Shown here one piece after another: positions 1-64,000 of a DNA stretch of 64,000 nucleotides; position 1 is the first letter of the stretch, and every line of letters starts with the position of its first letter. The notes under the pieces were generated by a model that was given only the letters and a program-made list of their open reading frames with translations, did not search any database and was not told the DNA's origin. Position numbers and translations under genes: made by a program. The DNA comes from Phycisphaerales bacterium (GTDB lineage: Bacteria; Planctomycetota; Phycisphaerae; UBA1845): assembly GCA_013140575.1 (NCBI GenBank), contig JABFSN010000011.1:1-64000 (forward strand). The letters run 5' to 3'.

Positions 1-69
1 CTCCTGAACCAACGCCACCGCCCGCCGGCGACGACGTTCCAACTCCTCGGCGCTTCCTTGCGGTCTCAT
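1..69 (-). CDS. IS630-type transposase, N-terminal fragment (runs off window)
   Basis: The minus strand reads ATG at position 69 and stays open to the window edge, giving 23 residues that begin MRPQGSAEELERRRRRAVAL. This arginine-rich start, a short acidic helix followed by an RRRR cluster, is typical of the region just before the winged helix-turn-helix of IS630/Tc1-like transposases. A good ribosome site (AAAGGG) lies a few bases upstream of the ATG. The catalytic DDE part would lie outside the window, so intactness cannot be judged. It lies 38 bp downstream of a truncated gene remnant on the same strand, which fits a local history of insertion and decay. It could instead be another HTH protein. 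The family call rests on only 23 residues. Confidence 0.5.
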   Translation of the reverse strand, partial: MRPQGSAEELERRRRRAVALVQE

Positions 70-107
70 GTACCCTTTTATCGTGCCGCGAAGTCATGTT
101 TCTTTAA

Positions 108-379
108 TTAGGCGAAGATCAATAGATATCCATTAATGTGTCCAAGTGGAGTCGGTGTCAGCTTCTCGAAAGGCAGAGATTGCGACTGGTGCGCGAGCTG
201 GATGCAGTCTTGAAACAACTCTGTGCCGTCTCTGAAACTTGCGGTCCCAAGCCTGTCCGAGCCAATCAGGCCATTCAAATCCAAGGCCGCGATAGTCGAA
301 AGGTTTGTGCGTACTTGCTCCACCAGATTCTTCTTGTGTTCATCAACCACGAATGCAAGACTCCTGCGGTTCCCGAAGC
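108..379 (-). pseudogene. 3' remnant of an unknown gene, cut at its 5' end by an interspersed repeat
   Basis: A minus-strand frame is open from the repeat boundary at 379/380 to a TAA at 108. It reads, in part, GFGNRRSLAFVVDEHKKNLV near its start and ends LTPTPLGHINGYLLIFA. Residue composition looks like real protein (balanced hydrophobic and acidic residues, little arginine), unlike the GC shadows around it. There is no convincing start: the first candidate is a GTG at 350, well inside the frame. The frame appears to begin exactly where a 60-bp dispersed repeat begins, so I read it as the C-terminal piece of a gene whose front was lost. I do not recognise the family. It could also be a short real ORF from GTG 350 (80 residues). 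Confidence 0.4.
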
Positions 380-439
380 CATGTAGGTCGCGTCATCGAC
401 CCGGCATTCGCCCAACCGGGCGGTACGTGTCGTGCGAAA
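380..439 (+). repeat. 60-bp interspersed repeat, half copy (left direct repeat)
   Basis: The 60 bases starting CATGTAGGTCGCGTCATCG match 2295-2354 with about five mismatches, in the same orientation. This copy lacks the right-hand inverted arm present in the second copy. The two copies bracket the HTH-ImmA gene and its partner. Confidence 0.75.
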
Positions 440-447
440 AACGCTAG

Positions 448-1524
448 CTATCGAACAAAACGGACACCATTCTGGATACGGTTGCTGTTCTCTTCGCCGA
501 AGTACTGACGGCAAAACTCAGGTTCAAGCGATATTGCGAGAGTGCTGAGTTCCGCGAGGGTGAAACCCTTTCGGCTCAAATAGTGATTGACAATTGAACT
601 CAACACGGTTGGCTGTTCTGGCTCGATTCGTACCGGCTCGCTGGTCCTCCATCCCATCTTGCTAATCTGCATCATCAACGATCTGTATTGTCGATCCGTA
701 ATAACGGACAAATCATGCGCCCGACGCACGAGCGATTGAACGGAAACTTTCCACCGAATCTTGAGTGCGGCCAACTTCTGAATTGTAACTCGCCCTGATG
801 CAAGCTCCGGGAGGATGCTTGCTCGCGGCATCAAGAATTCCGCCGCAAACCGATTAGCCTCTTTCTCAATGTCGCCGATTGGACCCGCATGCATCACCAA
901 GTGACCGAGTTCGTGCGCGAGCGAAAACCGCAGCCGATCACCCGGCGACGCGGCGTTGACGAAAATGACCGGTGGGCCAGCGTCCGGCCAGAATCCCATC
1001 GCATCGATTTCGGTCGATTCAATGTCGGCGCGGACCACGATGGCCCCCGCATGTTCGATCCATGTCGTGAGGTTTTCCACCGGTCCCGGCGGAACGCCCC
1101 ACGTTTGGCGAATGATTTCAGCGATGTGTTCCACATCGCCATCCATTGCATCCACGTCGATCTGATAAAGTGACCGCGAGGCGTTGATCTGAACTCCTGC
1201 CAGCAGTTCTTCAATCTGCAATCGAAGGTACGCAAACTGAGCGTGAACCCGGTTTAGATCCCTCACCCGTGCTGACTGTTTCTTCCGATGGTTGAGGCAC
1301 GTGCTCCCCCGTGCTGGACGCGGTCCATCGTGTCCAAAAAAAGCGATCGGCAGATGCAGCGCGTCGGAAAGTCGCTTGACTTCCTCCTCCGTCGGCACGA
1401 GCAGTCCGGCCTCAATTTTTGAGACCTTCGTCTGAGACAGGCCAGACGCGACGGCAAGCTCGCCTTGCGTCGTAGAGCGCAGTTCACGCGCCAGGCCTAG
1501 CATGTTCTTGTTGAATCGAATCAT
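448..1524 (-). CDS. XRE-family HTH / ImmA-IrrE metallopeptidase
   Basis: A 358-residue regulator-protease. Residues about 5-60 form a helix-turn-helix of the XRE type (ARELRSTTQGELAVASGLSQ then SKIEAG). Residues about 145-250 are an ImmA/IrrE zinc peptidase domain with the HELGH zinc-binding motif near residues 203-207 and a following acidic ligand region (EKEANRFAAEFLMP). Proteins of this kind cleave or inactivate repressors or antitoxins, classically in phage and ICE regulation or as antitoxin-like partners. The start overlaps the upstream gene's stop by 4 bp (ATGA), so the two are translationally coupled. The length matches two-domain HTH-ImmA proteins with an extra C-terminal helical region. 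The pair lies between two 60-bp direct repeats, suggesting a mobile or exchanged module. The target is unknown. Confidence 0.88.
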   Translation of the reverse strand: MIRFNKNMLGLARELRSTTQGELAVASGLSQTKVSKIEAGLLVPTEEEVKRLSDALHLPIAFFGHDGPRPARGSTCLNHRKKQSARVRDLNRVHAQFAYLRLQIEELLAGVQINASRSLYQIDVDAMDGDVEHIAEIIRQTWGVPPGPVENLTTWIEHAGAIVVRADIESTEIDAMGFWPDAGPPVIFVNAASPGDRLRFSLAHELGHLVMHAGPIGDIEKEANRFAAEFLMPRASILPELASGRVTIQKLAALKIRWKVSVQSLVRRAHDLSVITDRQYRSLMMQISKMGWRTSEPVRIEPEQPTVLSSIVNHYLSRKGFTLAELSTLAISLEPEFCRQYFGEENSNRIQNGVRFVR

Positions 1525-2126
1525 GCACCATCAGCGCGTCGCCCCTCGACCCGATCAGTTATGGTCGGTCCTCTCCCTGGGTTTATTGGCTGGATGAGGC
1601 TGAATCGGTCGGTCGGCGGCGGCTCCGGTATGTCACGATGCCATATGACGTCCTGCCCGTGCTGGCACGTCACTGTCGCCTGGAGTAATTGCGTGTGATT
1701 TCCGTCCAGCCGGTACCCGCCAATGAGGGACAAACCGGCGCTCGGTGCGACGGTTTCAGTGAACGGTAGGAAGTCCTGTTGGTACAGGAAGCCCTTCGCG
1801 CGGTCAGTGCTCGGTGTATGTACTCGGAGGCCGGAATCGAGCTGATTGAACTTCAGGACAACATCCTGATTCAGGAATCGTAGCTGAGCAGTCTCGTATT
1901 CCACTTCCACAAGTACTTGGTCCGGAATGTCTTGAAAAGCTTCGCGCGCTCGCTGCCCGCACAAATCGCAAATCATGCTCGCGCGGCTTCGTGACGAGTG
2001 CGCGATCGCCACGCGTGCCGAAACTTGAGCAACCTCAAACCAGTCTCGGACTCCGCCCCGAATCGCGAAAGACAGTCGGGGCAAGTACTCATCAACCCAT
2101 GGCAACGACAGTAGTTGGTTTTGCAT
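1521..2126 (-). CDS. Hypothetical protein with CxxC motif, partner of the ImmA protein
   Basis: A protein of about 201 residues from the ATG at 2126 (MQNQLLSLPW). A longer reading from a TTG at 2162 would add 12 residues but uses a weaker start. A CDLCG motif near residue 54 and a later CQHG suggest a single zinc-binding site. The rest is predicted mixed alpha/beta with no family I recognise. It overlaps the downstream HTH-ImmA gene by 4 bp, so the two are probably one operon, as expected for a regulator/substrate or toxin/antitoxin-like pair. Function is unknown. A role as the substrate or effector controlled by the ImmA peptidase is inference from gene order only. Confidence 0.7.
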   Translation of the reverse strand: MQNQLLSLPWVDEYLPRLSFAIRGGVRDWFEVAQVSARVAIAHSSRSRASMICDLCGQRAREAFQDIPDQVLVEVEYETAQLRFLNQDVVLKFNQLDSGLRVHTPSTDRAKGFLYQQDFLPFTETVAPSAGLSLIGGYRLDGNHTQLLQATVTCQHGQDVIWHRDIPEPPPTDRFSLIQPINPGRGPTITDRVEGRRADGA

Positions 2127-2294
2127 ACCCGACAATCTGGCCGGCTTATCGGCACTTGTCAAGTTTTTTATGCTGTTCGTGATTCATGTTTTTTATTCAT
2201 AGGCCGTCTCGATGCTCCCGTACCGTTTCCTCGCCATCTATTAAAGCAAAAATGATGGTGTTGTCGGTGATCCGCTCGCACCTGATAACCCACC

Positions 2295-2384
2295 CATGTA
2301 GGTCGCGTCATCGCCCCGACATTCGCTCAACCGGGCGGCACGTGTCGTGTGAAACGGCGTCGGGTCGATGCCCTGACCTACGAT
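2295..2384 (+). repeat. Interspersed repeat with inverted ends, full copy
   Basis: The left 60 bases repeat 380-439. The right end (GACCTACGATA region) is an inverted copy of the left end: GTAGGTC...CATCGCCCCGAC against, reverse-complemented, GTAGGTC...CATCGACCCGAC. This gives an element of about 85-90 bp with imperfect 25-bp terminal inverted repeats. It can fold as one long hairpin and resembles a REP or MITE-type element. No coding capacity. Confidence 0.7.
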
Positions 2385-2445
2385 ACTGTGCCAATGCGGC
2401 GCCATGATAGAGGTTCTGATCGTCAAGCATCATAGTCTCGCTCTC

Positions 2446-2646
2446 CTACGCCCCCACCGTCGCGGTGGCCGTTTCGCTCCAGGGGCCTTTTTCGCCGCGG
2501 GTGTTCACCCATCTTAGCAGGTAGTGGGCGTTCTTGCCGCCGTCGGGGCCGTCGAAATCGAGCACGCACGGCGTGCGCGTGTCCAGGGTGACGGGTGGCA
2601 TGCTCTCGCGGTACTCCGCGTGAGCATGCGTTCGGGCGGCGGACGC
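2446..2646 (-). pseudogene. C-terminal remnant of a hypothetical protein
   Basis: After an in-frame TGA at 2647-2649, the minus strand is open for 66 codons to a TAG at 2446. It contains RESMPPVTLD, then VLDFDGPDGGKNAHYLLRWV, then NTRGEKGPWSETATATVGA. The sharp ending and the tryptophan/aromatic pattern resemble the last beta-sandwich (fibronectin-like) segment of conserved planctomycete proteins. That comparison is from memory and is not a search result. No start codon precedes it apart from an internal ATG at 2601, and the upstream frame is broken, so I call it a decayed gene end. Confidence 0.45.
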
Positions 2647-2649
2647 TCA

Positions 2650-3640
2650 TCCGACTGCGTTGCCGCCCCGGTAGGTTACCGTCATGCGCCTCCCCGAAGA
2701 ACGTGTCCGCAAACGGCGTCAAAGCTCCGACGACGCCACGGCCGCCCACGCGCTGGGTCGTCGTTGCGTGGAGGCGTCGGCTCGTCGTGGCCTGCGTGCG
2801 TTGAAGCCTATTCCAGAAACCCCTTCACCCTACCCTTCACGCTTCCTCGTTGTTCAGGCGCCCGCCTCGTTCAGGCTCCCGTCTTGGTCGCCTTCACCCT
2901 TCACCGTTCAGCCCTCGGATTCAGCCCGCCGGCACGCAGGAGAGGGAAAGGATGTGTTCGCGCCGCCCTGGCCGTAATCAAAGTTGAAACGTCGAAAGGC
3001 GAAAGACGAGAATCCACAGTGGACCACGGAGAAGCGAGCAATGCGCGCGGCGCGCACTCCGCAATCTGCGTCAATCTGTGAAATCTGTGGATGATCTTCC
3101 CCGCCTTCGTCCGATAAGGCTGTGGTTCTTGCCCCCGTCCCCCGCTGATCGACGAATCCGAAAAATCTTTAGCGCGCTGCCGGAGTTATTTGGGTGACGG
3201 GGGCGTCTGCCGCGAGCCGAATTCCCCCGCCGCGCCGCGGGATCCGTTCCCGACGACGCGTCGTGGTCCGCGAGGCCGCTCTTCGGGTGGCATGGCCCAC
3301 GCTCGCGTGGCCATGAGGCCGGGTGTCGACTCGCTCGAACGGTGCAGCGCTCACCTCCGTTCCGATCGACGTCGATGAACCCGGACGCCCGGACGCCCGG
3401 ACCGCCCGGCCCCGCGACGCGCCGCGCCGCTCTTTGACAAGTGAATACCGCTCCCCCGCCGCGAACGGCCCACGGCCGTCGGCCATGCCCCGCGACCGCC
3501 GCCGCCGATCACGCCAACGGATCCGCCCCCCGCCTGCTACGATGTGCCTGATCCTGTCCCACATCCCGTTGTACGGCGCCCCAACTGTCCGGTCGCGGGT
3601 GTTCCGCTCAATTGTGATCCTGAAGCGAGCCGGCCATCGC
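2650..3640. other. Non-coding, repeat-degraded stretch
   Basis: About 1 kb without a credible gene. It holds runs built on CCTTCACCC-like units (about 2820-2920), an ATCTGTGAAATCTGTGGATG-type dispersed phrase near 3070-3095, and a GGCATGGCCCACGCTCGCGTGGCCATG palindromic phrase near 3291-3316. Open frames here are arginine/proline-rich GC shadows. Confidence 0.6.
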
Positions 3641-3642
3641 CG

Positions 3643-5811
3643 CTAAGGCTTGACCGGTTCGACTTCGTCCTCCGCTTTCTTGTCGGTCGCGTCGTCGTCC
3701 TTGAACACTTCGGGACCGTAGTCAAGATCGTAGGGCGGCGGATCGCCGCCCGGGCCTTTTAGATAGTGGTTGAACCACTGCATCATGCGCAAGTTGTAAT
3801 CGAGCCGGGCGGCGGCCTTGCGGTTGCCGTGACCCTCGCCCGGATACAGAACCAGACGCACCGGCGTCTCACCGATGACCTTCAAATAGCGGTATAGCTC
3901 CAACGACTGGCTGGGATGCACGCGGGGATCGTCCTTGCCGTGCATGATCAACAGCGGAGTTCTTGCCTGCTTGGCGTGGTAGATGGGACTGCGTTCGCGG
4001 AACCAGTCCCAATGACCGTCCCACGGCCAGCGCCGGCCGTGGACCAGATTCATTTCGTGCGGTATGTCCGTAGTCCCGGCCTTGGCCACGTGGTCGCTGA
4101 TGCCCACGAACATAACGCCGGCCGCGAAATGCTCGGTAAGCGCCGTCGCGCACCAGCCCGTCGCATATCCGCCGTACGATCCGCCGGTGACGCCGACTTT
4201 CTTCGCGTCGACGAGACCCGCGTCGATCAAGTGCTTCGCGCCGTCGACCAGATCGTTGAATTCCGCGCCGCCGTAGTCGGCCTGATCGAGCTTGGAAAAC
4301 GCGACGCCGCGGCCGGTGCTTCCGCGATAGTTGGGATACAGCACGAAATACCCCTCCGCGGCCGCCACCTGACCCGGCCGCGAATAATTCGTTCGCCATC
4401 CGTCGGGTTCGTGCGCTTCGGGCCCGCCGTGAACCGACAGAATTAGCGGATAGCGATTGCCCGCCTCTTCGTCGAGCGGGTGAATCAGGATGCCTTCGAT
4501 TTCCAATCCGTCACGGGCTTTGTAGCGCAGCACTTCCTGTTTGGCCAGTTGCTTGCCGTCCAGCCACGGGTTGCTGTTGGTCAGTCTGCGCGGCGCGGTG
4601 TCGCCGTGGGCCATATAGAACACTTCACCCGGATGATTGGAGGCGTCGGCGATGAACGCGGCCGCCAGTCCGTCCTTGCTCAAGCTGACCGATTCCAGAA
4701 TGGGCCCGCCGGCGGGGACAATCGTCTTCAATTGCGATCCATCGATCTGGACCTTTCCAAACACGGCCTGGCAGCCCTCCTGGCCCACGTACATCAGCGT
4801 GTCGTTGGTCTGCCAGCCGAGTGCCATTACGTGGCCCTCGTAATTGGGGATCAGATCGGTCAGCTCGCCCCCGGACAGCGGCACGACGGTCAAACGCCCC
4901 TCGGCCGGGTCGTGCAGATCGGCGGCGGCCTGAACGGCCAGGTGCTTCCCGTCGGGCGACCAGTCGACCACGCCCAATTTGCCGGGGTTGTTCACCGTCG
5001 CCAGAACGCTGCCCGTTTCCGCGTCGATCACGTGCAACTTGCGGCGCATGTAGAAATCGTCGATCAGCGACGTGGGCGCGAGCGCGACGGTCAAATGGGC
5101 GCCGTCCGGGCTCCAATGCAGTTCCGACGCCGATCCGTCGAGATCGAACGACTTCGGCTCGGGCTTGTCCGCGTCACCCGTCGCGGCCGCGTTCATCTCC
5201 GCCGCCGCGATCCACACTTTCGTCGGTCGCCAGTCTTCCTCGTAGATTTCCTGCTTAAAACCCTTATCCTTGCGTTTCTTGACCGACTCGTCCTCTTTCG
5301 CTTCGGACAAGAACGCCACTCGGTCGCCCGCGGGGCTCCACGAATACTCGCCGACTTCGGCCTTGTGCTCGACCACCCGCCGGGCCTCACCGCCGTCCGT
5401 GGCAATCACGTACAGGCACTTCTCCTTGTCATCGCCGCGCTTGGCCAAAAACGAGATGCCCTTGCCGTCCGGCGTCCACTCAATGCCTCCGACGCTTACC
5501 TGCCCGGTGATGAACGGTCGACCGTGCCCCTCGCGATCGACGACGTGCAGTTCCGACCAGGCCGGTCCGTCATCGTCCTTGCCCGGCGCCCGCGGAACGG
5601 CCAACAGATACGCGATCTGCCGCCCGTCGGGCGAAATCTTGGCCGCGGTCACGCCACGGATCCTGGCAACATCGTGGGCCGTCAGGACGTTGCGTTCCTG
5701 ACCGGTGGCGGCGGACACGAATAGTCCCGCGAAGGCGATCGCAATCGCGCGGGTCAACGATTTCCGTGCGCGTCCGCGTTGATGTGAACGGCTCTTCCCC
5801 AATTCGATCAT
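3643..5811 (-). CDS. S9 family prolyl oligopeptidase / acylaminoacyl-type peptidase, secreted
   Basis: A 722-residue serine peptidase of the alpha/beta-hydrolase S9 clan. An N-terminal signal peptide (basic n-region, then IAIAFAGLFVSAATGQ) indicates export. Residues about 45-430 are a WD40-like/PD40 beta-propeller with repeated SPDG/SPDGKH turns. The C-terminal hydrolase carries the nucleophile in GGSYGGYATGW, the acid in HGKDDPRVH and the histidine in YPGEGHGNRK. It would cleave oligopeptides in the periplasm for nutrient use. A GGGAG ribosome site lies 7 nt before the ATG. It is followed by about 180 bp with no gene before top6A. A second, related peptidase is encoded at 35353-37545. Confidence 0.93.
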   Translation of the reverse strand: MIELGKSRSHQRGRARKSLTRAIAIAFAGLFVSAATGQERNVLTAHDVARIRGVTAAKISPDGRQIAYLLAVPRAPGKDDDGPAWSELHVVDREGHGRPFITGQVSVGGIEWTPDGKGISFLAKRGDDKEKCLYVIATDGGEARRVVEHKAEVGEYSWSPAGDRVAFLSEAKEDESVKKRKDKGFKQEIYEEDWRPTKVWIAAAEMNAAATGDADKPEPKSFDLDGSASELHWSPDGAHLTVALAPTSLIDDFYMRRKLHVIDAETGSVLATVNNPGKLGVVDWSPDGKHLAVQAAADLHDPAEGRLTVVPLSGGELTDLIPNYEGHVMALGWQTNDTLMYVGQEGCQAVFGKVQIDGSQLKTIVPAGGPILESVSLSKDGLAAAFIADASNHPGEVFYMAHGDTAPRRLTNSNPWLDGKQLAKQEVLRYKARDGLEIEGILIHPLDEEAGNRYPLILSVHGGPEAHEPDGWRTNYSRPGQVAAAEGYFVLYPNYRGSTGRGVAFSKLDQADYGGAEFNDLVDGAKHLIDAGLVDAKKVGVTGGSYGGYATGWCATALTEHFAAGVMFVGISDHVAKAGTTDIPHEMNLVHGRRWPWDGHWDWFRERSPIYHAKQARTPLLIMHGKDDPRVHPSQSLELYRYLKVIGETPVRLVLYPGEGHGNRKAAARLDYNLRMMQWFNHYLKGPGGDPPPYDLDYGPEVFKDDDATDKKAEDEVEPVKP

Positions 5812-5991
5812 GCTGCGCTCCCGTCATGGATCAATGCCAACTCGATTCGTCAAACCAAAACCTAGCGATCGACGCGACCCGGGTCAATCGTCGTTCACCT
5901 ACTGCGGTCGGACGACCGGGGCCTCGGACTTCCCGCGGAGTGCTTTTGGACAATCTCGGACATCAATCGACAGGTGGGGGAATCCGTTCCG

Positions 5992-7143
5992 CTAATCCAG
6001 CCATTTGCGTTTCTTCAGCTTCTCGGGCACGTAGGTGTCGGCGATGAACGAGAAATCCTTGTTGGACAGGGCTTCGAGTTCGAGCTTCACCCCCTGCTTG
6101 AGCATGTGCTTGATCTCCCGCTGCCAGCGTTTGTCCGCGAACCAGGGGTAGGCCATGATCTCCTTGGCCCGCACGATGTCCTTGTCGTTCAGGCGGATGG
6201 TGACCGACGCGGACAGATCGAATTCGGCCGCGTCGAAACTGCTCATGCCGATGAACCGCGCCGCGGGGACGGCCATGCGCGACGACTCGAACGCGAGGTT
6301 GATCGACCCCTGCCGGACGACGCTGTAGATGTAATAACCCCACGGGTCGTTATCGACCAGAACGTATAACGGCAGACCCAGCTCATTGGCCATTCGATGG
6401 CACAGACGTCGCACGCCGCGCGGCGGCTGACCTCCGCCGTGGATAATCATGCACTGGTGCGTCTTCCAGAAGCGGTCCTCGTTGAACCGCATCCAGATGG
6501 CCGCCTTCTCGATCAACAGAATGAACTTGGCCTCGCTCTTGACGAATTGAATGACGTGCGGCTCGACGATGGACGGCACGGCCCATCCGCCGCTGCCCAT
6601 GCGCGACAGTTCGATCTCGTCGCCGGTGTCGCGGATGGTCATCGGCCCGACCATGGACCCTTCTGGATTGGCGAAGATGCGCAGCTCTTCGCGCAGCGCG
6701 CCCAGCGTCACTTCCAGGTCTTCGATGACCGGGTCGGACTCTTCCTGCTCGTCAAACGTCTCTTCGCGCGCCCCCTCGATGGTGTGCTTGCAGTGATAGA
6801 ACATATCGCGGATGCTGGTGGTCTTGTGCTGCTGTTGCAGCTTGAGCAGCTCGCTGCTCATCAACATGGTCTGCATGAACCGCCGGGCGTTCCCCAGATC
6901 AAAAAACGGCCGGGCGGCCTTCCCGTCGCCCATCTCGATGATGCCCTTCTTCTCGTTGAAGGCCACGTTGCTCAACGACCGCACGGGAATGTTCAACGTG
7001 GGATTGTCCGCCCGATCGATCTGCTCCACCACCATCCGGGCCATGGCCTCGATCTTGTCGCGGGTCTTCGTGTCGGTCAGCCGACCGTCTTGACCGTGCG
7101 TACCCTCCCCCACCGCTCCGGGACGTCTTACCTTCTTCGCCAC
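5992..7143 (-). CDS. top6A: DNA topoisomerase VI subunit A (Spo11-like)
   Basis: The cleavage subunit of the type IIB topoisomerase. From a GTG at 7143 (AAAGG seven bases upstream) it is 383 residues. A further GTG at 7203 would add 20. The 5Y-CAP winged-helix domain carries the likely catalytic tyrosine in SIRDMFYHCK (about residue 116). The Toprim domain has the glutamate in FILLIEKAAI (about 212) and the metal-binding pair in LPLYVLVDNDPWGYYIYSV (about 264/266), closely matching the archaeal pattern. With subunit B it forms the A2B2 enzyme that passes duplex through a transient double-strand break and relaxes or decatenates DNA. It sits about 105 bp downstream of top6B on the same strand. 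Rare in bacteria, and beside the origin here. Confidence 0.93.
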   Translation of the reverse strand: MAKKVRRPGAVGEGTHGQDGRLTDTKTRDKIEAMARMVVEQIDRADNPTLNIPVRSLSNVAFNEKKGIIEMGDGKAARPFFDLGNARRFMQTMLMSSELLKLQQQHKTTSIRDMFYHCKHTIEGAREETFDEQEESDPVIEDLEVTLGALREELRIFANPEGSMVGPMTIRDTGDEIELSRMGSGGWAVPSIVEPHVIQFVKSEAKFILLIEKAAIWMRFNEDRFWKTHQCMIIHGGGQPPRGVRRLCHRMANELGLPLYVLVDNDPWGYYIYSVVRQGSINLAFESSRMAVPAARFIGMSSFDAAEFDLSASVTIRLNDKDIVRAKEIMAYPWFADKRWQREIKHMLKQGVKLELEALSNKDFSFIADTYVPEKLKKRKWLD

Positions 7144-7248
7144 ACTTACGCCTTTCTTGTCCGGCTCATCGAGATGAACAGCGCGTCGGTTTTGCCAAGA
7201 CACCGTACGTTCATCTTCGCTGCGTCCGAAATACGCGATCCTCGAACC

Positions 7249-9162
7249 CTACTTCCGGCGTCCCTTTTTCCGGGGAACTACTTTTCCCGTCATACGCGAT
7301 TCGTCATCGCCGAACAACTCGGCGCCGGCCTCGGGGCCGCCCGGGTCGCGTTCGACGATGACCGTCGAGTCGTCTTCGAGCGGGTCGCGTTTCTTGCTCT
7401 TGCGGATAAATCGGCCCTGGTCGTCGAGCTCGCGGTCGGCCAGTTCGGTGCGTTCGCGGGCGAGGGCCATTAGCTGGTCGCGGAGTTTTTTCACGCCGGC
7501 GCCGGTGATGGCGTTTAGCGCGTTGCTCACTTCGGGGATATAGCGGACGAATACGCTACGGCGCTCGCCTTCGCGCTCGGTGCGCTTGCGGCGGTTGATG
7601 AACGTCTGCAACTTCCGGCCGCATTCCTGCAATCCCAGGCGGATTTCCTTGCGGATTTCGTCGTAGTCGGCCACCGCCTCCTTCGATTCCGACGTGAACG
7701 GCACCCACACGCTGGCGAAGTGCACCATGATGACCAGCGGACCGGCCGGCAGCGACCCGGCGCTCTGCGACAGACCGTACGCCCGCCAGTTGGTGTCCGC
7801 CACCGCCTTGTAGATGGAACAATGCGATTGTTGATACAGCAGCGGCACGCGGTTGGCGAAGCGGATCAGCCGGGCCGTTTCCTCGGTGGGCAGTTCGCCG
7901 CCGTACGCGAAGCCGACTTCCATTTGAAACGGGTTGCCGCGATAGACCGTCGGGGCGCGCGTGGCGGCCGTGTAGAACTCCGCCTTCACACCCTTCAACA
8001 GACCGGCCAATATCTGCTGCGTGCCCACGGGGGCCAGACAGTCGGTCGAGGGGGCCATGATGCGTGATTTCTGAAGCGCGTCGTAAATGCGTTCGGCCGT
8101 CTGCGAGTCGATCTGCTTGACCCAGGTCAGTGGGGTGATGCCGGTTGTCTTGCAGACGGATTTGCATGTCGATGAAGTGACTCGCGAGAATTCCTTCTGC
8201 AAAAACCCGCCCACCTTCTGGCATTCCGTCTCTTTAAGCATCTTCATCAAGACGCCAAGCTCGATGCCATGGGGGTGGGGCTTGATTTCCTTCGTCTCCG
8301 GAGGCAATTCCTTGACGCCGCGATGGAAGGTCAAGCGTTCGCCGGTGGGATTGACGTAACGGATTTCCGCGTGGGGATTGGCTATGGCCGTCTGGTCGAT
8401 GTATTCGTCCACGCCCTGCCGTCCCTTGACGTAACTGGCGACGAGATCGATCTCCACGCGCGTGCCGTGCGGAAAATCGACGTCGATGGCCTCGTCGTGC
8501 ACGATGTCGGGCCGATTCTTTTTGGTGTCGATGGCCAGCTTGTAATGATGGGCTTTGGCTTTCGACGAGGTGCGGCTGACCACGCTCAACGGCTTGCCGG
8601 TGGTGATCAGTCCGTACATGCCGGCCGCGCTGATGCCGATGCCCTGTTGCCCGCGGCACATCTTGAGGCGGTGAAATTTCGACCCGTACAGAAGTTTTCC
8701 AAAGATGTTGGGGATTTGCTCCTTGACGATCCCCGGACCGTTGTCCTGAACCATCACTCGAAACCGCTCCTCGGCCGTCTGAGTCACTTCGACAACGAGT
8801 TCCGGCAGAATGCGCGCTTCCTCGCAGGCGTCGAGGCTGTTGTCGACGGCCTCCTTGACCGTGGTCAGCAGGGCCTTGCGCTTGTTGTCGAACCCCAGCA
8901 GGTGACGGTTTTTGGCGAAGAATTCGGAAACGGAGATTTCGCGCTGCTGCGTGGCCATGTGCTCGGCGGTGACGGGACCGGCGCTGGTCGACTTGCCGCC
9001 CCGTGACCGTTTGGACGGCCGCGCCTCGGTTTGGTCGCGGTCCTTGTTTCGTTCGGGTCGTGCCGCGGGCGGCGCGGGGCTGCGATCCCCGGACGAGAAT
9101 TCGAAGCCCAGTTGCGCGGTCGCGGGTTTGGTCATGGGTTGAGCGGTCGTGGTGTCGGCCAT
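7249..9162 (-). CDS. top6B: DNA topoisomerase VI subunit B (GHKL ATPase)
   Basis: The ATPase subunit, 637 residues from the ATG at 9162 (AAGGA upstream). An in-frame ATG at 9261 would add 33 arginine-rich residues and is less likely. After a charged linker, the GHKL domain shows EAVDNSLDACEEA (N box), VQDNGPGI (G1) and the CRGQQGIGISAAGMYG glycine loop. The central H2TH and transducer domains follow, with the conserved switch-lysine region around LPAGPLVIMVHFASVWVPFT. The C-terminus is charged and ends in RKKGRRK. It dimerises on ATP binding and drives strand passage with subunit A encoded immediately downstream. The two genes form an operon transcribed away from dnaA. Confidence 0.94.
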   Translation of the reverse strand: MADTTTAQPMTKPATAQLGFEFSSGDRSPAPPAARPERNKDRDQTEARPSKRSRGGKSTSAGPVTAEHMATQQREISVSEFFAKNRHLLGFDNKRKALLTTVKEAVDNSLDACEEARILPELVVEVTQTAEERFRVMVQDNGPGIVKEQIPNIFGKLLYGSKFHRLKMCRGQQGIGISAAGMYGLITTGKPLSVVSRTSSKAKAHHYKLAIDTKKNRPDIVHDEAIDVDFPHGTRVEIDLVASYVKGRQGVDEYIDQTAIANPHAEIRYVNPTGERLTFHRGVKELPPETKEIKPHPHGIELGVLMKMLKETECQKVGGFLQKEFSRVTSSTCKSVCKTTGITPLTWVKQIDSQTAERIYDALQKSRIMAPSTDCLAPVGTQQILAGLLKGVKAEFYTAATRAPTVYRGNPFQMEVGFAYGGELPTEETARLIRFANRVPLLYQQSHCSIYKAVADTNWRAYGLSQSAGSLPAGPLVIMVHFASVWVPFTSESKEAVADYDEIRKEIRLGLQECGRKLQTFINRRKRTEREGERRSVFVRYIPEVSNALNAITGAGVKKLRDQLMALARERTELADRELDDQGRFIRKSKKRDPLEDDSTVIVERDPGGPEAGAELFGDDESRMTGKVVPRKKGRRK

Positions 9163-9423
9163 CCTGGCGATCCTTGAGGCAGGTCGATCCGTCTGTTTCG
9201 ACTCGCATCTTAACCGTGCGGCCGATCGCATCAACCGGCGCGCAAATCGTTTGCCATTCACCGATTGCGATGCGCGCGGTGAGCGCGTGGCGATTGGCGG
9301 AACTTCTGCTACAATTACGGGCAGGGCGCGGCGTGCGCGAGTGTTCGACGCAACTCCTTACAGGACAATGCTTTAAACGCCGTACCGTCCGAAGCCATCG
9401 ACGAAAACGCCACGAGGGTTGTT

Positions 9424-10782
9424 GTGCAAGCCAAGGCGAACACGCTGAAGCCGTCCGTTTGGAACGAGGTGGTGGAGTACGTTCGTGTTCATCACCCCGA
9501 CTTGGCCCACGACTGGTTCAGTGAATTAGTGCCGCAGGACCTGACCGGCGGCGTGCTGGTTGTGGCGGCCGCAAACCGTCCCCAGGTGCGCTACTTGGAC
9601 CAGCAGTGCCGACGAGCCTTCGCCGAGGCCGCGCAGGCGGCGCTGGGTCGGCTGATCAGCGTTTCGTTTGAGAGCAACGGCGCCGACGAGGAGCCGCGGG
9701 CGTTGCCGTTGTCGTTCGAGCATGACGGGGCGGAGCTGTCGCTTTCCGCCGAATGTCGATTCGATCGTTTCATCACCGGTCCCTGCAATCGACTGGCGCA
9801 CGCGGCCGCCGTCGCGGTCGCGGATCGTCCGGGAAACGCGTACAACCCGTTGTTTCTTCATGGCGATGTGGGGTTGGGGAAAACACATCTGCTGCAGGCA
9901 ATCTGTCACGAAGTCCGCGAGCGGCGCGGGTTACGGCCCATGTACATTTCCTGCGAGACGTTCGCGAATCATTTTCTGGAGGCCGTCGAACGCGGGGCCA
10001 TGCAGCAGTTCCGGTACCGATACCGGCACGTGGATGCGCTGATCATCGACGACATTCAATTCCTGGGCGACCGGGAACGCAGCCAGGAGGAGTTTTTCCA
10101 CACGTTCAACACGTTGTATCAATCGCAGCGCCAGATCGTGCTGTCGGCCGACTGCTCGCCGGCGGAAATCCCCGCCCTGCAAGATCGTTTGGTCAGCCGT
10201 TTTAATTCCGGGGTGGTCGCCCTTATGGACCGGCCTTGCCTTGAGACGCGCATGGCCATCGTGGGAACCAAAGCCAAGGCTCGGGGAATCGAACTGCCGG
10301 AAGACGTGATCAAGCTGATCGCCATGCAGGTTGATTCGAATGTTCGTGAGCTGGAAGGCGCGCTGGCGAAGGTGGACCTGCTGAGCCAGACGCGCGGGGC
10401 GGCCATCAACATGTCGCTGGCGCTGGAAGCGCTCGGACAGGGCGCCCGGGGGCGATCGGTCTCGATTCCCGACGTGCTGGATTTGGTGTCCCAACGATAT
10501 CAGGTGCGGCTGTCCGACCTGCAGGGCAAGCGTCGCCACAAGTCGATTGTGCTGCCGCGACAAGTGTGCATGTATTTGGCGAGGGAGTTGACGTCGATGA
10601 GCCTCGAGGAGATCGGCGGCTATTTCGGGGGGCGCGACCATACCACGGTCATTCACGCCCATCGAACGATAACCAAGCGCCGGAGTGAAGTGCCATCATT
10701 TGATTCGACGGTCGAAGAGCTGACATTGGTACTGCGCCAAGGAGCGATCAGGGAGGCACGAACATCGAATCCCCGGGTGTGA
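9424..10782 (+). CDS. dnaA: Chromosomal replication initiator DnaA
   Basis: 452 residues, starting at a GTG. The N-terminal domain I is followed by only a short domain II. AAA+ domain III carries Walker A GDVGLGKTHLL (about 147-157) and Walker B ALIIDDIQFLGDRERSQEE (about 205-223). Domain IV ends with the DnaA-box recognition signature GGRDHTTVIHAHRTITK. It binds DnaA boxes at the origin, melts the AT-rich unwinding element and loads the helicase. It is divergent from the topoisomerase VI operon, with 261 bp between the two starts. dnaN follows after about 250 bp that contains a consensus DnaA box, so dnaA probably autoregulates. Confidence 0.97.
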   Translation: MQAKANTLKPSVWNEVVEYVRVHHPDLAHDWFSELVPQDLTGGVLVVAAANRPQVRYLDQQCRRAFAEAAQAALGRLISVSFESNGADEEPRALPLSFEHDGAELSLSAECRFDRFITGPCNRLAHAAAVAVADRPGNAYNPLFLHGDVGLGKTHLLQAICHEVRERRGLRPMYISCETFANHFLEAVERGAMQQFRYRYRHVDALIIDDIQFLGDRERSQEEFFHTFNTLYQSQRQIVLSADCSPAEIPALQDRLVSRFNSGVVALMDRPCLETRMAIVGTKAKARGIELPEDVIKLIAMQVDSNVRELEGALAKVDLLSQTRGAAINMSLALEALGQGARGRSVSIPDVLDLVSQRYQVRLSDLQGKRRHKSIVLPRQVCMYLARELTSMSLEEIGGYFGGRDHTTVIHAHRTITKRRSEVPSFDSTVEELTLVLRQGAIREARTSNPRV

Positions 10783-11033
10783 ACAGGCAGACGATAGGAT
10801 TTACTGATTCATCGTCGAGGCGGGCGAATGCGACCGAGGGTGTGTCTTTTTCAAGAGCTCTAAACAGGAAAGTAACAGGTTATCCACAGCCATGGTCTGG
10901 ATTTCCATGTATCTAACTATCTACTCCACCTTGGTTTATGATGGGATCGCCATTAGGAACGCACATATTCAATAGGGTCTACTACTGCTATGATTTATTC
11001 CTTTAAAGGAAGCTATAAGAGGAGCCGTGACAC
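10783..11033 (+). other. Putative replication origin segment (oriC)
   Basis: This dnaA-dnaN spacer contains a perfect consensus DnaA box, TTATCCACA, at 10880-10888. A clearly AT-richer run follows (about 10905-11020, including ATGTATCTAACTATCTAC and ATGATTTATTCCTTTAAAGG), unlike the GC-rich surroundings. dnaA-dnaN spacers are a common bacterial origin site. Only one perfect box is visible, so further degenerate boxes or the dnaA-top6B spacer may contribute. The dnaN ribosome site (GAGGAG) is at its right end. Confidence 0.6.
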
Positions 11034-12127
11034 ATGAAGCTACGTCTGGATCGAGCTGAATTGGCGGAAGCGCTGGCCGTGGCCGGGAGCGTTGCCGCGA
11101 GCCGCACGCCGAAAGTCGCACTGCAATGCGTTCGATTCGATGTGCACAAGGATTTCGCGATGGTGTCGGCCACCGACCTTGAACTCGGCGTTCGGGTGAG
11201 CCTGACGCAGATTCAGGTGGAAACGAAGGGATCGCTGCTGGTGCCGGCGGAGAAGGTAAGCCAGATCGTTCGGGAATGTACCGACGAGGTGTTGGCCATT
11301 GAGACCAAGGACGGCGAATGTCACATCCGCGGCGAGGATAGCCACTTCAAAATCTACGAACACGAGTTGAAAGATTTTCCGCCGATTCCGGAAATGGAGG
11401 GGGCGGTTGATTTTGAAGTTAAGGTTGATGATCTGCGGCGGCTGAGTGATTGGACGGTGTTTTCGGCGGCCCGCGAGAATACGCGGTACGCGATCAACGG
11501 GGTGTTGTGGGACAAGTCGGAGGAACGGCTGACGCTGGTGGCGACGGACGGGCGGAGGCTTTCGAAGGCGTCGTTGCCGATGCCGGCCGGCGGGTCGGTG
11601 AAACGGACGTCGATCGTTCCGATCAAGGCGATGCAGGTGATGAGTCGGATACTGGGCGACGGCGAGGGAACGGTAGGAGTGCAGATCAAGGAGAATCAGA
11701 TTCTGCTGAAGACCACGCGAGTTAGTCTGACGAGCGCGCTTTTGGAGGGACATTTCCCGAATTACGAGGAAGTCATCCCGACGGACAGTGACAAGAAAGT
11801 GGTGATGGACACGCGGGAGTTGCTGGGGGCGGTCCGTCGCGCGGCGTTGCTGAGCACGGAAGAGTCGCGGGGCGTGCGTTTGGCGTTTGAAAGCGGTAAG
11901 CTGACCATCACCAGTCGGGCGCCGGAGCAGGGGGAGGCGGTGGTCGTGATTTCGATCGACTACGACGGGCCGAGCGCGGAGATCGGTTTTAATCCCACGT
12001 TCCTGGTCGACGTATTGCGGGCCGTGCCGGAGGATAAGATTACGTTCGAGTTCCGGGAGTCAAGGCGGCCGGGGGTTTTTCGATCGGGCGAACGATTCTT
12101 GTACGTGGTCATGCCGGTGAATTTGAC

Positions 12128-12131
<4 letters not shown>
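11034..12131 (+). CDS. dnaN: DNA polymerase III beta sliding clamp
   Basis: 365 residues, a normal clamp length, with three repeated clamp folds. It starts MKLRLDRAELAEALAVAGSV and ends with the typical RSGERFLYVVMPVNL, whose terminal hydrophobic segment belongs to the peptide-binding cleft. It encircles DNA as a dimer and tethers polymerase III, MutS, ligase and other partners. A GAGGAG ribosome site precedes the ATG. Its stop overlaps the next gene by 4 bp, coupling it to the dciA-like gene. The usual neighbour recF is absent between dnaN and gyrB. Confidence 0.97.
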
Positions 12132-15180
<3,049 letters not shown>

Positions 15181-15395
15181 GACAGCGAGCGACCACAGAC
15201 GGAACCGTTGAGATATGGACAGGATTTGCAAGATTTACAGGATTCGGAAGCGGAGCTGATTTTTTGGGCTGCGGAGACCTGACCCGGGCAACCCGGTGAT
15301 TCATGTGCATCTCGTCTGTGAAAAGAGAGAGAGTTCAAGTTGTTTCTGAGCGTTTCCTGAACGCGCGCGTAGGCGCCGGCATCGGTCGTCTGGCA
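15181..15395. other. Spacer with dispersed-repeat phrase
   Basis: No gene seen. At 15216-15246 lies TGGACAGGATTTGCAAGATT and following bases, a 9-bp-periodic phrase related to the termini of the element at 32961-33320. Confidence 0.6.
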
Positions 15396-15570
15396 CTAAA
15401 TAAGAGCGCACAAAAGGGAAACCGGGTTTCGTGCGCCCTCCGGGCGGGAAGAAATAGCGCACGCGATCCAGGGACTGAAGTCCCTGGCTAAGATCGTGCG
15501 CCCTCCGGGCGAAGATTCGCGGGTCATGATGAAATCGGTTTCCCTACTCCCTAGGAGTGTTCTATTTAGG
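15396..15570 (+). repeat. MITE-like element, copy A
   Basis: About 175 bp with inverted ends. The left end reads CTAAATAAGAGCGCACAAAA then GGGAAACCGG. The right end reverse-complements to CCTAAATAGAACACT then GGGAAACCGATTTC. Inside are small perfect hairpins (GCCCTCCGGGC twice, and CCAGGGACTGAAGTCCCTGG). Same architecture and orientation as copies B and C. No coding capacity. Confidence 0.85.
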
Positions 15571-16034
15571 GACTGAAGAGGACCAACGACATTCGCACTG
15601 TAGCGTCAACCATACCGTTGTTATTTTCAAAAGCGATACCGGAAATCACGATTCCGTTACAACTGCAAGTGGACGCGTCGAGCGGCCGGAGTCGGGCAGT
15701 CGCCAATACCCCGTGGATCGTAGCGGCCGGCGAGAGGGGCGGCCGCTACCGGCACAAAGCAGAGCGCCGGCTCGAATAGAGTGGCCGTCAGTGCGACAGA
15801 GACGAGTAATACGGCGTGGTTTTCTGTTGACGGGCGAGTGGTCCGGATTTAGTGTGAATACACCCATTGTGATTATGGGAGGCCCTGCATAGGCGATAGA
15901 TGTCGCGAAGGGGCCACGAAGCGGGTGATTAGATGTGGTGGTGCCTTCGTGGAGAGTGCCGAGGTTATTGGCAACAGGGCACCGGTTCCCGGCAAGGCGT
16001 GTCCGCGATAACGCGGGCAGGCATGGGCGGTAGT
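15571..16034. other. Non-coding stretch before the zinc-finger gene
   Basis: No supported gene. It contains a GTAGCGGCCGGCGAGAGG/GGCGGCCGCTAC palindrome near 15719-15748. It probably carries the promoter of the downstream gene, but I see no clear -35/-10 pair. Confidence 0.5.
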
Positions 16035-16050
16035 AAGGGAGGACGATCGA

Positions 16051-16404
16051 ATGGCTGCACCGTTGGGAGAGTTCAATTGCGAGAAGTGTGATCGGAAGTT
16101 CGTCATGGCGGCGCATTTGGCGCGGCACATGATCATGACGCACGGTCAGAAGAAGAAGGGCGCCGGGAAGGCCGGCGCGGCCAAGGGTCGCCCGGCGATG
16201 AAACGGCGGGGACCGGGCCGGCCGCCGGGGAGACCGGCGGGAAGGCCGGTGGGCCGACCGCTGGGGCGTCCGCCGATGGCGTCGGGCGTCGGATCGCGGC
16301 TGGGGTTGCGAACGATGTCGTTGGAGCAGATCGCGGCCGTCATCGATGCGGCGCGCGACGAGGCACGGCGTCGGATCGCGGATTACCGGCAGGCGTTCGA
16401 GTAA
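16051..16404 (+). CDS. Bacterial C2H2 zinc-finger protein with AT-hook-like repeats
   Basis: 117 residues. Residues about 9-31 form one classical C2H2 finger with exact spacing C-X2-C-X12-H-X4-H (CEKCDRKFVMAAHLARHMIM then TH). A lysine/alanine/glycine linker leads to a run of GRP-type motifs (RRGPGRPPGRPAGRPVGRPL), each resembling the core of an AT-hook or SPKK-like minor-groove binder. A C-terminal helix (SLEQIAAVIDAARDEARRRI) may mediate oligomerisation. The start has a strong ribosome site (AGGGAGG). It is likely a nucleoid-associated or regulatory DNA-binding protein; this is inferred from composition. It lies just downstream of gyrB, and MITE-like copies A and B flank it in the same orientation. 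Copy B begins 10 bp after its stop. Confidence 0.8.
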   Translation: MAAPLGEFNCEKCDRKFVMAAHLARHMIMTHGQKKKGAGKAGAAKGRPAMKRRGPGRPPGRPAGRPVGRPLGRPPMASGVGSRLGLRTMSLEQIAAVIDAARDEARRRIADYRQAFE

Positions 16405-16413
16405 TCGCGTGGT

Positions 16414-16582
16414 CTAAATAGGAACACACAAAAGGGAAACTGGGTTTCGTGCGCCCTCCGGGCGGAAAGAAATGGGGAATCCGTTCCAGGGGCTGAAGCC
16501 CCTGGCTAAGACCGTGCGCCCTCCGGGCGAGGATTCGCGAGACTTGCCGAAATCGGTTTCCCTTTTCCGTGGTTCTGTTTAG
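16414..16582 (+). repeat. MITE-like element, copy B
   Basis: The left end is CTAAATAGGAACACACAAAA then GGGAAACTGG. The right end reverse-complements to CTAAACAGAACCACGGAAAA then GGGAAACCGATTTCGGC. The internal hairpin is CCAGGGGCTGAAGCCCCTGG. It is nearly identical to copy C at 62880-63049 and may act as a transcription terminator for the zinc-finger gene. Confidence 0.88.
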
Positions 16583-16950
16583 GCTGCGGGTGGGCGTCGG
16601 GGAAGGCGATTGCGACCGCGGTCGCCGCGCAGGCCCAACTGTTGAATTGTACTGGGGCGCGATCGCACCGCAGACCGAGCGGTGGGGCGGGCCCCTTCTC
16701 AATTGGCGGTAGTCGAACGCACACGGGTTCCGTCGCGGCGGGTTGTTTTCGGCGTGTTCGGTCCGACCCATAATGGGGGTTGGCGGCGCGGCGAGGGGGC
16801 GGTGGTCAAGGCAATCGCGCCGTGGTTCGATAACGGGGGTGTCGTCGGGGGTGATGTGGCGCTCCTATGCGGGGCGGCGGTCGGGTTCTAGAATGCGGCG
16901 CGACCCCACAAATCCGGCGACGCGTGGTTGCCGTTTCCCGGCCGGACCGG
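16583..16950. other. Spacer before the glycan operon
   Basis: No convincing gene. Open frames here are arginine/glycine-rich shadows. It should hold the promoter of the GT2 gene, but no clear sigma-70 site was found. Confidence 0.5.
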
Positions 16951-18036
16951 ATGCAAATCGTGGAGATGAGCGGCAATAAAACACCGGCGCCGATTGACGT
17001 GTCGATCGTCGTGCCGCTGCACAACGAGCGGGACAACGTTTGGCCGCTGTACGCGGAGTTGGCGGAGGTCATCGGGTCCGGGTCCAACCGGTACGAGGTC
17101 GTATTCGTCGATGACGGCAGCAAGGACGGGACGGTTGGCGCCCTGGTTGAGGCGGTGGAACATGATCCGCGCTGCACGGTGATCGAGTTGACCCGCAATT
17201 TCGGTCAGACGGCGGCGCTGGCGGCGGGATTCGAGGTGGCCCGGGGGAGGGTCATCGTACCGATGGACGGCGACTTGCAGAACGATCCGCACGACATTCC
17301 CAAGCTGGTGGCCAAGCTGGACGAGGCGCCGGGATACGATGTGGTCAGCGGTTGGCGGAAGTCGCGGCAGGACAAGCTGGTGAGCCGGCGGATTCCGTCG
17401 ATGCTGGCCAACTGGCTGATCCGCAAAGTGACGGGGGTGAAGATTCAGGATTTGGGTTGTTCGTTGAAGGCGTATCGCCGGGAGGTGATCGAGGGGGTGA
17501 CGCTGTACGGCGAGATGCACCGGTTCTTGCCGATCATCACGCGGTGGGGCGGGGCGCGCATCACCGACCAGGTGGTGAATCATCGGCCGCGGGTGCATGG
17601 GCGCACGAAGTACGATCTACGGCGAACGATCAAGGTGCTGTTGGATCTGGTGACGGTGAAGTTTCTGGGGGGGTATCTGACCAAACCGATTTATTTTTTC
17701 GGCAAGGCCGGTTTGTTGAGCATGTCGGCGGCGGCGCTGGCGCTGGGCGTCGCGGTCCTGCAGAAATTCGGGGTTTTGACATCCGATCCGGTCAATTTAA
17801 ATCGCAACGTGCTGGTGATGTTGTCGGCGATGCTGGTGCTGATGACGATCATGTTCATCATGCTGGGGGTGGTGTCGGAGTTGCTGGTGCGGATCTATCA
17901 CGAGAGCCAAGGCCGGCGTATTTACCGGGTTCGGCATGTGTATCGCGCGTCGGCGGATTGCGCGTCCGTCGAGCCGGGGGTGATGGGGGCGACGGGGCGC
18001 CCTGCGGAGGCGGCGCACCCGGTCGGGACGCGATGA
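16951..18036 (+). CDS. Family 2 glycosyltransferase (GtrB / DPM1-like), membrane anchored
   Basis: About 361 residues from the ATG at 16951. The frame is open further upstream to an ATG at 16867, and an ATG at 16966 is also possible. The GT-A domain begins with VSIVVPLHNERDNVW, has the DDGSKDGT loop and the PMDGDLQNDP metal site, and contains TRNFGQTAALAAGFE. This set is typical of undecaprenyl- or dolichyl-phosphate sugar transferases. Two transmembrane helices lie near the C-terminus (GKAGLLSMSAAALALGVAVL and MLSAMLVLMTIMFIMLGVV). It probably moves a sugar onto a polyprenyl phosphate carrier at the inner membrane. It overlaps the next gene by 4 bp (ATGA). First gene of a four-gene glycan unit. 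Confidence 0.9.
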   Translation: MQIVEMSGNKTPAPIDVSIVVPLHNERDNVWPLYAELAEVIGSGSNRYEVVFVDDGSKDGTVGALVEAVEHDPRCTVIELTRNFGQTAALAAGFEVARGRVIVPMDGDLQNDPHDIPKLVAKLDEAPGYDVVSGWRKSRQDKLVSRRIPSMLANWLIRKVTGVKIQDLGCSLKAYRREVIEGVTLYGEMHRFLPIITRWGGARITDQVVNHRPRVHGRTKYDLRRTIKVLLDLVTVKFLGGYLTKPIYFFGKAGLLSMSAAALALGVAVLQKFGVLTSDPVNLNRNVLVMLSAMLVLMTIMFIMLGVVSELLVRIYHESQGRRIYRVRHVYRASADCASVEPGVMGATGRPAEAAHPVGTR

Positions 18037-19346
18037 CGACGACGGTCACGCGACAACGGACAGACGCGGTTGCGGGCGGCGAGCGGGTGGCGTCGCCGGA
18101 GGGGAACGGATTCGCGACGGAGCGGGCGACGCTCGTCCACCCGATGCACATTCTGATGGCGGCGCCGCAGCCGATTTTCGAGCCGCGGGGGACGCCGTTG
18201 AGCGTGGTCTATCGTATTCGGGCGCTGTGCCGGGCGGGGCATCGCGTGGATTTGTTGACCTATCCGTATGGGCGGGATGTGCGCATCGACGGGCTGCGCA
18301 TCATTCGCGTGCCGCGCGTGCCGGGTGTGTCGGGAGTGGGGATCGGCCCGTCGGGCGCGAAGCTGGCGCTGGACGGCATGATGGCGGTCCGCCTGTGCGC
18401 GTTGATGGCCGCGCGGCGTTACGACTGCATCTGGTCGCACGAGGAGGCCGGTCTGTTCTGCGGCGTGGCGTCGCGCGTGACCGGCGTTCCGCACGTCTAT
18501 GACATGCATTCGGATTTGTCGCAGCAGATCAAGAATTATGGGCGCTATGCGACGGCGCCGATCGTGTGGGCGTTCGATGCGCTGACCCGCAGCATGATCC
18601 ACTTGGCCGACGTGGTGTTGACCATTTGTGACGATCTGGTGAAGACGATCGCGTCGATCGCGCCGGGCAAGCGGGCGTTGCTGGTGGAGAATTACTGCAC
18701 GGAGGTCGATTTTTTGGATGATGACGTACCGTCGGCGGATGAACTGCGGGCGCGTCATCGGCTGGACGATCGAGTTACGGCGTTATACGTGGGATCGCTG
18801 GAGCCGTATCAGGGAATAGAGATTCTGATCGGGGCGGCCGCCGCGTTGCAGCAACGCAAAGTGCCGTGCCGCATGTTGATCGTGGGTGGGCGGCCGGCGC
18901 AGGTGAATCGGTTGCGTGCCGAGGTCCTTGAAAGAGGGATCGGCGAGACGGTGGAACTGGCCGGGTCGGTGCCGCCGGCGGCCGTGAACGCCTATATCGA
19001 CGTGGCGGACATGTTGTTGACGTCGCGCTCGATGGGGACGAACGTGCCGTTGAAACTGTACAGTTATATGAAGAGCGGAAAGCCGATAGTGGCCACCAAC
19101 ATTTTCAGCCACACGCAGTTATTGGATGACCGGACGGCAGTCCTGGCCGATCCCGACGGCGAATCGTTTGCAGAAGGTATTGGGCGGATGGTGGGTGACG
19201 CGAGCCTGCGCCGCCGGCTGGCGAGCAACGCCCGTGCAAAGGCAGACGCGTTTTCCAACGAGTCATTCGATTTACGGATTGAACAGGCGTTGCGCTGGGT
19301 GTCGGAATTGAATCAAAGGCGGCGCGGGTCATGTGCGGGATCGTAG
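18033..19346 (+). CDS. Family 4 glycosyltransferase (GT-B fold)
   Basis: 437 residues from the ATG at 18033, which overlaps the GT2 stop. The N-terminal half has HILMAAPQPIFEPRGTPLSV, a donor-enzyme entry loop. The C-terminal half has ALYVGSLEPYQGIEILIGAA and the acidic region TSRSMGTNVPLKLYSYMKSG, which corresponds to the nucleotide-sugar binding site of GT4 enzymes. It likely extends a lipid- or peptide-linked glycan in the cytoplasm. Its 3' end overlaps asnB by 16 bp. The long open frame upstream (from 17352) is an out-of-frame shadow of the GT2 gene and was not used. Confidence 0.9.
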   Translation: MTTTVTRQRTDAVAGGERVASPEGNGFATERATLVHPMHILMAAPQPIFEPRGTPLSVVYRIRALCRAGHRVDLLTYPYGRDVRIDGLRIIRVPRVPGVSGVGIGPSGAKLALDGMMAVRLCALMAARRYDCIWSHEEAGLFCGVASRVTGVPHVYDMHSDLSQQIKNYGRYATAPIVWAFDALTRSMIHLADVVLTICDDLVKTIASIAPGKRALLVENYCTEVDFLDDDVPSADELRARHRLDDRVTALYVGSLEPYQGIEILIGAAAALQQRKVPCRMLIVGGRPAQVNRLRAEVLERGIGETVELAGSVPPAAVNAYIDVADMLLTSRSMGTNVPLKLYSYMKSGKPIVATNIFSHTQLLDDRTAVLADPDGESFAEGIGRMVGDASLRRRLASNARAKADAFSNESFDLRIEQALRWVSELNQRRRGSCAGS

Positions 19347-21256
19347 GGGTATTCGGTCGCGGGGGCGACGGCGTCGAACCGTTTGACGTACCGGCGGCCG
19401 TCGCGGCGATGGCCCATCGCGGGCCGGACGAGACCGGATTCTGGCGCGACGCGCGGGCCCACCTGGGCATGTGCCGGCTGTCGATCATTGCACCGGGCGG
19501 AAATCACCAGCCGGCGCGAAACGAAGACGGGCGCGTGCGCGTGGTGTTTAACGGTCAGATCTATAACCATCCGGCGTTGCGGCGCGAATTAGAGAGTTGT
19601 GGACACCGGTTTTCGTCGGACGGCGATTCGGAAGTGATCGCCCACGCCTATGAAGAGTGGGGCAGTGCGTTCTGCGAGCGGCTGAACGGCATGTTTGCCA
19701 TTGCCGTATACGATTTCCGGGACGAGCCGACGTTGACCATTGCCCGCGATCGCATCGGGATCAAGCCGCTGCACTATCTATTGGACGACGACAGAATCGT
19801 GTTCGGGTCGGAAATCAAGGCCGTGCTGGCCGCGTCGGGCGAACGGCCGGGGGTTGACGTCGAGGGCATGTTGTCGCTGTTGACGTTTGAATACACGTAT
19901 GCGCCGCACACGTTGTTTCAAGGTCTGCACAAGCTGCCGCCCGGTCACTGGTTGCGAGTTACGAGCGAGAAGGCCGAGTTGAAGAGCTATTGGCAGTTGC
20001 CGGTGCGCGAACGGATGATGGATGCGCGGGATGCGGAAGACGAGTTGCGGGCGCTGCTGACCGACGCGGTTCGCATTCGATTGATCAGCGACGTTCCGCT
20101 GGGTGCGTTTTTGAGCGGCGGCGTGGATTCGAGCATTATCGTGGCGTTGATGGCCGGTCAGGCGACGGGGCGGGTGAAGACGTTTTCGGTCGGGTTCGAA
20201 GACGCGACGTATAACGAGACGGCCTATGCAAGGATGGTCGCGGACCGTTATTCAACCGATCATCGGGAAATCACGCTGCAGGTCGATCTGAACGAGTTAA
20301 TGACGCCGATTGAGTTGACGCTGGACGATCCCATCGGCGATTTTTCGGTTTTTTCGACATACCTCGTCAGCCGCGCGGCGCGGGAGCACGTGACCGTGGC
20401 ATTGTCCGGCGACGGCGGCGACGAGATGTTTGGGGGGTATGACGCGTATCTGGCCGATCGGCTGGCGCGTGTCTATGGACTGCTGGGGGCGCCGGTCACG
20501 CGCCGTCTAATGCCGTGGTTGCTGGCCCACGTGCATCCATCGCCGTCAAAAAAAGGTCTGGTGAACCGAATGAAAGTGTTCGCCTCGGGTGCGGCCAGAC
20601 CCGCTAATCTGGGCCACATGCGCTGGATGGTGTTCATGGACGACACACTGCGGCGCGGTCTGTTGACCGACGGGTTTGCCGAGCAAGCGGCGGACATCGA
20701 TCCGACGCGGCACGTGCGGCATTTGTTGCGGCGCGTGCAATACACGGATTCAACGCAGCGAAACATGTTCGTCGACGCGGGTTTCTATCTGCCGGAGAAC
20801 ATCCTGCACAAGGTGGATCGAACGAGCATGGCCGTGTCGCTGGAAACGCGCGTGCCGATGCTGGACCATCGTGTTGTGGAGGCGGCGTTGACGCTGCCGT
20901 CGCGGTATCACATACGCGGCTCGCGAACGAAAGTGCTGTTGAAAAGGACGTTCGCGGACCTGCTGCCCGAGCCGATTCGGCGTCGCGGCAAGCAGGGTTT
21001 CAGCACGCCCATGAAGCATTGGCTGCGCGGGCCGCTGGAGCCGATGATGCAGGACGTATTGGCGGTTGATCGGATCCGACGGGACGGGTATTTCCGGTCG
21101 GAAACAGTGGAACGACTGAAACGACAGCATCTGGAGGCGACGGCCGATCACGCCCATATCCTGTGGTCGCTGATGTTGTTCTGCATGTGGCATGATCGAT
21201 ACCAATCGAGCGCGGGCGGACGTTCCCGCGTCCGTGCGGAGGCATTGGCACTATGA
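19331..21256 (+). CDS. asnB: Asparagine synthase (glutamine-hydrolysing)-type amidotransferase
   Basis: 641 residues. The N-terminal class II glutaminase domain starts MCGIVGVFGRGG, with Cys2 as nucleophile, followed by MAHRGPDETGF and the NGQIYNH loop. The synthetase domain has the PP-loop SGGVDSSI after SDVPLGAFL, and later YLPENILHKVDRTSMAVSLE with RVPMLDHRVVE. Such AsnB homologues either make asparagine or amidate sugars and other metabolites in polysaccharide clusters. Its placement between a GT4 and a methyltransferase, overlapping both, favours a role in glycan modification. That is inference from context. Confidence 0.93.
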   Translation: MCGIVGVFGRGGDGVEPFDVPAAVAAMAHRGPDETGFWRDARAHLGMCRLSIIAPGGNHQPARNEDGRVRVVFNGQIYNHPALRRELESCGHRFSSDGDSEVIAHAYEEWGSAFCERLNGMFAIAVYDFRDEPTLTIARDRIGIKPLHYLLDDDRIVFGSEIKAVLAASGERPGVDVEGMLSLLTFEYTYAPHTLFQGLHKLPPGHWLRVTSEKAELKSYWQLPVRERMMDARDAEDELRALLTDAVRIRLISDVPLGAFLSGGVDSSIIVALMAGQATGRVKTFSVGFEDATYNETAYARMVADRYSTDHREITLQVDLNELMTPIELTLDDPIGDFSVFSTYLVSRAAREHVTVALSGDGGDEMFGGYDAYLADRLARVYGLLGAPVTRRLMPWLLAHVHPSPSKKGLVNRMKVFASGAARPANLGHMRWMVFMDDTLRRGLLTDGFAEQAADIDPTRHVRHLLRRVQYTDSTQRNMFVDAGFYLPENILHKVDRTSMAVSLETRVPMLDHRVVEAALTLPSRYHIRGSRTKVLLKRTFADLLPEPIRRRGKQGFSTPMKHWLRGPLEPMMQDVLAVDRIRRDGYFRSETVERLKRQHLEATADHAHILWSLMLFCMWHDRYQSSAGGRSRVRAEALAL

Positions 21257-22077
21257 GCGCGATGGCCCCAATGGCGGCGAGTGAGCGCGGTACGGCGTCG
21301 GGCGCGGGTCGGCATTCGAACGATGCGTATGATCGCATCGCCGCGTACTGGAACGAACACATCCACGATCTATCGGTGGCGACGCAGCCGGCGGGGTCGC
21401 GAGGATTTTTCGAGGAGCTCGACGCATATCGGTTCGACAAGTTGCGCTATCTGCCGAAACTCGTTGATTTCGGCGCGTTCGGCGGACAGTCACTGCTGGA
21501 GGTGGGGTGCGGCGTGGGGATTGATTTGGCGCGATTCGCGGGCGGCGGGGCGCGGGTGACGGGCATTGATCTGGCAGCGACATCTATTGAACTGGCCCGA
21601 ACCAATCTGTCGCAGCGGGGGTTGACCGGCGAATTGTCGGTGATGAACGGCGAACAGATGTCGTTTGCCGACAGTCAATTCGACATGGTATACGCGCACG
21701 GCGCACTGCAATACACGGCGGATGCGGCACGGATGGCCGCGGAAATCCATCGCGTGCTGAAACCGGGGGGGACGGCCATCATGATGGTCTACAACCGCCG
21801 GTCGTGGTTGCGGTTCATGTCGAAGACCATGGGTGTGGGACTGGAGCACGAAGATTCGCCGTTTCTGCGGCTGTTCACGCGCCGCGAATTCCGATCTGTG
21901 CTGGCGCCTTTCCGAAACGTGCGCATCGTGCCCGAACGGTTTCCGGTGGCGACGAAACTGCATCGCGGCGTGAAGGCCGTGTTGTACAACGGCGTGTTCG
22001 TCGGGGTGTTCAATCTGTTGCCGCGGCCGCTGGTGCGCTGGTCCGGCTGGCATTTGATGGCGTTCGCCACCAAATAG
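21253..22077 (+). CDS. Class I SAM-dependent methyltransferase
   Basis: 274 residues. The Rossmann-like domain has motif I LLEVGCGVGIDLARF and an acidic residue closing strand 2 in GIDLAATSIELA. MVYAHGALQYTADAARMAAE (motif IV) and LKPGGTAIMMVYN follow. It transfers a methyl group from S-adenosylmethionine, most likely to a sugar or glycolipid given its neighbours. The start overlaps the asnB stop by 4 bp. It is the last gene of the unit, and 30 bp separate it from glpD. Confidence 0.88.
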   Translation: MSAMAPMAASERGTASGAGRHSNDAYDRIAAYWNEHIHDLSVATQPAGSRGFFEELDAYRFDKLRYLPKLVDFGAFGGQSLLEVGCGVGIDLARFAGGGARVTGIDLAATSIELARTNLSQRGLTGELSVMNGEQMSFADSQFDMVYAHGALQYTADAARMAAEIHRVLKPGGTAIMMVYNRRSWLRFMSKTMGVGLEHEDSPFLRLFTRREFRSVLAPFRNVRIVPERFPVATKLHRGVKAVLYNGVFVGVFNLLPRPLVRWSGWHLMAFATK

Positions 22078-22107
22078 ACCGCAATTCGACGAACGGCGCG
22101 GGTAACC

Positions 22108-23850
22108 ATGAAACGCGATCCCACGAGCCTGGCCGATCGGGAATTCGATCTGCTGGTCATCGGCGGAGGGATTAACGGCACATGCGTGGCGCGGGACGCG
22201 GCGCTGCGCGGTTTGTCGGTAGCGTTGATCGACCGCGGCGATTTCGTTTCCGTCACGTCGTCCAACAGCTTGCGGATCATCCACGGCGGACTGCGTTATT
22301 TGCAGCATCTTGATTTCAGGAGAATGCGCCAGTCCATTCGCGAACGGTCGAACTGGCTGCGCCTGGCGCCGCATCTGGTGCATCCATTGTCGTTTCTGGC
22401 GCCCGCGGCCGGACGGGGGATGCGCAGCCGCGCCGCGTTTCGCGCGGCGCTGGCGGTCAATGATCTGATCGGGTGGGACCGCAACCGTGGCCTGGATCCG
22501 GCGCGACGCATTCCGCGGGGCCGCATTCTGACCCGCGGTGACGCATTGCAGCACTATCCCGGCGCCGACGCCGATGTGATTACCGGCGCCGCGTTGTGGC
22601 ACGACGCGCAGATGTACAGTTCCGAGCGCCTGGTACTGGCCGTTTTGACCGGCGCCGTCGAGGCCGGTGCGATCGCGGTCAATTACATCGAAGCGCGGCG
22701 ATTCGCCGTCGGCGGTTCGCGAATCGAGCGGGTCGGGGTGACGGACCGCCTGGCGGGCGACGCATTCGAGATTCGTGCTCGTGTCGTCGTCAACGCATCG
22801 GGACCGGTCATTAACGAACTGCTGGCGACGGCCACCGGTCGAACAACGACCGCCGCCCGAGTTCCACTTTCCAAGGCCATGAATATTCTGACCCGTCGGA
22901 TCGCGGGCGAATGCGCGGTGGGCGTCGCCGGTCACCATCGCGACCCCAATGCAGCCGTCGATCACGGCGCCCGGCTGTTGTTCATCACCCCGTGGCGCGA
23001 CCGGTCGTTGATCGGCACGACGCATGAAGCCTACCACGGTTTCCCGGGCGCCTTCCGCCCGACGTGCGACGACGTTCAGCGCTTCGTCGACGAAATCAAC
23101 GTCGCATGCCCGTCCGCGATGCTGACGCTCGACGACGTGGCCGCCGTCTACGCGGGACTGTTGCCCGCCGAGCGGTCCCGGCCCGGCGATTCCGACGTCC
23201 GCCTGTTGCGTCACCATCGGCTGATCGACCACGCGGAGCGGGATGGTCTCGACAACGTCATCAGTCTGATCGGCGTCAAGTTCACGACGGCGCGCTTGGC
23301 GGCCGAACAGGTGGTCGCGCTCGCCTGCCGCAAGCTGAATCGCGCGGCGCCCGCGTGCCAATCGGCCTGCACGCCGGTGGTCGGCGGCGACATTCCGTCG
23401 TGGGACGATTTCCTGATTCAGGAGCAGAAGCGCCATACGGGCCGCATCGAGCCGGCTGTGGTCCACGAAATCGCCCGACTGTACGGAACCCGTTATCCCG
23501 CGGTCCTGGATCATTTGGAATCCGATTCCGGCGGTGCCATTACGCGACGCCGCGTCATCGCCGCACAGGTGCGGTACGCGATTCGCCACGAAATGGCCAT
23601 GACGCTTTCCGATGTGGTTTGTCGTCGGACCGGTCTGTCGGCCTACGGATGCCCCAGCGACGACGAATTAGCGTACATGGCCGACGTCATGGCTTGCGAA
23701 TGCGACTGGGACGGGCGCCGCGCGAATGACGAAATCGCGGCCACACGCCGCGTGTTCGTCGGTTGGCGCGATGAACCGAACGAATCGGGCGGACAATCGA
23801 CCGCGTCGGTTGGTGCGCCGCTGCGCCCGGTCGGTGCGCCGGCAAGTTGA
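22108..23850 (+). CDS. glpD: FAD-dependent glycerol-3-phosphate dehydrogenase
   Basis: 580 residues, the expected size. The N-terminal FAD-binding dinucleotide fold is LLVIGGGINGTCVARDAALR. SNSLRIIHGGLRYLQHLDF is the GlpD substrate-loop signature. VNASGPVINELL and FITPWRDRSLIGTTHE follow, with the C-terminal DAO_C helical domain after residue 400. It oxidises glycerol 3-phosphate to dihydroxyacetone phosphate at the membrane and passes electrons to quinone. The ribosome site is weak. Relation to the glycan genes is unclear; it may be a separate unit. Confidence 0.93.
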   Translation: MKRDPTSLADREFDLLVIGGGINGTCVARDAALRGLSVALIDRGDFVSVTSSNSLRIIHGGLRYLQHLDFRRMRQSIRERSNWLRLAPHLVHPLSFLAPAAGRGMRSRAAFRAALAVNDLIGWDRNRGLDPARRIPRGRILTRGDALQHYPGADADVITGAALWHDAQMYSSERLVLAVLTGAVEAGAIAVNYIEARRFAVGGSRIERVGVTDRLAGDAFEIRARVVVNASGPVINELLATATGRTTTAARVPLSKAMNILTRRIAGECAVGVAGHHRDPNAAVDHGARLLFITPWRDRSLIGTTHEAYHGFPGAFRPTCDDVQRFVDEINVACPSAMLTLDDVAAVYAGLLPAERSRPGDSDVRLLRHHRLIDHAERDGLDNVISLIGVKFTTARLAAEQVVALACRKLNRAAPACQSACTPVVGGDIPSWDDFLIQEQKRHTGRIEPAVVHEIARLYGTRYPAVLDHLESDSGGAITRRRVIAAQVRYAIRHEMAMTLSDVVCRRTGLSAYGCPSDDELAYMADVMACECDWDGRRANDEIAATRRVFVGWRDEPNESGGQSTASVGAPLRPVGAPAS

Positions 23851-23880
23851 CGACACCCCATCATCGGTCACAATGATCGC

Positions 23881-25776
23881 ATGTGCCGCGCGTCCGATAC
23901 GGCTTTCCGCGTCCGGGCGTGGACTGCATGGGGTGAATGCCGGCACGCCCGGCGTGGCACGGGCGTCCCGCCCGTGAAAACAACGGCAGGCGGCCGATGC
24001 AGCAAGAAACCGCGGACATGGGCTGGAAGCCCATGCCACAGCCTCCGCGTCCGGGCGCTCGCCTGCCTGGCGGTCTTCTGGCCAATCGCACACGGTTTGT
24101 CCGCGACCGCCGAACCCGCCGATGCCCCCATTGGCTCGACCGGCGGCGACCAAATCGTCTGGGCCTATCGCCACGTCGCGGCCGCCGAGGGCGGTCCGGC
24201 CGCGTGGCGATTCGTTTTCCTATTACCCGACACCGACCCGCGGGTGGGGTGGTCACGCCCGTTCGGTTGGGGAGAAATCGCCGGCGAGATCGGCCTGACC
24301 GCGGTTCGTGGCCGGCACCTGCACGTCATCTTCGCGGACGGCACGCATCGGGTTTACACGCCGGACCGTTCGACGATCGGATTGAAACTGCCCCGACCCG
24401 TCGTCCCCGTCGCGCTCGCCGGCGATGAACAAGCCGACGCGTTGTTCGCCGTGGTTCCACGCCACGTGGCCGCGTCGTTATTGGCCGGCGAATCGGACCT
24501 CGAAACCGAGTTGCCCGCGGTCCGATCGAACGAACCGGACACAAGCGATAAGCCGACGGCGCCCCCGGGGGACGAGCGACCCGCTCGCGGTGACGAGGCA
24601 TTGCCGTCGCGCACCCGGTGGCCCGATGCCCACTACGTTTTAATGCGCTTCGCGGACGCGCAATGGCATGCCGATCGCCCGCTGCCGGCATGGTTTGATC
24701 AGCGGGAGGACATTCACCTGACCGCCCAAGCCGGCGCAGTCGAACTGATTTGCCGCGACCCGGGCGACGGTCCGGGTTGGGTCCACGCACGCAGTTCAAG
24801 CCCCGCGGCCGACTGGTCCGAACCGCGTGCGATCGATGCGCTGTCAACCGGCGATCCAGTCGGGTTCTTCAGCGTTAAGGGTCGCCCGGTGCTGATCCAG
24901 GCAACCACTGGTCCCGACGCGACGTCCTGCCGCCCGGTTCGATTCGACGGCGATGCATGGGTGCCCGGACAGCCGTTCAGCGAAATCGGCGGAGCGTCGG
25001 GCGCCGCGTCGATCGGCGTCCATTTCGCGGCGCTCGGCGACCGCATCGTCACGACCTGGGTAGGCGACGATGGCACGGCGAGTTGGGCCGCATGGCCGGT
25101 AGACGGCGGCCGCCCGATCGTCGCCCGTCAGCCCATCGGACCGCTGGTCGGCGGCGCGACCGTCGCACCGGGGACCGGTGCCGTCCAAACCATCATCGCG
25201 TACGCGGTTCTGGCGATCATCATGTTGACGGTCTTCGTTCGCCGGAAGCAGACCGTTTTCCGTCCCATCGTGTTGCCGCCCGGCTACCGCCTGGCGCGGT
25301 TCGGCCCGCGATTGTATGCCTTCCTGATCGACGGAATTCTGTTCCTGCCGGCGTGCGCCTACGGATTCGCGCAGCCGATTCGACGGTTTCATTTCGACCA
25401 GGCGCTCTTGTGGCAGGCGGCGGTCAACGACCCCGCGTTTGCGTCGGAATTGATGTGGCGCTGGGCGGCCGTCGTGGCCGGGTTCGTCGTCTACGCTACC
25501 GTTTTCGAGAGCGTGTGGGGCGCCACGCCCGGCAAACGCCTGCTGCGCTGCCGGGTGCTGAACGAGCGTGGCGGACCTTGCGGCCTGGTCCGCGCACTGG
25601 TGCGCAATGCCGTGCGTTCGCTGGAAATCTCGCTGGTCACCCTGCTGTGGACGGTCATGTTGATCCTTTTGACCCGCAACCGCCAACGCCTCGGCGATCT
25701 CCTGGGCGGCACCATCGTGGTTGAATTCGACGCGGCGGCGGGCGGTCCGCCGCCGCCGATTGGGAATTCCGGCTGA
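23881..25776 (+). CDS. RDD-family membrane protein with large extracytoplasmic domain
   Basis: 631 residues from the ATG at 23881. A GTG at 23974 is an alternative and keeps the signal sequence VRALACLAVFWPIAHGLSAT. Residues about 80-430 are a soluble, probably beta-rich domain with no family I recognise. A transmembrane helix follows (TIIAYAVLAIIMLTVFV), then an RDD domain with RLYAFLIDGILFLP, WGATPGKRLLRCRVLNERG and RQRLGDLLGGTIVV. RDD domains occur in transport or stress-related membrane proteins. The first 50-60 codons are made of dispersed palindromic repeat phrases (about 23935-24045), so the true start is doubtful. It is 30 bp after glpD. Confidence 0.82.
   Translation: MCRASDTAFRVRAWTAWGECRHARRGTGVPPVKTTAGGRCSKKPRTWAGSPCHSLRVRALACLAVFWPIAHGLSATAEPADAPIGSTGGDQIVWAYRHVAAAEGGPAAWRFVFLLPDTDPRVGWSRPFGWGEIAGEIGLTAVRGRHLHVIFADGTHRVYTPDRSTIGLKLPRPVVPVALAGDEQADALFAVVPRHVAASLLAGESDLETELPAVRSNEPDTSDKPTAPPGDERPARGDEALPSRTRWPDAHYVLMRFADAQWHADRPLPAWFDQREDIHLTAQAGAVELICRDPGDGPGWVHARSSSPAADWSEPRAIDALSTGDPVGFFSVKGRPVLIQATTGPDATSCRPVRFDGDAWVPGQPFSEIGGASGAASIGVHFAALGDRIVTTWVGDDGTASWAAWPVDGGRPIVARQPIGPLVGGATVAPGTGAVQTIIAYAVLAIIMLTVFVRRKQTVFRPIVLPPGYRLARFGPRLYAFLIDGILFLPACAYGFAQPIRRFHFDQALLWQAAVNDPAFASELMWRWAAVVAGFVVYATVFESVWGATPGKRLLRCRVLNERGGPCGLVRALVRNAVRSLEISLVTLLWTVMLILLTRNRQRLGDLLGGTIVVEFDAAAGGPPPPIGNSG
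23935..24045 (+). repeat. Palindromic dispersed phrases at the start of the RDD gene
   Basis: Contains GGCACGGGCGTCCCGCCCGTG (a hairpin), a spacer, then CATGGGCTGGAAGCCCATG (a second hairpin). Both have the look of high-copy interspersed palindromes rather than native coding sequence, yet they lie inside the open reading frame. Confidence 0.6.
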
Positions 25777-25962
25777 TTGGCGACCGGCTTGCGCGGGTGG
25801 CCGCCCATTGACGACACTGCTTCGTCCGGGAACCATGGATTGAATTGCGATCGGCGGCGCGCCGATCTACCACGGATGGTCCATGCCGGTCGGCGGCATC
25901 GCGGACCTCGAAACGTAGCGTCCGCGGCCCACCCCGGCCGCGGCGACCCATGCAGGATGTCC

Positions 25963-27435
25963 ATGAGCGCTCCCCTGGTCACGCTGAAGCGAAGGTCCGA
26001 ACAGTTCATTTCCGACGACCGCCGCGTCATCACCCGGCTGTTCATCGTCGGTGATGAAACGCGCGTCCGCGGGTTGCTCCGCCGCATCCTGAACATGTCC
26101 GAACCGGAAGTGGAGCGCAACCTCCGCATCGTGTTGAACGACTTCGCCGCCCGGCATCGCGACGTGCGCGCCGTATTCGATCACCATTTTGACGCCGTCG
26201 CCCACCTTCTGGACAACGGCCGGCAGATGACCGAGGCCCGACGCTGGCTCATTGGCGCCTATTTCACCATGGAATACGCCATCGAGGCCGCCGCCCTGTT
26301 CAATCCTTCGATCGTCCCCCATTTCGATCAAACCGGACTGCCGCCCGGCGCCCGCCGTTACATTTTAAGCCTGCGGGCCACCGGCGAGGGGCACATCTCC
26401 TCGATCGTCTTCCGGGTCTGCGTCATCGATTCCGCCGGCGACATCGCCGTCAATCCGCCTAGCGCGTTCGTCGCCGGCGGACGACCCGATCCCAGCGCCT
26501 CCCTCGCCAAGCACACCTTCTTCCTGAAACTGATCGAGATGGGCGCTTACACGGAAATGGCCGGCCGCATCCTCGATCCCCTTCCCGATCATTTCATTCA
26601 GGCCGACCTCGACCACACCATCGCCCGGCTGCGTGAATCCGGGCTGCGTTCGCACGAGTTCGAGGAGGCCGCCCAGCACGTGACCTGGCTCGCGCGCTCC
26701 AATTACACCATTCGCTTCGCGGCCGACACCCCGCCGTCCGAAGTGGTCATCTTCCCCGTGACCGACAACGAAAGCCGCGGCATCGAGGACGCCCGTTTCG
26801 TCCTGTTCACCGACGACGACGCCAAGGTGTCCTACTATGGCACCTACACCGCCTACAACGGCTTCCGCATCCTGCCCCAACTGCTGACCACCGACGATTT
26901 CCGCACCTTCAGAATCATGACCCTGCACGGCAAATGCGTGCAGAACAAGGGCATGGCCTTGTTCCCCCGGAAACTCGACGGCCAATTCGTCATGATCTCC
27001 CGCCTCGACGGCGAAAACCTGCACCTGATGCGCTCCGACAACATCCGCTTCTGGAACGACGCCGTCACGCTTCGCGGCCCCACGCTTGACTGGGAATACG
27101 TGCAGATCGGCAACTGCGGGTCGCCCATCGAAACCGAGCACGGCTGGCTGCTGCTGACCCACGGCGTCGGACCCATGCGCCGCTACTGCATCGGCGCCGA
27201 TCTGCTTGACCTCGACGACCCCACTCGCGTCATCGCCATCGCCCGCCAACCCATCATCAGCCCCGACGCCCGCGAACGCGAAGGCTACGTCCCCAACGTC
27301 GTCTACTCCTGCGGCGCCGTCGTGCACAACAACCTGCTGGTCATCCCCTACGGTCTGTCCGACTCCGCCACCAGCTTCGCCACCGTCCCGCTCAACGATC
27401 TGCTGTCCTACCTCCGCGACGAATGCCGGTCGTAA
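25963..27435 (+). CDS. GH130 family glycoside phosphorylase / hydrolase
   Basis: About 490 residues from the ATG at 25963, which has AGGA a few bases upstream. An ATG at 25957 is equally usable, and the frame is open to 25777. The N-terminal 170 residues are helical. The five-bladed propeller then shows NESRGIEDARFVLF, the GH130 active-site strand with its catalytic aspartate, plus YYGTYTAYNG and IGNCGSPIETEHGWLLLTHG. Family members phosphorolyse or hydrolyse beta-mannosides, for example mannosyl-glucose or mannosyl-GlcNAc. The helical N-terminal extension suggests the subgroup with an oligomerisation arm. Substrate cannot be assigned. It follows the RDD gene by 186 bp. Confidence 0.88.
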   Translation: MSAPLVTLKRRSEQFISDDRRVITRLFIVGDETRVRGLLRRILNMSEPEVERNLRIVLNDFAARHRDVRAVFDHHFDAVAHLLDNGRQMTEARRWLIGAYFTMEYAIEAAALFNPSIVPHFDQTGLPPGARRYILSLRATGEGHISSIVFRVCVIDSAGDIAVNPPSAFVAGGRPDPSASLAKHTFFLKLIEMGAYTEMAGRILDPLPDHFIQADLDHTIARLRESGLRSHEFEEAAQHVTWLARSNYTIRFAADTPPSEVVIFPVTDNESRGIEDARFVLFTDDDAKVSYYGTYTAYNGFRILPQLLTTDDFRTFRIMTLHGKCVQNKGMALFPRKLDGQFVMISRLDGENLHLMRSDNIRFWNDAVTLRGPTLDWEYVQIGNCGSPIETEHGWLLLTHGVGPMRRYCIGADLLDLDDPTRVIAIARQPIISPDAREREGYVPNVVYSCGAVVHNNLLVIPYGLSDSATSFATVPLNDLLSYLRDECRS

Positions 27436-27707
27436 TCGCCGCACGCCGCCCCATCGCAGCCGACCCGCTGGTGCGAGATTCCCTTCTCGCACCCGCATTA
27501 GCGGGAATCCCTTCCCGCGCCCGGTCGGGTGGCACGGTCTGGCGTACTCGCCAGGCAGTGGCGAAGCGTCGTGCCCCGTCCCTTGCCTCGCAAGCGACGG
27601 CGCAACGGCAATCCCGTCCACTGAAACCGCTTGACTGGACACTTCACCGGTTGAATGATTCCACCGGCTTCCAATCACCGTAGTCCATTTCAAAAAGGAG
27701 ACCGGCC
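27436..27707. other. Spacer with palindromic phrases
   Basis: No gene. It holds GCGAGATTCCCTTCTCGC, CGGGAATCCCTTCCCG and GGCACGGTCTGGCGTACTCG-type phrases, of the short interspersed-repeat kind (27470-27580). A possible ribosome site (AAGGAG) for the next gene is at its right end. Confidence 0.6.
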
Positions 27708-29279
27708 ATGCGTTCCGCATCGCGTCTTCCAAGAACCCGTCGCACGGGTCGGCGCCATCGGCTTGTACCCATCGTCCTTGGCTTTGTCGTATGCCTCGGT
27801 GCGGTTCGCCTGACCGGATGCGCCGCATCCGCACCGCCCGGCGTCACGGCCGGCGGTGTACAGGACATCGCTTTTGCCCGAACGACGATCCTCGACGGGG
27901 AAATCCCACCGCCCGAGTCTATCACCGTCGAAGGCTTCATGTCCGAACACTCCATCGGAATCGCGGCGCCCCAGGATCCGGGGTTGCTCTACGCGACGGC
28001 CACCGCGGCCTGGAACCAGGACTTCGATGCGCTGACGCCCCTGGCGACCATCGCCATCGGCTTCGGGACCACGATCGACGCGGAGACCTTCCGACGCGAC
28101 GCCCAGAATCTGTGCCTCGTGATCGACCGTAGCGGATCCATGGCCGAAACGATCGACGCACGCACCCAGACGTCCAAACTCACCGCGGTCCGCGTCGGCC
28201 TGGACCGGTTGATCGCCCGGCTGACGCCCGATGATTTGATTAGCGTGGTCACGTTCAACGCCGCCTCGAGAATCGAAGTCGAAGCGGTGGCCGGCGACGA
28301 CGTCGCCGGCATCAAACGGGCCTACGACGCGGTTGAGGCCGAAGGGGCGACGAACATCGCCCGGGCCATGCGTCTGGCCTATCAAACCGTGGCCCGAAAC
28401 CGTGACCCGGCTCGCAACGATCGAATCATGGTCTTCACCGACGGCTTGCCGACGGCCGGTGCCCGTGAAAGCGATGATTTCCTGCCGGTCATGCGGCAAT
28501 ACGCCGCCGAAAACATCGGCGCCACGATAATCGGCGTCGGCGGTAACTACGGCGACCAATTGGTGTACGACGTTTCCCAGGTGCGGGGTGGAAACGCATT
28601 CTACATGGGCGACTACGATCAGATCGTCCACGTATTCGACGACGAGTTCGAATATATGGTCACACCCGTCGCCTACAACGTGGTGTTGTCGTCTTCCGTT
28701 CCGTTTGCCTTCGACGTTCACGACGTGTACGGCATTCCCGAGCCGGAATCGCTTTCCCACACGTTGGAACTCAATGTGCCGACCCTGTTTCTGAGCAGCC
28801 GGGAAGGAGGAGGCATCGTTCTGGTGCGCCTGCGGGCCGGCGCACTGGTGAACTTCGACGAACCCAACACGCTGGCGAATATCGACCTGTCGTATGAAAC
28901 GCCGGACGGCCAACGCGTTTCGACCACCTTGGACGTCAACCTGCCCGCCGGACAGGATCCCGGCGCAACGGAAAGCTATTTCGAATCCGATGGTACGCGG
29001 CGGGCCGTGCTGCTGGCGGACACCGCGCGCGTCCTGCGAAACGCGTGCGCCGACATCTATCCATCGTACGATTATTACTATGGATATTATCCGTCCAGGA
29101 GCGACGGTAATGACACCGCCATCAATCGGCTCACGGAGTTCTTACCCTATTTCGACGCCCTCGCCGCCGGATTGGAAGACCAACCGTCGCCGACATCACG
29201 AAGCCTTTCGGAGGAGCGATCGCTCGTGGAACGGTTGTTGTCCAATATCCAAGCCATTCAGGCGTCATTCAGCAGGTAG
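27708..29279 (+). CDS. von Willebrand factor A domain lipoprotein
   Basis: 523 residues. A long signal peptide ends in a lipobox (VRLTGC), so the mature protein is probably lipid-anchored at Cys38. The VWA domain (about 130-310) has the MIDAS motif CLVIDRSGSM, the threonine-containing loop GATNIARAM and the acidic IMVFTDGLPT. After it come beta-sheet regions and a helical tail rich in polar residues, with a YDYYYGYYPS tyrosine cluster. VWA proteins bind partners through a metal ion; this one acts outside the cytoplasmic membrane. The partner is unknown. The AAGGAG ribosome site supports the start. Confidence 0.88.
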   Translation: MRSASRLPRTRRTGRRHRLVPIVLGFVVCLGAVRLTGCAASAPPGVTAGGVQDIAFARTTILDGEIPPPESITVEGFMSEHSIGIAAPQDPGLLYATATAAWNQDFDALTPLATIAIGFGTTIDAETFRRDAQNLCLVIDRSGSMAETIDARTQTSKLTAVRVGLDRLIARLTPDDLISVVTFNAASRIEVEAVAGDDVAGIKRAYDAVEAEGATNIARAMRLAYQTVARNRDPARNDRIMVFTDGLPTAGARESDDFLPVMRQYAAENIGATIIGVGGNYGDQLVYDVSQVRGGNAFYMGDYDQIVHVFDDEFEYMVTPVAYNVVLSSSVPFAFDVHDVYGIPEPESLSHTLELNVPTLFLSSREGGGIVLVRLRAGALVNFDEPNTLANIDLSYETPDGQRVSTTLDVNLPAGQDPGATESYFESDGTRRAVLLADTARVLRNACADIYPSYDYYYGYYPSRSDGNDTAINRLTEFLPYFDALAAGLEDQPSPTSRSLSEERSLVERLLSNIQAIQASFSR

Positions 29280-29371
29280 CGCCCCACGTCCGATGGCACG
29301 GGTTCGTCCGTCATCGCCCCAGGCCATCCCCGCCGGCGCAATGACGGGGCAGTGCCCGGGAGCCGCCGAAC

Positions 29372-29444
29372 TGGGCCCGGCAGGAATCGAACCTGCGACC
29401 GATCGATTATGAGTCGACAGCTCTAACCGCTGAGCTACGGGCCC
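29372..29444 (-). tRNA. tRNA with CAT anticodon, probably tRNA-Ile2 (lysidine type)
   Basis: The minus strand folds as a complete cloverleaf: acceptor GGGCCCG/CGGGCCC with discriminator A; D arm GCTCAGCGGTTAGAGC; anticodon stem GTCGA/TCGAT closing the loop CTCATAA; T arm GCAGG-TTCGAAT-CCTGC. The anticodon CAT can be Met, initiator or Ile2. The D arm and anticodon region GACTCATAATCG...GGTCGC resemble bacterial tRNA-Ile2, whose C34 is converted to lysidine by TilS. No CCA is encoded. Confidence 0.88.
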
Positions 29445-29665
29445 CCTTACCACTTCAATTTGACCGCAGCGGGGAATCGGCTGCAACCCGATGCCGTGCC
29501 GCTTTGACGAACGGGGGACCGTACCAACCGCACCGCGCCGGCCGCCCAGCGCCGACGGAATCACCCCATTTACCGGCCCGGCGAACGAAAAAGACCGATA
29601 TCAGTGCTGCCGAAGCCGGTGACCTCCGCGAAAAGCACCGAATCGGGTTGACCAAACAGGGTGCA

Positions 29666-30457
29666 ATGACCGATAACCACACCATCGCAGAATTGGCGGG
29701 TCCGAAAATCGACACGGCGGGGAGTCGATCGCGCGCGATGCGGTGCCGGAGCGAGTGGATGCGGTGGCGGATGGGAGCTGCGGCGGTGGCCGTCGTGGTG
29801 GCCGGTAGCGGCTGCGCGACAACCCGCCCGGGGGATGTTTCACAACTGCCGCGGCCGGTGAAGCAAGCACCGCCGCCGGCCCCCACGCGCATGACGTCGG
29901 TGCCGCGGTATTCGCCGCCTGCGCCGGCCAGTCGTTCGTTCGTCGACGGAGCTCCGCCGGATTGGATGCCGCCGCGCGGAATCGCCCGGCGCTGGAAATA
30001 CATCGTCGTCCATCACAGCGCGACCCCCACGGGCAGCGCGTCCGCGTTCGACCGGTACCATCGCAACGTCAATCATTGGGACGAACTGGGGTACCATTTC
30101 GTCATCGGCAACGGTCGGGGATCGGGCGACGGACAGATCGAGGTCGGCCCCCGTTGGCGGAAACAGAAGCACGGCGCCCACTGCAAGACGCCGAACAACG
30201 ATTTTAATGACCACGGCATCGGAATCTGCCTGGTCGGCGATTTTGGTGCGTACGGGCCGAGCGCGGCGCAAATGGCGTCTCTGACGAAGCTTGTGCGCTA
30301 TTTGTCCAACGCCTGCGGCGTGTCGCCAAGGAACGTCGTAACTCATCGCGGGGTGACCGGTAAAACCGAGTGTCCGGGGCGACGTTTTCCATTGGACCGG
30401 CTGCAACGAGCCGTGGCCGGCGACACCCGATCGGGAAGTTACCGGGCATCGCGGTGA
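29666..30457 (+). CDS. N-acetylmuramoyl-L-alanine amidase (PGRP / amidase_2 type)
   Basis: About 263 residues from the ATG at 29666. Starts at 29738 or 29504 are alternatives. A hydrophobic segment (MGAAAVAVVVAGSGC) is a signal or lipoprotein-like anchor, though the lipobox is imperfect. After a proline-rich linker the zinc amidase domain begins WKYIVVHHSATPTGS, with the first zinc histidine. It continues with WDELGYHFVIGNG and GIGICLVGDF and ends with the second and third zinc ligands in VVTHRGVTGKTECPG. It cleaves the bond between MurNAc and L-alanine of peptidoglycan in the periplasm, for wall turnover or recycling. It lies beside and divergent from the tRNA gene. Confidence 0.9.
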   Translation: MTDNHTIAELAGPKIDTAGSRSRAMRCRSEWMRWRMGAAAVAVVVAGSGCATTRPGDVSQLPRPVKQAPPPAPTRMTSVPRYSPPAPASRSFVDGAPPDWMPPRGIARRWKYIVVHHSATPTGSASAFDRYHRNVNHWDELGYHFVIGNGRGSGDGQIEVGPRWRKQKHGAHCKTPNNDFNDHGIGICLVGDFGAYGPSAAQMASLTKLVRYLSNACGVSPRNVVTHRGVTGKTECPGRRFPLDRLQRAVAGDTRSGSYRASR

Positions 30458-30640
30458 ACGGATGAACCGGACCGTGGGGTCGGGTTGTTCCCGCGCCGGT
30501 CGGCCGGAACGGGGACACGTTGCGGCCCGGCGAATGATACGCTAGATTCTGGCGGCGACGGGGTTTTTGAACGTCGGTTGCGTCTATCGGCCGGCCTCGA
30601 CGGTCGGCCGCAGGGAGCCATCCGGCAGGGAGTAGATGTG

Positions 30641-30868
30641 ATGGCAACGCGAGGGATTCGCGGGCGTTGGATGCGTCTGGTGGGCACGGTGGCCGTCGGC
30701 GGCTGCGTTCTCCAACTGGGGTCCTGTGACCCCAACGTCCGGACGACGCTTCTGTCCGGATTGGCCACCACGACCGAGGCCTTGACCGATACGCTGATTC
30801 AGACATTCTTCACCAGCCTGGCCCAGGACGCGGCCGGCGGTAGCGGCGCGGGTCAGACGACGACCTAG
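30641..30868 (+). CDS. Mini-lipoprotein
   Basis: 75 residues with an AGGGAG ribosome site. The signal sequence is RLVGTVAVGGCVLQLGSC, ending in the lipobox LGSC. The mature part is only about 45 residues (DPNVRTTLLSGLATTTEAL then TDTLIQTF), a single amphipathic helix with a Gly/Ser/Thr tail. Similar tiny lipoproteins are encoded at 30960 and 44912. Function unknown; probably a membrane-surface peptide. Confidence 0.7.
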   Translation: MATRGIRGRWMRLVGTVAVGGCVLQLGSCDPNVRTTLLSGLATTTEALTDTLIQTFFTSLAQDAAGGSGAGQTTT

Positions 30869-30959
30869 TCGGCGAGCGGCCGCCCGGTGACGAGCGAGTC
30901 GCGGCGCGGACTCGATCGGTCGGACGCCGCCGGTCGCCAACAGTTGAGGTTCAATCTCC

Positions 30960-31154
30960 ATGCAGCATTACATGCGATCACACCGAATGGTCCGTCGCCT
31001 GACGGCGCTGGGCCTTCTTTCGCAGGTCGTTCTCTATGGCGCCGGCGGGTGTTTCAGCCGCGACCTGGTGTTCACCGCCGCCGCCGAAAGCCTGGCGTTC
31101 ACCGTCTCGGGCGCCCTGCAGGCGATCCTGAATGGCTTGCTGGCCGGCGCCTGA
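30960..31154 (+). CDS. Mini-lipoprotein-like peptide
   Basis: 64 residues: a basic start, a hydrophobic stretch (LTALGLLSQVVLYGAGGC), then a short helix LAFTVSGALQAILNGLLAGA. Same plan as the gene at 30641, 91 bp upstream, so the two are probably a tandem pair. The lipobox is imperfect. Function unknown. Confidence 0.6.
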   Translation: MQHYMRSHRMVRRLTALGLLSQVVLYGAGGCFSRDLVFTAAAESLAFTVSGALQAILNGLLAGA

Positions 31155-31175
31155 AACCCGGTACCTCGCGACTCG

Positions 31176-31850
31176 TCAAACGCCGAGCGCATCGGCCAAG
31201 CCGGCAACGTCCCTGAAAACGGCCATCGGACGGGCGGCGGTGGCGTTCACCTCGTTTCGGCGGTTGATCCACACGTTGGCGATCCCCATTTGCGTGGTCG
31301 GCACGCAGTCGTGGAACAGGCTCTGCGCAGCGTGCAGCACGCGCGACGAGTCGCCGCCGATCGACTCCAGCATGCGTTTGAAGTGCCCGGCCGCCGGCTT
31401 GTACGATCCAACGTCCTGCGCCGTGATCAGCAGGTCGGGCGTGACCGACAGGTGGCGCTGGGTGCCCGCGAACAAATCGCGATCGATGTTGGACAGCACG
31501 CCGATTCGGTATCTGGATTTCAGCCGCTGCAGTGCGGCGTTCGTGTCCGGCCACAACGGCCAATCGGGCAGCGACTGGCTCAACGCGTGCTCGCGGCCGG
31601 GCGGAACGGTTCGGCCGAGGCGATCCGCGACCAATCGAACGGCATCGGCCTGCACCTGCCTGTAGGGGCGGTAGGCTCGCAACTCGATTTCGGCCTCGGC
31701 GTCGAGGTAGGCGTCGAAGACCGCGGGATCGTCGGAATCCCAGATGCCGCGAAGGGCGCTGCGGATGCCGGTTTCCCAGTCGACGAGGGTGCCGTAGCAA
31801 TCGAACGTGATGAGCTCGATTCGATCGCGGATGATGTCCAATGACGACAT
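31176..31850 (-). CDS. HAD-superfamily hydrolase (haloacid dehalogenase type II-like)
   Basis: About 224 residues from the ATG at 31850, 8 bp after an AGGAG site. A GTG at 31859 is too close to that site. HAD motif I is ITFDCYGTLVDWE with the aspartate nucleophile. Motif II is IGVLSNIDRD, motif III the lysine in SYKPAAGHF, and motif IV is near VLHAAQSLFHDC. The sequence is closest in style to (S)-2-haloacid dehalogenases, but many such genes are phosphatases. It is divergent from the deacetylase-like gene (about 60 bp apart), so the two may share regulation. Confidence 0.85.
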   Translation of the reverse strand: MSSLDIIRDRIELITFDCYGTLVDWETGIRSALRGIWDSDDPAVFDAYLDAEAEIELRAYRPYRQVQADAVRLVADRLGRTVPPGREHALSQSLPDWPLWPDTNAALQRLKSRYRIGVLSNIDRDLFAGTQRHLSVTPDLLITAQDVGSYKPAAGHFKRMLESIGGDSSRVLHAAQSLFHDCVPTTQMGIANVWINRRNEVNATAARPMAVFRDVAGLADALGV

Positions 31851-31907
31851 GCAACCCACTCCTTTCTCGCGCCGTTGCCCTTCTCAACATAACTTCCCGG
31901 TCGCATA

Positions 31908-32900
31908 ATGGCACGCAAGTGCGAGCGGATGGCGACTGCGATGGCCCGAACCGGTCTGGTCCTGGACGACGTCTTTCAACGGCACCTGACCGGGCCGGGG
32001 CATCCCGAATGCCCCGAACGGCTGGTCGCAATCTCGGATCGGCTGATCGAACGCGGATTAGCCGACCGCTGTACACGGATCGCGCCCCGGGCGATCGACG
32101 TGGAATTTCTGAGCCGCGTGCATTCCCGTGGTTACGTGGATCGACTGGCGCGGGCTTGCGAACGCGGCGACGCGTTTATCGACACGGCCGACAGTCAAAT
32201 CTGCGGCGATAGCTACAACGTCGCCCTACTTGCCGCGGGTTCCATTCTGGCGGCGGTCGATGGAGTGATGGCGGGTGACATTCATAATGCGTTTTGCGCC
32301 ATTCGCCCGCCGGGCCATCACGCGGAGCGCGACGCGTCACTTGGTTTCTGTCTCTTGTCCAACGTGGCCATCGCCGTGAAGCATCTGCGCGAGCGGCACG
32401 GCGTCGGGCGCGTATTGATACTGGATTGGGACGTCCACCACGGCAACGGCACACAGCACCTTCTGGAAGAAGACCCCGACGCCATGTTCATCTCCATCCA
32501 CGGTCACCCCCAATACGTCTACCCCGGAACCGGTTATGCCGAAGAAACCGGCCGCGGCGCCGGCAGGGGCGCGACGTTGAACATCCCCATGTTGCCGGGA
32601 AGCCGCGACGCCGATTACCGCGCCGCGTTCGATCGGCAGATTCGGCCGGTGCTCGAGACATTCGCCGCCGAATTCATTCTGATCAGCGCCGGGTTTGACG
32701 CCCATCGTCTGGATCCGCTGGCCCCCGTCGAAATCGAGACGGAATCATTCGAGTGGATGTCGGACATGGTTCTGGACGCGGCCGGCCATCACTGCGACGG
32801 GCGATTGGTGAGCGTGTTGGAAGGGGGATATCATCTCGGCGCGTTGGCCGACTGTGTGTCGTTACACGTCTCCCGACTCCTGATGCGACACGACTGTTGA
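31908..32900 (+). CDS. Histone deacetylase-family amidohydrolase
   Basis: 330 residues from the ATG at 31908. Starts at 31929 or 31941 would trim a weak leader. The arginase/deacetylase fold shows RHLTGPGHPECPERL, AIRPPGHHAERDASLGFCLL (tandem catalytic histidines), LDWDVHHGNGTQ (zinc aspartate and histidine) and ISAGFDAHRLDPL (second zinc aspartate). Bacterial homologues deacetylate acetylated polyamines, acetoin-related compounds or protein lysines. The substrate here is unknown. Divergent from the HAD gene. Confidence 0.92.
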   Translation: MARKCERMATAMARTGLVLDDVFQRHLTGPGHPECPERLVAISDRLIERGLADRCTRIAPRAIDVEFLSRVHSRGYVDRLARACERGDAFIDTADSQICGDSYNVALLAAGSILAAVDGVMAGDIHNAFCAIRPPGHHAERDASLGFCLLSNVAIAVKHLRERHGVGRVLILDWDVHHGNGTQHLLEEDPDAMFISIHGHPQYVYPGTGYAEETGRGAGRGATLNIPMLPGSRDADYRAAFDRQIRPVLETFAAEFILISAGFDAHRLDPLAPVEIETESFEWMSDMVLDAAGHHCDGRLVSVLEGGYHLGALADCVSLHVSRLLMRHDC

Positions 32901-32960
32901 TCGGCGGTCGGCGTCCATTGACCATCACGTAGCGAAAAACAGCCCGGCAGGCTTGCTGAA

Positions 32961-33320
32961 TGGACAGGATTAACACGATTTACAAGATTGGCAAGAACCA
33001 ATCCCGTCGGACTGCTGATGCATTCATCGTAACAGGTCAGCCAATTGCAATGCCACGACAATCAAGACGCTCGTTATGTCCAAATGGCAGGGCGGGTTTT
33101 CCCGCCGTTCGCCCTCCGGGCGAGGAAGAAGTAGAAGAGAGAATAGGGGGTGCGGTCACCAGGGACTGAAGTCCCTGGCTACGATCGTGCGCCCTACGGG
33201 CGAAGCGACGGCGGGTGAAACCCGCCCTACGAATGCGTCGGCCCGGCGATTGCTGGTCCGCGGCATCGCAAGTGGCTGAACAGTTACCATTCATCTTGTC
33301 CATCTTGTAAATCGTGTCCA
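32961..33320. repeat. Composite interspersed element with inverted TGGACA...GATTTACAAGAT ends
   Basis: The left end reads TGGACAGGATTAACACGATT then TACAAGATTGGCAAG. The right end, reverse-complemented, reads TGGACACGATTTACAAGATG then GACAAG, the same sequence less one 9-bp unit. Inside are CGCCCTCCGGGCG-type hairpins, CCAGGGACTGAAGTCCCTGG (33162-33181 region) and CGGCGGGTGAAACCCGCC (33209 on), also found elsewhere in the window. It looks like one element family carrying pieces of others. Confidence 0.75.
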
Positions 33321-33354
33321 TATGGTTCCGACCGTCGATGTGTTGATCCCTTCG

Positions 33355-34797
33355 CTACGTTGCTCTTGAACCCAGTCGATTCATCACCATTAATCGCAGT
33401 TCGGTCATGTCTTCAATGGCGTAGCGTATGCCTTCGCGCCCCAGGCCGCTGTCCTTGACGCCGCCGTAGGGCATGTTGTCGACGCGGAACGACGGCACGT
33501 CGTTAATAACCACGCCGCCGACTTCCAGCTCATTGAAGGCGTAGTACGCGTGATGAATGTTATTGGTGAAAACACCTGCCTGTAACCCGAACGCGCTGGC
33601 GTTGACGCGATCGCATGCACTCTTGAAACTGATGAACGGCTCCATGATCGCCACCGGGCCGAACGCCTCGTTGCAGGACAGGTCCGCGTCGTCCGGCACG
33701 TGTTCTAGCAGGGTGGCGTCGTGAATTGCGCCTTTGCGATGTCCGCCGCAGACAATACGCGCGCCCGCCTTCACGGCGTCTGCACACCATTTCTCGATGC
33801 GTTTGGCGTCGCCCTCGGTGATCATCGGTCCGATAAACGTGTCCTCGTTCAATGGGTCGCCGGAAATCAGTTTGGACGCCGCGTCCGCGAGTTTGCGATT
33901 CAGTGAATCGTAGATCGACTCGTGAATGAATATCCGCTGGACGCCGATGCAGGACTGGCCCGACTGATAGAACGCGCCGATGATCAGACGCTGCACGGCG
34001 TATTCCAGATCGGCGTCCCGGTCGACGATGCAGGCCGCGTTGCCGCCGAGTTCCAGGACGACCTTTTTCTTGCCCGCCTTGGCCTTTAGCGCCCAGCCGA
34101 CGTCCGGCGAGCCGGTGAACGACAGCAACTTGATGCGCTCGTCGGTAGTGAACAGGTCCGCCCCGTCCCGGCCACACGGCAGAATGCTGAAAGCGCCCTT
34201 CGGCAACGCCGTTTCCGCGAGGATCTCACCAATAATCAACGCCCCGATGGGCGTGCGCGACGCGGGCTTCAAGACGAACGGGCAGCCGACGGCGATGGCC
34301 GGCGCCACTTTGTGGGCGGCGAGATTGATCGGGAAATTGAACGGCGAAATAAACGAACAGACACCGATGGGCACGCGCTTGCACAGACCTTCGTAGCCCT
34401 CGGCGCGCGGCGAGATGTCCAGCGGCAGGTATTGGCCGTAGATGCGCGTGGCCTCTTCGGCCGCGATGCGGAACGTGTCGATGCCGCGGGTCACCTCGCC
34501 GCGGGCGTCTTTGATGGGCTTTCCGGCCTCGATGGCCAATGCCCGGGCCAGCTCTTCGTAGCGCTCCGTCATGCGTTTGACGACGTGATTCAGAACGGCC
34601 GCCCGCGCGTACGACGGCATTTTGCGGCAGGCGGGCGCGGCGGCGACGGCTCTGCCGATGGCGTCGTCGATCACCCGGCCGTCGGCGACCGCGACGCGCG
34701 TGGCCACTTCGCCGGTGTACTTGTTGGTGACTTCCAGATCGGCGTTTGCCGAAATGGGTTCGTTGGCCAGGTAATAGGGATAATTGTCTTTCAGCAT
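33355..34797 (-). CDS. NAD(P)-dependent aldehyde dehydrogenase
   Basis: 480 residues from the ATG at 34797. Typical ALDH: the nucleotide-binding region is FPINLAAHKVAPAIAVGCPF with lysine in VLKPASRTP. The general base is in VVLELGGNAACIV and the nucleophilic cysteine in YQSGQSCIGVQRI. The C-terminus has PYGGVKDSGLGREG. It oxidises an aldehyde to its acid; the overall pattern suggests the succinate-semialdehyde/glyceraldehyde-type group, but the substrate is unproven. It lies downstream of a small antitoxin-like gene on the same strand. Confidence 0.92.
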   Translation of the reverse strand: MLKDNYPYYLANEPISANADLEVTNKYTGEVATRVAVADGRVIDDAIGRAVAAAPACRKMPSYARAAVLNHVVKRMTERYEELARALAIEAGKPIKDARGEVTRGIDTFRIAAEEATRIYGQYLPLDISPRAEGYEGLCKRVPIGVCSFISPFNFPINLAAHKVAPAIAVGCPFVLKPASRTPIGALIIGEILAETALPKGAFSILPCGRDGADLFTTDERIKLLSFTGSPDVGWALKAKAGKKKVVLELGGNAACIVDRDADLEYAVQRLIIGAFYQSGQSCIGVQRIFIHESIYDSLNRKLADAASKLISGDPLNEDTFIGPMITEGDAKRIEKWCADAVKAGARIVCGGHRKGAIHDATLLEHVPDDADLSCNEAFGPVAIMEPFISFKSACDRVNASAFGLQAGVFTNNIHHAYYAFNELEVGGVVINDVPSFRVDNMPYGGVKDSGLGREGIRYAIEDMTELRLMVMNRLGSRAT

Positions 34798-34825
34798 AGC
34801 CCGTCCACCATACAATACCGCTCCC

Positions 34826-35113
34826 TTACGGACAATAGCGTCCGGGATTTTGCCTCATCGAACGCACACACGCAATTAACGCAATCTTGACTTGCGACAG
34901 CGCGCGGCGCAGGATCGCGCCAGTCAGGGGTTTCAGCCCACGGACGCGGCGACGGTCGATGCTTTGGAGTGACGGGCGTTTGCCGGCGTCTTTCAACGAG
35001 GCCTCGAGGATCACCAAGGCTTCGCGAGAGAGGCTGCGCCGATGCCGGGCGGCGCGTTGTTTCAGACGAACGTGGATTGCGTCCGGCAAGTTCCGGATGA
35101 GCAGGCTGGCCAT
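34826..35113 (-). CDS. FitA-like ribbon-helix-helix antitoxin, apparently orphan
   Basis: 95 residues. The N-terminus MASLLIRNLPDAIHVRLKQR then AARHRRSLSREALVILEASL is a plain FitA/Arc-type ribbon-helix-helix. Normally a PIN-domain toxin follows immediately. Here the next gene is the aldehyde dehydrogenase, and the C-terminal 30 residues (IALIACVRSMRQNPGRYCP region) look unrelated to antitoxin tails. I read this as the remnant of a fit/vap-type module that lost its toxin, possibly with a new C-terminus. Confidence 0.65.
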   Translation of the reverse strand: MASLLIRNLPDAIHVRLKQRAARHRRSLSREALVILEASLKDAGKRPSLQSIDRRRVRGLKPLTGAILRRALSQVKIALIACVRSMRQNPGRYCP

Positions 35114-35352
35114 TACGAGTCCCCCACATTCAGCAACGCAACGTTATCAATACGCTTTCATTTCGTGGGGCGGTGTCAACTCCGTTTCGTAAGGTGTGTA
35201 TCGCCCACCAATACCAGTCGTCGCGGTTCGGAAAGAGGTGGGCAGTGCCCACCCTACAAAGCTCGATTCCGCCGACCCCCTCACCCTACCCTCTCCCCCG
35301 AAGCGAAGGAGAGGGGAAGAGGGCGCCGAACTCGTCACCACTGTGACGACTT
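35114..35352. other. Spacer with repeat phrase
   Basis: No gene. GTGGGCAGTGCCCACCCTAC lies at about 35239-35258, a palindrome also present in variant form at about 46285. CCCTCACCCTACCCTCTCCC-type runs follow. Confidence 0.6.
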
Positions 35353-37545
35353 TCAATCCACGCCCGACGCGGGTTTGGCGCCGTCGGTTGAGGCGTCTTC
35401 GGTGGCGTCGGTTTTGCCGAGGACGTGGTGGTCGAACCACTTGACGTCCCATTCCATCTTGGCTTTGCGGTGCGTGTATTTGGTGAGGCCGTGACCCTCG
35501 CCGGGATAGACGACCAGTTCGGCCGGCACCTTGACGTAGTGGTGCAGCGCCCGGAAGAGGCCGCGGCTGTGTTCGGGGGGGCATCGGGGGTCGCTTTCGC
35601 CGACGTGGATCAGCGTGGGCGTCTTGACTTTGTCGACGTTATAGAGGGCGGACGCTTTCATCATCTGTTCGGCCGCGTTCCAGGGGAAGCCCTGCTGAAA
35701 GTTGATGACGTGCCCGGGGGTGTCTTCGGCCAGCCATTGCAGGAACTCGTCGAAGACGCCTGCGCCGCTGCTGGCGGCTTTGAAGCGATCGGTGCGGGTG
35801 ATCAGGCAGTTGGTCAGATAGCCGCCGTTGCTCCAGCCCATGACGGCCATCTTGTCGGGGTCGGCGATGCCGCGTTCAACCAGGGCGTCGACGCCGGAGA
35901 GAATGTCGGCCACGTCGCGGTCGTTCTTGTGGCCGATGAGCTCGGTCAGGAACTTGTCGCCGAAGCCGGTGGAGCCGCGGTAATTGGCGCTCAGCAACGC
36001 CCAGCCGCGGGCGGGCATCAGCACGCGGCCGTAGATCCAGAATTGCATTTCCAACATGCTGGCCGCGGTCGGTCCGCCGTGGATTTCGACGATCAGGGGC
36101 AGCTTCGCACCGGGTTCGTGATCGGGCGGCAGTTCCATGATGCCCTCGACCTTGGTGCCGTCGGGACTGGTCCAGGAGACGGTTTCGATCGTCGGCAGCT
36201 TCCATGCGTCCACCTGCGGATTGACGCTTGTGAGCCGTTCGAACGGGCCGGGCTTGCCGATCGTGTCCCCGGCCGACGCCCCCGCGACGCCGGCCGTCTT
36301 GGCAATGGTCGCCGCGAAGACGTCCGGCGGGTGCGTGATGGTGCTGATGACCGCGGCGGCCGCGTCGCCCGACCGGGCCAGGCTGAACGCCTGCACGACG
36401 ACATCGCCGGGGGTCAAGGTCACGGTTTGGCCTTGTTTTTCTTCGCCCGCGTCCTTGACGCAGTAGACGCGGCGGCGTGCGTGGTCCTCGGCCGCGAAGC
36501 AGAAGTCGTCCGTTCCTTGGTGCCACATCATGTCACCGGCGATGTAGACTTCGTCGGCTCGGGTCAGGCGATGCGTGCCGGTGGGACCGTCGTCGCCCAT
36601 GGTGGCGATGAAGACCTCGCCGGGATAGCCGTCGAAATCGACGCGGAACGAAAAATGCCGGCTGTTGCTCGACCAAGCCAATCCCAGCAGCCAGCCGTAG
36701 GGCGAGGGGGCGTCTGCGCGCCATTGCTTGTCCGGCGGCGAGACGATTTTTTTGGTCTTCGCGTCGTAAAGGTCAACCCGCGACCAGCCCTCGTTGGTGA
36801 TCAGGTCTTCCGTCGGCGTGGTCAGCATGGCGAGCCACCGGCCGTCGGGCGAGACGGCCAACTCGCCGATGACGCGCTTCTCGTCGACCAGCTTTTCGTC
36901 GCGCCAGGTGGTCAAGTCGAGCTTCCAGACCTGCGAGGTCTTGACCACGCCGTGACCGTAGGTCAGCGAATCGAATTCCTCGCGGAGCGATTTCCAATCG
37001 TCGTCGTCGTAGTTCTTCTTGCCGGTCGTGTAATAAAGCGACTTGCCGTCGTGCGCCAATTCATATTGCCCGACGCCGTCGGCGACGCGAGTGATCGCGC
37101 GCGAATCGCGACCATCGACGCCGATGCGCCAGACCTGCGTCTTGCCATCGTATGGAGGCTTCTCCTCGCCGGCGCGCTTGGCGTTGCTCGTGTAATAAAT
37201 CCACCGGCCATCGGGGCTCCATTGCGGCGAGCCCTCGTTGGAGCGCTCGAATGTCAGCCGCACAGGTTCGCGGGTGCGAGTCGAGACCACCCACAGGTCG
37301 GTGTTCCGCGTCTCCTCCGGCGGCTCCCAGCGCATGTCGGTGTAGGCGACGTATTCGCCGTCGGGCGACATGGCGCACGACGTAACCACCGCGAGCGAAA
37401 AATAATCCTCGGCCACGATGTCGTGGTCGCGAACGGGCGCGTCGGCGAGGGACTCCGACGCGACGGACATCCAACCGATGGAACACGCACAAACCGCGAT
37501 CGTTGGCATCAGCACCGCTTTCGTCAATTTGCGATTCGAATTCAT
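35353..37545 (-). CDS. S9 family prolyl oligopeptidase, secreted (second copy of the type)
   Basis: About 730 residues from the ATG at 37545; an in-frame TTG at 37566 is less likely. The signal peptide contains AVLMPTIAVCACSIGWMSVA. The propeller region is rich in SPDGRWL/SPDGEYV turns. The catalytic serine is in VMGWSNGGYLTN, the aspartate in HVGESDPRCP and the histidine in YPGEGHGLTK. Same architecture as 3643-5811 but clearly diverged, so a paralogue rather than a recent duplicate. Exported peptidase for peptide scavenging. It stands alone, with cysK 128 bp away. Confidence 0.93.
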   Translation of the reverse strand: MNSNRKLTKAVLMPTIAVCACSIGWMSVASESLADAPVRDHDIVAEDYFSLAVVTSCAMSPDGEYVAYTDMRWEPPEETRNTDLWVVSTRTREPVRLTFERSNEGSPQWSPDGRWIYYTSNAKRAGEEKPPYDGKTQVWRIGVDGRDSRAITRVADGVGQYELAHDGKSLYYTTGKKNYDDDDWKSLREEFDSLTYGHGVVKTSQVWKLDLTTWRDEKLVDEKRVIGELAVSPDGRWLAMLTTPTEDLITNEGWSRVDLYDAKTKKIVSPPDKQWRADAPSPYGWLLGLAWSSNSRHFSFRVDFDGYPGEVFIATMGDDGPTGTHRLTRADEVYIAGDMMWHQGTDDFCFAAEDHARRRVYCVKDAGEEKQGQTVTLTPGDVVVQAFSLARSGDAAAAVISTITHPPDVFAATIAKTAGVAGASAGDTIGKPGPFERLTSVNPQVDAWKLPTIETVSWTSPDGTKVEGIMELPPDHEPGAKLPLIVEIHGGPTAASMLEMQFWIYGRVLMPARGWALLSANYRGSTGFGDKFLTELIGHKNDRDVADILSGVDALVERGIADPDKMAVMGWSNGGYLTNCLITRTDRFKAASSGAGVFDEFLQWLAEDTPGHVINFQQGFPWNAAEQMMKASALYNVDKVKTPTLIHVGESDPRCPPEHSRGLFRALHHYVKVPAELVVYPGEGHGLTKYTHRKAKMEWDVKWFDHHVLGKTDATEDASTDGAKPASGVD

Positions 37546-37672
37546 GTTTTCGTTCTCAACAAACAATATTCACCCGCGACGCCCGCACGTTGTTGTGCGA
37601 CGGGCCATTGTCCAACGCTGCCGGCGCTAGCACAACCAGGTGGAACGCCGTATTTGAACCGACTGCAACTCC

Positions 37673-38617
37673 CTACAAGCCTCGCGTTTGGTCGTTCTCC
37701 GATTGTGCGAACAGTGCCGTCGTGATGTAGCGTTCGCCCGTGTCAGGAAGCAGAACCACGACTGTTTTTCCCGCGGAGTCGTCGCGTGATGCGACCGTCA
37801 TCGCCGCGTGCACGGCCGCCCCGGACGACACCCCGGCCACGATGCCTTCCTCCCGGCCGAGGCGGCGGGTGGCTGCGAAGGCCTCCTCGTCGGTGACCAC
37901 GATGGTCTCGTCGAGAATTGATTGGTTCAGGATCGGGGGGATGAATCCCACTCCGATGCCTGGCATCTGGTGGCTTCCGGTGGGCCGCCCGGACAATACG
38001 GCCGCCCCCGCCGGCTCGACGGCCACGACGCGCACGCCGGGCTTGCGCTGCTTCAACACTTCGCCGACGCCGGTGATCGTTCCGCCGGTTCCAACGGCGG
38101 AAACGAATACATCAACGGCCCCTTGGGTTTGCTCCCAGATTTCCACGGCCGTCGTTCGACGGTGCACTTCCGCGTTGGCCGGGTTGCGGAACTGATCGAG
38201 ATTGACGGCGCCGCGTACGTCGTTCACCAATTGTGCGGCCTTGGCGACCGCGTCGGTCATCAAGATGCCGGGCGTCAGGATGATTTCCGCGCCCAAAAAT
38301 CGGAGCAACGCGACGCGTTCGGTCGACATGGTGGACGGCATGGTCAGGATCAGCCGGTAGCCCTTGATGGCGGCCGCGAACGCCAGCCCGATACCGGTGT
38401 TGCCGCCGGTGGCCTCCACGAGCGTCATGCCCGGTCGCAGCACGCCGCGACGCTCCCCGTCGTCGATCAACGCCACGCCGACGCGGTCCTTGACGCTTCC
38501 GCAGGGGTTGCGCATTTCCAGCTTGGCGACGACTCGCCCGGGCATCCCCCGGGCCACGCGGCCGAGTTCGACCATTGGCGTGCCACCGACCGTCATCGTC
38601 AAATCCCGATGAATCAT
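37673..38617 (-). CDS. cysK: Cysteine synthase A (O-acetylserine sulfhydrylase)
   Basis: 314 residues. The PLP lysine is in NPCGSVKDRVGVAL, the substrate loop in EATGGNTGIGLAF and the phosphate-binding loop in VSAVGTGGTITGVG. The serine contacting the PLP pyridine is near GVSSGAAVHAA. It makes cysteine from O-acetylserine and sulfide. A GAAGGA site precedes the ATG. uvrC ends 4 bp upstream on the same strand, so the two are co-transcribed. Confidence 0.94.
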   Translation of the reverse strand: MIHRDLTMTVGGTPMVELGRVARGMPGRVVAKLEMRNPCGSVKDRVGVALIDDGERRGVLRPGMTLVEATGGNTGIGLAFAAAIKGYRLILTMPSTMSTERVALLRFLGAEIILTPGILMTDAVAKAAQLVNDVRGAVNLDQFRNPANAEVHRRTTAVEIWEQTQGAVDVFVSAVGTGGTITGVGEVLKQRKPGVRVVAVEPAGAAVLSGRPTGSHQMPGIGVGFIPPILNQSILDETIVVTDEEAFAATRRLGREEGIVAGVSSGAAVHAAMTVASRDDSAGKTVVVLLPDTGERYITTALFAQSENDQTRGL

Positions 38618-38621
38618 CCGC

Positions 38622-40043
38622 TCACACGTCCTTCCTTCGCGCAGTTCGCCTCGTCGGCGGTCGTCGGCCAGCCGTGATGTCTTCGTCGAATGTTTTCTTC
38701 CGCCGCAGGATGTGGTGGTAGTGCTGCGCGAAGCGGTGGGATTCGTCGCGGACCTGTTGCAGCAGGCGCAAGGCCTCGTTGTTCCGCGACAATCGCACCG
38801 GCGTCGAACGCGCCTGGATGTAGACCTCCTCCATGCGTTTGGCCAGCGATATCACCATGGGCGGCTGGATGTTCATATCGTCGAACGCCGCCTGCGCCGC
38901 GTGCAACTGGCCCAGCCCGCCGTCGATCAGGATCACGTCGGGATACAATTCCTCGCCCTCGGCCGCGTAACGGTAGCGTCGCGAAACCACTTCGCGGATG
39001 GCCGCGTAGTCGTCGGCGCCCTCGACGCTTTTGATGCGGAACCGCCGGTAGGCATTCTTGAACGGCTTGCCGTCGATGAAGCAGACCAGCGACCCCACCG
39101 TCTCCTCGCCCATCAGGTTGGCGATGTCGATGCCCTCGATGCACCGCGGCGGGTTCTCCAGACCCAGCAACTCGGCCAGCCGCTCCAACCCCCTGGTCGG
39201 GTCGATGTAGAACACCTCGGGTTGCACGTCTTCGCGAACGTCGCCGGACAAGGACAATGATTCGATGGCCTTGATGCGATCGCGCAGCCGGGCGGCTTCG
39301 TCGTAATCGCGGCGCGTCGACGCGTCCTCCATTTCCTTCGTCATGCGCCGCACGACGACGCTGCGCTTGGAAGCCATGAACTTCTTCAACCGGTCGATGT
39401 CGCGTTTGTACGCCTCCTTGTCGATGAGCGCCGCGCACGGGGCCGTGCATTGATTGATGGCGTGCAACAGACACGGGCGGAAGAACCGCCGCGACTCGTC
39501 ACCCTCGGCAATCTCCAGCTCGCACGTGCGGAATTTGAACACCTTTTGCAGGGCGTTGACCGCGTCGCGCACCCCCGATGGGCTCGAAAACGGTCCGTAT
39601 AGTTTCGTCCCTTTCAACCGCGGCGTACGCGTGACGTACACGCCGGGGAAATCGTCGCGGACGGTGATTTCCACGTACGGAAAGGTCTTGTCGTCCTTCA
39701 GTTGGGCGTTGAACGGCGGCTGGATGTCCTTGATCAGTCGCGCTTCGCGCAGGAACGCGTCGACCTCGGTTTCGCAATCCAGAAAATCAATGTCCGTCAC
39801 CATCGCGGCCATTCGGGCGATGTCCGGTCCGCGCGAGTTCAACAAATCGGCCCCCGGCTGAAAATAGCTGCCGACGCGGGACCGCAGGTCCTTGGCCTTG
39901 CCGACGTACAACACCCGCCCGGCCGCGTCCTTCATCAGGTACACGCCGGGGCATTTCGGGAGTCGCCCGATGGTCTCGCGCAGTTTGTCGATACGATCCG
40001 CATCGTTCATGCCAGTGCCGTCCGCCGAACACACGGTCTTCAT
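38622..40043 (-). CDS. uvrC: UvrC-like excinuclease subunit lacking the C-terminal HhH domain
   Basis: 473 residues; starting at ATG 40010 instead would remove 11. The GIY-YIG nuclease domain is CPGVYLMKDAAGRVLYVGKA. A cysteine cluster lies in the middle (CLLHAINQCTAPCAAL), then the UvrB-interacting UVR motif (MEDASTRRDYDEAARLRDRI). The RNase H-like endonuclease half starts IEGIDIANLMGEETVG and contains DVILIDGGLGQLHAA and the catalytic region up to HRFAQHYHHILRRKK. Standard UvrC continues to about 600 residues with tandem helix-hairpin-helix motifs; here it stops at once with a basic tail. It would make both incisions in nucleotide excision repair. cysK follows. Confidence 0.9.
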   Translation of the reverse strand: MKTVCSADGTGMNDADRIDKLRETIGRLPKCPGVYLMKDAAGRVLYVGKAKDLRSRVGSYFQPGADLLNSRGPDIARMAAMVTDIDFLDCETEVDAFLREARLIKDIQPPFNAQLKDDKTFPYVEITVRDDFPGVYVTRTPRLKGTKLYGPFSSPSGVRDAVNALQKVFKFRTCELEIAEGDESRRFFRPCLLHAINQCTAPCAALIDKEAYKRDIDRLKKFMASKRSVVVRRMTKEMEDASTRRDYDEAARLRDRIKAIESLSLSGDVREDVQPEVFYIDPTRGLERLAELLGLENPPRCIEGIDIANLMGEETVGSLVCFIDGKPFKNAYRRFRIKSVEGADDYAAIREVVSRRYRYAAEGEELYPDVILIDGGLGQLHAAQAAFDDMNIQPPMVISLAKRMEEVYIQARSTPVRLSRNNEALRLLQQVRDESHRFAQHYHHILRRKKTFDEDITAGRRPPTRRTARRKDV

Positions 40044-40044
40044 T

Positions 40045-40140
40045 CCGCATTATGGAGAATACAATCCACAGATTACACAGATTAACGCAGATGAATTGTG
40101 AAAAGTTTCGCTTTTCTCTGTGTCCCTCTGTGCCCTCAGT
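40045..40140. repeat. Dispersed phrase of the ACAGATTACACAGAT type
   Basis: ATCCACAGATTACACAGATT then AACGCAGATG, a spacer, then TTCTCTGTGTCCCTCTGTGC. A related phrase in the other orientation is near 3011-3095. It lies between uvrC and phoR. Confidence 0.6.
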
Positions 40141-40143
40141 GGC

Positions 40144-42054
40144 TCAACCTCTTTCGCCTCTCGCCTGTGACCGATCGATCTCATCAGTGTCGCCGGTCGG
40201 CAGCGTCACGCGGACGCGGGTCCATTTTCCGGGTTCGCTTTCCAGTTGCACGGCGCCGCCCATGGCCGCGACGGCGTGGCGGACGATGGCCAGCCCCAGT
40301 CCCGTGCCGCGGTGCGGACCGCTGCGCGCCGCCCCCACCTGATAGAAGCGTTCGAACACACGTTGCTGATCCGCAACCGGAATGCCGCAACCGGTGTCGG
40401 ACACGGTGATGACCATGGCCCCGTTGCGCCGCGCGACCGACAAGGTGACCCGGCCTCCCTCCGGCGTGAATTTGATGGCGTTGTCCAGGAGGTTGTCGCA
40501 CACCAGGTTCAGCAGGTGCGGATTCACGTACAGGATTTCCGCGGCGCCCGGCAACTCGACGTTCCATCCGATGCGCTTGTGGGCCAGCTTTTCGGCGAAT
40601 CGGTCGTGCAACTCGTCGACTATCTCGCGTACCTGGATGCGGCGAGGCTCGAATTGCGTCGCCGCTGACTCGATGCGGGACAGTTCCAGCAGATCGCCGA
40701 CCAGATCGGAGAGCCGGCGCGTGTGCCGGTCGATGACCCCCAGCATCTTCGCGGCTGCCTCCGGCTCGGCCGACCGATCCATGGTGAGAAGCGTCTCGAT
40801 CGCACCGCGGACTGCGGCCAGCGGCGTGCGCAGCTCGTGCGACGCATTGGCCACGAAATCGGTCTTGACCCGCAAGGTGCGGGTCAGCTCGGTGATGTCG
40901 GTGAGCACCAGCAGGCGTCCGGGCGCACCGTCGGCGCGATCGATCGTGTCCTCGGCGGCCGAGCCGCCGCCCGTGAAGGTGCCGAAGGCGGGCAACACCA
41001 TGTCGGACGCCCTGGCCAGCACCGACACTTCACCGTCGGGGCCCTTGATATCCAATCGCCGCTCCTCCACGGGCGGCCGCTCGCCCCGCGACCGGGCCTG
41101 CAACATCTGCTGCAGGTCGTGCTGGGGGACGCACGATTCCACGGTCAGGGCCTTGATGGGTTCCCCGCCGCCGGTGAACGACAACGGCAGGCGGAGGAGC
41201 GCGGCCGCCGCGGGATTGATCAGCAGGATTCGGCCGTCGGGGCCGGCCACAATGACGCCTTCGGTCAGTTGGGCGACGAGGAATTCGAGCGTCCGCCGCT
41301 GCCGCGTCGCGGCTTCCAACTGCCGCGCGAGACGGTCGCGCATGCGGTTGAGCGCCGTGGCCAACAGGGCGATCATGTCGGAACCGACGACCGGCGCCCG
41401 GGCCGACAGGTCGCCGCGCGACAGGGTGTCGGCCACCTGCGTGACGCGGGCGATGGGCCGCGACCACAGGCGGGCCAGCCCCAGCGCGAGGATCGCGGCG
41501 GCGAGCACCCCGACGGCGCCGATCAGCAGAGCGATCTGCCGCGTCGATCGCGTACGGGCGAGAATGTTGCCGGCCTCCACGGCCACGCGGATGACGCCGA
41601 GCGGGCGGTCCGCATCGCCGACGCGTACGGCCGCGTATTTCATCCGTCTGGAAACGGAGTGCGACCAGCGGGTGGATTCGCCCCAGCCGTGGACGAGTGC
41701 CTGACGGATTTCGGGTCGGTCGGCGTGGTTTTGCATTCCATCGGGGTCGGCGCTCGATTCGCCCACGACCTTGCCGTCGCGCAGGATGATCGTGATGCGG
41801 AGGTCCTGTGGACCGCCGGCGCCGATGCTTTTGGCCAGCCGGTCGAGGTCCGGGGCGTGCGCTTCGTCCAGCGGAAGGTTCAGGCCTTCGCGGATCGTCG
41901 TGGCCAGGGTCCGCAAATGGCCGGCGAGCTCGCGGTCGTAGGTGCGGTCGAAGAGGTAGAGAATCAGTCCCAGGCAGGAACCGACGGCCACGGTCAACAA
42001 CAGCACGTTGCCGATGAACAGCTTCCAAAAGAACCTGCCCGAACTGTTCCTCAT
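40144..42054 (-). CDS. phoR: Phosphate-type sensor histidine kinase (PhoR-like)
   Basis: 636 residues. Transmembrane helix 1 is about 12-35, a periplasmic segment follows, and helix 2 is about 174-197 (LLIGAVGVLAAAILALGLAR). Then come HAMP (about 200-250), a PAS domain and HisKA with the phosphorylated histidine in ANASHELRTPLAAVRGAIE. The ATPase has NLLDNAIKFTPEGG (N box), DTGCGIPVADQQRVF (G1/F) and GTGLGLAIVRHAV (G2). It would phosphorylate the PhoB-like regulator encoded just upstream and sense phosphate state together with PstSCAB and PhoU, all encoded nearby. A 176-bp repeat separates phoB from phoR. Confidence 0.9.
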   Translation of the reverse strand: MRNSSGRFFWKLFIGNVLLLTVAVGSCLGLILYLFDRTYDRELAGHLRTLATTIREGLNLPLDEAHAPDLDRLAKSIGAGGPQDLRITIILRDGKVVGESSADPDGMQNHADRPEIRQALVHGWGESTRWSHSVSRRMKYAAVRVGDADRPLGVIRVAVEAGNILARTRSTRQIALLIGAVGVLAAAILALGLARLWSRPIARVTQVADTLSRGDLSARAPVVGSDMIALLATALNRMRDRLARQLEAATRQRRTLEFLVAQLTEGVIVAGPDGRILLINPAAAALLRLPLSFTGGGEPIKALTVESCVPQHDLQQMLQARSRGERPPVEERRLDIKGPDGEVSVLARASDMVLPAFGTFTGGGSAAEDTIDRADGAPGRLLVLTDITELTRTLRVKTDFVANASHELRTPLAAVRGAIETLLTMDRSAEPEAAAKMLGVIDRHTRRLSDLVGDLLELSRIESAATQFEPRRIQVREIVDELHDRFAEKLAHKRIGWNVELPGAAEILYVNPHLLNLVCDNLLDNAIKFTPEGGRVTLSVARRNGAMVITVSDTGCGIPVADQQRVFERFYQVGAARSGPHRGTGLGLAIVRHAVAAMGGAVQLESEPGKWTRVRVTLPTGDTDEIDRSQARGERG

Positions 42055-42074
42055 TGCGGTCGTCTTCAGAAACT

Positions 42075-42250
42075 ATTCACCGCAGAGGCGCAGAGAACGC
42101 GGAGTCAAGCAGATCAGAAGTTCCGATGACGAATGGGGCACTGGGTTTCCACCGCCTTTTCGATGCTGTAAGTTAAACGCACAATGCCAGACAAGTGAAT
42201 CGGTCACTCGTTGGCTTCTTCTCCGCGCTCTCCGCGCCTCCGCGGTGAAT
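42075..42250. repeat. Interspersed element, 30-bp inverted ends (family 2, copy 1)
   Basis: The left end ATTCACCGCAGAGGCGCAGA then GAACGCGGAG matches the reverse complement of the right end with about 27 of 30 identities. The element is about 176 bp and non-coding. It sits between phoB and phoR. Confidence 0.85.
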
Positions 42251-42258
42251 TCTGCGTA

Positions 42259-42954
42259 TCACGACGGTTGGCGGAAAGTGTATCCGAAACCGCGTATGGT
42301 TTGAATCCACGGAGCCGCCGGTCCCAGCTTTTTCCGCAGCGCGGTGATGTGCACGTCGATGGCCCGGTCGGTTACGGCGGTGGCCGTTCCGAAGATATCG
42401 TCCAGCAATTCCGAGCGGCCGAAGACACGACCGGGAGAGACGATCATGGCTCGCAGGACGCGGTACTGCGTGGCGGTAAGGTGGACGGGACGTCCGCTGA
42501 CGGTCAGTTCGTGTCGGCTGGGGACCATGCGCACCGGGCCGGCTTCCAGAATGGTTGACGGTTCGGCGCTGGTGTCGGAGCGTCGGAACACCGCGGCAAT
42601 CCGGGCCAACAGCACCTTGATGGAAAACGGTTTGGTGATGTAATCGTCCGCGCCGAGGGCGAATCCGACGAGCTGGTCGGTTTCCTCGCCCTTGGCAGTC
42701 ACGAGGAGAATAGGGATGTTGGTTGTCTGCGGATCGCGTTTGAGCTGGGTGACCACGTCGTCGCCGGACATGCCCGGCAACATGCGGTCGAGCAGTATGA
42801 GATCGGGCCGGCGTTCCCGCACGGACGGAAGTACGGCGTCGCCGGCTTCCAGCGCGGCGCAGGCGTACCCTTCGCGCTGCATGTTGTACTTCAGCATGTC
42901 GGCGAGGTCGACCTCGTCCTCAACGATGAGAATGTATTTTCCGGCTGCTGCCAC
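42259..42954 (-). CDS. phoB: PhoB-type response regulator
   Basis: About 231 residues from a GTG at 42954 with GGGGGA just upstream. The frame is open to an ATG at 43020. The receiver domain begins KYILIVEDEVDLADMLKYNM, with the phosphoacceptor aspartate in DLILLDRMLPGMSG and the conserved lysine near YITKPFSIKVL. The C-terminal OmpR/PhoB winged helix has VHLTATQYRVLRAMIVSPGR and the recognition helix in DRAIDVHITALRKKLG. It activates phosphate-starvation genes. It is divergent from the porin and pst operon, the arrangement expected for a self-regulated pho locus. Confidence 0.92.
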   Translation of the reverse strand: MAAAGKYILIVEDEVDLADMLKYNMQREGYACAALEAGDAVLPSVRERRPDLILLDRMLPGMSGDDVVTQLKRDPQTTNIPILLVTAKGEETDQLVGFALGADDYITKPFSIKVLLARIAAVFRRSDTSAEPSTILEAGPVRMVPSRHELTVSGRPVHLTATQYRVLRAMIVSPGRVFGRSELLDDIFGTATAVTDRAIDVHITALRKKLGPAAPWIQTIRGFGYTFRQPS

Positions 42955-43259
42955 GGTCCATTCCCCCACCAAAGCCTGTGAAATCACGATTGTCGGTCCT
43001 TTTTTCACACAGCGACGCACGTCGCAACGTTTGATTACGGCTCGCCTTAGCGGCGAATCGCAGCGCCTCCCGAACTCCGTCGCAGGAACCCCTGTTGGGG
43101 TTCGACGGCCGGTGCGGACAGCCTAACCCGATTCCCCGAAGGGCGGCAAGAATCAAAATGAAATACTAACATTACAAGAATGCGGTTATAACAATCCCCA
43201 CGCACACTGTGCGCGCGTCATCAAGGTCAATGTTAACCGTTAGTTTGGAGACGATTTTA
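42955..43259. promoter_or_regulatory. Divergent regulatory region of phoB and the porin/pst operon
   Basis: The region contains a hairpin GAACCCC-TGTT-GGGGTTC at 43086-43103. It also contains a perfect inverted repeat CGCACA-C-TGTGCG at 43201-43213, followed by the AT-richer GTCATCAAGGTCAATGTTAA. A PhoB-binding site is expected here, but no classical E. coli Pho box is recognisable. The palindrome is the best operator candidate. The porin has GGAG 9 nt before its ATG. Confidence 0.45.
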
Positions 43260-44837
43260 ATGGGCAAATCGTCGGACAAATCGGGCACGGCTTCGTGTTT
43301 CGGTTCATCGAAAATGCGTGGAGGAATCCCCCGGGTGAGATTCGCGGCGGCGCTGCTGGCCGTCGGGTTTCTGGCGATCGCCGGTCATCCGGCCGGGGCG
43401 CAAGAGGAACCGTCGGCGCGGGAACGCGAACTTGAACAACTGGTCCGTCAATTGGGGCAGCAGGTGACGGACCTCGAGAAACGGCTGCAGGCGGTCGAGG
43501 CGTCGCAGGGGCAGCCCGGGCCGGGCGGCGACGTCGAAAACCGGCTGGGGCAGCTCGAACAAAAAGTCGAGACCATTCATACGCGACCGCCGGGCGAACT
43601 GACGCCCGAGGAGATCACCGAGATGCGCAAGGTGGTCGACACGTTTGGGAAGGGCGAGACCATGCGCCCCTATTGGAAGGAAGGACTGCGCTTCGATTCC
43701 AACGACGGCTCGTTCCAGTTGAAGCTCGGAGGCTTTTTTCAATACGATTTGGGGTACTTCGCGGGCGACAGCCACATTGAGGAAACGACGGGGGCAATCG
43801 ACGCCGCCCGGTCGGAGATCGAGGACGGCAGCGAGTTTCGTCGAGCGCGCATCAACGTGTCCGGTTCGATGTACGACAACATTGATTTCAAGGTCGAGTA
43901 CGACTTCGCCGAGGGCGACGCGCGCTTCACGGATGTCTACATGGGCATCAAGAAAGTGCCCGTGGTGGGAAACGTCCGCATCGGTCATTTCAAGGAGCCG
44001 TTCGGGCTGGAGGAATTGACCAGCGACCTCAACGTCACGTTTTTGGAGCGGGCGCTTCCGACGGTGTTCGATCCGGTTCGTAACGCGGGCATCATGGTGC
44101 ACAACACTCTGCTGGACGAACGGATGACCTGGGCGGCAGGTTTCTTTCGGGAAACGGACGATTTCGCCAATGGAGCGGGAAGCCGGGATTACAACGCGAC
44201 GGCGCGTCTGACCGGACTGCCTTGGTATGAAGAAGAGGGTCGGAAGCTGCTGCACGTAGGCGTGGCCTACACGCACAAGAATTTCGAGGATGACGTGGTG
44301 CGGTTCCGGCAGCGACCGGAGGCGCATCTGGCCCCGCGATTCGTCGACACCGGGACGTTTCCGGCGGAGTATTCGGACACGGTGGGGGCGGAATTGGCGT
44401 GGGTGTGCGGGCCGTTTTCGCTGCAGGGCGAATTCATGCAGGCGTTCGTGGAAAGCCGGGTGGCATCCGACCCGACGTTCTGGGGCGCCTACCTGCAGGC
44501 GAGCTATTTCCTGACCGGAGAACATCGCCCGTACGACCGAGTGGCGGGTTCGTTCAAGGGCGTCAAGCCCAAGAAGAACTTCGGCAAGGACGGATGGGGA
44601 GCATGGGAAGTGGCCGTTCGCTATTCGCATCTGGATCTGAACGACCGCATTCTGGATTTCGACGGCGTGGATACGAGCGATGGGGAGTTGCGGGACTTCA
44701 CGGTGGGCTTGAACTGGTATTTGAATCCCAACGCGCGATTCATGTGGAACTATGTTCGGGCGGATGTGGCGGAAGACGACGCGGAGGACGGCGGGGAGAT
44801 TGACATCTATCAGATGCGGTTTCAGTTGAGTTTCTAG
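43260..44837 (+). CDS. Phosphate-selective porin (OprP/OprO-like)
   Basis: About 525 residues from the ATG at 43260. The signal peptide contains FAAALLAVGFLAIAGHPAGA. A coiled-coil follows (about residues 60-100; ERELEQLVRQLGQQVTDLEK then RLQAVEAS), then a 16-stranded-type beta barrel. The barrel shows RRARINVSGSMYDNIDFKVE and VRIGHFKEPFGLEELTS, the Pfam Porin_O_P style, and ends in aromatic strand residues (QMRFQLSF). It should form an outer-membrane channel with a periplasmic trimeric coiled coil. Its position heading the pst operon supports phosphate uptake. Specificity is inferred. Confidence 0.88.
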   Translation: MGKSSDKSGTASCFGSSKMRGGIPRVRFAAALLAVGFLAIAGHPAGAQEEPSARERELEQLVRQLGQQVTDLEKRLQAVEASQGQPGPGGDVENRLGQLEQKVETIHTRPPGELTPEEITEMRKVVDTFGKGETMRPYWKEGLRFDSNDGSFQLKLGGFFQYDLGYFAGDSHIEETTGAIDAARSEIEDGSEFRRARINVSGSMYDNIDFKVEYDFAEGDARFTDVYMGIKKVPVVGNVRIGHFKEPFGLEELTSDLNVTFLERALPTVFDPVRNAGIMVHNTLLDERMTWAAGFFRETDDFANGAGSRDYNATARLTGLPWYEEEGRKLLHVGVAYTHKNFEDDVVRFRQRPEAHLAPRFVDTGTFPAEYSDTVGAELAWVCGPFSLQGEFMQAFVESRVASDPTFWGAYLQASYFLTGEHRPYDRVAGSFKGVKPKKNFGKDGWGAWEVAVRYSHLDLNDRILDFDGVDTSDGELRDFTVGLNWYLNPNARFMWNYVRADVAEDDAEDGGEIDIYQMRFQLSF

Positions 44838-44911
44838 GCAATGGGCATCCGCGCGGCAGGGTCGCGGGTTGCGGCCGGTCGGGTGGATTCATGGTCACAA
44901 GGGAGACGAGC

Positions 44912-45088
44912 ATGAGTCGACGGATATGGGCACGTCTGCTGTGCGCGGCGGCGGGAGTTTGCGCGGGTTTCGCGGGCTGCGGGAGCACGGAGGCCATCAA
45001 CGAAATCCTGATCAACAATTTCAAGGCGACGGTTGTGGAAGTGGGGACGCTGGTGTTTGAAAACGCGGTCAACGACGCGGTGGAATAG
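44912..45088 (+). CDS. Mini-lipoprotein inside the pho/pst operon
   Basis: 58 residues from the ATG at 44912 with AGGGAG upstream. The signal sequence is LCAAAGVCAGFAGC with a Cys at the lipobox position. The mature peptide is GSTEAINEILINNFKATVVE then VGTLVFENAVNDAVE, one helix. Same plan as the genes at 30641 and 30960. It sits 75 bp after the porin and 61 bp before pstS. It may help tether or regulate phosphate uptake; that is context only. Confidence 0.65.
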   Translation: MSRRIWARLLCAAAGVCAGFAGCGSTEAINEILINNFKATVVEVGTLVFENAVNDAVE

Positions 45089-45149
45089 GGCCGTTCGGAT
45101 GCGCTACGATGTGGGCCGACGCGGTCCGTGGCAAGAGAGGAAATGAAGG

Positions 45150-46148
45150 ATGAAGAGATTGTGGGTTTGGGCATCGGCGATCGCGGTTTTCGCGGGGGCG
45201 CCGAGTTTGTTCGCGCAGGACCGCGGCAAGATCATCAGGGTGGACGGGTCGAGCACGGTGGCGCCGATCACGACGGCGGCGGCGGAGATGTTTCAGGCGG
45301 AGCATCCCGACATTTACGTCACGGTGGGGATTTCCGGGACCGGCGGCGGGTTCAAGAAATTTCTGACGGACAAGCCGGAGCTGCGGACGGACATCAGCGA
45401 CGCGTCGCGCCCCATCAAGGCGAGCGAAACGGAATTGGCCGGCAAGCTGGGGGTGGAGTTCATCGAGATTCCGGTGGCGATCGACGGATTGGCGATCATC
45501 GCGAATCCGAAGAACAAGTTCTGTGATGACCTGACGGTCGCGGAATTGAAGAAAATCTGGGAGCCGGGCAGCACGATCAACAACTGGAACCAGGTGCGCG
45601 CAGGATTTCCGGATCAGCCATTGCGGTTGTACGGGCCGGGCACGGACAGCGGGACGTTCGATTATTTTACGGAAGTGATCGTGGGCAAGGAGAAGGCGTC
45701 GCGGAGCGACTATACGGCCAGCGAGAGCGACAACGTGCTGGTGATGGGCGTGGCCGGCGACGAAGGGGCGTTGGGTTATTTCGGGTTTTCGTATTACGAG
45801 GCCAACAAGGCGAAGTTGAAGCTACTGGGCGTCGACAAGGGCGACGGGAAACCGGTGAAGCCGTCGGTGGACGTTGTGCGCGGCGGGGGCTACGAGCCGC
45901 TGTCCAGGCCGTTGTTCATCTACGTGAACCGGTCGGCGGCCGATCGGCCGGAAGTGCAGGCGTTCGTGCAATATCTGCTGGAAAACGGCCAGAAGATCGT
46001 CGAGCATCCGCGGGTCAATTATGTGGCGTTGGAACCCGAAGTCTATGGACTGGCCAGGAAGCGATTCGAGAGCCGCACGACGGGTTCGGCGATGGCGGCG
46101 GCCAAGGGAGGCGAGAAGCGGAGCCTGAAATCGATTTTCGGGGGATGA
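45150..46148 (+). CDS. pstS: Phosphate ABC transporter, substrate-binding protein
   Basis: 332 residues. The signal peptide ends in PSLFAQ. The PstS-like phosphate contacts are visible: VDGSSTVAPIT, GISGTGGGFKKF, DISDASRPIK, YGPGTDSGTFDYF. It binds phosphate in the periplasm and delivers it to PstCA. A GAGAGGAA/GAAGG ribosome region precedes the ATG. An intrinsic terminator-like hairpin separates it from pstC, probably raising the pstS dose relative to the membrane genes. Confidence 0.95.
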   Translation: MKRLWVWASAIAVFAGAPSLFAQDRGKIIRVDGSSTVAPITTAAAEMFQAEHPDIYVTVGISGTGGGFKKFLTDKPELRTDISDASRPIKASETELAGKLGVEFIEIPVAIDGLAIIANPKNKFCDDLTVAELKKIWEPGSTINNWNQVRAGFPDQPLRLYGPGTDSGTFDYFTEVIVGKEKASRSDYTASESDNVLVMGVAGDEGALGYFGFSYYEANKAKLKLLGVDKGDGKPVKPSVDVVRGGGYEPLSRPLFIYVNRSAADRPEVQAFVQYLLENGQKIVEHPRVNYVALEPEVYGLARKRFESRTTGSAMAAAKGGEKRSLKSIFGG

Positions 46149-46214
46149 CGGCGTCGGTCGGAGCGGATGAATCCGCCCGCGACCGGACAACACGGTGAGT
46201 GGGATGGCCCGAAC

Positions 46215-46247
46215 GGCCCGGCGCGGATGACCGCCGGGCCTTGTTTT
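46215..46247 (+). terminator. Intrinsic terminator or attenuator after pstS
   Basis: A perfect 9-bp stem GGCCCGGCG/CGCCGGGCC with an 8-nt loop, followed by TTGTTTT. It lies 67 bp after the pstS stop and about 150 bp before pstC, so it likely gives partial termination within the operon. Confidence 0.8.
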
Positions 46248-46400
46248 GCATGGTGGCTTGTGCCATCTTCGTTTTCGGGAGGGGAGAGGTGGGCAGTGCC
46301 CACACTACGGTGCGTGCGTCCGGGGTTCTGAAGTGGGCGGCGTGAGGCGGGATCCCGAGTGGGTCGACGCGGTTGAACGGGCGGTCGGAGGCGGTCCGAG

Positions 46401-47294
46401 ATGGCGGCGATACGTGCCAAGACGGTTGAACGGGTGATGCGATCGCTGGTGTTCGCGTGCGCGGTCCTGTCGATCGCCACCACGGCGGCGATTATCTGGA
46501 TTCTGGTGTACGAGTCGGCGATCTTCTTCCGCGAGGTTTCGCCGATTTCGTTCTTTTTCGGGACGCGATGGGCGCCCTTGCTGGAGCCCAGAAGTTTCGG
46601 CGTGCTGCCGTTGGTCGGCGGGACGTTCCTGGTCGCGGGCGGCGCGCTGCTGCTGGCCGTGCCGATCGGCGTGGGATCGGCCATCTACTTGAGCGAGCAT
46701 GCGCGGCCGGGCGTACGGGCGTGGGTCAAGCCGGTGCTGGAAGTGCTGGCGGGCATACCGTCGGTCGTATACGGCTACTTCGCGTTGACGTTTGTAACAC
46801 CCCATTTGCTGCGGCCGCTGTTTCCTGACGTTGAGATATACAACGCGGCCAGCGCGGCCATCGTCGTGGCCGTGATGATCATTCCGACGATCGCGTCGTT
46901 GTGCGACGATTCGTTCCGTGCAGTTCCGCGATCGCTGCGTGAAGCCGGCCACGCGCTGTCGGCGACGCAATTGGAAGTGTCGACGCGGATCGTACTGCCC
47001 GCGGCGTTGTCGGGAGTGGTCGCGGCGACGTTGCTGGCGCTGGCCCGGGCCATCGGCGAGACCATGGCCGTCATGCTGGCGGCGGGCATGACGTCCAACT
47101 TCACGTTGAATCCATTCCGCAGCGTGATGACGTTGACCAGCTACATCGCGCAGGTCAGCCTGGGGGACACGCCGGCCGGTTCGGTCGAGTATCAGACGAT
47201 TTTCGCGGTGGGGATGACGTTGTTCCTGATCACGTTCGCCATCAATCTTGTCGCCCGTTTGGTGATGGCCCGATTCCGCGAGGCGTACGAATGA
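46401..47294 (+). CDS. pstC: Phosphate ABC transporter permease PstC
   Basis: 297 residues with about six transmembrane helices. The signature EAGHALSATQLEVSTRIVLP and the downstream AIGETMAVMLAAGM match the PstC EAA-type loop that contacts the ATPase. It forms the inner-membrane channel with PstA. The stop overlaps the pstA start by 4 bp. The start (MAAIRAKTVERV) follows a palindromic repeat phrase at about 46285-46304. Confidence 0.94.
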   Translation: MAAIRAKTVERVMRSLVFACAVLSIATTAAIIWILVYESAIFFREVSPISFFFGTRWAPLLEPRSFGVLPLVGGTFLVAGGALLLAVPIGVGSAIYLSEHARPGVRAWVKPVLEVLAGIPSVVYGYFALTFVTPHLLRPLFPDVEIYNAASAAIVVAVMIIPTIASLCDDSFRAVPRSLREAGHALSATQLEVSTRIVLPAALSGVVAATLLALARAIGETMAVMLAAGMTSNFTLNPFRSVMTLTSYIAQVSLGDTPAGSVEYQTIFAVGMTLFLITFAINLVARLVMARFREAYE

Positions 47295-48184
47295 TCTTTG
47301 CGAATGCCGAGTGCGCGTTTGAACCCCGGCTGGCGCGGCGGCGCTTGGTGCAGCGCGTGGTGGTGACGTGTTGCGTCATCACGACGCTGGTCGGAATCGC
47401 CGTGCTGGCCGTTTTGTTGGCGCAGGTCGCGTGGGTGGGCGGCGGGCGGCTGGGTTGGCGGTTTCTGAGCAACTTTCCGTCCACGTTATTTCCGGAGAAA
47501 GCGGGTTGCCGAAGCGCGCTGGTGGGCAGCCTGTGGACGATCGTGCTGACCGGCTTGTTCGCGGTGCCGATCGGAATCGCGGCCGCGATCTATTTGCACG
47601 AATACGCCCCGCGCAACCGATGGACGCGGATCATCGAACTGAACATTGCGAATCTGGCGGGCGTGCCGTCGATCATGTACGGGCTGTTGGGATTGACCGT
47701 GTTCGTGCGCATGATGTCGCTGGGCCGCAGCGTGTTGGCGGGGGCGTTGACGCTGGCGCTGCTGGTGTTGCCGCCGATCATCATCGCCAGCCGGGAGGCG
47801 TTGGCGGCCGTTCCCGATTCGATTCGTCTGGCGTCGATCAGTCTGGGGGCGACGCGTTGGCAGACCATCTGGTCGCACGTGTTGCCCGCGGCGATTCCGG
47901 GAATCATGACCGGGATTATACTGGCCATCTCCCGTGCGGCCGGGGAAGCGGCGCCGTTGTTGTTGTTGAGCGGGGTGACCTACATCACGTTCGTGCCGCA
48001 TTCGTTATTGGACCCGTTTACCGTGCTGCCGCTGCAGATTTTCAGTTGGACGGAAGACGCACAGACGGAGTTTCACGAATTGGCGGCGGCGGGTATCCTC
48101 GTGCTGCTGGCCGTGCTGCTGACGCTGAACGCGGCGGCGATCGCGATTCGGGCGGCGCAGCAGCGGAGGCAACATCGATGGTAA
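47291..48184 (+). CDS. pstA: Phosphate ABC transporter permease PstA
   Basis: 297 residues, with about six membrane helices. The ATPase-contact loop is [20 protein letters not shown] then [11 protein letters not shown], and [20 protein letters not shown] follows. It pairs with PstC. It overlaps pstC by 4 bp at its start and pstB by 7 bp at its end. Confidence 0.95.
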
Positions 48185-49005
48185 CGGTCGAGGCGCCGGC
48201 GGCGACGCGGAACGCCGTGCCGTACAGGACACCGCCCATGCAGCAGCCGTCGACCGAACTGCCGGTGATCCGTACGGACCGGCTGACCATCCGCTACGGC
48301 AGTTTTGCGGCCGTTCGGGACGTGACCATCGACATTCCACGGCACCGGGTGACGGCGATTATCGGGCCGTCGGGTTGCGGGAAGAGCACGTTGCTGCGGG
48401 CCATGAACCGCATGAACGAGTTCGTGCCCGGTGCGTCGGTGGAAGGGGCGATCCACTACCGGGGCCGGAATATTTACGAGGCCGCCACCGATCCGGTCGA
48501 GCTGCGCCGGCAGATCGGGATGGTGTTCCAGAAGCCCAACCCGTTCCCGAAGTCGATTTTCAAGAACGTGACGTGGGGGGCGCAGATCAACGGCTACCGG
48601 GGCGATTTGCACGAACTGGCCGAGCGGGCGATGCGCCAGGCCGCCATCTGGGACGAGGTGAAGGACAAGTTGCATCAGAGCGCGTTGGCGCTGTCCGGCG
48701 GTCAGCAGCAGCGGTTGTGCATCGCCCGGGCCATCGCGCTGCAGCCGGACGTGCTGCTGATGGACGAACCCTGCTCGGCGCTGGACCCCATCGCCACGAC
48801 GCGGATCGAGGACCTGATCGATCAACTGAAGACGCAGTACACCGTCGTGCTCGTCACCCACAACATGCAGCAGGCCGCCCGCGTGTCGGAGCGCACCGCG
48901 TTCATGTACATGGGTGAGTTGATCGAGGTAGGCGACACCAACATCATGTTCACCAAGCCGGTGCAGAAACGCACGCAGGACTACATCACCGGGCGATTCG
49001 GATGA
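48178..49005 (+). CDS. pstB: Phosphate ABC transporter ATPase PstB
   Basis: 275 residues from the ATG at 48178, inside the end of pstA. Walker A is [20 protein letters not shown], the Q-loop is [16 protein letters not shown], the signature motif [16 protein letters not shown], and Walker [14 protein letters not shown] with the switch histidine in [11 protein letters not shown]. It hydrolyses ATP to drive phosphate import. A longer open frame upstream (from 47368) is an out-of-frame shadow over pstA. phoU follows after 4 bp. Confidence 0.97.
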
Positions 49006-49009
49006 CCCC

Positions 49010-49678
49010 ATGACCGCGCATTTCGTTGATTTGCTGGATCAGTTACGGCGTCGCGCGCTGCGCATGGCCAGCTTGGTGCAGGACATGCTGGAGGAGGCGT
49101 GCGACGCGGCGCTAAGCGCCAACGCCGGGCTGGCCGAGCGGGTGATCGGACGCGACAACGACGTCGACGCCGAGGAGGTCGAGGTCGAAACGGAGGTCAT
49201 CCGCCTGCTGGCGTTGTATCAGCCGGTGGGGTCCGATCTGCGCACGCTGTGCACCGTGCTGAAAATCAACAACGACCTGGAGCGTATCGCCGATTGTGCG
49301 GTGAACATGGCCGAACGGGCGTCGCACCTGGGGTCCGACTACGACCCGCGCGAATTGAAAGACCTACAGCACATGTCGGTCATCGTACAGGCGTCGCTGC
49401 GGACGGCGATCCGGGCCTACGCCGATTCGGACGCGGACGTGGCCCGCGACGTCCGCCGCGGGGATGACGCCATCGACGCGACGTACGGTCAGATCATCCG
49501 GCGGATCATTCACCAGGTGGGCGATACGCCGGGACGCGTGGCGTCGCATCTCGATATTCTGTCCATCGCCAAAAATCTGGAGCGCATCGCCGACCACGCC
49601 ACGAACATCGCCGAAGACGTCATCTACCAGTGCACGGGCCAGATCGTCCGGCACCGCGAGTTCGGCGACGGCATCTGA
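49010..49678 (+). CDS. phoU: Phosphate transport regulator PhoU
   Basis: 222 residues, all helical, with the two tandem three-helix PhoU repeats. Metal-binding acidic/histidine patterns are visible: NNDLERIADCAVNMAERA in repeat 1 and AKNLERIADHATNIAEDVIY in repeat 2. PhoU links the Pst transporter to PhoR and represses the pho response when phosphate is plentiful. It ends the operon, and a family 2 repeat follows 48 bp later. Confidence 0.95.
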   Translation: MTAHFVDLLDQLRRRALRMASLVQDMLEEACDAALSANAGLAERVIGRDNDVDAEEVEVETEVIRLLALYQPVGSDLRTLCTVLKINNDLERIADCAVNMAERASHLGSDYDPRELKDLQHMSVIVQASLRTAIRAYADSDADVARDVRRGDDAIDATYGQIIRRIIHQVGDTPGRVASHLDILSIAKNLERIADHATNIAEDVIYQCTGQIVRHREFGDGI

Positions 49679-49725
49679 GCCACGAAGGCTTAACGAAACC
49701 ATAGACATGGTCCGTCCGACGTTTT

Positions 49726-49894
49726 GTTCACCGCAGAGACGCAGAGGACGCGGAGGGAGGGAATTGGGAAGATGTCGCCCCGGTTCGGGCTTCAGCAGAT
49801 CGTCGGTCATGCCGATTCAAAAAGGTGAATCGCAATAATTGAATCGCTCGAGTATCGGCTTTTTCTCCGCGTCCTCCGCGCCTCCGCGGTGCAT
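49726..49894. repeat. Interspersed element, 30-bp inverted ends (family 2, copy 2)
   Basis: The left end GTTCACCGCAGAGACGCAGA then GGACGCGGAG matches the reverse complement of the right end (ATGCACCGCGGAGGCGCGGA then GGACGCGGAG) at about 25 of 30 positions. Same family as 42075-42250. Between phoU and the next gene. Confidence 0.85.
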
Positions 49895-49923
49895 CTCCGC
49901 AATATGCAGGCGAGTCACCGAGT

Positions 49924-50409
49924 TTACATGAACGACTTGATAAGCAGGCACAGGCCGATGAGGGCGACGCCACGGACGACGGCGATCAGCACGCCGCTGA
50001 GCGTCAACGGCCTGCGCCCGGCGGCGCACGCGATGCGGAGCGATGATCCGTCGGAGTCGACCGACGACGGCGCGTCGGCGGCGGCAATGCGAAGCGGCGG
50101 GCCCTCGGATTGGCCGTGTTCGACCGATCGCTCGTCGACCAGACGGCGAGCCTGTTCCAGAAGTCGCCCGGCGAGCGCGGCGTTGATGCCGAGAACGGCC
50201 GCGTATTGAACGATCGCTTTCCGGCGATGGCGCGACAGGGTTCCGTTCATGATCTGCCGGGCGGCCATTTCACGGAAGAGCTGTTGACGTTCCCAAACGT
50301 CCATCGTCGGACGCGGCCGCTGGTCCGCGTTCTCGCCTGATGGCGCGGGAACGAGCGTCAGACGATGGCCGCCCGCGTCGTCCCCAATGGGCGCCGGTTG
50401 GTGGTTCAT
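49924..50409 (-). CDS. Hypothetical protein with C-terminal membrane anchor
   Basis: 161 residues. A polar N-terminus is followed by a helical segment (LSRHRRKAIVQYAAVLGINA), a linker rich in acidic and serine residues, and one C-terminal transmembrane helix (LIAVVRGVALIGLCLLIKSF). I do not recognise the family. Composition differs from the GC-shadow frames, and it is convergent with phoU, which supports a real gene. It may be a tail-anchored cytoplasmic protein. Confidence 0.6.
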   Translation of the reverse strand: MNHQPAPIGDDAGGHRLTLVPAPSGENADQRPRPTMDVWERQQLFREMAARQIMNGTLSRHRRKAIVQYAAVLGINAALAGRLLEQARRLVDERSVEHGQSEGPPLRIAAADAPSSVDSDGSSLRIACAAGRRPLTLSGVLIAVVRGVALIGLCLLIKSFM

Positions 50410-50572
50410 GCTTCATTCCTCCACCCGACGATAGGCATCGATTTGTCCCATTTCACGCCCGAGCGTGCATTCCACCATCGGGCTGGATTATCGGAAATAA
50501 CGCGCAGGCCGATACCCGCGAACGGCGCCGGGACGGGTCGTGCCGCGGCTGATCGACTATGATGTCGGTCGC

Positions 50573-51196
50573 ATGAGCGAAAAGACCATCACCATCGACG
50601 ACGTAATCGTCGAGGCGCCGATCGAAGCGACCGTGGTCGACCCGGCCGATTGGTTCGACACGCCCGGGCCCGTCGAGCTGGAAATCGGCTGCGGCAAGGG
50701 TGGGTTTCTGCTGGCGCGGGCGCAGCGGCGGCCGGAACTGCGGCTGGTGGGGATCGAATGGGCGAACCAGTTTTTCCGATTCGCGGCCGACCGGATGGCG
50801 CGTTGGGGTGTCACCAACGTGCGGATCATGCGCACGGACGCGGGTCATTTCGTAAAGACGCAATTGGCGTCGGAGTGTCTGTCAGCGCTGCACGTGTATC
50901 ACCCGGACCCGTGGCCCAAAAAGCGTCATCACAAACGGCGGTTGATTCAGCCGCCGTTCGTCGAGGCGGCCGTCCGAGCGTTGCAAACCGGGGCGCGCTG
51001 GGCCATGCAAACGGATCACGACGAGTATTTCGAGCAAATTCAAACGTGTCTGCGGGGTCATCCGGCGTTGATGGAAGTTCCGTACGAAGATGAATCGTAC
51101 GGAGCAGCCGGTGACGGGCCGGGTACCAACTATGAATTGAAATACCGACGGGGCGGGCGAATCATCCATCAGATTGCGTTTGTCAAATGCGGCTAG
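50573..51196 (+). CDS. trmB: tRNA (guanine-N7-)-methyltransferase
   Basis: 207 residues from the ATG at 50573. A GTG at 50540 would add 11. SAM-binding motif I is ELEIGCGKGGFLLARA and the following acid is in LVGIEWANQFF. The TrmB signature HVYHPDPWPKKRHHKRRLIQ then PPF is complete, and GTNYELKYRRGG is near the end. It makes m7G46 in tRNA. Transcribed alone, divergent from the hypothetical anchor protein. Confidence 0.93.
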   Translation: MSEKTITIDDVIVEAPIEATVVDPADWFDTPGPVELEIGCGKGGFLLARAQRRPELRLVGIEWANQFFRFAADRMARWGVTNVRIMRTDAGHFVKTQLASECLSALHVYHPDPWPKKRHHKRRLIQPPFVEAAVRALQTGARWAMQTDHDEYFEQIQTCLRGHPALMEVPYEDESYGAAGDGPGTNYELKYRRGGRIIHQIAFVKCG

Positions 51197-51637
51197 CGTC
51201 TCGACCCAGCTTAATTTTGGGTCGGTTCGACGAGGACACCCCCGTTTCGCCGCACGGAAGTCCGCTCCCGGACGGTCGCGGCTCGGAAAGCAGCGGACGC
51301 CGACTCGAAAGTTTAGCTGCGATGGAGCACTAGCGTTTTATCGAGCTTGCGTGTTCGGGTGATCGGAACGCGTCGTAGCTTGCGGGCCTGCCGCCCCTAC
51401 GGGGCTGCGGGAAAGGCGAGGGGTGGCGGTTAACCGACCGAACTCGCGAAGTGCGGAGGATTCATGATTCGGCGCGGCGTGACCGTCGCCGTTTGCGGAA
51501 ACCGGCGGTCGCCATTCGGACGGCGTTTTGGGTATAATGATTGGGCGGCGGCGGAGCGAGTTTCCTTCGCAACCCGATTGGCGTGGCGTCCGTGCGAATG
51601 ATTTTGGGCCGGCGGTCACGTCGCGAGGAGTCGGATC
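51197..51637. other. Non-coding spacer
   Basis: About 440 bp with no credible gene. It contains a GCCGCCCCTACGGGGCTGCG palindromic phrase (about 51390-51410) and presumably the promoter of the downstream TPR gene, not clearly visible. Confidence 0.5.
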
Positions 51638-52495
51638 ATGTCGAGCATTCATTCCGTTCGGAAATCGGCGAGGTTTCTGGTAGGTGCGGCGACCGGCGTT
51701 TTGTTCGTCGTCGCGAACCAGGTTGCGGCGCAATCGTCCGTCCCGAAGGGCCCGGCGAACGCGAACGAGCGGGCGACCGCCGAGACCGTGCCGACCGAAC
51801 CGCCCGCGGTCGAGCATGACGCCGGCTATGAATCGCGGCGGGAACGGTCGCTCGAACGCCGCGATCGATGGGACACATCCGCGCCGCCGGGTTTCACGCC
51901 GCAGTCGTGGCAGGCGCAGTTGGCCTCGACGGATGCGTACGATCGCGGATACGAGGAGGGGTTCAACGCCGGTTGGCAGGCCGCGTCACGCAAGGGCGGC
52001 GTCGAACAATCGTTGGCCATCGCGGACGAAGCGCTGTCGCTGGGGGCCGAACATTTCCGCGCCGGGCGATACGGGGCCGCGGCGCGGGCGTTCATGCTGG
52101 CGGCCGCGTCGGATCAGGGTGACGCGTCGAGCCGGATTCAGGCAGCGCACGCGTTGACGGCGCTGGGGCATTACGAGGACGCGTACCTGTTGGTGCGGCG
52201 GGCGTTGCAGTTGCAATCACGGCTGGTGTACATGCCGTTGGACATTCGAGCGCTGTACGGCGATGCGGGCGCGTTTGCGGACCATGTCCGGCGGTTGGAA
52301 TCTGCGGCGAATCAGTCGGGCGACGTGAAGCTGTTGGCCCTGCTGGGCTACTACCACTTCTATTCCGATCGGCACAATGAGGCCTATCGGGTTCTGTCGC
52401 GGGCGGCGGAGATCGACGCGAACGAATTCGTCGTCAGCCGCCTCCGCGACGTAGCGCGGATCAGCACGCCTGCGACTCCGACGGCGGGGCCGTGA
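51638..52495 (+). CDS. Exported TPR-like repeat protein
   Basis: 285 residues. The signal peptide contains FLVGAATGVLFVVANQVAAQ. A charged linker (about 40-100) leads to helical repeats of the tetratricopeptide type. AAHALTALGHYEDAYLLVRR, ALLGYYHFYSDRHNEAYRVL and LSRAAEIDAN match the TPR pattern. TPR proteins scaffold other proteins; no partner can be named. The start follows a GAGGAGTC-like site. Convergent with the PilZ gene. Confidence 0.78.
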   Translation: MSSIHSVRKSARFLVGAATGVLFVVANQVAAQSSVPKGPANANERATAETVPTEPPAVEHDAGYESRRERSLERRDRWDTSAPPGFTPQSWQAQLASTDAYDRGYEEGFNAGWQAASRKGGVEQSLAIADEALSLGAEHFRAGRYGAAARAFMLAAASDQGDASSRIQAAHALTALGHYEDAYLLVRRALQLQSRLVYMPLDIRALYGDAGAFADHVRRLESAANQSGDVKLLALLGYYHFYSDRHNEAYRVLSRAAEIDANEFVVSRLRDVARISTPATPTAGP

Positions 52496-52496
52496 T

Positions 52497-52838
52497 TCAC
52501 GCGATGCGGAATTTGGCGCCGACCTTGTAGACGCCGACGGACAGGGTGCAGTGCTGCACGCGGATGGGGATCCAGACGGATTCGCCGTGCGGGCGGATTT
52601 CGGCGTCCTCGCCGCGGCGGAGTTGCTGCTTGCAGGTGAAGCCGACGCCCTGAAGGGAGATGTCACGGCCTTGGGCGTTGATGATCTTGCCGCCGGCGCG
52701 TAATTCGAGCGGCTCGCTCCACGGGGCGAAGCGCGGCATCAGGCGTTTGCCGAGGTAGTTGTCCTGCTCGGCCTCGGCGCGGGCCTGGAAGACCCATTCC
52801 TTAATGAGCGATTTGTGATTGACGGCGGTCGGGGCCAT
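52497..52838 (-). CDS. PilZ-domain protein (cyclic-di-GMP receptor type)
   Basis: 113 residues from the ATG at 52838, with AGGA upstream. The fold shows the PilZ pattern: an arginine-rich lead (GKRLMPRF), then RDISLQGVGFTCKQQL, corresponding to the (D/N)xSxxG half of the c-di-GMP motif. The first half RxxxR is less clear (RLMPRF), so ligand binding is uncertain. It may regulate motility, secretion or exopolysaccharide in response to c-di-GMP. Confidence 0.78.
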   Translation of the reverse strand: MAPTAVNHKSLIKEWVFQARAEAEQDNYLGKRLMPRFAPWSEPLELRAGGKIINAQGRDISLQGVGFTCKQQLRRGEDAEIRPHGESVWIPIRVQHCTLSVGVYKVGAKFRIA

Positions 52839-53187
52839 GCCTGATCGTCCTGAACCATCGGCCGGTTTGATGGGGCGCGGCCGCACACCCCACGCGACGT
52901 CCGCGCCGGGTTGGGCGGCGCGGACCATTGGAAATGCCATCGGACATCCCGGAGCGGACCTGAACGAAGCCGCCGAGACAATAACCAAATACACAAAACG
53001 TCGGCATGGAGTGCCCTATAATTCCGCATCGACGACGATGTGAATTGATGGGGACGGAGACCGTCGTGCCAGGCGGGCACTCCTCGCCTTGAACCGCGGT
53101 AATTCAGCGGTTAGCGTAACGGTTGGATAGCGGCGTTCCGCGGGCGAGGCCGTCCGTACGTGATTAGCGTGTCGCTCGACGGTTCCT

Positions 53188-53211
53188 CCGCCCCATCCGG
53201 GGCGGGGTTTT
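53188..53211 (+). terminator. Strong terminator-type hairpin upstream of the tkt-tal gene
   Basis: CCGCCCC-ATCC-GGGGCGG, a perfect 7-bp stem, followed by GGTTTTG. No plus-strand gene ends here: the previous plus gene stops at 52495. It may end a small RNA from about 53040-53210 or act as a leader attenuator for the tkt-tal gene starting at 53360. Confidence 0.6.
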
Positions 53212-53223
53212 GTGTGGGGAGGC

Positions 53224-53268
53224 AACCACGGGTTGCGCGAGGCTGCGCCTCGCTCCACCCGTGGCTAC
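53224..53268 (+). repeat. Palindromic interspersed repeat
   Basis: AACCACGGGTTGCGCGAGGC then TGCGCCTCGCTCCACCCGTG then GCTAC, a long imperfect hairpin with an inner GCGAGGC/GCCTCGC stem. It lies in the leader of the tkt-tal gene. Confidence 0.7.
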
Positions 53269-53359
53269 TGTCCGCCGCCCCTGCCGGGGTGGGAAGACGC
53301 GCAGCACCTGAAAAGTCGCTGAACACGTACGGCCGTGCGCGGCCGGAACCGGAGGACTA

Positions 53360-56300
53360 ATGACCGACAACCGGGCACGAATCGACGAGCTGTGCATCAA
53401 CACCATCCGCACGCTGAGCATGGACGCCGTACAGCAGGCGGACAGCGGGCATCCGGGAGCGCCCATGGGCATGGCCCCGGCGATGTACGTGCTGTGGGAC
53501 CGGTTCCTGCGGCACGATCCGGCGAATCCGCGGTTTGCCGATCGCGACCGGTTCGTCCTATCCATGGGTCACGCGTCCATGCTGTTGTACAGCACGCTGC
53601 ACTTGACGGGCTACGACGTGTCATTGGACGACATCAAGCGGTTCCGGCAACTCGACGCCAAGTGCGCCGGGCATCCTGAATCGACGCTAATTGATGGCGT
53701 GGAGACAACCACCGGTCCGCTGGGACAGGGGGTGGCCGTCAGCGTGGGGATGGCCGTCGCGGGCAAATGGAAGGCGGCGCATTTCAACCGGCCTGGGCAT
53801 GACATCGTCGGTCACGGCGTCTACGTGTTCTGCAGCGACGGGGACATGATGGAGGGCGTGGGCGGCGAGGCCGCGTCGCTGGCGGGGCATTTGGGATTGT
53901 CCAATCTGGTCTGGATCTACGATAACAACGGCATCACGATTGACGGATCGACGGCGCTGGCGTTCAGCGAAAACGTGGCCGCCCGGTTTCAGGCGTACGG
54001 CTGGTTCGTGCAGCGCGTGACGGACGCCAACCGGCTCGACGAATTGCACGTGGCCATCGAGACGGCGCGAAACGAGCCGCGACGGCCGTCGCTGGTGATC
54101 GTGGACAGTCAGATCGGCTACGGCAGCCCGAATCGGGGAGGCACGGCCAAGGCCCACGGCGAGGCGCTGGGCGAAGACGAGGTGCGGCTGGCCAAGCAGT
54201 TCTACGGGTGGGACCCGGACAGGCATTTTTACGTGCCCGACGCGGTCCGCGATCACATGACCGCGGGCGCGAGGCGGCGTGGGCAACAGTTGCACGACGA
54301 GTGGCAGCGGCGGTTCGACAGCTACGCGGCCGCGTTTCCCGAGTTGGCCGACGAGTGGCGGCGGATGCACGACGGTCGATTGCCCGAGGGCTGGGATGCC
54401 GATCTGCCGACGTTCCCCGCCGACACCAAGGGCATGGCCACGCGGATCGCGGGCGGCAAGGCGTTGTCGGCCGTTGCAAAGCGCGTGCCGTGGATGATGG
54501 GCGGGTCGGCCGATCTGGCCGGTTCGAACAAGGTGGGCGTGCCGGATAGTGGCACGTTCGGCCGGGACGATGTGTCGGGTCGCAACATTGCGTTCGGCGT
54601 CCGCGAGCACGCCATGGCCGGTGTCTGCAACGGCCTGGCCCATTCGCACGTTCGGCCGTTCGCGGCCAGTTTCCTGACGTTTACCGACTATTGCCGTCCG
54701 TCGATTCGCCTTGCGGCGTTGTCGCACCTGCCGTGCATCTACGTGTTCACGCACGACAGCGTCGGCCTGGGCGAGGACGGGCCGACGCATCAGCCGATCG
54801 AACATTTGGCGTCGCTGCGAGCCATGCCCAATCTGGACGTGGTCCGTCCGTGCGACGCGAACGAGACCGCCGTCGCATGGCGATACGCGATGACCGTGAC
54901 CGATCGGCCCGTACTAATGGCATTGACCCGGCAGAACCTGCCGACGCTGGATCGAAGGCGGTTCGCGTCGGCCGACGGGTTGTTGAACGGCGGCTATGTA
55001 CTGTTGGACTGCGGGTGCAAGCCCGACGTGATTCTGATCGGCACGGGTTCGGAGGTGCACCTGTGCGTGGAGGCGGCCCATCGGTTGGGCAAGGACGGGG
55101 TCAAGGTTCGGGTGATCAGCCTGCCGTGTTGGGAGCAGTTCGAGCGCCAGTCCGCCGAATATCGCAACAGGGTGCTGCCACCCGATGTCACCTTCCGGGT
55201 CTCGATTGAGGCCGGCGCGACGCTGGGTTGGGAACGGTACGTCGGATCGCACGGCGAATCGATCGGCATTGATCGGTTCGGCACGTCGGCCCCCGGGGAA
55301 GATGCGTTTCGCGCGCTGGGCGTAACGGTCGACGCGGTGGTCGCCGCAGCCAATCGTGTCCTGGGCGGTGGCACGGGCCCGGGAATGGTCCCGTCGATCG
55401 CTGGGGTGAAGGGTGGAGCCGTAGGCTGTGCGCCGCGCACCACAAAAACCGTAGGGCGGGTTTCACCCGCCGCTTCGGAAAATGGCAAACGAAAGCCGGA
55501 AGCCGACGCCATGAACCCCATTCAACGCATCAACCGGCTGGGTCAGTCCATCTGGTGCGACAGCATCAGCCGATCAATGATCGAATCCGGCGAACTGCGA
55601 CGGTTGATTGACATCGGCATCACCGGAATGACGTCCAACCCCACTATTTTCCACAAGGCCATCGCCCACAGCACGGATTACGACGAACGCATTCAATCCC
55701 TGTCGGCCGAGGGCAAGTCGGTCGAAGAGGTCTACGAGGCGCTGGCCATCGAGGACATCGCCGACGCGGCCGACCTGCTGCGGCCCGTTTACGATCGCAC
55801 AAATGCACGCGACGGGTTCATCAGTCTCGAGGTCAGTCCACATCTGGCCCATGACACTGAAGGCACGGTCGTGCAGGCGCGGTCGTTGTGGGGGCGCGTG
55901 GATCGGCCCAACCTGATGATCAAGGTGCCGGGCACGCAGGCCGGCCTGCCCGCGATCCGCACGTTGCTGTCGGAGGGCATCAACGTCAACGTCACGCTGA
56001 TCTTCGCGCTGGACCTGTACGACAAGGTGATGCAGGCGTTTCTGGACGGCGTCACCGAGTTGGGCAAGCGCGGCGGCGACGTGACCCGCATCGCGTCGGT
56101 CGCGTCGTTCTTCGTAAGCCGGGTGGACACGCTGGCGGACAAGAAGCTGCAACAGAAAATCGACGGCGGGCGAAAGGAACTGCGCGACCTGCTGGGTAGG
56201 GCCGCCATCGGCAACGCCACGATGGCCTATCAGCGATTCAAGTCCGTGTTCGACGGACCGCGCTTCGCCGAGTTGCGTCGCAGGGGAGCGGCCGTTCAGC

Positions 56301-56623
56301 GTCCGCTATGGGCCAGCACCAGCACCAAGAACCCCAACTATCCCGACACCTACTACGTCGACAACCTGATCGGTCCGGACACGGTGAACACGATTCCGCT
56401 GGATACCATCGGGGCCGTGCATGACCACGCGACGCCCGCGTTGACCATCGATTCGCGCCTGAGTGACTACGTCACTTCAATCACTCGCATCGAGACTGCC
56501 AGCGTTTCCATGTCCGATGTCACCGACGAACTTCTGGCGGCGGGCGTCAGCGCGTTCGCGGACTCGTTCGACCACCTTCTGGCCGATATTCGCACCAAAA
56601 TAGCCGCCCTGCAGGCGGTCTGA
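53360..56623 (+). CDS. Transketolase-transaldolase fusion protein
   Basis: 1087 residues in one uninterrupted frame, with GGAGG at the start. Residues about 1-680 are transketolase: [16 protein letters not shown], the thiamine-diphosphate motif [16 protein letters not shown] then [11 protein letters not shown], and the pyrimidine domain [19 protein letters not shown]. Residues about 718-1087 are a complete, long (mycobacterial-type) transaldolase starting [15 protein letters not shown], with [15 protein letters not shown] and the Schiff-base lysine in [15 protein letters not shown]. The linker (about 685-717) is encoded partly by palindromic repeat sequence. Both enzymes act in the non-oxidative pentose phosphate pathway and share glyceraldehyde 3-phosphate and sedoheptulose 7-phosphate. 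An internal GGAAG site before the transaldolase ATG at 55511 could also allow separate translation. Confidence 0.9.
55421..55473 (+). repeat. Two palindromic repeat units inside the fusion linker
   Basis: GTAGGCTGTGCGCCGCGCAC at 55421-55440 is followed by GTAGGGCGGGTTTCACCCGC at 55451-55470. The second is the reverse complement of phrases at 33209-33231 and 61417-61439. In frame it encodes VGRVSPAAS-type residues. Confidence 0.85.
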
Positions 56624-56709
56624 TCCACCGCGACACGAATTGACACCGCCATAAGTATATGTCTTCATTGCGGTTATGATTCGGTATCAGCCAAACAGCG
56701 AGGAACAGC

Positions 56710-56738
56710 TTGCCTTTGTGATATTGATGTGATATACT
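56710..56738 (+). promoter_or_regulatory. Sigma-70 promoter of the SPFH gene
   Basis: -35 TTGCCT at 56710-56715, 17-bp spacer, -10 TATACT at 56733-56738, in an unusually AT-rich stretch. An AAGGAG site and ATG follow at 56760-56774. The best-formed promoter in the window. Confidence 0.8.
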
Positions 56739-56771
56739 ATTGATAGATTACCAATATCGAAGGAGACACGA

Positions 56772-57653
56772 ATGGCACGATCGAGCGAAAAGGTGGTGTC
56801 GACATTGAGCGGGTGGCTGCTGCTGGCGGTCTTGTCGGCGACGGCAGTCGGCTGTGGAGAGTTGATTTACCTGAGCGTCAGCAGGCACGGCGTGGAATCG
56901 GGGTGGGGGTTGGCCGGCGGGATTGTGTCGAGCTTGGCGTGGTGCGTGTTGATGTGCGGTTTTTTCACGTTGCAGCCCAATCAATGCGCCGTGTTGTTGC
57001 TGTTCGGAGCGTACAAGGGAACCTGTCGCGATACCGGATTCCGCTGGGTGAATCCGCTGGTCACGCACAAGAAATTGTCGCTACGGGCTCGGAACCTGAA
57101 CGGTCAGAAATTGAAGGTCAACGACAAACTGGGCAACCCGATTGAGATCGCGGCCGTCGTCGTCTGGCGGGTGAGTGATTCGGCGCAGGCGGTGTTCGAC
57201 GTGGACGATTACCACGAATACGTGCAGGTGCAGAGCGAGTCGGCCGTCCGGCACCTGGCCAGCAAGTACCCGTACGACACCAGCGAGCACGAGCAGATGT
57301 CGTTGCGCGGCAACATCGACGAGGTATCGGTCGGCCTGCAGGAGGAATTGAGCGAACGGTTCATACGAGCCGGCGTCACCGTCGACGAAGCGCGGTTGAG
57401 CCATCTGGCCTACGCGCCGGAAATCGCGGGGGCCATGCTGCGTCGTCAGCAGGCCGAGGCCATCGTCGCGGCACGAGCGCGGATGGTTGACGGCGCCGTG
57501 GGCATGGTGGAAATGGCGCTGGCGAAGCTGGAAAAGACCGAGTCGGTCAAGCTCGACGACGAGCGCAAGGCCGTCATGGTCAGCAATCTGCTGGTCGTGC
57601 TGTGCGGCGATCGGGAGGCCACCCCGGTGATCAACGCGGGGACGCTGTATTAG
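56772..57653 (+). CDS. SPFH / band 7 membrane protein
   Basis: 293 residues. Two N-terminal membrane helices ([20 protein letters not shown] and [18 protein letters not shown]) are followed by a band-7 domain: [40 protein letters not shown], then a helix with [24 protein letters not shown] proteins form membrane-domain scaffolds or hold membrane proteases. No NfeD-type or HflK/C partner lies beside it. It has its own strong promoter and AAGGAG ribosome site. Function beyond scaffolding is not shown. Confidence 0.9.
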
Positions 57654-57897
57654 CAGAGTGTGATGTTTCGTCGCGGCATGGGTGTCGTGTGCGATTCGCG
57701 TGGGGAATCCAGAATCAGAGCCGTGGGCGCAAACCCGCGGATGAACCAGAGCGGGGCGCCGTCAATCCTCCAATCACCGGGCTGGCGCCCGGTGCTCCGA
57801 GACGATGGGCACACGCGGAACAGATACGATGGGGTGGAGTATTCGCCGGACACAGTCGCGCCAACGTCGTTGGTTGTAAAGTCGCATGTGATGGACG

Positions 57898-58086
57898 ATG
57901 AGCCAGAAACGCGCATTCTTGTTGCGTCTTCCGCCGGAGCTGTGGGAGGAGATCAACCGGTGGGCGCAGGCGGAGCTGCGCAGCGTCAACGGACAAATCG
58001 AGTACGTTCTGCGTCAGGCTGTCAACAAGCAGCGGCGCAGGTTGACCGACGTGGATGAGACCTCCGCGGCTGAGCCGGACGCATAG
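57898..58086 (+). CDS. Arc-type ribbon-helix-helix protein
   Basis: 62 residues: KRAFLLRLPPELWEEINRWA then VNGQIEYVLRQAVNKQRRR. This is an Arc/MetJ-type RHH, with a beta strand that inserts in the major groove, followed by two helices. Such small proteins are autorepressors or antitoxins; in many planctomycete-like genomes they lie next to SPFH genes, but I say that from general recollection only. It has no obvious toxin downstream. It might control the band-7 gene 245 bp upstream; that is a guess from position. Confidence 0.75.
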   Translation: MSQKRAFLLRLPPELWEEINRWAQAELRSVNGQIEYVLRQAVNKQRRRLTDVDETSAAEPDA

Positions 58087-58127
58087 CCCGGGCGGCGGCG
58101 GTCGGTTACGCGGGCGGTCGGAAACTG

Positions 58128-58556
58128 ATGAAACCTCGGCCCCATTCTGACATCATCGCGGAAACCAGTGAGCGTCTGGAGCGGCCCGTGCCGGTTTCGG
58201 AATTACGGGCCGTTCGTACCGTGATGACGGCGTTGATGGATCAGCTGGCGCGGGCGATTTTCGCTCGCCGGTTGGATCTGGACGACTGCGTGGTGGAACG
58301 GTACGTGGTCGTGAGACCGGCGGCCGGGGGATCGTCGTTGACGGATTCGCCTGAAGATGACGACCTGCTGTTCGTGCTGTTGCCGTCCATGTCCGAACCC
58401 GATGCGTTAGTCCGCGCATATTCAGTGGAATTCCGGCGGGTCACCGGTCGGGCGGCCCCGGACGGTCCGCTGGTAATCGTCGGGCTGAGGGTTCGGGCCA
58501 TCCGCACCCCGGATTATCCGGTCCGGGTTCCGCCAAGTCATCAGGCGCGGGAGTGA
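58128..58556 (+). CDS. Hypothetical protein
   Basis: 142 residues, no membrane segment, no family recognised. The N-terminal helix is charged (HSDIIAETSERLERPVPVSE) and the C-terminal half is probably beta-rich (DDDLLFVLLPSMSEPDALVR). It follows the RHH gene by 41 bp and may be co-transcribed with it. The start ATG has no strong ribosome site. Confidence 0.55.
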   Translation: MKPRPHSDIIAETSERLERPVPVSELRAVRTVMTALMDQLARAIFARRLDLDDCVVERYVVVRPAAGGSSLTDSPEDDDLLFVLLPSMSEPDALVRAYSVEFRRVTGRAAPDGPLVIVGLRVRAIRTPDYPVRVPPSHQARE

Positions 58557-58701
58557 ATAATTCCATTCCAGTCCCGAACCTACTATCATGACGGGTGGCG
58601 AGCGGGCATGGGCACGGCCAGGCGTTGGTCCGCGCCGTCCGGGCGCTGCGACGACCGCCGAGCGGCGGGGTTGAGGCTTCGCGAGAAAGATTCGGTGGGG
58701 C

Positions 58702-59226
58702 ATGATCCAGTTCTGCATATTCGGCGGCCACGAAGGCCAACTGAACACCGAGAAGAAAATCTACGTCACGATTTTCGGCGGCTGCGAACTCAAGAAGCAG
58801 ACGCTGGCCCGGCGGATCGTTGAGAGCCGCCGACGCCCATCGAATGGCGAGCCGAGCCGGCGGCGATTCTTTTTCGTCACGATTTTCGGCGGCACGGAGG
58901 TGAAGCTACCCACGCTGGCCGAGGAGTATCTGGACATGCAGGACGCGATGCGCGCGGGTTTGATCACGCCCGCGGACTGGGAGGCCGCCCAGTTGCTCGA
59001 TGAGGACGTGAACTACGGCTCGTTCACCGCGTTCGGCGGGTTCGAGGCGTCGCATCTTCCCTCCGAAGATGAGGAGGTCGAGGGACTGGCGATCAACCGC
59101 CACCTCGGTCACATTCCGGAAAACGCGGGGCACATGCTCGAGCACGCCGTGGGACGTTCAGGCTCGCACCGCACGGCCATTCTCCGCCAGGCGCTGCAGC
59201 GGGGTGCGTCGCCGGTTCATGCGTAA
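58702..59226 (+). CDS. LiaF-like repeat protein
   Basis: 174 residues. Four short beta units repeat the motif (hydrophobic)-x-FGG: MIQFCIFGGHEGQ; KIYVTIFGGCELKKQTLARR; FFVTIFGGTEVKLPTLAEEY; GSFTAFGGFEASHLPSEDEE. Two of them are followed by (K)xxTLA-type tails. This resembles the C-terminal beta-strand repeats of LiaF/VraT cell-envelope stress proteins, without their membrane part. A charged helix links them and the C-terminus is polar. Probably a soluble partner of an envelope-stress system; none is nearby. Confidence 0.75.
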   Translation: MIQFCIFGGHEGQLNTEKKIYVTIFGGCELKKQTLARRIVESRRRPSNGEPSRRRFFFVTIFGGTEVKLPTLAEEYLDMQDAMRAGLITPADWEAAQLLDEDVNYGSFTAFGGFEASHLPSEDEEVEGLAINRHLGHIPENAGHMLEHAVGRSGSHRTAILRQALQRGASPVHA

Positions 59227-59276
59227 TGGGAAAATCGCGCCGGCAAAGGTCCGTTGAAATGCGAGGGTAGTGGTCG

Positions 59277-59450
59277 ATATACTACCGAGAGAAGTTACAA
59301 CCGGAGTCACGGGCCATCGCCGATCGGATCGAAAGCACGCCCGGAGTCTGCGGCGACATGAAGGCCGACGAGGCGTTCGTGGCCGAGTTCAATGCGCTGG
59401 ACCGGCATCGACAGACCGCGATCGGCCGAGGCAAGACTCCTGCTCCTTGA
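59277..59450 (+). pseudogene. Small ORF with a missing or non-standard (ATA) start
   Basis: After a TAG at 59268 the frame is open for 60 codons to a TGA at 59448. It encodes YYREKLQPESRAIADRIEST then PGVCGDMKADEAFVAEFNAL, which looks like genuine protein. There is no ATG, GTG or TTG at the expected start; position 59277 is ATA, 9-10 nt after GAGGG. Either the start mutated (ATG to ATA) or only the 30-residue part from the ATG at 59358 is made. It lies 10 bp before the next gene on the same strand, as in two-gene cassettes. Confidence 0.5.
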
Positions 59451-59460
59451 GAGGATTCCC

Positions 59461-59727
59461 ATGGTGTTTTCGTCCGAGAGCTTCGATGAGATTGCCCGAA
59501 GGGGTCGAGCGGTCTATGACCGCCAACTCCGCGCCCAGCTTGAACCGCGGCACAACGGAGAATACCTCATCCTGAACGTGGATACGGGCGAGTTTGAGAT
59601 CGACGCCGACGACGCGGCCGCTTCGAAGCGCGCCCAAGCCCGCTTCCCACGAGCTTCATTAGTGACGATTCGGGTCGGCCACCATGCGGCGTATCGAATC
59701 GGCGCTCGAAGCGTGACCGGATCGTGA
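59461..59727 (+). CDS. Small hypothetical protein, cassette partner
   Basis: 88 residues with GAGAGGA upstream. MVFSSESFDEIARRGRAVYD then GEYLILNVDTGEFEIDADDA and a conserved-looking tail VTIRVGHHAAYRIG. The pattern, a short acidic helix followed by a beta hairpin, recalls the small proteins found next to clan-AA aspartic proteases and retroviral-type cassettes, but no protease gene follows; the next gene is convergent. Probably half of a two-gene module with the degraded ORF upstream. Function unknown. Confidence 0.6.
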   Translation: MVFSSESFDEIARRGRAVYDRQLRAQLEPRHNGEYLILNVDTGEFEIDADDAAASKRAQARFPRASLVTIRVGHHAAYRIGARSVTGS

Positions 59728-59746
59728 TCCAGCGGGGCACGGTCAA

Positions 59747-60694
59747 TCAGGAGCCACCGGCACGCACTTTCCAGATCAGATCGGAGTGTTGTTGATCGTC
59801 CTGCTGTTCCGTAAGAAGCATTCCGTCGGATCGTGCATAGAACGATTCGCCAATCGCCCGCCGAATTCGCTCGATCTGTGCGACACTTACGCGGTGGGCC
59901 TTGGCGACGTCGTCATTGAACCATACGCCTTGTATACAATTGAGGCGTGCATAGGCGACTGCCAATGGTGATTGCGTTGAACATACGTTGACGTTCCCCG
60001 GATCGATCGCGACTTCTCGAACAAGGTCGGCCGCGTCCATTGGGTTCGGCCAGCCCGCATACTGCGATATCACAACAATCTTCGGGACGCTGCACCGCCC
60101 TTGCGTAATCGCGCTCACAACGGTCCGCCGCAAGCGAATCAGGTCTTGCCTCGTACGGTCGCCGGAAACCCAACAATTCGAACCAGCCGCGATTGCCGCC
60201 TTCCAATTCTGTCTTGTGGATTCCGAATCGAATAACGTCTTCGCCTCAACGTCAACGCGAATGTCGTCCACGCCAATTGAGAATTCCGGGCGCGGCTCGT
60301 CGGGAGTCCCTTGTGGTGCAAACAACGCATCTTCACCGAATTCACTGGCGAAGCCGCAGGCCAGTAGTAATTCGACCTCGCACTGAGCGCCCTCTTTCCG
60401 CAAATGGGCAATGAGGCGCGAACGATCCGTCGGCTCAAGTTTCGATAACGAGAGGGTGGCTCCTCGCTCGAGTCGATCGTGCAGCCCCGGCAATGAAGGA
60501 AGGTAATCGGGAACCGCATAAACAGCGGGGTAGGTAGACTCATGCGTACTGTTGACCGAAAGGGCTTCCTTTCGAAAAGCGTTGCGCCAATCAAGATCGA
60601 ACACGCCCGACAATGTGGGCTTGTCGACCAATGCGGCATCGCAGCGATCGAGCTTTTGTTCAATCCAGCGACGTTCGTCGTTCGAGAGCGCCAT
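59747..60694 (-). CDS. Hypothetical protein, possible PD-(D/E)xK nuclease-like
   Basis: 315 residues from the ATG at 60694; the long frame upstream to 60985 runs antisense to the DUF5615 gene region and is not credible. An FSIGVDDIRVDVEAKTLFD segment has the D...ExK spacing seen in nuclease-like folds, but the rest shows no family I know. It starts 8 bp after the DUF5615 gene, so it is probably in the same operon (DUF433, DUF5615, this gene). It could be a cargo of the toxin-antitoxin-like module or an unrelated gene. Confidence 0.6.
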   Translation of the reverse strand: MALSNDERRWIEQKLDRCDAALVDKPTLSGVFDLDWRNAFRKEALSVNSTHESTYPAVYAVPDYLPSLPGLHDRLERGATLSLSKLEPTDRSRLIAHLRKEGAQCEVELLLACGFASEFGEDALFAPQGTPDEPRPEFSIGVDDIRVDVEAKTLFDSESTRQNWKAAIAAGSNCWVSGDRTRQDLIRLRRTVVSAITQGRCSVPKIVVISQYAGWPNPMDAADLVREVAIDPGNVNVCSTQSPLAVAYARLNCIQGVWFNDDVAKAHRVSVAQIERIRRAIGESFYARSDGMLLTEQQDDQQHSDLIWKVRAGGS

Positions 60695-60702
60695 CACGGT
60701 TC

Positions 60703-61059
60703 TCACAAAGGCAGCGGGCGGGCGCGAACGCCCCGGTCGGTCGCCGAAACGATGCGTCCATCCGCAACCCGCGACGCAATGGGCCAGATGCGTTGAAAAA
60801 CGCGCAGTCGCTCGTCGGCCGTGGGCGCCGATGCGCGCAAGAAAATGAGGCCGGGCACATGAACCCGCATTCCACATACAAGACGACTGAAGTCCCGGTC
60901 GCGGGTGATGACGATTCGACGATCCGCTACCGCACGCGCACAAATCTGCTCGTCGTCGTCGCCCGACAGTGACTCGACAACCCACAACACGTCATGGCCC
61001 TGATCGCGCAACCATGTGACGATGCCGGCGTCGAGGTTTTCGTCGGCCAACAGCTTCAC
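60703..61059 (-). CDS. DUF5615 PIN-like toxin candidate
   Basis: 118 residues. The start MKLLADENLDAGIVTWLRDQ then GHDVLWVVESLSGDDDEQIC and AVADRRIVITRDRDFSRLV are the DUF5615 pattern: a PIN-like fold whose acidic residues (ADEN, TRDRDF) would form a nuclease site. It pairs with DUF433 proteins in a type II-like toxin-antitoxin arrangement, encoded upstream with a 4-bp overlap. RNase activity is expected of the family but not shown here. Confidence 0.85.
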   Translation of the reverse strand: MKLLADENLDAGIVTWLRDQGHDVLWVVESLSGDDDEQICARAVADRRIVITRDRDFSRLVCGMRVHVPGLIFLRASAPTADERLRVFQRIWPIASRVADGRIVSATDRGVRARPLPL

Positions 61060-61295
61060 GCGACCTGTTCATCGAGGAGGATGACCTCGTCACTCGCCAA
61101 AGAAGCCGCCGCGAAGGCGAGGGCGGCGCGGACATGTTCGGGTTTCAGGTGCGGGTAGGACGCGAGGATGTCCTGTTCCGTGCTGCCCGCGCCGAGCATT
61201 TCGACGATCAGTTCGACGGTGATGCGCGTGCCCTTAATCACCGGCTTGCCGCACATGATCCGGGGGTTGCGTTCGATCTGGTTCCGCCATTGCAT
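61056..61295 (-). CDS. DUF433 antitoxin
   Basis: 79 residues. The DUF433 core is intact: RNPRIMCGKPVIKGTRITVE then LIVEMLGAGSTEQDILASYP and LKPEHVRAALAFAA, a winged-helix-like DNA-binding fold. Antitoxin to the DUF5615 gene, which it overlaps by 4 bp. A good extended -10 promoter lies 47 bp upstream, consistent with autorepression. Confidence 0.9.
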   Translation of the reverse strand: MQWRNQIERNPRIMCGKPVIKGTRITVELIVEMLGAGSTEQDILASYPHLKPEHVRAALAFAAASLASDEVILLDEQVA

Positions 61296-61341
61296 GTTCG
61301 TTCATCCGGTGCGGCGCACACGCCCGGCGGCCGCCTGTTTC

Positions 61342-61350
61342 ATTATACCA
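61342..61350 (-). promoter_or_regulatory. Extended -10 promoter of the DUF433/DUF5615 operon
   Basis: Minus strand TGGTATAAT: a perfect TATAAT (61342-61347) with the TG extension. The -35 is poor (TGCGAA 17 bp upstream). It lies about 47 bp before the DUF433 ATG. Confidence 0.7.
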
Positions 61351-61416
61351 CGCGATCGAGTCTTTCGCACAGATCACTCCCGTTCCGGGGAATGGTCACT
61401 TCGGTTCGCGCAAAAT

Positions 61417-61469
61417 CGGCGGGTGAAACCCGCCCTACGATCGGCGTTGGTGGGCGGCGCCACCCTACG
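61417..61469 (+). repeat. Palindromic interspersed phrases
   Basis: CGGCGGGTGAAACCCGCCCT then ACG (61417-61439) and GGTGGGCGGCGCCACCCTAC then G (61449-61469). The first is identical to 33209-33231 and, inverted, to the fusion-linker repeat at 55451. Between two cassettes, no gene. Confidence 0.85.
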
Positions 61470-61529
61470 AATGCTGTTCCAACATCAACGCCCCGCGGGA
61501 GTCCGCACGGCGCCCCGAGCGACGCTGTT

Positions 61530-61742
61530 TCATCGGACGGCCTCGCGTCGCCCGGTACGATGGGCCTCATAGCGGGCGATTTCTTCCTTGAGCTGGTTGA
61601 TCAGGCGCCTGAGCGATTGCAGGGTCAAATCGTGAACGTGCGGGTTGCCGGGAGTTTCGTGACAGCGGGCGGCATAACGCATTTCCAGTTCCTTCAGTTT
61701 TCCGCGAGTGTTCGCCAGCTCCGTGTCGTCTATCAGAGTCAT
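61530..61742 (-). CDS. Small coiled-coil protein, partner of DUF6932-type gene
   Basis: 70 residues, almost all helix: NTRGKLKELEMRYAARCHET then LQSLRRLINQLKEEIARYEA. It overlaps the upstream nucleotidyltransferase-like gene by 4 bp (ATGA). In other genomes short coiled-coil proteins of this style accompany DUF6932 proteins, so I treat the two as a cassette. The role may be antitoxin or regulator. Confidence 0.7.
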   Translation of the reverse strand: MTLIDDTELANTRGKLKELEMRYAARCHETPGNPHVHDLTLQSLRRLINQLKEEIARYEAHRTGRREAVR

Positions 61743-62140
61743 GGGACTACCTCGATCATGCCCTTTCTTTCCCGAACGCGATCAAACGCAAAGAAGTGAT
61801 TCACGAAGTACTCGAAATCCGCCTCGTCGGTCAACGCCACGTCCAGGAACGGCAGACCCGCAAGCAGCTCCTTTTCGGCTGCGGAGACAATTGGGAAATC
61901 GGGGCCAACGAGCAGCACGCAATCCACGTCATTCCGTTCCACTGTATCCGTCACGAAGCTTGCATTCAAAACAATTCGTCGGGCGCCGGCGCGAACGGCC
62001 AGTTCGAGCATCCGGCTAACCGATTCCATCTGCACGCTGCGAAGCTCGGAAGCACGCCCGAACGCGGCTTCGACTTCCGCCAATGTGGCCCGGTGAACGC
62101 CGGGCGGCAGAAAGCCGGATTCGTCGAAAGGTGGAATCAA
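61739..62140 (-). CDS. DUF6932-like nucleotidyltransferase-fold protein
   Basis: 133 residues. It starts IPPFDESGFLPPGVHRATLA. LNASFVTDTVERNDVDCVLL resembles the nucleotidyltransferase motif in which (G/N)xS and D-x-D place the metal. The C-terminus VFFAFDR-like segment (DFEYFVNHFFAFDRVRERKG) matches what I recall of the DUF6932 family. Possibly a small toxin, or an enzyme of a toxin-antitoxin-like pair with the coiled-coil gene. Its start lies 55-100 bp from a perfect tandem repeat that may be its operator. Confidence 0.72.
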   Translation of the reverse strand: MIPPFDESGFLPPGVHRATLAEVEAAFGRASELRSVQMESVSRMLELAVRAGARRIVLNASFVTDTVERNDVDCVLLVGPDFPIVSAAEKELLAGLPFLDVALTDEADFEYFVNHFFAFDRVRERKGMIEVVP

Positions 62141-62194
62141 CTGGTTCCCTCATTCGTTCGTCCGCCGCACGCGACGCCCGGGGCGATTATCGGC

Positions 62195-62240
62195 GGCACA
62201 AGCTATCGTATGATTAGCGGCACAAGCTATCGTATGATTA
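62195..62240 (+). repeat. Perfect tandem repeat, operator-like
   Basis: GGCACAAGCTATCGTATGAT then TAGC (62195-62218), immediately repeated for 22 bp (62219-62240). Each unit holds a near-palindrome ATCGTATGAT and a TATGAT -10-like sequence. It lies between the DUF6932 gene (minus) and the pilin-like gene (plus). Confidence 0.9.
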
Positions 62241-62319
62241 ACTGTAACCCGATGCGAGCGGGAAGCGTGTCGGCGTCGCGGCGCAGGCGGCGGTCGTTGG
62301 GGGTTCGGGGGACGGCGAG

Positions 62320-62796
62320 ATGAGGCGGGCCGGTTTCACGCTTGTCGAATTGGTCATCGTGGTGGTCATCGTCGGGATCATCGCGGCCATCGCCATTCCG
62401 CGGATCAGCCGCGGCGCGGACGGAAGCCAGGCGGCGGCGCTGGCGGCCGATCTGATGGCATTGCGCAACGCACTGGAGCGCTATTCGGCCGAGCACGACG
62501 GGGTCTATCCCGAATCGACGCCTCCGGAACGGTTCGACGGTCAACTGACCAAATTCACGGATCGCGACGGGGCGGTCAGCGATGACAAAACGCCACCCTA
62601 CATCTTCGGTCCCTACTTGTCGGTCGTTCCCAAATTGCGCGTGGGTGAAGGCGCGGGCAACGGGAAAGGCGAAAACGCGGTCGCGGAATTGGAGACGGAC
62701 ACCGCGGGGTGGATTTACGACGCCGCCGTCGGCGCGATCAAGGCCAACGCGGGGACGGATGTGGATCCCAAAGGCAAGGCGTTCCGGGATTACTGA
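62320..62796 (+). CDS. Type IV pilin / GspG-like protein
   Basis: 158 residues. A short basic leader precedes the prepilin cleavage motif GFTLVELVIVVVIVGIIAAI then AIPRIS; methylation would be on Phe6. The pilin alpha-helix continues with AADLMALRNALERYSAEHDG then VYPES, the pattern of GspG-type pseudopilins, and ends in a beta region with an aromatic/Asp-rich tail. A major pseudopilin or type IV pilin subunit. No assembly genes lie in the window, so it is an isolated pilin here. Confidence 0.9.
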   Translation: MRRAGFTLVELVIVVVIVGIIAAIAIPRISRGADGSQAAALAADLMALRNALERYSAEHDGVYPESTPPERFDGQLTKFTDRDGAVSDDKTPPYIFGPYLSVVPKLRVGEGAGNGKGENAVAELETDTAGWIYDAAVGAIKANAGTDVDPKGKAFRDY

Positions 62797-62879
62797 CGGT
62801 GCGGTGGCACCCGTCACGATGCCGACGGCCGTCGGAAAACGAATCAGACCGCCGCCGGTGGATGGTTCTCATCCGGCGG

Positions 62880-63049
62880 CTAAATAAGAACACACAAAAG
62901 GGAAACCGAGTTTCGTCCGCCCTCCGGGCGGAAAGCAATGGGGAATCCGTTCCAGGGGCTGAAGCCCCTGGCTAAGACCGTGCGCCCTACGGGCGAGGAT
63001 TCGCAAGACTTGCCGGAATCGGTTTCCCTATTCCGTGGTTCTATTTAGG
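62880..63049 (+). repeat. MITE-like element, copy C
   Basis: Nearly identical to copy B. The left end is CTAAATAAGAACACACAAAA then GGGAAACCGAG; the right end reverse-complements to CCTAAATAGAACCACGGAAT then AGGGAAACCGATTCC. The last 22 bp (63028-63049) overlap the 3' end of the STAS gene and encode its final residues and stop. Confidence 0.9.
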
Positions 63050-63393
63050 TGGGCCACGGCGTCGGACGCGGACGTGAAAATCGGCAGCAGCGTGTGCAGT
63101 CGGGTCAGCTCCAGCATTTCCTTGATGGCCGCATCCGGCGCGGCGATGGCGAATTTCCCCCGGTACTTCTGAACGCGGAGGTAAGCGGCCACCAGCCCGC
63201 CGAGGCCCAGCGAACACATGAACACCAGCCGCGACAAATCAATGACGAGAATGTCGGGCTTCTGAAGGCAGGCGTCGAGAAGCCGTTCGTTGAGCTCCTC
63301 GCAGTGTTCCATCGACGCACTGCCCACCAGCGAAACGATGAGCGCCGGTCCTCGACGCTCGGTCAGGATATCGAGTTCGTCCGCGGTCGACAT
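63028..63393 (-). CDS. STAS-domain anti-sigma factor antagonist
   Basis: 121 residues. The STAS fold: LDILTERRGPALIVSLVGSA then DILVIDLSRLVFMCSLGLGG with the phosphorylatable serine in FMCSLGLGG (about residue 61). It is the antagonist that releases a sigma factor from an RsbW-type anti-sigma factor, in partner switching. The kinase-like anti-sigma protein is encoded 69 bp upstream on the same strand. Its last residues (LNRTTE) and TAG stop come from MITE-like copy C. Confidence 0.88.
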   Translation of the reverse strand: MSTADELDILTERRGPALIVSLVGSASMEHCEELNERLLDACLQKPDILVIDLSRLVFMCSLGLGGLVAAYLRVQKYRGKFAIAAPDAAIKEMLELTRLHTLLPIFTSASDAVAHLNRTTE

Positions 63394-63461
63394 GGGGCAC
63401 CGCTGCTTTCTAACGTTTGCCGGGGCCGCGTCCGCGACGTGTTCGGCCCGATGGCTTCCTG

Positions 63462-63890
63462 CTACTTCCTGCGCTTGACCAGATAGACCTCGGTCCCGTC
63501 GTGCCGGTATTCAACCTCGTCCATATACGCCTTCATCAACATGATGCCCCGGCCCGAGGGCAGCATGAGGCGGTCGGGTTCGGTCGGGTCGGGCACGGCC
63601 TCGGGCGTGAACCCGGTTCCCTGGTCGCGGATGCAAATCACCACGCGGTGGTCGTCGACGGCGTAGCGGACAATGACGCATTTCGATGGGTCGTTGCGGT
63701 TGCCGTGTTTGACGGCGTTGGTCATGGCCTCCTCGAGGGCGAGCTTGATGGCGAAGGTGGCATCTTCGTCGTAGCCGTACTGTTCGACCTCCTTGAGGAT
63801 GTCTTTTTCGGGCAGCTTGGCGTCGCGGTAGGTGCTGGAGACCCGGACCTCGCGAAAACCGGGTTCGTTGTGGGGGAGGGGTTGGTCCAT
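63462..63890 (-). CDS. RsbW-like serine/threonine kinase anti-sigma factor
   Basis: 142 residues from the ATG at 63890; an ATG at 63920 would add 10. The GHKL/HATPase_c domain shows KLALEEAMTNAVKHGNR (N box), ICIRDQGTGFTPEAVP (G1) and LPSGRGIMLMKAYMDEVEY (G2). It phosphorylates the STAS antagonist and sequesters a sigma factor or other output. The output is not in the window. It forms a two-gene partner-switch unit with the STAS gene. Confidence 0.9.
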   Translation of the reverse strand: MDQPLPHNEPGFREVRVSSTYRDAKLPEKDILKEVEQYGYDEDATFAIKLALEEAMTNAVKHGNRNDPSKCVIVRYAVDDHRVVICIRDQGTGFTPEAVPDPTEPDRLMLPSGRGIMLMKAYMDEVEYRHDGTEVYLVKRRK

Positions 63891-64000
63891 GAGCAAGTCA
63901 GACCGGTTCGCCGCACGCATCGAACGGCCCGGAGTCAGACGCCGCGGCGCATCGGCGGCGACGGTTTCGAAGTCATAACCCGATCATGGCGTCGTCAACG

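Follow-up and report, generated by a model that had tools for sequence, protein, structure and literature searches.

What does a 117-residue protein with a single C2H2 zinc finger do in a planctomycete, and does its address beside gyrB tell us? The gene lies in the window, by which we mean the whole 64,000-nucleotide stretch of the Phycisphaerales bacterium contig that was analysed, and its product (P0001) had been read in the initial annotation as a nucleoid or replication-linked DNA-binding protein. Planctomycetes are known for unusual nucleoids, and the open-licence literature that we found describes no such nucleoid or silencing protein in them.

Gene and coding evidence

The gene of P0001 occupies positions 16051..16404 of the forward strand (117 aa, stop included) and is supported by its open reading frame, its relatives and its third-position GC. 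It encodes a finger, a basic linker and a C-terminal helix, an order that we call type A. It begins with ATG, and a probable ribosome-binding site, GGGAGG, was located 8 nt upstream (16037..16042, +). The third-position GC was 0.81, to be set beside 0.84 for gyrB, 0.76 for dnaA and a span of 0.75–0.84 over dnaA, dnaN and gyrB. No Rfam family and no sigma-70-like promoter were detected around the gene. In the 608 six-frame segments of the window (at least 60 aa each), the loose pattern C-X2-C-X12-H-X3-5-H occurred once (shuffle mean 0.045); the finger pattern with its hydrophobic core also had a single occurrence, and 200 shuffles yielded none. It is barely conceivable that P0001 is a chance or low-complexity ORF without function. 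The GRPx repeat does have a short 12-bp periodicity at the DNA level, as such an ORF might, but the core finger pattern was absent from the shuffles and the finger and tail are kept at 45–58% identity across genera; this conservation across genomes rules a chance ORF out. The P0001 gene is real and conserved.

A classical C2H2 finger

The finger spans residues 8–31 (16072..16143, +), as supported by Pfam zf-C2H2 (PF00096), the AlphaFold model and conservation. Its ligands are C10, C13, H26 and H31, which is the exact C-X2-C-X12-H-X4-H spacing claimed at the outset, and F17 and L23 form the hydrophobic core; P0001 thus has the C2H2 spacing and the conserved core Phe and Leu of PF00096. The zf-C2H2 profile matched the protein with E 7.1e-5 and 23.5 bits (cut-off 25.2), and P0001 reached 25.8 bits, above that cut-off, in a genome-wide scan. 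A beta-beta-alpha fold was predicted, with strand residues 8–9 and 16–17 and a helix at 20–30 (pLDDT ~91). Profile search and structure prediction therefore both returned the finger that the initial annotation had expected. By its spacing and its predicted fold the P0001 finger is classical C2H2, and it would bind zinc. Foldseek matches were mostly C2H2 fingers, none at E 0.001 or better, and a second structure search with the type A model gave Z of at most 4.1; such scores are to be expected of so small a fold, and the C2H2 type is all that they support. An NCBIfam search with P0001 gave no match, and the PHROGs search gave weak matches only. Such fingers had been called uncommon in bacteria, and indeed a zf-C2H2 scan of 14 well-known control genomes matched the archaeon Methanocaldococcus jannaschii only.

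The finger helix of P0001 carries M, A, H and R at positions -1, 2, 3 and 6, respectively. Among 38 distinct fingers, His at position 3, Arg at position 6 and the 12-residue Cys-His spacer were invariant (38/38 in each case), and Met at -1 was found in 36 of the 38. This count comprised loci found by protein or profile and not by motif; the motif-scan loci (L034–L074) were left out, since the scan pattern itself fixes positions. In the recognition code guanine is the preferred base of both Arg6 and His3. A lone C2H2 finger usually binds DNA weakly, and a single finger specifies about 3 bp. The same contact residues recur across paralogues, which favours one shared, simple target over diversified operators.

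Linker and C-terminal helix

An AlphaFold2 model built on a 12-sequence alignment gave block means of 91–92 for residues 11–30, 47–58 for residues 31–80 and 94–98 for residues 91–117; its pTM of 0.32 is expected of two folded pieces on a flexible string. The basic linker with the GRP motifs (residues 45–75; 16183..16275, +; pLDDT blocks 47–55) is predicted to be disordered, and residues 32–78 carry a charge of about +14 in a protein of pI 11.5. About five GRP/RP repeats had been counted initially: the array is real, but it holds six GRP motifs and is atypical of the family. One of the six is KGRP, the others are PGRP, AGRP, VGRP or LGRP, and none has R before the G. Leaving aside L060, L069 and L070, which are finger-hairpin proteins labelled type A by length, at least one GRP was present in 15 of the 18 distinct type A proteins, at least two in six of them and at least five in P0001 only. 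The paralogue encoded in this genome lacks GRP altogether, and the array of six is a peculiarity of the P0001 copy. [RK]GRP was present in 17 of 53 distinct family proteins.

The C-terminal helix noticed initially is predicted at residues 91–116 (LEQIAAVIDAARDEARRRIADYRQAF; 16321..16398, +) with pLDDT blocks of 94–98, and it is kept in the type A alignment (consensus SLEQLxxVIxAARxEAxxRIxELQ). Its amphipathicity is not unusual (15% of shuffles reach its moment). Pfam matches to the type A tail were sporadic and pointed to no recognised family, none of them being H-NS, although a profile miss is not exclusionary. A comparison of the tail with the long helix of the type B proteins described below gave no sign of homology. 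The tail is a candidate oligomerisation or partner-binding helix; with no recognised family and no match to the type B helix, oligomerisation of P0001 is a guess.

Distribution of the finger family

A search with P0001 found relatives in 22 of 60 related genomes, its own genome counted, and the latter has a second copy (G000:C31) with 44% identity to P0001. The type A profile found relatives in 43 of the 100 genomes of the order (Phycisphaerae-type planctomycetes). Across the phylum (392 genomes, E 1e-5, with 12 candidates scored per genome in the rows listed), the matches for type A came from the own genome alone, and a finger-only profile run over the class gave 47 of 396 genomes, 43 of them in the order and four in two other families. 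Six loci outside the order (L210–L215, in G502, G527, G589 and G591) encode proteins with two fingers and a type A-like tail; the first finger is of another type and the second retains H3/R6. When genome contigs were scanned with an alignment query, 41 of 52 stretches were confirmed, labelled Phycisphaerae, Phycisphaerales, Planctomycetota or "bacterium", with one Phycisphaera mikurensis; a single-protein pattern scan of the contigs returned 595 stretches, none of which was confirmed. No relatives were found in the viral contigs searched, and a search of plasmids with P0001 as the query found none either.

Within the family of the window, 17 of 44 genomes had no finger and 10 had neither finger nor winged helix, so this is not a universal nucleoid protein. 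The finger family was expanded in G455 (7 genes), G456 (4) and G471 (6), and other genomes carried one to three genes. In the open-licence literature, searches on planctomycete or Phycisphaerae zinc fingers, nucleoid fingers and xenogeneic silencers did not find the family described in titles or abstract starts, and no paper was found on bacterial classical fingers, AT-hooks and horizontal transfer. The finger family is apparently lineage-specific and undescribed.

Type A and type B architectures

Type B proteins have the same finger, followed by a GRP linker, a long helix (63–101 in the model), another GRP linker and a winged helix. Other forms combine the finger with a hairpin and no winged helix (L060, L069, L070), and L022 and L220 have a different C-terminal domain. 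In Pfam searches, 15 of the 16 type B winged-helix stretches matched HARE-HTH (best E 1.3e-6) and 9 of the 16 matched WH_Rok (best 3.3e-5). Foldseek placed Rok at the top for the type B model, first its DNA-binding domain (E 0.013, prob 1.00) and then its complex with DNA (E 0.047). VIA-align gave generic winged helices (Zur/Fur, I73R, linker histone H1 and forkhead, tied at Z 8–9.5), and Rok was absent among its best 50 matches listed; the Rok link of type B therefore comes from Pfam and Foldseek. Among PDB sequences, the winged-helix profile did not match any chain of that fold with a good E-value.

Across the phylum, 13 of 148 genomes had the winged helix, and the proteins that were read (e.g. 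L126, L129, L135) had an N-terminal helical-looking stretch and no finger. In L131 and L136 (G182 and G119), two apparent winged-helix segments follow such a stretch.

Among the 100 genomes of the order, 15 had type A, 52 had a winged-helix protein, none had both and 33 had neither. All 28 other finger genomes had the winged-helix protein, and 24 genomes had it without a finger. With phylogeny ignored, the one-sided Fisher test for exclusion gave 4e-6 over the order (3e-5 by genus) and 2.5e-4 within the 44 genomes of the window's family (1.2e-3 by genus). The within-family figure is the fairer one, because families f5 and f8 are nearly without the winged helix (0/10 and 1/16), and common descent may account for part of the exclusion. 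In two genomes with type A (L036, L076) and two with type B (L047, L094), the loci have a neighbourhood of up to three genes in common, with changed orientation, which suggests that the two types may be forms of one ancestral gene.

Genomic location

The site beside gyrB and the origin genes had been described correctly: dnaA, dnaN and gyrB were confirmed by Pfam 6.6 to 0.9 kb upstream of the P0001 gene, and the GC skew switches sign near dnaA. Both observations would suit a replication factor linked to the origin or to gyrase, which would explain the address, and so would a type B finger gene in G013:C37 (L066/L088) that follows a topoisomerase VI A gene at a distance of about 260 bp, on the same strand. 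We consider such a factor very unlikely. None of dnaA, dnaN and gyrB was found in any of the 61 loci around relatives (L034–L094, some overlapping in place; E 1e-10, over a quarter of the query), and the finger is missing altogether from the 17 family genomes mentioned above. The paralogue in the genome of P0001 adjoins another gene run, likewise in a second genome. In particular, it lies 0.6–4.5 kb downstream of three large related genes, which we take to be nuoLMN by resemblance, and a small protein; the three genes are 59–74% identical to those of L041, in the same order and strand, and the small protein is 33% identical. With relatives that have no gyrB nearby and a paralogue beside another gene run, the gyrB address looks incidental to one duplicate. 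Of the role proposed initially, DNA binding is supported and a nucleoid function is plausible, but the link to replication or the origin is not supported.

Two other features were noted in this part of the window. Directly next to dnaA are the genes of both subunits, A and B, of topoisomerase VI (5992–7203 and 7249–9261, both on the minus strand), an archaeal-type, type IIB enzyme; the genome has gyrB as well. Between dnaN and gyrB there is a 145-aa ORF (12128–12565, +) with no Pfam match at 1e-5, at what is presumably the position of DUF721/DciA-type genes.

Possible function

We put at about even the probability that P0001 is a type A member of a DNA-binding family with an architectural or global regulatory role, as judged from sequence and predicted structures. 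DNA binding is likely, given the confident finger fold, the invariant His3 and Arg6, the linker charge of about +14 and the sister proteins fused to a winged helix, and a global architectural role is plausible. The single classical finger would set its helix in the major groove, with His3 and Arg6 reading one or two guanines, and the flexible basic GRP linker would run along the adjacent backbone or minor groove and provide most of the affinity. The C-terminal helix would join copies or bind a partner, so that many weak contacts could add up to a stable, possibly bridging, complex. In type B the same finger is joined to a long helix and a HARE/Rok-like winged helix, and type A would do the job without the winged helix. 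By analogy, P0001 most likely works, in a zinc-dependent manner, on principles like those of MucR, Rok or H-NS, but does not belong to those families. Tentatively, and with more doubt than confidence, the whole group could be seen as an HMGA-type bacterial chromatin family built on a GRP chassis, in which two unrelated heads, C2H2 finger and HARE/Rok-like, are joined, swapped or dropped between genomes and type A is the lineage's minimal zinc-dependent nucleoid protein.

The invariant contact residues could also belong to a sequence-specific local transcription factor, whose finger and basic arm would read a short G-containing site at a few promoters. The GAGA factor is a single-finger factor with basic arms, H3/R6 is fixed in all 38 fingers, and up to 7 copies per genome (G455 and, with six, G471) recall regulator families. 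Yet the same contact residues across genomes and paralogues would mean the same target, one finger would specify only about 3 bp, and no neighbour conserved across the set points to a local target; we regard a local factor as rather unlikely. It is quite improbable that RNA or protein (ribosome, RNA polymerase, mRNA), and not DNA, is the ligand of the finger or linker, since His3 and Arg6 are invariant at DNA-contact positions and type B joins the finger to a winged helix of a DNA-binding kind, even though many C2H2 fingers bind RNA or protein, basic disordered tails like this linker also bind RNA, and the finger proteins listed by phmmer include MP42 of the RNA-editing complex.

Under the preferred reading, a DNA-binding family with an architectural or global regulatory role, the pairing of a classical finger with AT-hook-like linkers, traded against a Rok-type winged helix, is a concrete candidate for a nucleoid or silencing system, and it invites comparison of the two DNA-binding heads, which may serve the same role.

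Comparison with known systems

Ros/MucR proteins (PF05443) are reported, in an excerpt of PMC9779718, to be H-NS-like silencers, and the same excerpt gives Ros a 9-residue Cys-His spacer, three His, a larger globular domain and a finger in the C-terminal part. P0001 resembles them as a bacterial single-finger protein with a DNA-binding part and an oligomerising part, the latter guessed for P0001, but it differs in its spacer of 12, its small finger of predicted classical fold and the N-terminal position of that finger. The PF05443 profile was absent among all P0001 matches up to E 10 and the spacer is 12 in 38/38 fingers versus 9 in Ros, so Ros/MucR membership was rejected.

Type B shares with Rok, the Bacillus xenogeneic silencer of AT-rich foreign DNA (WH_Rok, PF23159; PDB 5zuz, 5zux), a similar order of helical region, basic stretch and C-terminal winged helix. 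To our knowledge Rok has no zinc finger. The winged-helix profile, which type B relatives match, had no match in P0001 or its genome, and Rok membership was rejected for P0001 because both lack the C-terminal minor-groove winged helix. An excerpt of PMC6212790 describes Rok as having no AT-hook-like structure. HARE-HTH (PF05066), matched by nearly all of the type B winged-helix stretches, was absent from P0001.

AT-hook proteins such as HMGA and CarD of Myxococcus, the latter a bacterial AT-hook case in an excerpt of PMC4374960, likewise have GRP cores in a disordered basic stretch. P0001 differs by its tight tetrapeptide array, with KGRP once and RGRP never, and by its finger and tail helix; the HMGA core is R-G-R-P with basic flanks, whereas five of the six GRP in P0001 have no basic residue before the G. 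Some relatives have [RK]GRP, and L053 carries GRPKGSKNK, which we take to be close to the HMGA hook. The best 60 sequence matches listed were filled by fingers, and HMGA was not among them. H-NS, Lsr2 and MvaT silencers combine an oligomerisation domain of their own with an AT-hook-like motif, and the P0001 tail had no H-NS match, a profile miss that is not exclusionary. Each part of P0001 thus has precedents, and the protein may act in the manner of MucR, Rok or HMGA-type proteins.

With eukaryotic C2H2 proteins (Zif268, Miz-1, ZNF568; PF00096) P0001 shares the spacing, the core and the predicted fold, but it is bacterial, has one finger (two in the relatives outside the order) without a tandem arrangement, and adds a basic linker. 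Bacterial fingers are usually discussed through Ros/MucR, which has a different finger, and the P0001 family extends the distribution of the classical C2H2 type by a bacterial branch.
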